Positions 1-28,258 of a DNA stretch of 28,258 bases are shown in pieces. Made by a program: the position numbers and the translations under genes. The stretch spans positions 1 through 28,258 of the IMG/VR virus record IMGVR_UViG_3300021964_000387. The stretch is one strand, 5' to 3'. Below the pieces are notes generated by a model. That model had not been told where the DNA came from, did no database searches, and was given only the letters and a program-made list of their open reading frames with translations. The DNA comes from a virus. The number at the start of each line of letters is the position of its first letter. The first letter of the stretch is position 1.

Positions 1-669
1 ACCTAAAGAATTTTGCCACTCTTTTAAAGCCTGTCGATATGCTTGATTACCTTCTCTGCCTCTTCCATAGTCTTCTCTTTGAGGCATCCCATCAATATTA
101 AAATTTGTGCCGACACCAGCAGATGAAGCCGTAACAGCGGTAGCAGCATTTTGAGCTTGTTGAGAAGCAACATATGCAGGAGAAGAACTCATAATAGCCT
201 GTTGTCTTTGTTTAAAAGGCTGTTGCATAGCTTCTAATTGAGCTTTAATTTTAGGATCGCCTTGAGTATCTTGGTACTGCTTTAAAAGACTTTTATATTC
301 AGGCGTATTCATTGCTGCCGTTGCTTCTTTTTGAAGCTGTGCAATTTTTTTATTTTGTGCCTCATTAAATCTAGGGTCATTAAAAAAAGGTGCTTTAGGC
401 TGAGAAGCAACTGTTTTAGCTTCTGCACTTTTTAAAGCAGAAGCTACTTGAGAATCAGTAAATCCTAAGTCTCCAAGCCCTGAACGAGAAGTACCGCTAG
501 GAGCAGAAGTTTTAATTGTCTGAATAGGCTGCTTTGTAGGTTGACTGCTACGCAGTTTATCTGGGTCTAAAAACTCAGAATTAAAGCCAGCTCTTCCACC
601 TCTTCTATAAGAAGACCTTCTTTTCAAAGCCTTTAAAGCCTTATTAGTGTTCCTATTTTTTTTACCCAT
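1..669 (-). CDS. Putative late/structural protein, C-terminus cut by window edge
   Basis: The minus-strand frame is open from ATG at 669 to the window edge, giving 223 residues without a stop, so the gene is partial at its 3' end. The N-terminus is very basic (begins MGKKNRNTNKALKALKRRSS) and is followed by RRGGRAGF. The rest is rich in Ala, Gln, Ser and Thr with few hydrophobic stretches; there is no signal peptide or membrane segment. It is the last visible gene of the late operon, just downstream of the holin-like genes, so a virion-associated or internal protein is a reasonable guess. I do not recognise the family. The continuous frame, codon use like its neighbours and operon position make the gene itself likely. 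Confidence 0.72.
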   Translation of the reverse strand, partial: MGKKNRNTNKALKALKRRSSYRRGGRAGFNSEFLDPDKLRSSQPTKQPIQTIKTSAPSGTSRSGLGDLGFTDSQVASALKSAEAKTVASQPKAPFFNDPRFNEAQNKKIAQLQKEATAAMNTPEYKSLLKQYQDTQGDPKIKAQLEAMQQPFKQRQQAIMSSSPAYVASQQAQNAATAVTASSAGVGTNFNIDGMPQREDYGRGREGNQAYRQALKEWQNSLG

Positions 670-674
670 AATGC

Positions 675-845
675 TTACTCTTCATCTTTTTTAAAAAGGT
701 TTCTTACAGTGGGGGTTTCCCAAATTCTAATACATGTCCATATAAGGGTCGCTAAAGCAGCGAGAGGCGGTAGCCAACCAGCCAACGTCCCTAGAGTGCC
801 GCCAACGGCTACTGCGTCTATCACTGCTTTAGTCTCCTCTTGCAT
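675..845 (-). CDS. Small membrane protein, holin-like
   Basis: This 56-aa protein has a charged N-terminus (MQEETKAVIDAV), then a hydrophobic stretch of roughly residues 13-42 (VGGTLGTLAGWLPPLAALAT and on through IWTCIRIWE), then a charged C-tail ending KKDEE. A Pro-Pro in the middle could divide it into two short membrane helices. Size, topology and place among late genes fit a holin or similar lysis/membrane protein, but no endolysin is visible in the window to support this. The start overlaps the stop of the preceding gene as TAATG, with a GAAG-type ribosome site upstream. Similar small membrane proteins occur in marine phages; the holin role is inference. Confidence 0.72.
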   Translation of the reverse strand: MQEETKAVIDAVAVGGTLGTLAGWLPPLAALATLIWTCIRIWETPTVRNLFKKDEE

Positions 846-1003
846 TACTTCTTCGCCTTGCCTACTACTAAAGCACCAATCTCTAATAGCTTGTATAACT
901 TGCTAACGATCTTGTCGTCTTTAGGCGTTGGGGTTAAAGCTGTAATCGCTGAACATGCAGTGACCAAAGCTGTAATTGCGTTAATGTATTCTAGTATTAC
1001 CAT
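845..1003 (-). CDS. Small conserved phage protein with N-terminal hydrophobic segment
   Basis: This 52-aa protein has a hydrophobic N-terminal helix (about residues 2-22), then the sequence TPTPKDDKIVSKLYKLLEIG and a basic end (GKAKK). The TPTPKDD...KLYKLLE pattern is one I associate with small phage proteins that often sit near lysis genes. The start ATG lies inside the last codons of the upstream 106-aa gene (7-base overlap), and its stop overlaps the next start as TAATG, so the three genes are translationally coupled. A role in lysis or membrane association is inferred from the hydrophobic helix and the neighbouring holin-like gene. Confidence 0.72.
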   Translation of the reverse strand: MVILEYINAITALVTACSAITALTPTPKDDKIVSKLYKLLEIGALVVGKAKK

Positions 1004-1317
1004 GGTACACCTACTCCTTTTGTTGGGTTTTTGTCTAGCTCAATCTTTGCTGCCAGAGACGCTTCAATCGCATCTTTATCAACACCGTTGTCCCAGCACC
1101 AGCCTAAAGCCATGTCCTCTGTGATGCTGTCGTAAGCAACAAATGAAGGGTCTGAAGGGTCTGGGGTAAACCCACAAGTGCCGTAAGATGATGCTGAGTA
1201 AGTTACAGCGTCATCGCCAGTGCCTACGGTTTCTGATGCTGTTGCTCTCCAGTGGGCTACGATTACGCCACCGTCTGATAGCTCACGTTCTAATGTTGAG
1301 ATTGTCCAAGTTGTCAT
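997..1317 (-). CDS. Conserved phage protein of unknown function (106 aa)
   Basis: The protein begins MTTWTISTLERELSDGGVIV and contains HWRATASE, SYGTCGFTPDPSDPSF and a C-terminus with KNPTKGVGVPW. I recognise this as a small conserved family in marine and environmental phages, usually near tail-fibre or lysis genes; I know of no established function. It is acidic, soluble and likely beta-rich in its first half. A good ribosome site (AGGAG, about 5 bases before ATG) fixes the start. It follows the ParB-like gene by about 20 bases and overlaps the next small gene by 7 bases. Its position after the fibre could mean a fibre or host-range accessory, which is inference. Confidence 0.82.
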   Translation of the reverse strand: MTTWTISTLERELSDGGVIVAHWRATASETVGTGDDAVTYSASSYGTCGFTPDPSDPSFVAYDSITEDMALGWCWDNGVDKDAIEASLAAKIELDKNPTKGVGVPW

Positions 1318-1336
1318 ATTTTCTCCTGTTAAGATT

Positions 1337-1705
1337 CTAAGAATATTTCCCGCCGTGAGTTATAGATTTCCCTTCGTGTGGTGGAAGTTTTGTCATTAAG
1401 TCATGTAATTTTTTAATTTCTTCATCAGTTTCTACCACTATGGCATCAACGTGAGTGAAGCCGTTAAGAACCGCGACTTTTAAGCGATTTCCACCAAAAG
1501 TCATTTCAAACTTTCCATCTTTTTCTTTGACGACAATAGGCTTAGACATTCCGTATTTTCCTATGTTGTATGCTAATTCTATATGTCGGTCAAAAACGGC
1601 CCACTTATTATCAACTACTGACTCCGCTTGTGAGGCCATTATTTCAGATAAAGCTACTATTTGTTTTTTATATCCATAGTCATTATCTGCTTTTAAATGT
1701 TTCAT
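1337..1705 (-). CDS. ParB/sulfiredoxin-fold domain protein
   Basis: This 122-aa protein contains a compact ParB-N-like pattern: a segment with KYGMSKPIVVKEKDGKFEMT followed by FGGNRLKVAVLNGFTHVDAI. That corresponds to the family sequence in which a recommended-path strand is followed by a G-x-R-L/h-x-A-A-x-x-x-G box and a final hydrophobic strand. There is no ParB helix-turn-helix and no partner ParA, so this is the stand-alone catalytic/binding fold, not a partition system. Its start overlaps the fibre stop as ATGA, making it a late gene. In phages such single-domain proteins are annotated as ParB-like nuclease or NTPase domains; the actual activity here is unknown. Fold confidence is moderate to good. 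Confidence 0.72.
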   Translation of the reverse strand: MKHLKADNDYGYKKQIVALSEIMASQAESVVDNKWAVFDRHIELAYNIGKYGMSKPIVVKEKDGKFEMTFGGNRLKVAVLNGFTHVDAIVVETDEEIKKLHDLMTKLPPHEGKSITHGGKYS

Positions 1706-4374
1706 TTACTTTCAAGCTCAGAAACCCTTGCACGTAGTGATTGAATTTCTTTAAGCATCATTGGTACTAGCTTGCTGTAATCAACACCCATCATTTCTTC
1801 GGGGTCGTCTGGTTGACTTACTGCTTCAGGTGCAACAGTCTGTAGCTCTTGTGCAACCATGCCGTACTTCTGGTGTGACCCGTCAGCTTTCCAGTCAAAT
1901 GAACGTACTTGGATAGCGTCAATGTCGTCAGAAGCAGAAGGTGCGTCTACGATGTTGTCTTTGAGGCGTTGGTCTGATGAGGTGTTGTAGGCTGTACTAC
2001 TTCCACTAGATGTGATGTTACCAACTTCTGTAGTAGTAACGTCTGCATTGTTATAAAAACGAAAATGTATGACCGACGCAGTACCATTTCTGCGACTGTA
2101 TGCGCCGCCATCTGGAAAAAATGCCCATCCATTGTCGCCAGTTGCTGTTGCATCAGTAGTCCCCACCAAAAGATTGCCGCCTGCATCTATGCGCATGCGT
2201 TCTGAGGCATCAACTCTAAACCGAATAGATGAGTTTACTGACCCTTGGTTTTCATCTGCTGCAATTACAACATTGTCATAAGCTGTCACACCTATGTAGT
2301 TTCCCCAAGCTGGTCCTTCAAAGGTAATCCTAGATTCCCCTGTATCTGACAAATGTAGTATTGAATCAGGCGCACTCGTACCAATCCCGACATTGCTGCC
2401 ATTAAAAAACGTATCTGAAGTTGGGTCTAATCTAATGGTTTCAGAATTACTTGCGTTATAACCTTGTAATAAAGCGTTACTACTACTGCCTTCTCTAACC
2501 CTCCAACTACCATTACCTGTTGAGTTTTCAATAGTTAACGTATCTGATAAAGTTCCTGAACTTTTTACATGAAGCTCTGATGCGGGACTGCTAGTACCAA
2601 TACCCACGTTGCCGCTTGCATCTATGCGCATGGCTTCGGTTCCATCATTTTCAAAAATAATGTTACTGCCGCTGGCTCCTACACCGGCGCCTTCATCACT
2701 GCGTATAAGTAAGCCCCCAGAAGCAGTGTTATAGACAATTTGACCGTATGTGTTGTTATCAGTGTCTTCAAGCCTAATAGCAGCGGCGGCAGAGGCAACA
2801 TGCAAGTCGTTAGACGGACTGCTAGTACCAATCCCGACATTCCCGCTGGTATCGATGCGCATGCGTTCTGAGGCGTTTACATTAAATGTAAGGCCACCAG
2901 AAGTATTATCTGCGTTTATATAGCCAGTGGTTGATGTTGTCCCAAGCTGAACCTGACGCGTGCTTCCACCTCTAGCAAAAACGATGTTTCCATCTGCCGC
3001 TTGGTTAACAGTTAACTTTGCGCCACCACCAAGGGATGTTGGACTCGACGTACCAATCCCGACGTTGCCGCTACCCATATCAGCAACAAAAATATTAGAA
3101 AGACGCTCTGTATCGTTATCATATCTTGAGTTTAACGAGAAAATACCGTTATTCATTTTCAATGTAACGCGTTTATCGTCAGAACCGCCATCAGAATCTT
3201 CTAGCATAATCTCAGCTGAAGCGCTTGAGATATGTAAATTACGAACAGGTGAACTCGTACCAATCCCCAAAGACTCCGCAGAAGCATCCCAGAAGAAAGA
3301 TTGACTAACCCCCGTGTCATCGTAGAAGGAGATGTCTCCTCCTTCTTTAGCTTGAAATAAAGTCTTAGAGCTTCCATCACTTGTAATCTGAAAAGTTCTG
3401 TCTGTTTGATTGTTATCAGAATCAATATCTATTTTCAAATTACCAGTAGAACTAAACGCATTACCAGTTGATGTATCAATAGAAACTACATCATCAACAG
3501 TCAAACCATCAGCAGTCACAGTACCCGTTACGTCGATGCCTGTGGCGGTGGTGGTTAGTTTTGTGGAACCGTCATAAGAAAGACGAACATCAAAAACAGA
3601 CACTGCGGGTTGCGTAACCCAGATTATGTTTTTTGTTCCAGTGTCGTCCTGAACAACAAACTGAGGAGCTTGAATTGCTAGTGTTGCAGCAGAGCTATCA
3701 ATAATGTTGTTGGTTGCATTATGATAAATCTGTAGGTCAGAGCCAGCACCGAAGATGGCCTTGGAGCTGTCCGCAAAGGTGATGTCGTCGCCCGTACTAA
3801 CCGCTATATCTGTGCCGCCAGTAGTATTACCGTTAACTAATATTTCTGATAGTTCGTTATTTGCAGTAATTTGAGAATCTACATAAGCTTTAATAGATTG
3901 TTGAGTAGCAAGAGCTGTATCACTATTTGTAACTAAATTATCTTCATCTAAAATTACAGTGACAGTAGATCCGGTTGAGAGAGTGAGGCTGTCAATGCTT
4001 GCTGTACCATCAATAAACAAATCTTTAAATTGTAAACTTCCTGATCCAAGATCAATATCATTAGTAGTAACAGGCACAATACTACCATCTTGAATACGAA
4101 TTTGTTCTGTAGAAACTCCTGCAACTTCAACATACACTCCCCATCTGTTATTACTACTGTCTATTTCAATTTTATTTAAAAAATTAAGATCGCCAATTTT
4201 AGGAATGTTACCGCCTTCGCCTGTGCTGCCATCGTGTCTATGTCCAGTAGCAGCTGAATCAGAAGAAGAATAGCTAAAAGCATTTAGAAGTTGGTTGTAT
4301 TCGTTGTTAAATAGCGATGCAGTAATTGTATCGCCATCAGAAAAAGAACTTTGTCGTATATAATTTTGTGCCAT
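1702..4374 (-). CDS. Tail fibre/spike with C-terminal S74 intramolecular chaperone
   Basis: This 890-aa protein is the receptor-binding fibre candidate. The N-terminal ~130 residues are probably the virion-attachment part. The middle (about 130-360) is a Ser/Thr/Asp-rich beta-structured shaft, including a segment with DIDLGSGSLQFKDLFIDG. From about residue 369 to 665 a unit beginning GIGTSSP or GIGTSAP recurs five times, often ending in ERMRID or EAMRID. The last ~95 residues are a Peptidase_S74 chaperone: SDQRLKDNI near residue 800 supplies the Ser800/Lys805 dyad known from endosialidase-type chaperones, followed by FDWKADG and YGMVAQELQ. The family trimerises the fibre and then cuts itself off just before the Ser. 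A ribosome site GGAGATAAAG precedes the ATG. The extreme C-terminus (SLRARVSELESK) looks like a coiled coil. Confidence 0.93.
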   Translation of the reverse strand: MAQNYIRQSSFSDGDTITASLFNNEYNQLLNAFSYSSSDSAATGHRHDGSTGEGGNIPKIGDLNFLNKIEIDSSNNRWGVYVEVAGVSTEQIRIQDGSIVPVTTNDIDLGSGSLQFKDLFIDGTASIDSLTLSTGSTVTVILDEDNLVTNSDTALATQQSIKAYVDSQITANNELSEILVNGNTTGGTDIAVSTGDDITFADSSKAIFGAGSDLQIYHNATNNIIDSSAATLAIQAPQFVVQDDTGTKNIIWVTQPAVSVFDVRLSYDGSTKLTTTATGIDVTGTVTADGLTVDDVVSIDTSTGNAFSSTGNLKIDIDSDNNQTDRTFQITSDGSSKTLFQAKEGGDISFYDDTGVSQSFFWDASAESLGIGTSSPVRNLHISSASAEIMLEDSDGGSDDKRVTLKMNNGIFSLNSRYDNDTERLSNIFVADMGSGNVGIGTSSPTSLGGGAKLTVNQAADGNIVFARGGSTRQVQLGTTSTTGYINADNTSGGLTFNVNASERMRIDTSGNVGIGTSSPSNDLHVASAAAAIRLEDTDNNTYGQIVYNTASGGLLIRSDEGAGVGASGSNIIFENDGTEAMRIDASGNVGIGTSSPASELHVKSSGTLSDTLTIENSTGNGSWRVREGSSSNALLQGYNASNSETIRLDPTSDTFFNGSNVGIGTSAPDSILHLSDTGESRITFEGPAWGNYIGVTAYDNVVIAADENQGSVNSSIRFRVDASERMRIDAGGNLLVGTTDATATGDNGWAFFPDGGAYSRRNGTASVIHFRFYNNADVTTTEVGNITSSGSSTAYNTSSDQRLKDNIVDAPSASDDIDAIQVRSFDWKADGSHQKYGMVAQELQTVAPEAVSQPDDPEEMMGVDYSKLVPMMLKEIQSLRARVSELESK
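2378..3268 (-). repeat. Five in-gene repeats encoding GIGTS(S/A)P in the fibre shaft
   Basis: The fibre gene holds five copies of a short DNA motif (on the plus strand, close to GTACCAATCCCGACATTGCC) at about 3260, 3050, 2827, 2596 and 2378. The spacing is about 210-230 bases. Each copy encodes GIGTSSP or GIGTSAP. Further shared blocks encode ERMRIDTSG, EAMRIDASG and ERMRIDAGG. The units are similar, not identical, which fits duplication followed by divergence. Confidence 0.8.
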
Positions 4375-4379
4375 TAACT

Positions 4380-5987
4380 TTATCTCCTGCCTGTAGGCAT
4401 ATAATCTATGTATAATCCATTTATAGCATAAGGTGCATTTTGATCATCGCTAAATATTTTAAAGCTACAAGTATTGCCCGTTCCTTCTACAGCCTGTCTA
4501 ACCATTGGATCATTAGTACCTCCAAAAACAGCAAAATTAAATAAAGCTGTTCCAAAAATAGCTGGTAAAGGTATAGAGTTTAAAACATAATCTTGAGGTT
4601 GAGCAATATTTACATCATCATAATCATATCTTATTCTTACAGAAGGTCTTATTTCTCCTTCAGGACTTAATGAAACTCTAATATTTTTAATTGTTTTACG
4701 TGTTCCTACATCTCCAAAATCAAAATCAGGGGTTAAATAAACGGCTCTAATATTTGCAGGAGTACCTGCAGGAGTAAAATAATTTCCTTGGTCATGGTAG
4801 TATATATAACCGTCTTTATCGCCATGAAAGTATCTTTCTATTTTATTACTATCAAAAGAAGAAGAGATACTTAAAGCTTGTATTCCTAAAGTTTCAGACC
4901 ATTCAAAACCATTAGAAGTTAAAGAACCTATAATCCCTTTACAAGTACTTGATTCAGCATTTTCAAGAGAATAAAAAAGTCTATATTGAGATTTATTTCT
5001 AATGACTATACTTGAAATAATATAAGAGCTTAAAGAAGAAGCAATAGTTTTTGTTATTTTTTGTATTTGTCTACTTACAGAACTTAACTCTACGTCACCT
5101 ATTCGTTCTGTTCCTGCAATAGTTCTTATTCCATCAGGAGCTAAAAATAATAAATCTCCTCCAATTTCTTGAATACTGTAGCCGCTTAAGCATCCTATAT
5201 TGTTTGTTACTTGTACTACTCTAAGAGTTGCTGGGTCATTAATATTTTCTAATCTATGTATTGTGTTTTCACAAAAAATATAAAGATTATCTCTAAAACT
5301 TTTTATACCTAAAATTTCATCTGAAATAGAAACCGCACCAGAACCTGTACCTGTAAAATCTCTATCGTCATTTGTTTTACTATAGTAAACTGTAGAAGGA
5401 CTATTAACAGGATCTACAATACATAAATGTTTATCGTGTTCTTCTACGTACTGACCAGCGGCAGGCGTAGAAAGTTCTTCGTATATAAATAAACGTCCTG
5501 CTCCTGTACCATCAATATGAAAATGAGCTACTTTATCTCCACCAGCTGTTGCTATAGTTAACGCCCCATACTGACTATCAGTGTGTCCTGTAGGCGCTCT
5601 CATCAAAACAAACTGTGCTTGTCCTTGTTGAGGTCTATCTAACTCTGTTTGCAAACTTAAATTAGATTCAATGACTCCAACATGTCCTGTATCGTAATTA
5701 ATTTGAGTCCAGTTTATACCGTTTTCACTATAATAAATACTTGTTCCTACACAAACAACTACCCCTAAAGCATAGGGAAAAACGCCATGTATAGTATTTC
5801 CTGCTTCTGGCCTTACTGCACTTTCACCGCCATAAACATTAAAGCCGTTAATGCGTCTGTATCCACCGTCAGAGTCTACTTCAAAGTTTACTAACTCTCT
5901 AGCAACTCCGGGCTGCGCCAACATTTCTAGCTGATTTAAATTAGTATTTAAACCGCCTCTGCATGATATACCAAAAGGTTGTGACAT
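4380..5987 (-). CDS. Tail protein, tail-tube B / DNA-stabilisation type
   Basis: This 535-aa protein opens with ISCRGGLNTNLNQLEMLAQP and then a segment with ARELVNFEVDSDGGYRRING. That opening is typical of podovirus tail nozzle and DNA-stabilisation proteins (the T7 gp12 / P22 gp10 functional class). The remainder shows repeated beta-strand blocks with aromatic and Gly-Asp turns (FPYALGVVVCVGTSIYYSEN, LGIKSFRDNLYIFCENTIHR, GGDLLFLAPDGIRTIAG), consistent with a beta-propeller. It follows the 256-aa tail-tube-A-like gene with a TAATG overlap and lies just before the fibre, the order expected for a short tail: adaptor ring, nozzle, fibre. The exact homologue cannot be decided by eye. Confidence 0.85.
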   Translation of the reverse strand: MSQPFGISCRGGLNTNLNQLEMLAQPGVARELVNFEVDSDGGYRRINGFNVYGGESAVRPEAGNTIHGVFPYALGVVVCVGTSIYYSENGINWTQINYDTGHVGVIESNLSLQTELDRPQQGQAQFVLMRAPTGHTDSQYGALTIATAGGDKVAHFHIDGTGAGRLFIYEELSTPAAGQYVEEHDKHLCIVDPVNSPSTVYYSKTNDDRDFTGTGSGAVSISDEILGIKSFRDNLYIFCENTIHRLENINDPATLRVVQVTNNIGCLSGYSIQEIGGDLLFLAPDGIRTIAGTERIGDVELSSVSRQIQKITKTIASSLSSYIISSIVIRNKSQYRLFYSLENAESSTCKGIIGSLTSNGFEWSETLGIQALSISSSFDSNKIERYFHGDKDGYIYYHDQGNYFTPAGTPANIRAVYLTPDFDFGDVGTRKTIKNIRVSLSPEGEIRPSVRIRYDYDDVNIAQPQDYVLNSIPLPAIFGTALFNFAVFGGTNDPMVRQAVEGTGNTCSFKIFSDDQNAPYAINGLYIDYMPTGRR

Positions 5988-6757
5988 TAGACAAATCTCA
6001 TTCTATCGTCTTTAATATAATCCGGTGTAGGGTTCATTAAATTTAATTTCATGAGCTTAAGACCACGTTTATAATCCTCTAATGAAAAAGAAGACATCTG
6101 AGGATTTTCTTTAAACTGATAAACATAATAACGCGCTCTAGCAATTAAAACTGGTTTGTAGATATTAGGAAAAACAATCTGATCTGAATAAATACTTAGC
6201 TCTGTTGGAAGTTTATATGCAAAAAACCAGACGCGATATACTTTGTCTGGTATGGGGCTTAAACCTATTTTACGATTATCAGGGCTTTTAATAACTATAG
6301 AAGGTACACCATAATTTTGCGTGTCTGCTTCATCTTGATTTTCTGAAATGCGTCTAAAATCTTTCCAGTCTTCTGTTGTAGAATAAGTTAAATTTTTCAT
6401 TATGTAGGGAGTAGTTTCACCTGCTACATCTTTTGTAGTAATATAAAAATTATCCCAGTCTACATAACCATAGTCTTCTACTAAACTAGAAGAAGCAGGT
6501 TTCATAGTATACCAGCGTGTACCAGCAACAGTTTCCACGTACGTATTTCCGTACATGTTATTGCTAGATCCACTTAGGTCTAAAGCAAGAAAAGGCCATT
6601 GAGGCTCTTCATTTACAATATCTAAATATGCACGATTTACACAGTCTTTAACGTGTTGTTGAATGCCTAGAGCATCAGCAAAGTTAGCTGAAGTTAGAGG
6701 AACTTCGTTCATCTCTCTTAGAACTTCATTTGTTATATCTAGATAATTAGCCACCAT
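5987..6757 (-). CDS. Tail-tube A-like head-tail adaptor
   Basis: This 256-aa protein begins MVANYLDITNEVLREMNEVP, with a following segment that includes QQHVKDCVNRAYLDIVNEEP. This helical N-terminus is characteristic of podovirus gatekeeper/adaptor proteins (T7 gp11 and P22 gp4 functional class). A beta-rich middle (YGYVDWDNFYIT, YGVPSIVIKSPDNRKIGLSP) and a helical C-terminus with RARYYVYQFKENPQM and LKLMKLNLMNPTPDYIKDDR follow. The family ring sits under the portal and receives the nozzle. Length is close to usual for the group (about 200-260). It is coupled to the downstream nozzle gene by TAATG and preceded by two very small genes. Assignment rests on sequence pattern plus gene order. Confidence 0.85.
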   Translation of the reverse strand: MVANYLDITNEVLREMNEVPLTSANFADALGIQQHVKDCVNRAYLDIVNEEPQWPFLALDLSGSSNNMYGNTYVETVAGTRWYTMKPASSSLVEDYGYVDWDNFYITTKDVAGETTPYIMKNLTYSTTEDWKDFRRISENQDEADTQNYGVPSIVIKSPDNRKIGLSPIPDKVYRVWFFAYKLPTELSIYSDQIVFPNIYKPVLIARARYYVYQFKENPQMSSFSLEDYKRGLKLMKLNLMNPTPDYIKDDRMRFV

Positions 6758-6762
6758 TTATT

Positions 6763-6861
6763 TTAGCCTTTTTGTTTTTTCTTTTTTTTATGCATTACAC
6801 CACCGCACATTTTACCTACTCTTTTTTCCATATCTCCACAGCTAGAATAAGTTTGCTTCAT
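6763..6861 (-). CDS. Tiny basic protein (32 aa)
   Basis: The ORF begins MKQTYSSCGDMEKRVGKMCG and ends in a lysine-rich tail (MHKKKKKQKG). The start overlaps the previous stop as ATGA and is preceded by GGAG with good spacing (GGAGATAAAGAATG), which argues for real translation despite the size. Similar Lys-rich micro-ORFs occur in late operons of marine phages near the capsid and tail genes. A nucleic-acid-binding or capsid-associated role is possible, but nothing in the sequence decides it. Confidence 0.6.
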   Translation of the reverse strand: MKQTYSSCGDMEKRVGKMCGGVMHKKKKKQKG

Positions 6862-7028
6862 TCTTTATCTCCCAATTTTTTATTTTTAAAAATACGATTA
6901 TAGTTTTCATCGTAGTTTTTTTTATTTTCACCTACGTAAAAACTTCCAGTCATTCCTAAAATTCTTTTTTTATTTCTTTGTCCACTTTTAAGGATAACAG
7001 GTTTGTTATCATTTCCTATCTGTGGCAT
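6858..7028 (-). CDS. Small basic protein of unknown function (56 aa)
   Basis: The protein begins MPQIGNDNKPVILKSGQRNK and is basic, soluble and free of membrane segments; it has Lys/Asn/Tyr-rich stretches (YVGENKKNYDENYNRIFKNK). A strong ribosome site (TAAGGAG, 5 bases before ATG) lies directly after the terminator that follows the capsid gene. It overlaps the next tiny gene by 4 bases. The stretch between capsid and adaptor genes is therefore coding. I do not recognise the family; head-completion or decoration functions are possible from position only. Confidence 0.65.
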   Translation of the reverse strand: MPQIGNDNKPVILKSGQRNKKRILGMTGSFYVGENKKNYDENYNRIFKNKKLGDKE

Positions 7029-7039
7029 GTAAACTCCTT

Positions 7040-7066
7040 AAAAATGGGGGAGTATTTCATCCCCCA
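7040..7066 (-). terminator. Intrinsic terminator after the capsid gene
   Basis: Reading the minus strand, TGGGGGA pairs with TCCCCCA across an 8-base loop and is followed at once by TTTTT (plus-strand A's at 7040-7044). This 7-bp GC-rich stem with a U-tract sits 8 bases after the capsid stop. The ribosome site of the next gene starts at the end of the T-tract. Partial termination would give capsid mRNA in excess over the tail genes. Confidence 0.8.
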
Positions 7067-7073
7067 CGCTTTA

Positions 7074-8042
7074 TTAGTCAACAGTGTAAAAAGCTGAAAC
7101 CAGAGCGTCTGGTCGCAACACTTTAGCGCCGTATACATGAAGACCACGTACAATGTCACCAAAACTTGAGGGGTCACGAATGACTTCAGTAGTGGTGATT
7201 GTCTGAGCCGTAGCCGTAGAAGACATGTGACCAGCCATAACTTTACCAGTAGCCGTAGAGGTAGCACCGATATTATTAGACTTGTACATGTTGAACCCAC
7301 GCAGCTTGCCAGAAGATACCAAACCGTTTCGGATTGATCCTTGGCCTGCGTTGAAGTCTACAGACAACAACTTAGATCCTGACTGAGAAAGTTCTTCGTA
7401 GAAAGCAGGGCCAGCTACGAACCAACGTCCTTCTTCAGGAATATTTTGCTCGTCAAGAAGACGGGCCATACGTGCCATAAGGTCGATTGCGTCAACACCG
7501 CTACCATCTGAACCAAGAAGGTCAACAGAAGCAGTCGTTTCTGCTACACCGCCTGTACCAGCAGCAGCGTCAGCACCAATAATATGGTCTGGGCCAGAAG
7601 CAGATACGCCAGCAAACATCTTAGCCAATACGCCTACATCAAAAGCATCACGCAAAGCGTAAGCAGCAGATGAAGTAGCAACGTCACGGAAATTAATGTG
7701 AGACATTTGCGTTTCAATATCATCAACGATGAATTTAAAAGCGTTAGCAATATCTACGACCATCGTAATTTCAGTGTCGGTTAAGTTAGTTTTAGCAGCG
7801 TCTTGTCCACGCTCGTACTGATCAACAGTGATTACAGGTTCTTTAATGATTTTAACGGTATCACCGTAACCAGAAATTTCACCTGCATAATCCGTATTGG
7901 TAATTGCTTCTACTACAGAAGCTTTACGGAAAAAGTTGAGTACTTGCTTGGAATATAACTGAGGTAGCCAGTTAGTTGATCCCGCAAAGTTAGTTGGGGT
8001 TGTTGCAAATTCAAACCCTTGATCTGATGTATTTTGTGCCAT
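7074..8042 (-). CDS. Major capsid protein
   Basis: This 322-aa protein begins MAQNTSDQGFEFATTPTNFA. It contains features typical of HK97-fold capsid proteins of short-tailed marine phages: an early helix with QLYSKQVLNFFRKASVVEAI, VKIIKEPVITVDQYERGQ, a long helix region with FKFIVDDIETQMSHINFRDV and a beta segment with EGRWFVAGPAFYEELSQSGS. The end has RGLHVYGAKVLRPDALVSAF. Length matches T7-like and related capsids (about 310-350). Codons are the most GC-rich and regular of the late block, as expected for the most expressed gene. It follows the scaffold gene by 25 bases with a GGAG ribosome site, ends in tandem TAA TAA stops, and is followed directly by an intrinsic terminator. Confidence 0.93.
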   Translation of the reverse strand: MAQNTSDQGFEFATTPTNFAGSTNWLPQLYSKQVLNFFRKASVVEAITNTDYAGEISGYGDTVKIIKEPVITVDQYERGQDAAKTNLTDTEITMVVDIANAFKFIVDDIETQMSHINFRDVATSSAAYALRDAFDVGVLAKMFAGVSASGPDHIIGADAAAGTGGVAETTASVDLLGSDGSGVDAIDLMARMARLLDEQNIPEEGRWFVAGPAFYEELSQSGSKLLSVDFNAGQGSIRNGLVSSGKLRGFNMYKSNNIGATSTATGKVMAGHMSSTATAQTITTTEVIRDPSSFGDIVRGLHVYGAKVLRPDALVSAFYTVD

Positions 8043-8068
8043 TTTAAATATCTCCTAAGTAGAAAAGT

Positions 8069-8923
8069 TTAGCCTCGCACAACACGTCCTTCAATAAGAG
8101 CTTCACGAATTTCTTCTTCGTACTTATCAAATTGATCTAAGGACATCTTGGCGATTTCGCTTTCTGTCCAAATTTTTGCCTGTTTAGCATCTACATTTGT
8201 TGTTTTAGTAGATACAATATCAGCAGCAGAACCTTCTTGTGGTTCTTTTCTTGGACGACCTTTAGTTTTTGCAGAGTGTCCTTTACCAGTTTCTAATTTA
8301 TAAAGATCTAAAGCTTTAACAGCTAAAGTAACATTATCAGGATTGTTATAAATCCAATCTTGAATTTGATCCGGTTGCTCCTGCGCCCACTCATGAAAGC
8401 CATCGTCTCCTCTAATTTCATCAAAGTCAGGATGCCTTTCTTTCAACGCAGCCTCAGCTTCTCGCGCTGCAATCTCTGCTTCCCGTTGTTCAATAACAGA
8501 AAGTTTAGATCGCAAAGCTTCCACTTCTTGTTGGCTTCGCATGTGTGCTACAGTTTCTACCGTATCATATAAATCAGGATATTCTTCTCTAAAACGTGCT
8601 AAGTCTTCTTCAGATTTAGGAGCTTGATACTGTGGTTGAGCTGCTTGCGCTTGCTCTAAAAGTTCTTGCTCTTTACGTTTAAATTCAGAAAGTTTCTGAT
8701 CATAATGTTTCTTTAAATCGTCATACCTTTTTTTATAATTAGTTGTGGTTTCTTCTTCGTCAGAAGGGGCCGCTTCTTTTCTGCGGGTAGCCTTTTGAAC
8801 AGGAGCTTCTTCTTCATAAAACAATGTGTCAGCTTTAGGCTGACGAGGGCCATCTGGCGTATGCCAAGCCTTTTTCATGTTATATGGGTTAGGTTGTTGC
8901 TCCTCTAGTTGTTGTTCGGACAT
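8069..8923 (-). CDS. Capsid assembly scaffolding protein
   Basis: This 284-aa protein is highly charged, Glu/Gln/Lys-rich and almost entirely helical. It contains long coiled-coil stretches (about residues 62-92, with KKRYDDLKKHYDQKLSEFKR, and about 130-165, with VEALRSKLSVIEQREAEIAA). It has a central segment with ARFREEYPDLYDTV and a C-terminus with EIAKMSLDQFDKYEEEIREA. An acidic coiled-coil protein placed directly before the capsid gene is the usual podovirus scaffold, which shapes the procapsid and leaves before DNA packaging. A strong ribosome site (AAGGAG) lies 7 bases before ATG. It contains a basic KTKGRPRKEP patch. Assignment rests on composition and gene order and is quite secure. 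Confidence 0.88.
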   Translation of the reverse strand: MSEQQLEEQQPNPYNMKKAWHTPDGPRQPKADTLFYEEEAPVQKATRRKEAAPSDEEETTTNYKKRYDDLKKHYDQKLSEFKRKEQELLEQAQAAQPQYQAPKSEEDLARFREEYPDLYDTVETVAHMRSQQEVEALRSKLSVIEQREAEIAAREAEAALKERHPDFDEIRGDDGFHEWAQEQPDQIQDWIYNNPDNVTLAVKALDLYKLETGKGHSAKTKGRPRKEPQEGSAADIVSTKTTNVDAKQAKIWTESEIAKMSLDQFDKYEEEIREALIEGRVVRG

Positions 8924-8942
8924 TACTGCTCTCCTTTTCTAC

Positions 8943-9016
8943 GGGGCTTGTTTCTTGCAAGGTAGCCAATTTAAAACGTCTTTTAAAAATTTGGGGCTTG
9001 TCACTACAAGGTAGCC
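8943..9016 (-). repeat. Two near-identical 24-25 bp elements between structural gene and scaffold
   Basis: The copies are at 8943-8967 and 8993-9016, start to start 50 bp. On the minus strand each reads GGCTACCTTG, then 5-6 variable bases, then ACAAGCCCC. Both ends are identical and only the centre differs, which suggests selection on the arms. GGCT can pair with AGCC, or CTTG with CAAG, giving only weak hairpins. They lie in the untranslated gap upstream of the scaffold/capsid genes, so they may act as RNA processing, attenuation or protein-binding sites. Confidence 0.7.
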
Positions 9017-9022
9017 GTACTA

Positions 9023-10408
9023 TTAAATAACGCGAGTGCCTCTTAAGCTAGGAACTTGGTTTGAGTAAAGCATAGATTTTTTAATTTGCTCGTCTACTCC
9101 AGTATTAGGCTCTAGCATGTTACTAGAATCTAATAAACCTCCAGTTGCCTTTCGCGTTGCTATGCCACCATCTGCCATTCGTTCAGCATTATCCATCATT
9201 GTTTGAAGGTTTTCTGCTCCGATTTGCTCGGTGGCTTTTTGGGTAATAACAAATTCTCCGTCACTTAATCGTGCAGGGATTGAATCTGATACACCGTCTC
9301 CGGGGCCTTCAACTTTTCCAGCCCCAGAAAATTCTGATGCAGTCATTACAACTTTATCAAAAATTTCACTAAGCCTTGGATCTGATTCCAAAGCTCCCAT
9401 TAAATATTCTTGTTCGTTATCGTCTAGGGATTCTCCTAGTACATAACCCATATAATCATCTTCCATCTCAACGTCTGATACTTGGGTTTCTTCAGCCATT
9501 GCCTGCTCTTCAGGCGTGTAAGTATCTACAGGCATCTCAGGCGGTACAAGCATTGACCCACCGTCTGCTCTTTGTAATCTAATTTTTTTAGGTTCTTGGC
9601 TAATTCTATTGTTATTATCAAAAAGACCTTCTTCAGGAGTATCCTTTTCCTTTAAAGCTTCGCGCATATCTTCTTCTGAAAAAGAATCTAATTGCATTTG
9701 AATTTTTTCTTTTTCTTCTTCATTAGCCGCTTTTTCTTTTTGAGCAAGTAAAGACATAATTTTTTGTTTAAGCTGTTTCATAACGCCGCCTTCTGATTTT
9801 CCTTTTCTAACATCGGTAGTATACTTTTTGCCTTTAAACATAAATGTTTCTTTGCCAGCATTATGGGCTTTACTAAAAGCTTTTTCAAAATCTGAGGCCT
9901 CTTTAGGCGTAGGTTCTTTATCATTACTCATAAACCAAGCAGTAGAAAGAGCAGTAGTAGGAACAGTTAAAGCTGCTGTACCTAAAATTGCAAACCCTTT
10001 ACCTCTTCTAGCTTCTCTAGTAGTTTTTGTTCCTCCTAAAGCTTCGGAGTCAGCTTGCCCTGAAGTAGGTTTTTTTGTCATAGCTCTTACAGTTGCGGCT
10101 ACTTCTCCTAATAAAGAATCAGACTTGCCTCCTCCAGACCTATAACTATTAATTTTATTTGCATCTTTTACAAGACTTAAAGCCACATCTTCTTCATCTG
10201 CAATTTTTTGGAAGGTTTCTTTTTTTGTACTTCCTAGAGGAGCAGCTTCAATTTTATCAATAATTGTATTAAGTTTAGTTTTTATTTCTTTTTCAGTAAC
10301 GTCTTCTTCAAATATTTTAGCTACTCTTTTTGCAACAGGTACAAACGCTTTGGTTAATCCACCTACTACGTATTCTTCCCTTTTCAGCATACTTTTTTTA
10401 CCCGGCAT
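9023..10408 (-). CDS. Putative virion structural protein with central hydrophobic segment
   Basis: This 461-aa protein is mostly charged and helical. One hydrophobic segment is visible at about residues 143-166 (including FAILGTAALTVPTTALSTAW). There is a coiled-coil-like region near 205-250 (KQLKQKIMSLLAQKEKAANE) and a late conserved block GPGDGVSDSIPARLSDGEFV followed by ITQKATEQIG. The GxGDGxSDSIPAxLSDGEFV block recurs in putative structural proteins of marine phages. Gene order (portal, small protein, this gene, scaffold, capsid) also points to a head or internal virion protein. The start is fixed by GGAG seven bases upstream; it overlaps the upstream 77-aa gene by 11 bases. An exact function cannot be given. 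Confidence 0.82.
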   Translation of the reverse strand: MPGKKSMLKREEYVVGGLTKAFVPVAKRVAKIFEEDVTEKEIKTKLNTIIDKIEAAPLGSTKKETFQKIADEEDVALSLVKDANKINSYRSGGGKSDSLLGEVAATVRAMTKKPTSGQADSEALGGTKTTREARRGKGFAILGTAALTVPTTALSTAWFMSNDKEPTPKEASDFEKAFSKAHNAGKETFMFKGKKYTTDVRKGKSEGGVMKQLKQKIMSLLAQKEKAANEEEKEKIQMQLDSFSEEDMREALKEKDTPEEGLFDNNNRISQEPKKIRLQRADGGSMLVPPEMPVDTYTPEEQAMAEETQVSDVEMEDDYMGYVLGESLDDNEQEYLMGALESDPRLSEIFDKVVMTASEFSGAGKVEGPGDGVSDSIPARLSDGEFVITQKATEQIGAENLQTMMDNAERMADGGIATRKATGGLLDSSNMLEPNTGVDEQIKKSMLYSNQVPSLRGTRVI

Positions 10409-10631
10409 CTTTTCGCTCCATCTCTACTTTAACGCTATCCTTCAACTGCTCTAGGCGTTCCAGAGAACTCAGCCTCCCCTGACTGCGGTACAGCTCCAGT
10501 TCCGATGTTGCCACCGCCAGTACCCGTAGCTCCAAGCTCTTGGCCTGCTGGAGGTACTCCTTGATTGGCTCCCATACCTCCGGGTTGTTCACTACCGGGG
10601 CCAGCTTCCGGGCCAGTTGCTTGTCCAACAT
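10398..10631 (-). CDS. Small helical protein overlapping the portal 3' end
   Basis: This 77-aa protein begins MLDKQLARKLAPVVNNPEVW, then EPIKEYLQQAKSLEL, and ends in a heptad-like helix with LSSLERLEQLKDSVKVEMER. It reads in a different frame from the portal, whose last ~65 codons overlap it over about 197 bases. The pattern (start helix, two acidic-basic helices, LYRxQGxxxxLxRLxxL) resembles small proteins I associate with the portal-scaffold interval in podoviruses. Its 11-base overlap with the next gene and its sensible start (AGGA about 10 bases upstream) support it. The portal frame here codes low-complexity Gly/Ala/Gln sequence, so this smaller product is probably what constrains the DNA. 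Function is unknown. Confidence 0.78.
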   Translation of the reverse strand: MLDKQLARKLAPVVNNPEVWEPIKEYLQQAKSLELRVLAVATSELELYRSQGRLSSLERLEQLKDSVKVEMERKDAG

Positions 10632-12627
10632 TATTTTGCATTCCTATAATTTGAGCCATTAGTGCTGCTTCTTCAGGATCATTAATCAGTTCATCTGGAT
10701 CAAGATCAAGGCTATAAGCAAGCTCGCTAATTAGCTTATTCATTTTAATAAACGGTGCAATAGCAGGATTTTGAGCAGTCTGTAAGAACATAGTTAGTCT
10801 TTGGCTACGTACTTCTTTTTGCATCAAACTGTTTGTACCAGTTGCTTTTACTTCTAGATCACCTTTAACTTCTAACTTAGACTCTAGGAATTGCATATTC
10901 CATTGGAAGTATGCTTCACCCAGAGGCTTAAGCAAGAAGTCATCAAGATTTTTAATTACAGTTTTAATGTTAAGGGATGCTGCGCCAAGTAGCATGGACA
11001 TACCCGAAGCAGTTCGCGTCATGCTCTGAACGCCTGTTTGACCGTGTGAATAGCTTGGAATACCTGTCTGTTCGTCTGCAAGCTGTCTGAATTTATCAAA
11101 CATCATCATGTTTTCTTGTGAGGTATTAGGAAACTTCAAACCATTGATAGCTTGTCCGGGCATCCCCGCCTGTCTTCGGAAGACTTTACCCGGATATATT
11201 TCCATGCTTTGACCACCCACAAGGGCAGTTTCGTCTACATCAAAGACTAACGATCCTGATAACGCTAAGTTGTCTATTGCCATACGAGCATGACCATTCA
11301 TGATCTTTTGAGAATCATCCATGTTCTCAGCAACCCCAATGCCAAAGAAGCTATAGGGGTTACGCTCATAAGGAAAGGCATGATAAGGCAACCTGAAAGG
11401 CGTAAACGGATTTACTACTGCCCTCAACATCTGACCATTGCAGATCCAAGCATTAACTTGTACTTCATCTAGGTCATCTACTTCGTCTGGTATCTCCATA
11501 CCAACTTGGCGAGCATATTCTGCATCAATAACTCCCCAATATTCTAGAACTTCATACTGTCCTGCTCCACTTTCATCAGAACGGCTGTCATCTTTTAGTT
11601 CTTGTTCGTAGTCTTTTTCTTCGTAATTAGGCCCTAATGATAAAGCCTCTCGGATAGCGTCTTTATTAAAGTATGGCATTTTTGCTAAAGACCGTAATTT
11701 AGTACGGTTCATTTTATGCCTGTGGAAAATATACTCTGCTTCATCTATGTTTGTAGCGTTAGGATCAGGAAAGAAGTCCCATAAGCTAACAAACTCAATA
11801 CGAGGAACGCGCACATCAACTGGAGAATATCTTCTAAATCCTTCTTCATCTTCTTCCCATCTATTAAGAGTTTTATTAAAATTAAATGGGCCTTTTATAA
11901 TACCTGTACCAAATAAAGCAGCTTCAAAAAGAGCGTTACGTATTTCACTTGCGCCATTTGATTCTTCTATCTGATCATGAATTAATTTTTCTAAACGTCT
12001 TGCAGCTTCTTTAGCTGGGCTTACTTGTGGGTTTTGTGAATTAAAACTAGGGCCTTCTACTAACTGATCTTCGGCTTCTTTTTCAATGTAGGTTTCTTCA
12101 AACCTTCCCGACCCGTAGGTCGCTCCCGGCTTAAGTACACGCCCGTCACCTTCGTAACCAACGTCAAAAGGATTCTCCTTAGTTTCTTCTTGTTCTTCTG
12201 GGTTTTCCTGAGTAGTTTCAATACCGGGTACAGGGTTTTGAGTATCTAAGTGTGCATACTCGCTAATACCTTCTGGTACTTTTGTTTCTGAAATACCAAT
12301 AGGAAATTTACCAGCACCAAAAATAACTTCAACTAACTGCCCAAAAGCAGCCAGAACTTTAGTTTTTGTTACTTTAACAAATACTCTAGACTTTTCAGAT
12401 TCTCTAAAGCGTACATTCTTACCGTATAAACCACGATAATTATGATAAGCATCTAACCAGCGCTGCTCATCTAAGTCCCTTGCGTTCTCAGCTGATTGAT
12501 AACGATCCATAATAAGACCAACAAAGTTATTACGCAACGACTCTTCTAGAGTCAGTTGAAAACCATGTTCGTCTTCTACTTCTTCAAAATATATTTCGTT
12601 AGCAGTTAAGCTATTTTCTTCTGCCAT
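10435..12627 (-). CDS. Portal protein
   Basis: This 730-aa protein forms the dodecameric portal at the packaging vertex. Recognisable stretches are the N-terminal helical part (SAENARDLDEQRWLDAYHNY, RGLYG), a segment with SRVFVKVTKTKVLAAFGQLV, the wing/stem core with IEFVSLWDFFPDPNATNIDE, a segment ending PYHAFPYERNPYSFFGIGVA, and SMTRTASGMSMLLGAASLNI near residues 530-550. At about 730 residues it is near the size of the P22 portal and longer than T7-type portals. It lies 3 bases after the large terminase gene. The C-terminal ~65 residues are low-complexity Gly/Pro/Ala/Gln and share DNA with the 77-aa gene in another frame. An acidic insert with GIETTQENPEEQEETKEN occurs near 135-155. Confidence 0.92.
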   Translation of the reverse strand: MAEENSLTANEIYFEEVEDEHGFQLTLEESLRNNFVGLIMDRYQSAENARDLDEQRWLDAYHNYRGLYGKNVRFRESEKSRVFVKVTKTKVLAAFGQLVEVIFGAGKFPIGISETKVPEGISEYAHLDTQNPVPGIETTQENPEEQEETKENPFDVGYEGDGRVLKPGATYGSGRFEETYIEKEAEDQLVEGPSFNSQNPQVSPAKEAARRLEKLIHDQIEESNGASEIRNALFEAALFGTGIIKGPFNFNKTLNRWEEDEEGFRRYSPVDVRVPRIEFVSLWDFFPDPNATNIDEAEYIFHRHKMNRTKLRSLAKMPYFNKDAIREALSLGPNYEEKDYEQELKDDSRSDESGAGQYEVLEYWGVIDAEYARQVGMEIPDEVDDLDEVQVNAWICNGQMLRAVVNPFTPFRLPYHAFPYERNPYSFFGIGVAENMDDSQKIMNGHARMAIDNLALSGSLVFDVDETALVGGQSMEIYPGKVFRRQAGMPGQAINGLKFPNTSQENMMMFDKFRQLADEQTGIPSYSHGQTGVQSMTRTASGMSMLLGAASLNIKTVIKNLDDFLLKPLGEAYFQWNMQFLESKLEVKGDLEVKATGTNSLMQKEVRSQRLTMFLQTAQNPAIAPFIKMNKLISELAYSLDLDPDELINDPEEAALMAQIIGMQNNVGQATGPEAGPGSEQPGGMGANQGVPPAGQELGATGTGGGNIGTGAVPQSGEAEFSGTPRAVEG

Positions 12628-12630
12628 ATA

Positions 12631-14307
12631 TTAATATCCAAAATCTGCATCTGCAGGTGTATAAGCTTGTTCAAGACGTAAGTGTCTTAACTGAGCTAAT
12701 GGGTCGTTTACGCGTGGCCTAGACATAATAAGATACCTTAAGGCATCATATGCGTGATCAGGCGCATGAGTATCTACATCTTCGGGGTTTGATTTATCTA
12801 AAGGAATGCCTTGAAGCTCGCGTATCAGGCTAGGACAGCTACTGAAAATCTGTAATCGTGGTCTTCCGCTTGGCTGTAGCCTCAAGTATTCGTGAATCTG
12901 AATCTTACCCTGTATTCTATTTTTATCTGCTCTGCGTAGCTTGTGGCCTTGACGGACTAATGTTTCTCCGACTGTAGGGCCTGTAGTACCTGTTCTAGAC
13001 CAAGCTGCAGTATCTAAAACTCCTTGGACTGAAAAAGGGTCAGAGAGTTCCATCTCTGTTATTATAGCGCCTAAATCCTGTCCTGTCAAGCCTTTACGGT
13101 ACAATTCTCTATAAACAATTAAAGTATTGTCACTAGGATCTACTGCAGCCCATATACAAGCTGATTCACTGGCATAACCATAATCAATACCCTTAACTCT
13201 TTCCCAGTGCATAGGTATATCAAAAGGAGGAATAACATGTTCCTCTATGCTAAATTCGGTAAAAGCTGCCCCCTCGTTTACGTCCCAGTTGCCTTCAAGT
13301 AATTGCTTACGTTGCGTTGGGGGCAAAGCTTTAAGCATTTGCTCGTAACGTCCATCTGTAGCTAAGAATGGATTATCTTCTAAACGAGCTGGTATAAACT
13401 TTCTTGTTAAACCATCTTTACCTATAAAGCTTTTGTCAGGATCTGAAGGTTCTATATATCTTTTCTTTACCCAATGTGCGCCAACGCCACCGGGGTTAGC
13501 AGTACAACGCATGTAAGGCGTTATCTCGCTATCTGTTGTTCTTAGTCGTGAAGCTAAGTAATTCCAAGCAAACTCTGTAGGAAGGTGGGTAATCTCGTCA
13601 AAACCTATCCAGCTATATGCTTGTCCTTGATAACGATATACATCTGCATCTCGTTCAAGGAATCCAAACTCTATCTTAGCTCCGCTTGGGAAGTTCCAAA
13701 GCTTTTCTACTTCCCTATATTTACAACCCGGAAATGCTTTCGGGTATAACTCCCTTGACTTATCTATCAGCTCTCGCAGCTCTGGCATAGAGCGTCTTAT
13801 GATTAACGCCCTGTGAGCGGCCCTGTGAGCGTATCTGAGGGGGTCTACGAGCATAGCGTAGGACTTACCACCCCCTGCGGCTCCTCCGTACAATACGTCC
13901 GTCTCAGCGGCTGCTAGGAACTCTGTCTGAGGCCCTTCGTTCGGAGCAAAAATAACATTATCTTTAGCTTCTTCTTTAACAGCTTTTGGAGTACTTGACA
14001 ACTCTTCGGGCGTTATAATTTTAGGAGCATTAGGATTTTCTAACTTCTTCATAGTCTCTTTAGTATTTTTAAGAGACTCTTTATAAGAATATAATTTAGA
14101 TTCTACTTTAGCTATTTTCTTTTGTTTTTCTTTTATAGTTCTATTAGCAGTCATTTTAGCTTTAGTCTGGCTATGATAATTATAGCCTCTGCCTTTAGAA
14201 CCTTTTGGTCTTCCTCCTTTACGTTTTGGAGTACCGTCTTTTTTTAAAATAAAATTACCAGCATTATCGGTAACATATTTATCTGGATTATTGTCCCAAT
14301 CGTTCAT
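12631..14307 (-). CDS. terL: Terminase large subunit
   Basis: This packaging motor ATPase/nuclease has a Walker A (LYGGAAGGGKS) near residues 139-149 and a Walker B with DE in YSWIGFDEITH near 237. A coupling-type segment TANPGGVGAHWVKKR follows. The RNase-H-like nuclease is seen as VKGIDYGYASESA (Asp near 375), VLDTAAW (Asp near 432) and DTHAPDHAYDALRY (late Asp pair near 517-521). The N-terminal ~115 residues are an unusual basic extension with an AT-hook-like GGRPKGSKGRG and a Lys-rich coiled coil. I start at ATG 14307; an in-frame TTG two codons earlier is possible. It overlaps the 3' end of the upstream small gene by 20 bases. All catalytic motifs are intact. Confidence 0.95.
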   Translation of the reverse strand: MNDWDNNPDKYVTDNAGNFILKKDGTPKRKGGRPKGSKGRGYNYHSQTKAKMTANRTIKEKQKKIAKVESKLYSYKESLKNTKETMKKLENPNAPKIITPEELSSTPKAVKEEAKDNVIFAPNEGPQTEFLAAAETDVLYGGAAGGGKSYAMLVDPLRYAHRAAHRALIIRRSMPELRELIDKSRELYPKAFPGCKYREVEKLWNFPSGAKIEFGFLERDADVYRYQGQAYSWIGFDEITHLPTEFAWNYLASRLRTTDSEITPYMRCTANPGGVGAHWVKKRYIEPSDPDKSFIGKDGLTRKFIPARLEDNPFLATDGRYEQMLKALPPTQRKQLLEGNWDVNEGAAFTEFSIEEHVIPPFDIPMHWERVKGIDYGYASESACIWAAVDPSDNTLIVYRELYRKGLTGQDLGAIITEMELSDPFSVQGVLDTAAWSRTGTTGPTVGETLVRQGHKLRRADKNRIQGKIQIHEYLRLQPSGRPRLQIFSSCPSLIRELQGIPLDKSNPEDVDTHAPDHAYDALRYLIMSRPRVNDPLAQLRHLRLEQAYTPADADFGY

Positions 14308-14521
14308 TATCAATTATATTCTTTAAACCTTGATAAGATAGTTTACGTCCTGTTTTATATTCTAACCACATAGATCCATCACGTAAGGATAGTTTTTTAT
14401 TTATTACTGCTTGTTTAATATCTTCTAAAGCTTCTAATTCTTCTGGTATAGGTATTAATTGTTTATCTTCTTTTTTATAACCAAAAGGTACATGGCCTTT
14501 AAGCTTCCTCATATTCTCCAT
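14288..14521 (-). CDS. Small recombinase-like domain protein between terminase subunits
   Basis: About 77 aa when started at ATG 14521, which has AGAGG nine bases upstream; an ATG at 14584 would add 21 hydrophobic residues translated entirely within the terS reading region and looks less likely. The core MRKLKGHVPFGYKK, then LSLRDGSMWLEYKTGRKLSY and QGLKNII, resembles the DNA-binding Recombinase domain of large serine recombinases (the VPFGY and SLR-W/L-GR-x-LS-x-GL-x-xII pattern). The catalytic resolvase domain is absent. It overlaps terS (23 bases) and terL (20 bases), so it is coupled to packaging genes. A DNA-recognition accessory of the terminase is possible. Similarity to recombinases is seen by pattern only. 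Confidence 0.68.
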   Translation of the reverse strand: MENMRKLKGHVPFGYKKEDKQLIPIPEELEALEDIKQAVINKKLSLRDGSMWLEYKTGRKLSYQGLKNIIDNERLGQ

Positions 14522-14888
14522 CAATAATAACCTCTTGTTTAGAAGGTAATATAAATAAACCTCCTTCTGTTTTATGATTAACATCTATACGATCAGATTT
14601 ACCTAAGCCCACTCTATCTAAAATAGTTTGAGCAGCCTGTAGTCTCATGTTAGCCTGTGGAATAGGCTGGTCTGAATTCATAACCTCTACAAGTTTTAAA
14701 GCAGCTTTTGGAGCTGACTGAGCTAGGATTCCTTCAGCTAAGTCTAGTATTTCTTTTTTAAGAGATTTTACAACCTGATAATGACCACTATTATACCCAG
14801 CCAACTCCGCCGCCTTCTTCGGATCACCCCCTTGTTCCACTAGGTGTTCTAAGAAAGACTGTTGTTTATCTGTAAGTTCTTTATTCAT
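14499..14888 (-). CDS. terS: Terminase small subunit
   Basis: This 129-aa protein begins MNKELTDKQQSFLEHLVEQG and then GDPKKAAELAGYNSG. This is the small-terminase HTH pattern, a first helix 'LTxKQxxFLEHL' followed by 'xxAAxxAGY'. A helical oligomerisation part follows (ILAQSAPKAALKLVEVMN, then LQAAQTILDRVGLGKSDRID) with an acidic tail (GEYEEA). It binds the packaging start site and loads the large subunit. It is the first gene of the leftward operon. No ribosome site precedes the ATG, which sits exactly where transcription from the promoter at 14895-14922 should begin, so it is probably translated from a leaderless message. Confidence 0.9.
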   Translation of the reverse strand: MNKELTDKQQSFLEHLVEQGGDPKKAAELAGYNSGHYQVVKSLKKEILDLAEGILAQSAPKAALKLVEVMNSDQPIPQANMRLQAAQTILDRVGLGKSDRIDVNHKTEGGLFILPSKQEVIIDGEYEEA

Positions 14889-14894
14889 ATTTAC

Positions 14895-14922
14895 ATTATA
14901 GGGCTAGATAGGCTGTTGTCAA
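14895..14922 (-). promoter_or_regulatory. Leftward late promoter, consensus sigma70, leaderless
   Basis: On the minus strand TTGACA (14922-14917), a 16-base spacer and TATAAT (14900-14895) match the sigma70 consensus at every position. TATAAT is followed by GTAAAT and then the terS ATG, so the predicted start base is the A of the start codon. No ribosome site exists between promoter and gene. Confidence 0.85.
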
Positions 14923-14943
14923 GTACTATTTTTTATTTTTTAC

Positions 14944-14972
14944 TTGACAAAATCAAATTTTAACTATATACT
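14944..14972 (+). promoter_or_regulatory. Rightward sigma70 promoter, divergent from the late promoter
   Basis: TTGACA at 14944-14949, a 17-base spacer and TATACT at 14967-14972 form a near-consensus promoter. Its -35 lies 21 bases from the -35 of the leftward promoter, so the two polymerases would compete for a small area. The expected start near 14979 falls inside the palindrome at 14976-14996. The message would run about 860 bases before the first gene. Confidence 0.75.
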
Positions 14973-14975
14973 AAC

Positions 14976-14996
14976 GTAATCGGTTCCCCCGGTTAC
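14976..14996. promoter_or_regulatory. Palindrome over the rightward transcription start, operator-like
   Basis: GTAATCGG and CCGGTTAC form an 8-bp stem (one G:U pair in RNA) around TTCCC. It begins 3 bases after the -10 hexamer, so it covers the expected start point. This suits a repressor operator, or a 5' hairpin protecting the early message. Confidence 0.6.
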
Positions 14997-15012
14997 ATAT
15001 AGATATATAGTA

Positions 15013-15097
15013 CCTTTAAATACCCGCCTTATGGTGTCAGGATCCTATAAAGATCTTATAGCATCTTGACACCTTAGTGGGTCTTTAAATACCCGCC
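15013..15097 (+). repeat. Direct repeat pair flanking a 41-bp inverted repeat
   Basis: CTTTAAATACCCGCC occurs at 15013-15027 and again at 15083-15097. Between them lies an imperfect palindrome at 15033-15073: left arm GGTGTCAGGATCCTATA, loop AAGATCT, right arm TATAGCATCTTGACACC, with 15 of 17 positions pairing. A TTGACA is embedded in the right arm at 15066. The whole arrangement looks like a protein-binding module or hairpin of a replication or promoter region. Confidence 0.75.
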
Positions 15098-15115
15098 CTG
15101 AGTACCTGCTTGACA

Positions 15116-15223
15116 CTCTAAAGTTCTCTAAAATGTATAACATTTAGTATATATAGGGGGTGGGGGGTGCTGGCCTCCTGCCCACCCCTCTAAGGACTCT
15201 AGAGTTCTCTAAAGAACTCTAAA
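15116..15223 (+). repeat. CTCTA motifs phased at about 10 bp
   Basis: CTCTA (often CTCTAAAG) begins at 15116, 15126, 15188, 15197, 15207 and 15217. Within each group the spacing is 9-10 bases, one helical turn, so the sites would face the same side of the DNA. Such phasing is typical of iterons or of arrays bound cooperatively. Confidence 0.65.
15157..15188 (+). repeat. G-rich hairpin within the control region
   Basis: GGGGTGGG at 15157-15164 pairs perfectly with CCCACCCC at 15181-15188 around a 16-base loop. No T-tract follows, so it is not a standard terminator. The G-runs on one strand could also form other structures. It stands out sharply from the AT-rich surroundings and separates the two groups of CTCTA motifs. 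Confidence 0.7.
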
Positions 15224-15479
15224 GATTCTAGCAAGCCCAGCCTTTAAAGTCTATATAGACTTTAGAAATCTCCAGAGTACTTTAAAGTACTTTAAAGTAA
15301 TAATAAATAAAATTACTTTGTAATTCTCATGTGCTTGATAGTCTCTTAAGAGACTTCCGAGTGTGTAAGTTTTAAAGAATCTTTAAAACTCTCCGAAGAA
15401 TTTCAAAGACCTACGAGATTTTCTCACCATAGTATAAATATACTATGAAGATTTTTCAAGTTAACTACAAAGTAGTTAA
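15201..15479. repeat. Run of short perfect palindromes and hairpins
   Basis: At least seven lie within 280 bases. AGAGTTCT/AGAACTCT (15201-15220, loop 4). TAAAGTCTATATAGACTTTA (15245-15264, no loop). AGTACTTTAAAGTACT (15276-15291). AAAGTAA/TTACTTT (15294-15319, loop 12). AGTCTCTTAAGAGACT (15340-15355). AGTTTTAAAG/CTTTAAAACT (15368-15390, loop 3). CATAGTATA/TATACTATG (15428-15447, loop 2). TTAACTAC/GTAGTTAA (15461-15479, loop 3). All arms match perfectly yet differ in sequence, so base-pairing and not a common binding motif seems conserved. Confidence 0.8.
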
Positions 15480-15782
15480 AAAAAGACTTGACAACCCCGC
15501 CAAAGTTGAGCTAATCGCGCACATACGTGTGCATACGCGACCCCCATAATCTATGATTATGAATTATTTTCACTTTACAATCCCGCCGAAGTTTGCCATC
15601 GCGTGTGTATGCATGTGTAGGCGCGACCCACCACTACTACGTAGTGACAGAAAAGACTTGACAGGCCTTCCGAGATTTGCCATCGCATGCAGGCTATGTA
15701 CACACATCACCCGCAGCTTTCTTCGTGCGCCGTCCGAAGGACTCACGCGCAGAAAGTTCTTGACAGCGGCCCGACTGGCATG
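15461..15782 (+). repeat. Four spaced units of hairpin, A-rich stretch and TTGACA
   Basis: TTGACA or TTTACA recurs at 15488, 15574, 15658 and 15760 (spacing 86, 84, 102). Each is preceded by a hairpin: TTAACTAC/GTAGTTAA, ATAATC/GATTAT, CACTAC/GTAGTG, and a GC-rich one at 15720-15740. Three are preceded by a run of A or T. The first two continue with CCCGCC(A/G)AAGTT, and units two and three share TTTGCCATCGC. Units one and two also carry a downstream CGCGACCC. Only the first has a passable -10 (GCTAAT, 16-base spacer). They are diverged tandem units of unknown role. Confidence 0.65.
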
Positions 15783-15842
15783 GCAAAGTGGAAAACGTCA
15801 AAGCAGCGCTGGGTTGCTTTGCCTCACACTCAGGAGACGTAT

Positions 15843-16268
15843 ATGTACGCAATCGACGAAAACCGAATCGCATCAAGCAAGCAGTTCAACGCAGTGTGTG
15901 CACACTACACACAGCTTATCGCAGATAAGCAACAGCTCTCTCAAGCCGACCGTTATACTTTGTATAAGCGGATGAGAGGGGCTGTCGGGCATTACTTCGG
16001 AGAAGTACTCAAGTCTAGGATGACTCATGGGGATGTGCAATTAGCTTTCGCTAATAAACTTGTGCCCTCGGATATTTTAATATCTATTAAAATTCCTACA
16101 GCTGCTAAAGCTGAACCAAAGGTTGAAGCGCCTAAGCGTGGCCGAGGGAGACCCAAAGGGTCTAAGAACAAGCCTAAAGTTTCTAAAGAAACTCCCGTGA
16201 CTTTAGAGCAACGAGTAAATTCTTTAGAATCTAAAATGGATAAAATATTAGAGATATTATCTAAATAA
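15843..16268 (+). CDS. AT-hook DNA-binding protein
   Basis: This 141-aa protein starts at ATG 15843, chosen because AGGAG lies six bases upstream; the frame is open further upstream but without a good ribosome site. The N-terminal ~85 residues form a helical domain (begins MYAIDENRIASSKQFNAVCA; later RYTLYKRMRGAVGHYFG). A linker carries an AT-hook (PKRGRGRPKGSKNK, about residues 98-111), and the end is a short coiled coil (LEQRVNSLESKMDKILEILS). AT-hooks bind the minor groove of AT-rich DNA. As the first gene after the control region, an early regulator or origin-binding protein is a sensible inference. No closer family is recognised. Confidence 0.8.
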   Translation: MYAIDENRIASSKQFNAVCAHYTQLIADKQQLSQADRYTLYKRMRGAVGHYFGEVLKSRMTHGDVQLAFANKLVPSDILISIKIPTAAKAEPKVEAPKRGRGRPKGSKNKPKVSKETPVTLEQRVNSLESKMDKILEILSK

Positions 16269-16335
16269 TATCCTGAGTACTCCTGAGCATGAGTTTAAAC
16301 TGCTTACTTAAATCTAATTAATATTAGGGGTATTT

Positions 16336-16503
16336 ATGTGGTTCTTAGATTTTATGTTTAGTATATTTATATTTTTAATATATTTATTATTAATAATTTC
16401 ACTGCTTTGTGTGAGTGTATTTAATATATATTTATTACCAATCACAGTACCACTGATGGTGTTATTTACAATAGTTTGGGATAAAAGTTTAAGGAGTTTT
16501 TAG
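16336..16503 (+). CDS. Small hydrophobic membrane protein
   Basis: This 55-aa protein begins MWFLDFMFSIFIFLIYLLLI and continues hydrophobic to about residue 47, with a Pro near 35 that would separate two membrane helices. The C-terminus is basic (WDKSLRSF). AGGGG precedes the ATG by about six bases. Its 3' end carries the ribosome site of the next gene and its stop lies one base before the next start. Composition is strongly Phe/Ile/Leu. As an early phage gene it could alter the host membrane or exclude other phages; a holin is less likely in the early block. No family is recognised. Confidence 0.65.
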   Translation: MWFLDFMFSIFIFLIYLLLIISLLCVSVFNIYLLPITVPLMVLFTIVWDKSLRSF

Positions 16504-16504
16504 T

Positions 16505-16702
16505 ATGGAAATTACCAGAGTATCCATGATTAGTAAGAAAGAAAATACTTTAGATCTAGATGTAACCCTTAAGCAAATTGAGGCTTGGCGTTGTGGTATG
16601 TTAATTCAGGATGCTATGCCTAATTTAACATCGGATGAAAGGGAGTTTATTGTATCGGGTATTACTAAAGATGAGTGGGATAGTGTATTTGGAGATGAAT
16701 AA
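16505..16702 (+). CDS. Small conserved phage protein (65 aa)
   Basis: The protein contains LDVTLKQIEAWRCGMLIQDA followed by MPNLTSDEREFIVSGITKDE and WDSVFGDE. This 'ALIQDAxPNLxxDEREFIxxGITxxEW' signature is a conserved family in phage early regions; I do not know a function for it. It is acidic and helical, without Cys pairs or membrane segments. AAGGAG lies about nine bases before ATG, inside the end of the upstream gene. It belongs to the run of small early genes. Confidence 0.8.
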   Translation: MEITRVSMISKKENTLDLDVTLKQIEAWRCGMLIQDAMPNLTSDEREFIVSGITKDEWDSVFGDE

Positions 16703-16723
16703 AATTCATAATGGAGAGTGAGT

Positions 16724-16927
16724 ATGTATTATTCTTATGGCGATGGATCTGGTAAGTGGCATAGCCAAACCATGAAGCGATTCAGTAAATTAGAAAGTGA
16801 GTCATTAAAATATATTATGTTTGATTGTAGCAGGGCTTTAGAGGCTATGCCTGACAATCCAAAGGCAGGACAATATCAAGATGAGATTCTTTATTGTTCT
16901 ATGGAGTTAAAAAGGAGAAACAGTTGA
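16724..16927 (+). CDS. Small early protein (67 aa)
   Basis: The start is ATG 16724, seven bases after GGAG; a GTG two codons upstream overlaps the ribosome site and is unlikely. It begins MYYSYGDGSGKWHSQTMKRF and then has two predicted helices (KLESESLKYIMFDCSRALEA, and QYQDEILYCSMELKRR). It is basic at the C-terminus. The stop TGA overlaps the TTG start of the next gene. I do not recognise the family; small two-helix phage proteins of this kind often target host enzymes, which cannot be judged here. Confidence 0.7.
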   Translation: MYYSYGDGSGKWHSQTMKRFSKLESESLKYIMFDCSRALEAMPDNPKAGQYQDEILYCSMELKRRNS

Positions 16928-17163
16928 AAACTATATTACATGTTAATCAACATAATATTAGAGCTAATAGTAAAGGAGCTTTCCCAAAAGATTTACCAGT
17001 TATTACTGTTAAAGATTATAAACAAAATAGAAAGTGTAATGAAGCTGTTATTAAAGATAAAGAAGGTAATGTTGTGGCTAAATTAGTTTATCGTCCTGAT
17101 AAACCTTTAAGTTGTGGAGCTAAGGTTTGGATTGAAACTGAATTAAATGTGGAGGTGTTATAA
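16924..17163 (+). CDS. Conserved phage protein with TTG start (79 aa)
   Basis: The protein starts KTILHVNQHNIRANSKGAFP after the initiator and has LPVITVKDYKQNRKCNEAVI, VVAKLVYRPDKPLSCGAKVW and IETELNVEVL. The HVNQHxIRxN and 'PDKPLSCGAxVWIET' blocks mark a family I associate with phages of aquatic bacteria. The best start is TTG at 16924: AGGAG is six bases upstream and it overlaps the previous stop as TTGA, mirroring the ATGA overlaps elsewhere. A longer frame upstream would overlap the previous gene with no ribosome site. It is mostly beta. Function is unknown. Confidence 0.78.
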   Translation: MKTILHVNQHNIRANSKGAFPKDLPVITVKDYKQNRKCNEAVIKDKEGNVVAKLVYRPDKPLSCGAKVWIETELNVEVL

Positions 17164-17768
17164 TGTCTATACATTTCAGTAAGATGACGGGTAAACTTAA
17201 AGGGATTCCCGCAATAAACACGAACACTGTGACCAATGAGTTTTGTATCAAGATGAATAAATCTGATGCTATTTGTAAGTCTTGTTACTCAATGAATATG
17301 CTCAACGGCTCCAGAAAAAACTGCCAGCCAGCCTTTGAAAGAAACTCAGTATTATTATCTCAAGTGATATTAGAAGACTCAGAGATTCCAATAATTAATG
17401 CGGCTTTCTTTAGGTTTCACGGCCACGGCGAGTTAATAAATACTAAACACATGATTAATTTTCATAATATCGCTTTAAAGAATCCGCACTGTAACTTTGC
17501 ATTGTGGACAAAGCGCAGAGTTATTATTCGTAACTATAAAAAAGATTATAAAGTACCTGATAATCTTATATTAATATATTCTAATCCAACAGTTAATGTT
17601 GTGAGGTTGACGCCGCCAGAAGGTTTTGATAAAGTATTTAATGTTGTAGAGAAAGATCAGCATCAAGACATACAAAATTGTACAGGCCAGAACTGCATTG
17701 ACTGTCTGACCTGCTATAAAAATAACGGTGAATCCGTTATCACTGAGGCTATAAAGAAAAGGAGTTAG
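17163..17768 (+). CDS. Gp88-like cysteine-rich protein
   Basis: This 201-aa protein begins MSIHFSKMTGKLKGIPAINT. Cysteines occur at about 28, 38, 41 and 54 (CKSCYSMN) and in a C-terminal cluster CTGQNCIDCLTC (about 173-184, spacing 4-2-2). A middle motif AFFRFHGHGELINTKHMINF, then NPHCNFALWTKR, resembles the 'RFHVSGDF...W...P...F.xYTRS' block of the actinophage Gp88 family. The arrangement of separate Cys groups and an RFHxxGxF box suggests metal or iron-sulfur binding. The biochemical role is not known to me. Start ATG overlaps the previous stop as TAATG. It ends in a Lys-rich tail that carries the ribosome site of the next gene. Confidence 0.75.
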   Translation: MSIHFSKMTGKLKGIPAINTNTVTNEFCIKMNKSDAICKSCYSMNMLNGSRKNCQPAFERNSVLLSQVILEDSEIPIINAAFFRFHGHGELINTKHMINFHNIALKNPHCNFALWTKRRVIIRNYKKDYKVPDNLILIYSNPTVNVVRLTPPEGFDKVFNVVEKDQHQDIQNCTGQNCIDCLTCYKNNGESVITEAIKKRS

Positions 17769-17769
17769 T

Positions 17770-17997
17770 ATGTATTACGCATGCAGAAGTAATTCTAGGT
17801 CTGGTATTTATAGAATGAGCAAGACTCTTAAAGGTTTTGGCAAGTTTTATTCTGATGATACCGAGCTTATTATATATACAAAAAACCCTCATGTTGCTGA
17901 GTACGGTGTTTTCTATACGGTTAAAGATGGTAAAGTAAAACGCAAAGTACCAAGCGCTATACATGATATAGGATTTGGAAGGATGCTAGAGTTATGA
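17770..17997 (+). CDS. Small basic early protein (75 aa)
   Basis: It begins MYYACRSNSRSGIYRMSKTL, and later reads FYSDDTELIIYTKNPHVAEY and VFYTVKDGKVKRKVPSAIHD. Strands alternate with charged turns, so it looks like a small beta-rich domain. The ribosome site AAGGAG lies in the 3' end of the previous gene and the stop overlaps the next start as ATGA. The family is not recognised. Confidence 0.68.
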   Translation: MYYACRSNSRSGIYRMSKTLKGFGKFYSDDTELIIYTKNPHVAEYGVFYTVKDGKVKRKVPSAIHDIGFGRMLEL

Positions 17998-18215
17998 ATT
18001 GTAGTGATGTATTAAATTTTAATGTGGGAAAAGTAAAAGGATCTTGTCTTGTAAATTATTACCCCGCTGAATATGAAGGTTGGTATTTATTTAGCCCTGA
18101 AGATATAGAGTTTACTTATGTTGATGTTAATGGTAAGCGAATACCTTTTGAGAAAATCAACACTGTATTAAACAATATAATGCTAGAAGCATTTGAGGAA
18201 CATCTTCATGGATAA
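17994..18215 (+). CDS. Small acidic early protein (73 aa)
   Basis: It begins MNCSDVLNFNVGKVKGSCLV, then has YYPAEYEGWYLFSPEDIEFT and a C-terminal helix EKINTVLNNIMLEAFEEHLH. It is acidic and mixed alpha/beta. Start overlaps the previous stop (ATGA) and the end overlaps the next gene by 8 bases. No family is recognised. Confidence 0.66.
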   Translation: MNCSDVLNFNVGKVKGSCLVNYYPAEYEGWYLFSPEDIEFTYVDVNGKRIPFEKINTVLNNIMLEAFEEHLHG

Positions 18216-18450
18216 GTATTGGGTACAACAAGGACACGATATAATACATTTTAAAGGTAGAAAACAACAACAGTTTAAACACTTTATACCTTTTAAAAAT
18301 CTCAAAGCTATTGAGAAACATTATATGAAACAAGGAGGAACTTATTATGTTTATAGAGGAGCTGTAAAACCAAACGATATGTTCGGTACTTATGGATTTA
18401 TTAATAATAAACTAAAGAGGTTGGACAATGCACATCTGGGTGACGACTAA
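18208..18450 (+). CDS. Small basic early protein (80 aa)
   Basis: Start ATG 18208 is chosen with GAGG nine bases upstream; a TTG five codons earlier is possible. It begins MDKYWVQQGHDIIHFKGRKQ and contains KNLKAIEKHYMKQGGTYYVY. It is rich in Lys, Gln, Tyr and His. The last 23 bases overlap the next gene in another frame. No family is recognised. Confidence 0.64.
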   Translation: MDKYWVQQGHDIIHFKGRKQQQFKHFIPFKNLKAIEKHYMKQGGTYYVYRGAVKPNDMFGTYGFINNKLKRLDNAHLGDD

Positions 18451-18607
18451 AGAGTCTTATGGTAGACGGTTAATTTATCCTGCTTGCGAAACATCTGATA
18501 TTTTATGCAAGCTTGCAGGTACAACTACCATGACTGAACAAGCAGTTAAATATATTAAAGCGTTAGGTTATAACATCAAAGTAAAACAAAAGGAAGTAAT
18601 AGTATGA
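18428..18607 (+). CDS. Small conserved phage protein, overlapping both neighbours (59 aa)
   Basis: The protein reads MHIWVTTKESYGRRLIYPAC and then ETSDILCKLAGTTTMTEQAV, KYIKALGYNIKVKQKEVIV. The 'PACETSxxxxxLAGTxTxTxxxxxxIKALG' pattern is one I associate with phage early regions. AGAGG lies seven bases before ATG. It overlaps the upstream gene by 23 bases and the DUF932 gene by 4 (ATGA), filling what would otherwise be a gap of about 150 bases. Function is unknown. Confidence 0.75.
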   Translation: MHIWVTTKESYGRRLIYPACETSDILCKLAGTTTMTEQAVKYIKALGYNIKVKQKEVIV

Positions 18608-19545
18608 ACAATGTAATCAATATGTTTGAAAGCGTTAAAGTTTCTGACTACGGCCCTGCTGATTTTGATATTGATCAAGCGCCGCTTACTTATATTACTG
18701 AAAGAGGTATTCAACAAGCATCCAAGCATGTAATATATAGAACAGATACTGGAGAAGAGTTAGGTATACACGGCTCACGGTACTCAGACTTATATGATTT
18801 ATCTTATAAAAGAATGATAGATAATCAAAGAGATTGTATTAATAAATCTGGTTTAGATTTAGGTGGTCTTAGCGAAGACATACAAGTATCACATAACGGT
18901 GCTAAATGTTTTGTTAGACACACCTTGCCTGATGTAAAACTACGAACTCCAGATGGTGATCAAGCAGCCTTAACGTTCTTAACTGTTAGTAGTTTAGATG
19001 GAACATTTCCTTTTGTATCTACAACAGGAGCTAATCAGTGGGCTTGTATGAACGGCCAAGTATTTACTAATGGTGCAGCTACCATGTATAAATCTAGACA
19101 CACTAAGAAATTAGATGTAGATCATGCCGCTAGGATTATGTATCAAGCTGTAGATATATTTAAAAACGAAGTAGAGAAGTGGTTTGTCTGGTCTGAGATT
19201 GGTGTTCATAATATAGATGCTTTCTTTGCTTTTGCTAAAGCAGCTAATGCAAAGGCAGTGTTTGCTTGGCGTAAAGAATACCCAACATCCCCTATAAGCG
19301 AGATGCTTTTACAACCTAAGATATATAGTAATACTGCTCTGATGTATATGTGGGATAAATATATTACACATTACTCTAAGAAGATGGGTACGAATCAATG
19401 GGCTGTATACAATACACTTACTGATTGGTCTACTCATGCTCCAGCAGCAAGGGAATCTTCTCAAGTAAACATTGCTTCTATATCTTATAAGCGTAGTGAG
19501 ACTGTTCGTGATACAATTATTTCTAACTTTCGGGAGGCAGCGTAA
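18604..19545 (+). CDS. DUF932 phage/plasmid-like protein
   Basis: This 313-aa protein matches the DUF932 phage/plasmid family in several blocks: YRTDTGEELGIHGSRYSDLY near residue 50, a beta core with FVRHTLPDVKLRTPDGDQAA, and LTFLTVSSLDGTFPFVSTTG. It also has ANQWACMNGQVFTNGAATMY, and near the C-terminus TNQWAVYNTLTDWSTHAPAA. The family's function is unproven; it is common on phages and plasmids and often lies near DNA metabolism genes, as here. It is the longest gene of the early block before thyX. The start overlaps the previous gene by 4 bases and the stop TAA overlaps the next ATG. Length is near the usual range of about 280-350. Confidence 0.85.
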   Translation: MNNVINMFESVKVSDYGPADFDIDQAPLTYITERGIQQASKHVIYRTDTGEELGIHGSRYSDLYDLSYKRMIDNQRDCINKSGLDLGGLSEDIQVSHNGAKCFVRHTLPDVKLRTPDGDQAALTFLTVSSLDGTFPFVSTTGANQWACMNGQVFTNGAATMYKSRHTKKLDVDHAARIMYQAVDIFKNEVEKWFVWSEIGVHNIDAFFAFAKAANAKAVFAWRKEYPTSPISEMLLQPKIYSNTALMYMWDKYITHYSKKMGTNQWAVYNTLTDWSTHAPAARESSQVNIASISYKRSETVRDTIISNFREAA

Positions 19546-19862
19546 TGACTCTTAGTGAAGCTGCTGGATATTTAAATCAAACAGAAGATGAGCTTTGGAG
19601 CTGGATTAATAATCTTAAAAGGAGCGGATATAAATTTTTTAATAACGAGTACGATTGCGATGGTTGTATTTATACAGATGCAGATGGAGGAGCCTTATTA
19701 ATTAAAGGGTACTCTGAAATTTATGAAACAAAAGGAGGTCAAATAGAATTATTAGAAGACTGCACGTATTGTAATATAGAATATTCTATGTTGAGAAAGA
19801 TTTTTAAAGAGTTAGAAAGTTCGGCAAAAGAGTTTGAAAAAAACCTTATGGAGGAAGCGTAA
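19545..19862 (+). CDS. Possible zinc-ribbon early protein (105 aa)
   Basis: It begins MTLSEAAGYLNQTEDELWSW, which resembles the first helices of a winged-HTH/excisionase domain. Two CxxC pairs follow, DCDGC (Cys38/Cys41) and CTYC (Cys73/Cys76), about 30 residues apart and suited to bind one zinc. The C-terminus is a helix (RKIFKELESSAKEFEKNLME). Both start and stop overlap their neighbours as TAATG. A DNA-binding or host-modifying role is plausible; the family is not recognised. Confidence 0.65.
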   Translation: MTLSEAAGYLNQTEDELWSWINNLKRSGYKFFNNEYDCDGCIYTDADGGALLIKGYSEIYETKGGQIELLEDCTYCNIEYSMLRKIFKELESSAKEFEKNLMEEA

Positions 19863-20128
19863 TGAATATAGATACCGATGCAGACTACGTGCTTGAGGCG
19901 TACTGGTGGTCACACAGGACAGTAGACAATGTAGTTGAAAGACACAAGAAACATGTGCTTGCCTGTGTTACTGCTTATAGAGACTATCAGGATGAAGAAA
20001 GCGAGCGCATACAGATTACTGAAATACTAGAATTAAAAGATAAGCTTGTTGAACTGTACCGTCATCACCCTGATGGTGAGGTTTGTGTTGAACTAACTAT
20101 AAGACAGGAGTTCGTGAACGTATGTTGA
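19862..20128 (+). CDS. Small acidic early protein (88 aa)
   Basis: It begins MNIDTDADYVLEAYWWSHRT and then has VERHKKHVLACVTAYRDYQD, with a helical middle (ITEILELKDKLVELYRHH). It is acidic with two His-rich patches. It overlaps the previous gene by one base and the next by 7 bases. The ribosome site is GGAGG within the 3' end of the upstream gene (GAGGAAGCGTAATG). No family is recognised. Confidence 0.66.
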   Translation: MNIDTDADYVLEAYWWSHRTVDNVVERHKKHVLACVTAYRDYQDEESERIQITEILELKDKLVELYRHHPDGEVCVELTIRQEFVNVC

Positions 20129-20313
20129 AGCTAACCAAACGAGAAGAGCAAGCAGCATCCTATTTAAAATTAGGATGTACTGATGCTGAGATAGCAGAAA
20201 GAATACACTGCTCGCAAAGAACAGCTAAGAATTATGTGGCCCTTATAAAGAAAAAACTCAAGACTAATAACAGAGTTATTGCAGCTTTAAAATTAAATGG
20301 AGTAGATGTATGA
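20122..20313 (+). CDS. Stand-alone LuxR-type helix-turn-helix protein
   Basis: The 63-aa protein is almost nothing but a GerE/LuxR DNA-binding domain: LTKREEQAASYLKLGCTDAE, IAERIHCSQRTAKNYVALIK, then KKLKTNNRVIAALKLNG. The classical 'LTxREExxxxxLxxGxxxxEIAxxLxxSxxTxKxxxxxIxxKL' pattern is complete, including the recognition helix. No sensor or receiver domain is present, so it cannot respond to a signal by itself. Phages carry such solo domains as transcription regulators. It lies mid-operon, overlaps the next gene by 4 bases (ATGA) and could bind one of the promoters in this window. Confidence 0.85.
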   Translation: MLKLTKREEQAASYLKLGCTDAEIAERIHCSQRTAKNYVALIKKKLKTNNRVIAALKLNGVDV

Positions 20314-20567
20314 AGATTGACATAGACTGGGACACAGTAGAAGCAATCGGTATAGAGTTTGTTAAAGAATCCTATGTGGGATTACTTGAAACATTCAGCG
20401 GATATGATCCTAAAAACGCCGACCATAAAGAAGATTTTTATAACGACGAGTGGAGAGTTGAATGCTTTGAAACTGTTTTAAAATACATACTACCTGAAGG
20501 AGAATCACATGAGTTTATTGCGGGACAAAGGCAGAAACATCTTAGCCAAATTGACCTCTTTAATTAA
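20310..20567 (+). CDS. Small acidic early protein (85 aa)
   Basis: It begins MKIDIDWDTVEAIGIEFVKE and contains GLLETFSGYDPKNADHKEDF and CFETVLKYILPEG. Acidic and helical. Its last 59 bases overlap the next gene in another frame, so its C-terminal tail is dual-coding. Similar small helical proteins are common in phages; function is unknown. Confidence 0.66.
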   Translation: MKIDIDWDTVEAIGIEFVKESYVGLLETFSGYDPKNADHKEDFYNDEWRVECFETVLKYILPEGESHEFIAGQRQKHLSQIDLFN

Positions 20568-20679
20568 AGGGGTTTGGGAAGACATAACAGCAGGCGAGTT
20601 AAGTGAGAACGAAAGAACTTATATTAAAACATCTGTCGTTATATTTTTATTATTTCTTTATGTATTGGTGGCATCATGA
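20509..20679 (+). CDS. Small tail-anchored membrane protein (56 aa)
   Basis: It begins MSLLRDKGRNILAKLTSLIK, a basic amphipathic N-terminus, then GVWEDITAGELSENERTYIK, and ends with a single hydrophobic helix (SVVIFLLFLYVLVAS) with no tail. This suggests a C-terminal membrane anchor with a cytoplasmic head. AAGGAG is seven bases before ATG. The stop overlaps the thyX start as ATGA. Membrane recruitment of a partner or host-interaction are possible; no family is recognised. Confidence 0.7.
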   Translation: MSLLRDKGRNILAKLTSLIKGVWEDITAGELSENERTYIKTSVVIFLLFLYVLVAS

Positions 20680-21317
20680 AAGTAGAGATGATAGATTTAA
20701 TGGGCGGCGACAGGACTGTTGCAAATAGTGCAAGGGTTTCATTCGCTAACGAGGTAGAACAGTTCGGCCCGAGAGATAAAAAACTAGTAGCTTACTTAGC
20801 AAAGCATGATCATTGGACACCCTTCGCCCATGTTCAGGCACAGTTTAGGATAAGTGCGCCAGTGTTTGTAGCTAGACAATTAGTTAAACATCAAGTAGGC
20901 ATGGTCTGGAATGAAGTAAGCCGCAGATATGTGGACTTCCTACCAGAGTATCACATCCCTAAGCTATGGCGTAAACGTGCGGATAATAAAAAGCAAGGAT
21001 CATCCGATGATGTTTTTATTGGGAACGAACATAAAAGGTTTCAAGAAAAGTATCTTAATTTAATACAACAAACGGAGGCTGTTTATGACAACATGATTGC
21101 TTGCGGGGTAGCCCCAGAGCAGGCTCGGATGTTACTACCACAGTCTATGATGACTGAATGGATTTGGACTGGCTCTCTTGTTGCGTTTGCAAGGGTAGTC
21201 AAGTTACGATCAAGCGACGATGCTCAGCTTGAGTGTCGTGAAATAGCTAATATGATTGATGCTGAATTTAAAAGATGTCCTCAACTTAAATACTCATGGA
21301 GTGCGTTATGTCGATAG
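20676..21317 (+). CDS. thyX: Flavin-dependent thymidylate synthase ThyX
   Basis: This 213-aa enzyme makes dTMP from dUMP using methylene-tetrahydrofolate, FAD and NADPH. The characteristic block is RQLVKHQVGMVWNEVSRRYV (residues 68-86). The usual RHR of the signature is KHQ (71-73), with Ser82 and the Arg83-Arg84-Tyr85 following at the expected place. A second block PQSMMTEWIWTGSLVAFARV (about 155-175) and CREIANMIDAEFK are also typical. Length is near the usual 210-250 for phage ThyX. It is coupled to neighbours on both sides (ATGA before; 10-base overlap after). It would supply thymidine nucleotide for AT-rich phage DNA. No ribonucleotide reductase or kinase gene lies in the window. Confidence 0.93.
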   Translation: MKVEMIDLMGGDRTVANSARVSFANEVEQFGPRDKKLVAYLAKHDHWTPFAHVQAQFRISAPVFVARQLVKHQVGMVWNEVSRRYVDFLPEYHIPKLWRKRADNKKQGSSDDVFIGNEHKRFQEKYLNLIQQTEAVYDNMIACGVAPEQARMLLPQSMMTEWIWTGSLVAFARVVKLRSSDDAQLECREIANMIDAEFKRCPQLKYSWSALCR

Positions 21318-21499
21318 GAACAAATGTCTTTGTGCATGATACTGCTACAATTAAAATTAAAAAGTCTTTAGCGGGTGACTCCCAAACAAAAGATACTTGG
21401 GATATTATAATTGAAGACAACAAAGGTGAGAGGATTACTATCTATTGTTGGGGTGATGATGCTATACTTACCGCTGACTTAACGGGAGAAGATGTATGA
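21308..21499 (+). CDS. Small protein of unknown function (63 aa)
   Basis: Starts at ATG 21308 with GGAG six bases upstream; an ATG four codons earlier would sit before the ribosome site. It begins MSIGTNVFVHDTATIKIKKS and contains TWDIIIEDNKGERITIYCWG, a likely small beta-sheet domain. It overlaps thyX by 10 bases and the next gene by 4 (ATGA). No family is recognised. Confidence 0.66.
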   Translation: MSIGTNVFVHDTATIKIKKSLAGDSQTKDTWDIIIEDNKGERITIYCWGDDAILTADLTGEDV

Positions 21500-21738
21500 A
21501 TGCTAATGAAGAAGGCTGGATAGAAGGTATGTCAGATTTTCATATTGCTTTTGACGATGCTTGGTCTAGGATGTTTGTCATGATACTAGGTACGGCATTG
21601 CCGGACACCAAAGTAAAAGACCAGTTCCTTGAGTTTGTTAAAGACTGGAGCATGGGTGTTGATGGTAACTTATCTGCCAACGAAAGTGATATCATTGAAC
21701 TGTTCCCTGATTTCTTAGACACTTTAGTGGAGGACTAA
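21496..21738 (+). CDS. Small acidic protein (80 aa)
   Basis: It begins MNANEEGWIEGMSDFHIAFD and has DQFLEFVKDWSMGVDGNLSA and ESDIIELFPDFLDTLVED. It is strongly acidic, helical and without Cys. Start and stop overlap neighbouring genes (ATGA, TAATG). Small acidic phage proteins sometimes mimic DNA or bind host enzymes, but nothing here tests that. No family is recognised. Confidence 0.66.
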   Translation: MNANEEGWIEGMSDFHIAFDDAWSRMFVMILGTALPDTKVKDQFLEFVKDWSMGVDGNLSANESDIIELFPDFLDTLVED

Positions 21739-22016
21739 TGTTTGTAGAAGATATATTAAAACTTAAAGATAACTTACTCAATCCTAAAAGAAGTGATGAG
21801 TTTGTTGTTCCCTTATACTTAGAAGGATGGAGGTACTGCAATGTAAAAATAGGATCTAAAGTATGCACAGTTAAACCTTGTGTTAAAGGAAAGCTAAATA
21901 AAATATCAACCAGAGTTTTTAAGGATGAGCTTAGAGATACCTATTGGTCTGCGGCAATGTGTCATGCAGGCCGTGAAGGCAAACGCCCTAAAAACTGGAA
22001 GAGTTTATACGCTTGA
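21738..22016 (+). CDS. Small basic protein (92 aa)
   Basis: It begins MFVEDILKLKDNLLNPKRSD, then has VPLYLEGWRYCNVKIGSKVC and a basic end (HAGREGKRPKNWKSLYA). Four Cys and a Lys/Arg-rich C-terminus are visible. The start overlaps the previous stop as TAATG. The SSB promoter begins 2 bases inside its stop codon, at 22013, so this is the end of a transcription sub-unit. No family is recognised. Confidence 0.68.
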   Translation: MFVEDILKLKDNLLNPKRSDEFVVPLYLEGWRYCNVKIGSKVCTVKPCVKGKLNKISTRVFKDELRDTYWSAAMCHAGREGKRPKNWKSLYA

Positions 22017-22041
22017 CAACTATAAACACAGCTGTTAAAAT
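22013..22041 (+). promoter_or_regulatory. Internal sigma70 promoter for the SSB gene
   Basis: TTGACA (22013-22018), a 17-base spacer and TAAAAT (22036-22041) form a near-consensus promoter. The spacer contains ACAGCTGT, a perfect 8-bp palindrome. Transcription would start near 22048, leaving a ~23-base leader with AGGAG five to seven bases before the SSB ATG. Together with the terminator at 22730 it defines a two-gene unit. Confidence 0.8.
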
Positions 22042-22070
22042 GCTCGGACATAAACCAACAGGAGAAAATT

Positions 22071-22499
22071 ATGCCTATCGTTGATGGAGTTGCTTACTGG
22101 GCAAGTGTTACTTCACCCAACACAACTTATGAACCCGTCTATACTATTAACTTAGTAGTCGATGAAGAGACAGCAGATAAATTTAGAAGCGCTGGTCACA
22201 CCGTTAAGGATAAAGAAGAAGGCCCTACCATCGTCTTTAAACGAAAGGTGCATGGCCCTAATGGTATGATTAGAAATGCGCCTAAACTTATTGATCGTTT
22301 CAAACACGAAATGGATTGTCAGATTGGCAACGGTTCTACAGTGCGCGTTCAATATAAAGAATGGGAATCTAATAGACAAGGAAAACTTTGGAAGGGTTTA
22401 GATTTACAAGCTGTCCAAGTAGTAGATTTAGTTTCTTACAGCGCTAGAGGATTAGATGAGTTTGATGTTATTGAAGAAGAGGAGGTAGATGAACTATGA
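22071..22499 (+). CDS. Single-stranded DNA-binding protein
   Basis: This 142-aa protein is of the phage SSB kind: an OB-fold-like beta core (YWASVTSPNTTYEPVYTINL, then VVDEETADKF), a strand with IGNGSTVRVQYKEWE, and a C-terminal block KLWKGLDLQAVQVVDLVSYS. It ends in a disordered, very acidic tail (DEFDVIEEEEVDEL), which in T7 gp2.5 and bacterial SSBs recruits partners and competes with DNA. It is shorter than T7 gp2.5 (232 aa). It has its own promoter and an excellent ribosome site, fitting a protein needed in large, stoichiometric amounts. It lies just before primase-helicase and polymerase. Overlaps the next gene by 4 bases (ATGA). Confidence 0.85.
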   Translation: MPIVDGVAYWASVTSPNTTYEPVYTINLVVDEETADKFRSAGHTVKDKEEGPTIVFKRKVHGPNGMIRNAPKLIDRFKHEMDCQIGNGSTVRVQYKEWESNRQGKLWKGLDLQAVQVVDLVSYSARGLDEFDVIEEEEVDEL

Positions 22500-22723
22500 C
22501 ACAGTTTACTTTTAAAACTGATGACGGGTTGTATGATGTAGAGAAGTTGAATGATACTGCAAAGACTGCGTTCAATTATTTAGCTGAAGTTCAATCTGAA
22601 ATACAAACTTTAAGAAAACGCATCGACGTTCTTCAAGCAGCTAACAATTCTTTTAAAGATCTTATGATGGAAAACTTAGATCCTGATGCTTTAATAGAAG
22701 AAGAGGAGGAAGAAGAATCTTAA
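22496..22723 (+). CDS. Small coiled-coil protein with acidic tail (DUF6447-like)
   Basis: This 75-aa protein reads MTQFTFKTDDGLYDVEKLND, then a long coiled coil (AEVQSEIQTLRKRIDVLQAA), and ends LIEEEEEEES. The 'YDVxxLxxxAKxxxxxLxxVxxEIxxLxxxIxxLxxA' pattern resembles a small coiled-coil family (DUF6447) seen in phages and cyanobacteria. It is co-transcribed with the SSB and has a similar acidic end, so it may bind the same partners or modulate the SSB; that is inference. A strong terminator follows. Confidence 0.76.
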   Translation: MTQFTFKTDDGLYDVEKLNDTAKTAFNYLAEVQSEIQTLRKRIDVLQAANNSFKDLMMENLDPDALIEEEEEEES

Positions 22724-22729
22724 TTACTT

Positions 22730-22757
22730 GGGGGCGCAAAGCCCCCTTTCTTTTTAT
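22730..22757 (+). terminator. Intrinsic terminator after the SSB unit
   Basis: GGGGGC (22730-22735), loop GCAAA and GCCCCC (22741-22746) form a 6-bp all-GC stem followed by TTTCTTTTTATT. This is a strong rho-independent terminator. It lies between the SSB unit and the primase-helicase gene, so those downstream genes depend on read-through or antitermination. The next ribosome site (AGGAG) starts right after the T-tract. Confidence 0.9.
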
Positions 22758-22768
22758 TAGGAGTTGAT

Positions 22769-24415
22769 ATGACATTTGTTGCCTTTAGAAAGCCTTGCCC
22801 TAAGTGTGGTGGTAGTGATCCCGTTCAGATAAACGACAACGGATCAGCTAAATGCTTTAGTTGTGAAACTTATTTTAGAGACTATGATAAAGCTATGAAA
22901 GGTGAAACAGTGAGCGACTTTAAAACTTATAAAAATAATACAATGAACAATAGTGAAGGAGAGTACATAGCTCTTAGAGATAGGAACATCTCTGTAAATA
23001 CTGCTAAGAAGTATGGCGTTAAAGCCCTTACTGATAGCCAAGGTAATGTAGTAAAACATTTTTATCCTTATTATAATGCTAATGAAATAACTGGTTATAA
23101 AGTTAGAGAACCTAACAAAGTATTTTCATGGAGAGGTCAAGCAAAAGAGTCAGGTCTTTTCGGACAGCAGGCATTTAACAGCGGCGGTAAGTACATAACA
23201 ATAACTGAGGGTGAGTGTGATGCGATGGCTGCATACGAGTTGCTCGGTTCTAAGTGGCCTGTAGTTTCTGTAAAGAATGGTGCAGGTGGTGCTGTCAATG
23301 ACGTTAAGAAAAGCATAGAGTATTTAGAAAAGTTTGAGACAGTCGTTATTGTTTTTGACAACGACAAGATAGGTAAAGAAGCAGCCCGTAAAGTTGCTAA
23401 GCTTTTGACTCCGGGTAAAGCTAAGATCTGTACACTGCCTGAAGAATATAAAGACCCTAACGATATGCTACGGCAGGGGAGACATCAAAATTTTGTAGAC
23501 TCTTGGTGGGCTTCTAGTATTTATACACCTTCAGGAGTCCTTAACCTTACAGATAATTTAGAAAAATTAATTGTCAGGAAAAAGATTGAATCAGTTCCTT
23601 ACCCTTGGGCGGGTCTTAATGATAAGCTATATGGTATGCGTAGAGGTGAGCTAGTTACTTTAACTGGTGGCACAGGTCTTGGAAAGTCTAGTATTACAAG
23701 AGAGCTAGAGCATTGGCTACTCAACGAGACAGAAGATAACGTAGGTATCATAGCCCTTGAAGAAAACTGGCAGCGTACTGCCGATGGTATCTTGTCTATT
23801 GAGGCTAATGAAAAACTTTACATTGAGCAAATAAGAGAACAGTACGGCGAAGAAAAATATGCAGATCTTGTTCATAAAGTATTTACAGGTGACAACGAGA
23901 ACCGTCTTTGGATTCATGCACACTATGGCGCTACTGATTTTGATGACATACTATCTAAGATACGTTACATGATTATAGGTTGTAACTGTAAGTGGATTGT
24001 AGTAGATCATTTACATATGCTTGTTATGAGTGCTGCTTTCGGTGACGAAAGAACTACCATTGATAATATTATGGGCGCTCTTAGTAGACTAGTTAATGAA
24101 ACAAATGTCGGGATGATTTTAGTTTCACACTTACGTAGGATAGAAGGTAACAAAGGACATGAGCAAGGCGTCACTGTAGGCTTGTCACACTTAAGAGGCT
24201 CTGCAAGTATAGCTCAGATATCAGACTGTGTTATTGGTCTGGAGCGTAACCAACAATCAGAGGATATACAAGAAGCTAACACGACACACTTAAGAGTTCT
24301 TAAGTCTAGGTACACAGGAGATGTGGGCATGGCTAGTCACTTGCTTTATGATAGAGATACTGGTAGACTTAGAGAAGTCTTTGTAGAAGAAGAAACAGAC
24401 GAGTTAGAATTATGA
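22769..24415 (+). CDS. Bifunctional DNA primase-helicase, T7 gp4 type
   Basis: This 548-aa replication protein has an N-terminal zinc finger (Cys10, Cys13, Cys29, Cys32; CPKCGGSD and CFSC). The Toprim primase core includes YITITEGECDAMAAYELLG near residue 147 and VVIVFDNDKIGKEAARKVAK near 196. After a linker comes the RecA/DnaB-type helicase: Walker A LTGGTGLGKSS near 300, Walker B WIVVDHLHML near 412 and a late SHLRRIEGN motif with the downstream LRGSASIAQISDCVIGLERN block. All key residues appear intact. In T7 this enzyme unwinds the fork and makes lagging-strand primers with gp5 and gp2.5. Length is close to gp4 (566). The gene overlaps the polymerase gene by 4 bases (ATGA), so the two are made together. 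Confidence 0.95.
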   Translation: MTFVAFRKPCPKCGGSDPVQINDNGSAKCFSCETYFRDYDKAMKGETVSDFKTYKNNTMNNSEGEYIALRDRNISVNTAKKYGVKALTDSQGNVVKHFYPYYNANEITGYKVREPNKVFSWRGQAKESGLFGQQAFNSGGKYITITEGECDAMAAYELLGSKWPVVSVKNGAGGAVNDVKKSIEYLEKFETVVIVFDNDKIGKEAARKVAKLLTPGKAKICTLPEEYKDPNDMLRQGRHQNFVDSWWASSIYTPSGVLNLTDNLEKLIVRKKIESVPYPWAGLNDKLYGMRRGELVTLTGGTGLGKSSITRELEHWLLNETEDNVGIIALEENWQRTADGILSIEANEKLYIEQIREQYGEEKYADLVHKVFTGDNENRLWIHAHYGATDFDDILSKIRYMIIGCNCKWIVVDHLHMLVMSAAFGDERTTIDNIMGALSRLVNETNVGMILVSHLRRIEGNKGHEQGVTVGLSHLRGSASIAQISDCVIGLERNQQSEDIQEANTTHLRVLKSRYTGDVGMASHLLYDRDTGRLREVFVEEETDELEL

Positions 24416-26157
24416 AGTCTTTAGTTTTTGATATAGAAACAGATGATTTAAAAGCTACTAAAATATGGTGTATATCAGCTATTGATGTAGACACAGAAGC
24501 CCAAGCATCTTTTGGGCCTTCAGAGTTGGATAAAGGATTAGAGTTTTTAAGAACTGCTGACAAGTTAATAGGCCATAATATTATTGGCTTTGATATACCA
24601 GTTATTAAAAAACTAACTGGCGTAGATCTTATGGACAAAACTATTGTAGATACTTTAGTTTTATCTAGATTATTTAATCCAGTCAGGGAAGGTAATCACG
24701 GCCTTGAAAGATGGGGGTATGCTTTAGGCTCTCCTAAAATAGAGTTTGATCAATACTCAGAGTACAGCAAAGAGATGCTTACATATTGTGAGCAAGATGT
24801 TTATCTTAACTATCAGGTTTACAAAGCTTTAAAGAAAGAATCTAAAGGTTTCTCTAAAGAAAGTGTAATGCTTGAGCATGCTGTTTGTAATATATTATCT
24901 AGCCAAAGAGACTATGGGTTTCTCTTTGACATAGAAAAAGCCAGCAAGTTGTTAGCCTTGCTAAACTCAAGGACTGATGAGATATATAAAAACATTACTG
25001 AGTGCTTTAAACCAAAGAAAGAAACTAAACAAATATATAAAAGGTATAACCCAGAAGGTAAACTACTTAAGACAGGTGTAGATAACTTTGGTAAAAATGT
25101 TAGGCTAACAACAGAAGAATATGAGCAACTTAAAACAGATAAATTTATAGAAAGATTTTACATTAAAGAATTTAATCCTTCTTCACGACAGCAAATCGGA
25201 GAATATTTAATTGACTTTGGTTGGAAACCTTTAGAGTATACGCCAACGGGCCAACCTAAAGTTGACGAAAAGATTTTGTCTGAGATTAAAAACATACCTG
25301 AAGCAGAGGTGATAGCTGAATACTTAATGATACAAAAAAGATTAGCTCAAATTAATTCTTGGTTTAAAGAACTTAATGAAAGCTCTGGCAGGGTACACGG
25401 TTTTGTAAATCATAACGGAACTATTACAGGAAGGATGACGCATCGGAATCCTAACATGGCACAAATACCCAGCACCAGTTCTAGTTATGGTAAAGAATGC
25501 AGAGCTTGTTGGTCTGTGCCTAAAGGATATAAACTTGTAGGCATTGATGCTTCTGGATTAGAATTACGGATGCTTGCTCATTACATGAACGACGAGGACT
25601 ATACTAATGAAATCCTTAATGGAGACATACACACCACTAATCAAAAACTTGCAGGACTTGAATCAAGAAATCAGGCTAAGACTTTCATCTATGCCCTACT
25701 ATACGGAGCAGGAGATGCTAAACTTGGAACAGTGGCTGGAGGAGGTAAGAGTGTTGGAAGGAACCTTAGAAAATCATTTATTAGTAATCTCCCATCATTC
25801 AAAACTCTTAAAGATAACGTTGCTAGAGCATCAGCAAAAGGATATCTTAAAGCATTAGACGGACGTAAGCTATACGTAAGGTCAGAGCACAGCGCACTTA
25901 ACACATTACTACAGGGAGCAGGTGCTATTGTAATGAAGCAAGCATTGGTTATACTAAATGATAAGATCAAACATTTAGATGCTCACTTTGTTGCTAATGT
26001 TCACGATGAATGGCAGATAGAAGTCCGACAAGATCAAGCCGATGAAGTAGGTAGGCTAGGTGTTGAGGCAATCATTGAAGCTGGTAAGGTTCTTAAACTT
26101 AAATGTCCTCTTGATGGGGAATATAAGATAGGAAACAACTGGAGTGAGACACACTAA
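24412..26157 (+). CDS. Family A DNA polymerase with 3'-5' exonuclease
   Basis: This 581-aa replicative polymerase has an N-terminal proofreading exonuclease: Exo I FDIETD (Asp7, Glu9), Exo II LIGHNIIGFDIPVIK, and Exo III LTYCEQDVYLNYQ. The polymerase part has motif A VGIDASGLELRMLAHY (Asp379), the O-helix/motif B RNQAKTFIYALLYG (Lys423, Tyr427) and motif C NVHDEWQIEV (His531, Asp532, Glu533). Position 427 corresponds to E. coli Phe762 / T7 Tyr526; Tyr there is a type associated with virulent phages. It is shorter than T7 gp5 (704), with a compact palm/thumb region. No 5'-3' exonuclease domain. The start overlaps primase-helicase by 4 bases. All catalytic residues are present. Confidence 0.95.
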   Translation: MKSLVFDIETDDLKATKIWCISAIDVDTEAQASFGPSELDKGLEFLRTADKLIGHNIIGFDIPVIKKLTGVDLMDKTIVDTLVLSRLFNPVREGNHGLERWGYALGSPKIEFDQYSEYSKEMLTYCEQDVYLNYQVYKALKKESKGFSKESVMLEHAVCNILSSQRDYGFLFDIEKASKLLALLNSRTDEIYKNITECFKPKKETKQIYKRYNPEGKLLKTGVDNFGKNVRLTTEEYEQLKTDKFIERFYIKEFNPSSRQQIGEYLIDFGWKPLEYTPTGQPKVDEKILSEIKNIPEAEVIAEYLMIQKRLAQINSWFKELNESSGRVHGFVNHNGTITGRMTHRNPNMAQIPSTSSSYGKECRACWSVPKGYKLVGIDASGLELRMLAHYMNDEDYTNEILNGDIHTTNQKLAGLESRNQAKTFIYALLYGAGDAKLGTVAGGGKSVGRNLRKSFISNLPSFKTLKDNVARASAKGYLKALDGRKLYVRSEHSALNTLLQGAGAIVMKQALVILNDKIKHLDAHFVANVHDEWQIEVRQDQADEVGRLGVEAIIEAGKVLKLKCPLDGEYKIGNNWSETH

Positions 26158-26158
26158 C

Positions 26159-26338
26159 ATGAAACAAGCAGATTTATTTGAAGAAACATATGTTTTATAC
26201 GGGAAGATGTATGCCAGTGATGGTGTATATATTCCAGATATAATTTGTAAAGGAAGTTTTGAACATTGTAAAATGGTTGAGGAATCAGACCCTTGGGACG
26301 AATACCTCTACACTTATATAGATTTTTATTCCGATTAA
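26159..26338 (+). CDS. Small acidic protein after the polymerase (59 aa)
   Basis: I start at ATG 26159, just past the polymerase stop; GTG at 26144 is an alternative nearer the ribosome site. It reads MKQADLFEETYVLYGKMYAS, then DGVYIPDIICKGSFEHCKMV and a Trp/Asp/Tyr-rich end. It is acidic, with two Cys. No family is recognised. It may be a small polymerase accessory or simply a filler gene; nothing distinguishes these. Confidence 0.62.
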   Translation: MKQADLFEETYVLYGKMYASDGVYIPDIICKGSFEHCKMVEESDPWDEYLYTYIDFYSD

Positions 26339-26351
26339 AGAGGAACTTAAA

Positions 26352-26660
26352 ATGAAGCCAGTTAAAATAACAAACAACAAACCAGACCATGATCCTAGCA
26401 GGATAGGAGACTTAGCAGAACATTATGCTATCACTTGGTTATGGGACAATGGCTACCATGTATTTAAAAACTGCGGTTGCACAGGCCCTGTTGATATTGT
26501 TGCTTTAGATCCTGAAGGAAAGGTTACTCTTATAGATGTTAAGTCTTACAAGGATAGTAGGCTTGCATCTAAGACACCGCTTCAAAAACAACTTGGAGTT
26601 CAGTATCTCCACTACAATTCACACACCCGCAAATGTAGATTCGTAAGGCATCTCAAATGA
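26352..26660 (+). CDS. Small PD-(D/E)XK nuclease, Holliday-junction-resolvase-like
   Basis: This 102-aa protein contains SRIGDLAEHYAITWLWDNGY (a helix with the early Glu), then HVFKNCGCTGPVDIVALDPE and a strand VTLIDVKSYKD. The pattern 'GxxAExxxxxxLxxxGY', 'GPxDIVA' and 'xxxIDVKS' is that of small resolvase/restriction-type nucleases (Asp in PVDIV, Asp and Lys in DVKS). Length is typical for single-domain members (100-130). It sits with two more nuclease genes downstream and so probably handles branched or nicked replication products. AGAGG is about 10 bases before ATG. The distinction between resolvase and other endonuclease is not possible by eye. Confidence 0.78.
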   Translation: MKPVKITNNKPDHDPSRIGDLAEHYAITWLWDNGYHVFKNCGCTGPVDIVALDPEGKVTLIDVKSYKDSRLASKTPLQKQLGVQYLHYNSHTRKCRFVRHLK

Positions 26661-27505
26661 ATATAGTAGAAGATATCTATAAAAAATTAGACGTTTTAAA
26701 TGACGGGCCTTTAGACCTTTCAGATAAAACTATAGATGAATTTGGTGAGTCTATAAAAGAAGTAATTAAATCTTGGGCTACGCCGCAACAAAAAGATAAC
26801 AAGTTTTATTTAAGAATGTCTAACATAGGCAAGCCTGCTAGGCGGCTTTGGTTTGATAAAAAAACAGAGCTTGAAAACAAAAGACTTGAACCTTCTTTGT
26901 TTATTAAATTTTTATACGGGCATTTACTAGAAGAAGTTATTCTTTTGTTAGTCAGGCTTTCAGGCCACAAAGTAACAGATGAACAAAAAGAAATTGAGAT
27001 TGAAGGTATCAAAGGACACATGGATTGTAAGATTGATGATGTTGTTGTTGATGTTAAATCTGCGTCAGGTTTTTCCTTTAGTAAATTTAGACAGGGTATC
27101 CTTAGAGAGGATGATCCTTTCGGCTACATTGCCCAGCTCACGGCTTATGAAGAAGCTGAAGGAACAACTGATTCAGGATTTCTTGTTATTAATAAAGAGA
27201 CAGGTGAGTTATGTTTTCATCAGCCAGATGAATTAGATAAGCCCAACATTAAAAATCATATTAAAGATCTTAAAAAGAAACTTGACTTGGAAACTCCTCC
27301 TGAGTTATGTTATGCTCCTATAGCAGAAGGTAAGGCAGGCAATATGCGGATTGCTAAAAACTGTATGTACTGCCCACACAAAAAAGAATGCTTTAAAGAT
27401 TCTAATAATGGCAAAGGTTTAAGAGCATTTAGATACGCTAAAGGTTTAACATATTTTACTACAGTTAAATCTGAACCCAAGGTAGATGAAGTATATGAAT
27501 GGTAG
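26657..27505 (+). CDS. PD-(D/E)XK exonuclease, RecB/Cas4-like
   Basis: This 282-aa protein contains the motif GIKGHMDCKIDDVVVDVKSA (HxD followed by DxK), then SGFSFSKFR, which resembles the QxxxY-containing RecB/Cas4-type nuclease core. The C-terminus has NCMYCPHKKECF, a Cys trio like those that hold an iron-sulfur cluster in Cas4/AddB-type nucleases; a fourth Cys partner is not obvious N-terminally. T7 gp6-type exonuclease is absent, so this protein is the likely substitute for host DNA degradation and recombination or RNA-primer removal. The start overlaps the previous stop (ATGA). The N-terminal ~80 residues are helical and of unknown role. Exonuclease versus endonuclease activity is inferred from context. 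Confidence 0.83.
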   Translation: MNIVEDIYKKLDVLNDGPLDLSDKTIDEFGESIKEVIKSWATPQQKDNKFYLRMSNIGKPARRLWFDKKTELENKRLEPSLFIKFLYGHLLEEVILLLVRLSGHKVTDEQKEIEIEGIKGHMDCKIDDVVVDVKSASGFSFSKFRQGILREDDPFGYIAQLTAYEEAEGTTDSGFLVINKETGELCFHQPDELDKPNIKNHIKDLKKKLDLETPPELCYAPIAEGKAGNMRIAKNCMYCPHKKECFKDSNNGKGLRAFRYAKGLTYFTTVKSEPKVDEVYEW

Positions 27506-27731
27506 AAAAGCAAAGCGCATAAATAAAAAAGCTAAAGAACTTTCTGTTGAATGGCTAAAGACTTTAGTGTCTGAAGAAGAAGCCTTGAAAGTTAAACACT
27601 CTTCTTATAATAAACTTGTTTATAATCAAAAGGGTACGGCAAGGTCTATGCCTTTTTCTTATAAAGGTATTAAACAAAAACTAAAAAAATTAAATGCTAT
27701 AGACCATTTAACTCTTAAGGATATAGAGTGA
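27486..27731 (+). CDS. Small basic protein between nuclease genes (81 aa or 78 aa)
   Basis: Very basic: MNGRKAKRINKKAKELSVEW, then LKTLVSEEEALKVKHSSYNK and SYKGIKQKLKKLNAID. Two in-frame ATGs are possible, 27486 and 27495; neither has an ideal ribosome site. It overlaps the upstream nuclease gene by 20 bases and the endonuclease I gene by 4 (GTGA). I associate similar small basic proteins with replication modules of marine podoviruses. It may bind nucleic acid; no function is established. Confidence 0.7.
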   Translation: MKYMNGRKAKRINKKAKELSVEWLKTLVSEEEALKVKHSSYNKLVYNQKGTARSMPFSYKGIKQKLKKLNAIDHLTLKDIE

Positions 27732-28222
27732 CTGTTAAAATAAAATCAGGGCTGCGCAAACGTAGAGTTAAAAGACCAGTAGAAAAAGAAGTAGTGAAAG
27801 GCTATGATTCTAATTGGGAATATGAACTACATACAGGCATCTTAAAAGATTGGGATATACATACAGATACCGTTGACTATATCGTTAAGCATACATACCA
27901 TCCAGACTTTATAAAAAAAATAAAAAACAAAATTATTTTTTTAGAAGCTAAGGGAAGGTTCTGGGATCATGCCGAGCATAATAAATATGTGTGGATTAAA
28001 AAAGCTTTACCAAAAAACATAGAGCTTGTATTTTTATTTGCTGATCCTGCCGCTCCTATGCCGGGAGCAAAGCGGCGTAAAGATGGTACTAAAAGATCAC
28101 ATGCAGAGTGGGCAGAAAGAAATGACTTTAGATGGTACAGTGTTTATAGCATCCCTAAAGATTGGATTGATGCTTCTTGCCGCATTGAAATTAATCCTGA
28201 CTATCCAGAGGAACAAGAATGA
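27728..28222 (+). CDS. Endonuclease I, T7 gp3 type (Holliday junction resolvase)
   Basis: This 164-aa protein starts with GTG at 27728, overlapping the previous stop as GTGA. The active-site signature of T7 endonuclease I is complete: an early Glu in YDSNWEYELHTGIL, then HTYHPDFIKKIKNKIIFLEA with KGRFWD, giving the Asp and the Glu-x-Lys of the PD-(D/E)XK site. The following KRRKDGTKRSHAEWAERNDF is also characteristic of the family. T7 gp3 resolves branched DNA and degrades host DNA as a domain-swapped dimer; the same role is likely. Length is slightly above T7 gp3 (149). It ends where another gene starts. Confidence 0.93.
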   Translation: MTVKIKSGLRKRRVKRPVEKEVVKGYDSNWEYELHTGILKDWDIHTDTVDYIVKHTYHPDFIKKIKNKIIFLEAKGRFWDHAEHNKYVWIKKALPKNIELVFLFADPAAPMPGAKRRKDGTKRSHAEWAERNDFRWYSVYSIPKDWIDASCRIEINPDYPEEQE

Positions 28223-28258
28223 AACAACATACTAAAAAGAAAATCAGTATTGATGATG
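28219..28258 (+). CDS. Start of a further gene, cut by window edge
   Basis: ATG at 28219 overlaps the endonuclease I stop (ATGA), with GAGG seven bases upstream. The 13 visible codons (MKQHTKKKISIDD) are basic then acidic. The overlap pattern matches the rest of the operon, so a real gene is likely, but nothing can be said of its product. Confidence 0.55.
   Translation, partial: MKQHTKKKISIDD

Follow-up and report, generated by a model that had tools for sequence, protein, structure and literature searches.

A perfect-palindrome array in the control region of an HMO-2011-type podovirus changes by compensated arm substitutions and loop inversions

The window, which is the whole 28,258-base stretch analysed here, is a fragment of the genome of an HMO-2011-type podovirus, and the record is incomplete. 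The assignment agrees with the large terminase (TerL), which is 42–66% identical to those of HMO-2011-type and related pelagiphage records, and with the T7-type replication genes, which are accompanied by a ThyX gene. A control region (14890–15840) divides the terminase and structural genes, read leftward, from the early and replication genes, read rightward. The GC skew switches sign at this region, a change that is confounded by gene direction. The early region also encodes a DUF932 protein (18604–19545), and the window genes examined in this fragment record include no recognisable phage RNA polymerase. The features that frame the control region are as follows.

14895..14972, both strands: back-to-back sigma-70-type promoters, TTGACA-16-TATAAT on the minus strand (14922..14895) and TTGACA-17-TATACT on the plus strand (14944..14972)
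15014..15097, plus strand: CTTTAAATACCCGCC repeats (15014, 15083) around an imperfect hairpin (15030–15076) with a 21-nt arm
15109..15190, plus strand: conserved pre-array element, TTGACA-N17-ATGTATA..TTAGTATATATA, then a G/C-rich hairpin
15486..15689, plus strand: three 34-nt direct repeats, ACTTGACA..CCCGCC..TTGCCATCGCG, at 15486, 15572 and 15656
15545–15561 and 15632–15646: hairpins between the 34-nt repeats
15843..16268, plus strand: first early gene (g1), whose product has a helical N-terminal domain, a K/A-rich linker and a C-terminal coiled-coil helix
22071..26157, plus strand: T7-type replication genes, namely a gp2.5-like single-stranded DNA-binding protein (SSB), primase-helicase and DNA polymerase
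27728..28222, plus strand: phage endonuclease I (T7 gp3-like, junction-resolving family)

The promoters match the consensus at 12 of 12 and 11 of 12 positions. Their back-to-back arrangement is retained in close relatives, and the plus-strand promoter is also present in arrayless relatives. The CTTTAAATACCCGCC-flanked hairpin module that follows varies from no copy to several in alignments of close relatives, and its arms covary between copies in L104, L110, L111 and L113 (ACCGGACA/TGTCCGGT, ACCGAACA/TTGTTCGGT, GGTGTCAAGAT/ATCTTGACACC). The 15109–15190 element has promoter-like spacing, lies ∼140 bases past the promoters with the array directly after it, and is found both in array-bearing relatives and in several arrayless ones (L027, L031, L046). 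Its G/C-rich hairpin (15155–15190) bears in the loop CCTCCT, the complement of a Shine-Dalgarno sequence, within a conserved TGGCCTCCTGCC stretch that many relatives keep, with or without the array. On the far side of the array, TTGACA followed by the GC-rich CCCGCC..TTGCCATCGCG recurs as a ∼85-base repeat (15486–15766) that has no −10 box and, from its sequence, looks more like iterons than promoters.

Between these elements lies an array of eight perfect hairpins or palindromes of 15–23 nt (15200–15479), with centres 29–59 nt apart.

15200..15221: hairpin 1, arm 9, loop CTAA
15245..15264: palindrome 2, arm 10, no loop
15278..15299: palindrome 3, arm 11, no loop
15311..15325: hairpin 4, arm 6, loop TTT
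15340..15355: palindrome 5, arm 8, no loop
15368..15390: hairpin 6, arm 11, loop A, flipped to T in relative L095
15428..15447: hairpin 7, arm 9, loop AA, flipped to TT in relative L099
15461..15479: hairpin 8, arm 8, loop AAA, flipped to TTT in relative L101, arms compensated in L099

The initial annotation had described a dense run of perfect-arm hairpins over 280 bases, and its limits and spacing proved correct to 1–2 bases. It had also claimed more palindromes than random AT-rich DNA would hold, which is borne out by 300 dinucleotide shuffles of 15201–15479: eight hairpins with arms of at least 6 were observed compared with 1.27±1.01 (maximum 5) in shuffled sequence, and seven with arms of at least 8 compared with 0.15 (maximum 2), under a perfect-arm definition that favours the detection of perfect stems. 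This interval has the highest hairpin density anywhere in the window. Folding energies lay outside the shuffled range on both strands, with z values of −6.8 (plus) and −5.3 (minus) for 15180–15480, which no shuffle equalled, and of −11.1 and −6.8, respectively, for 14980–15840 (20 shuffles). With a GC content of 0.294, the array is AT-rich, whereas its flanks are GC-rich (0.557 and 0.515); weaker hairpins stretch the structured zone to about 15030–15760. Several identities for the array were considered and rejected. It is not coding DNA, as there is no open frame and the longest open stretch is 43 codons; no known RNA, tRNA or tmRNA was found in it; and there are no intrinsic terminators, the A-tract past hairpin 8 lying on the wrong side for plus-strand termination. 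Helical phasing of the hairpins was weak, with no sharp period (R 0.15–0.19 at 10.5–12, null 0.068), and is not relied on.

The distribution of the array was followed through 195 related or chance-matched loci obtained from searches with TerL, TerS and g1; these loci were picked by similarity and include near-copies. Arrays of 4–13 hairpins (arm of at least 8) of other sequence occupy the control regions of many uncultured relatives, with arms that reach 33 bp. The extreme case is L121 (2230–2800, minus strand), with perfect palindromes that have arms of 23, 26, 30 and 33 bp, one of its palindromes sitting shortly ahead of the first early start codon. Ten of the 11 large records (45–53 kb) bear an array, and in these ten every cluster of at least three hairpins is in the control region, with 0.04–0.20 hairpins per kb outside it; the eleventh, the genome of L027, has zero clusters. 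Unrelated phage loci, which were chance matches to an AT-hook-like stretch, contain at most two hairpins per 400 nt. The arm words TTTAAAG and AAGTCT are recurrent in arrays.

The array is nonetheless absent from several close relatives, TerL kinship is a poor predictor of its presence, and no hairpin array was present in the cultured records examined (HTVC115P, HTVC103P, HTVC033P, CRP-1 and HMO-2011). Searched at the nucleotide level against cultured phages, the control region gave no match. On the TerL tree the presence of the array changes about 11 times, at least nine of them on well-supported branches. Hence, the array is often gained, lost or exchanged. L026 and L028, for example, have nearly identical TerL proteins with an array in the control region of one and none in that of the other, which suggests that control regions are exchanged between phages.

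Aligned close relatives reveal how the hairpins change. Both arms of orthologous stems are altered together with perfect pairing kept, as the initial annotation had supposed when it proposed that pairing itself is maintained; shuffled-range folding energy together with uncompensated loss of pairing, which it had named as counting against that proposal, did not occur. In 12 control-region clusters there were 93 distinct compensatory double changes, compared with one-sided changes to G-T (36), A-C (48) and other mismatches (81), where an event is a distinct alignment position so that the events are not fully independent. There is no wobble preference on either strand. Internal mismatches comprised 2 G-T and 11 A-C, a count that includes related hairpins and is suggestive at most. 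Both strands of the relatives' arrays fold about equally well.

The loops change by inversion. In 16 pairs of relatives, 15 loops were inverted to the reverse complement with the arms kept, for example TTAACTAC-aaa-GTAGTTAA to ttt, TTAACATC-ttc-GATGTTAA to gaa, and CTTTGAAGTTTA-ttc to gaa; 26 broken pairs were also present. In pairs that are at least 97% identical there were eight loop flips compared with one other loop change. The lone difference between L115 and L122 (99.7% identical) in scored stems and loops is a TTT to AAA flip. L103 and L115 (98.4%) differ by three flips, one compensated pair and no broken pair, and in one of their hairpins the flip and the compensated pair occur together (TCCAAAGTTAC-aaa-GTAACTTTGGA to TCTAAAGTTAC-ttt-GTAACTTTAGA). 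Among distinct changed loops of 3 nt, 6 of 19 are exact reverse complements (8.3% expected by chance for each; P=0.003). When only 1- and 2-nt loops were counted, the excess of flips was not significant against the pool null, and none of 20 loops of 4–6 nt was flipped. Neither the pairwise nor the cluster statistics amount to fully independent tests, and they serve as description, because the loci were chosen by similarity with near-copies included and the hairpin definition favours perfect stems. The compared sequences are separate metagenome assemblies, to which assembly artefact could contribute, though the 3-nt flips lie within unique flanks. A loop-flip count over both strands of whole records was discarded, because extended palindromes had been compared with themselves in it.

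Compensatory change is ordinarily taken to prove that an RNA structure is functional. In the array, DNA-level copying can itself keep the arms paired, and compensatory change is therefore no proof of function. The combination of compensatory changes and loop inversions without wobble preference is instead the footprint of template switching during DNA copying, which we infer to be the process behind the changes in the array. A replicating strand would fold back on itself at a hairpin, or jump to the sister strand, and one arm would be copied from the other, such that the arms stay matched and the loop can invert. In this way template switching could create, correct and occasionally flip hairpins within one non-coding, AT-rich segment.

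Template-switch mutations at hairpins are known in rRNA and microRNA genes, with loop inversion and multiple compensatory changes as their published marks (Monttinen and Loytynoja 2022, PMC8794818). The array shares with those cases its perfect stems, several compensations at once, loops inverted between unchanged arms, and flip and compensation in one hairpin. Those cases, however, are rare and lie in structured RNA genes, whereas here 5–10 hairpins stand in a row in a non-coding phage control region, flips outnumber other loop changes when near-identical genomes are compared, and there is no sign of RNA wobble. Mitochondrial repetitive hairpin-forming elements (PMC2800124) are likewise numerous non-coding hairpins, but they are described as repetitive and as having invaded many times, in contrast to the unlike sequences of the phage array at one site.

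The primary origin of T7 consists of promoters followed by an AT-rich segment. The control region resembles it in having an AT-rich non-coding segment past promoters, and the genes of the phage include a T7-type polymerase, primase-helicase, SSB and endonuclease I. However, the promoters here match the host sigma-70 type, the fragment shows no phage RNA polymerase and, to our knowledge, nothing like this row of perfect palindromes occurs at the T7 origin. Among HMO-2011-type control regions, those of HTVC115P and HTVC103P have the same neighbourhood, with terminase genes leftward and early genes rightward, but these and the other cultured phages examined lack the array. No discussion of the control region was found in the literature on this phage group under the terms tried, and a literature search found no paper linking HMO-2011 with hairpins. 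N4-type hairpin promoters were considered and set aside, since these call for a conserved hairpin sequence read by a virion RNA polymerase and both the hairpin sequences and the loops of the array differ.

Our preferred explanation, which we put forward tentatively at a little under even confidence, is that the palindromes form an array maintained at the DNA level, which templated copying renews and which most likely serves, or at least arises from, replication initiation. The array would lie within a presumed transcribed leader, between the divergent early promoters and the early and replication operon; the AT-rich segment past the promoters would be opened, and exposed single strands would fold into hairpins. 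The site may be special in that replication starts there, or that the DNA is single-stranded there, and the fact that arrays recur at a single site across many lineages speaks for a local cause. A replication origin with single-strand initiation hairpins, an option raised by the initial annotation, is possible. The array is not an essential origin of the phage group, however, as it is missing in several close relatives and in the cultured ones examined and changes about 11 times on the TerL tree. A more specific proposal, which we regard as unlikely though worth stating, is a dedicated self-renewing array whose sole conserved property is perfect self-complementarity. The enzymes of phage replication and recombination would continually regenerate and flip it, and it would act in replication or early control with no sequence being conserved.

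A less probable alternative is that the early operon has a structured leader RNA, an 860-nt untranslated transcript from the plus-strand promoter in which the hairpins protect the message, control translation or bind host RNA-binding proteins, and compensation reflects selection on RNA pairing. The array is downstream of that promoter and ahead of the early genes, a position that suggests leader transcription; the plus strand folds strongly (z −11), and compensatory changes are present. Selected pairing in a plus-strand RNA would, however, give more G-T than A-C intermediates, and this was not observed (36 compared with 48), so that classic selection on RNA stems is not favoured. The near-equal structure of both strands, the zero-loop palindromes, the loop flips, the lack of loop conservation and the absence of an Rfam match at gathering score also stand against it. 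The leader RNA and the host-factor-capturing RNA offered by the initial annotation thus lose ground to copying at the DNA level.

A functionless mutational hot spot is, in our estimate, improbable, at about one chance in several: template switching would build and repair palindromes in any place that tolerates a long non-coding stretch, with no gain for the phage. Its footprints would be identical to those of the preferred explanation, the array is dispensable on the tree, and arrayless relatives retain the promoters and the conserved element. Against this, arrays are confined to one place, with 5–10 hairpins in 300–450 nt in many lineages, and unrelated phage loci have at most two per 400 nt.

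Least probable is a binding platform for a protein that would recognise cruciforms or AT-rich palindromes by their structure, for instance the g1 product, a role favoured by the adjoining position of g1, its homologues in nearly all array-bearing loci fetched with TerL, the arrays in loci fetched by the g1 protein where upstream DNA is included, and the recurrent arm words, but opposed by g1 homologues in several arrayless relatives, an array locus without g1 (L039), the lack of a PDB match to the g1 model and the weak helical phasing.

Under the preferred explanation of templated copying, compensation accompanied by loop flips but lacking wobble intermediates means that DNA copying can mimic the proof of RNA structure in a phage, and the array is a natural locus in which such events are frequent enough to follow in metagenomes. 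If the array is functional, it would be a control element with structure and no fixed sequence, and a handle on the start of replication in an abundant marine phage group.

A link between g1 and the array is possible. Homologues of g1 were detected with an HMM in some arrayless loci in addition to nearly all array-bearing ones. Pfam and PHROGs searches with the g1 protein returned nothing usable, and Foldseek gave no match to its model among solved structures. The model (mean pLDDT 75) has a small helical domain joined by a disordered basic linker to a C-terminal helix, and the linker carries the AT-hook-like GRGRPKGSK. An AT-hook-like GRPKGSK stretch is common to the g1 protein and the N-terminus of TerL (12631–14313, minus strand).
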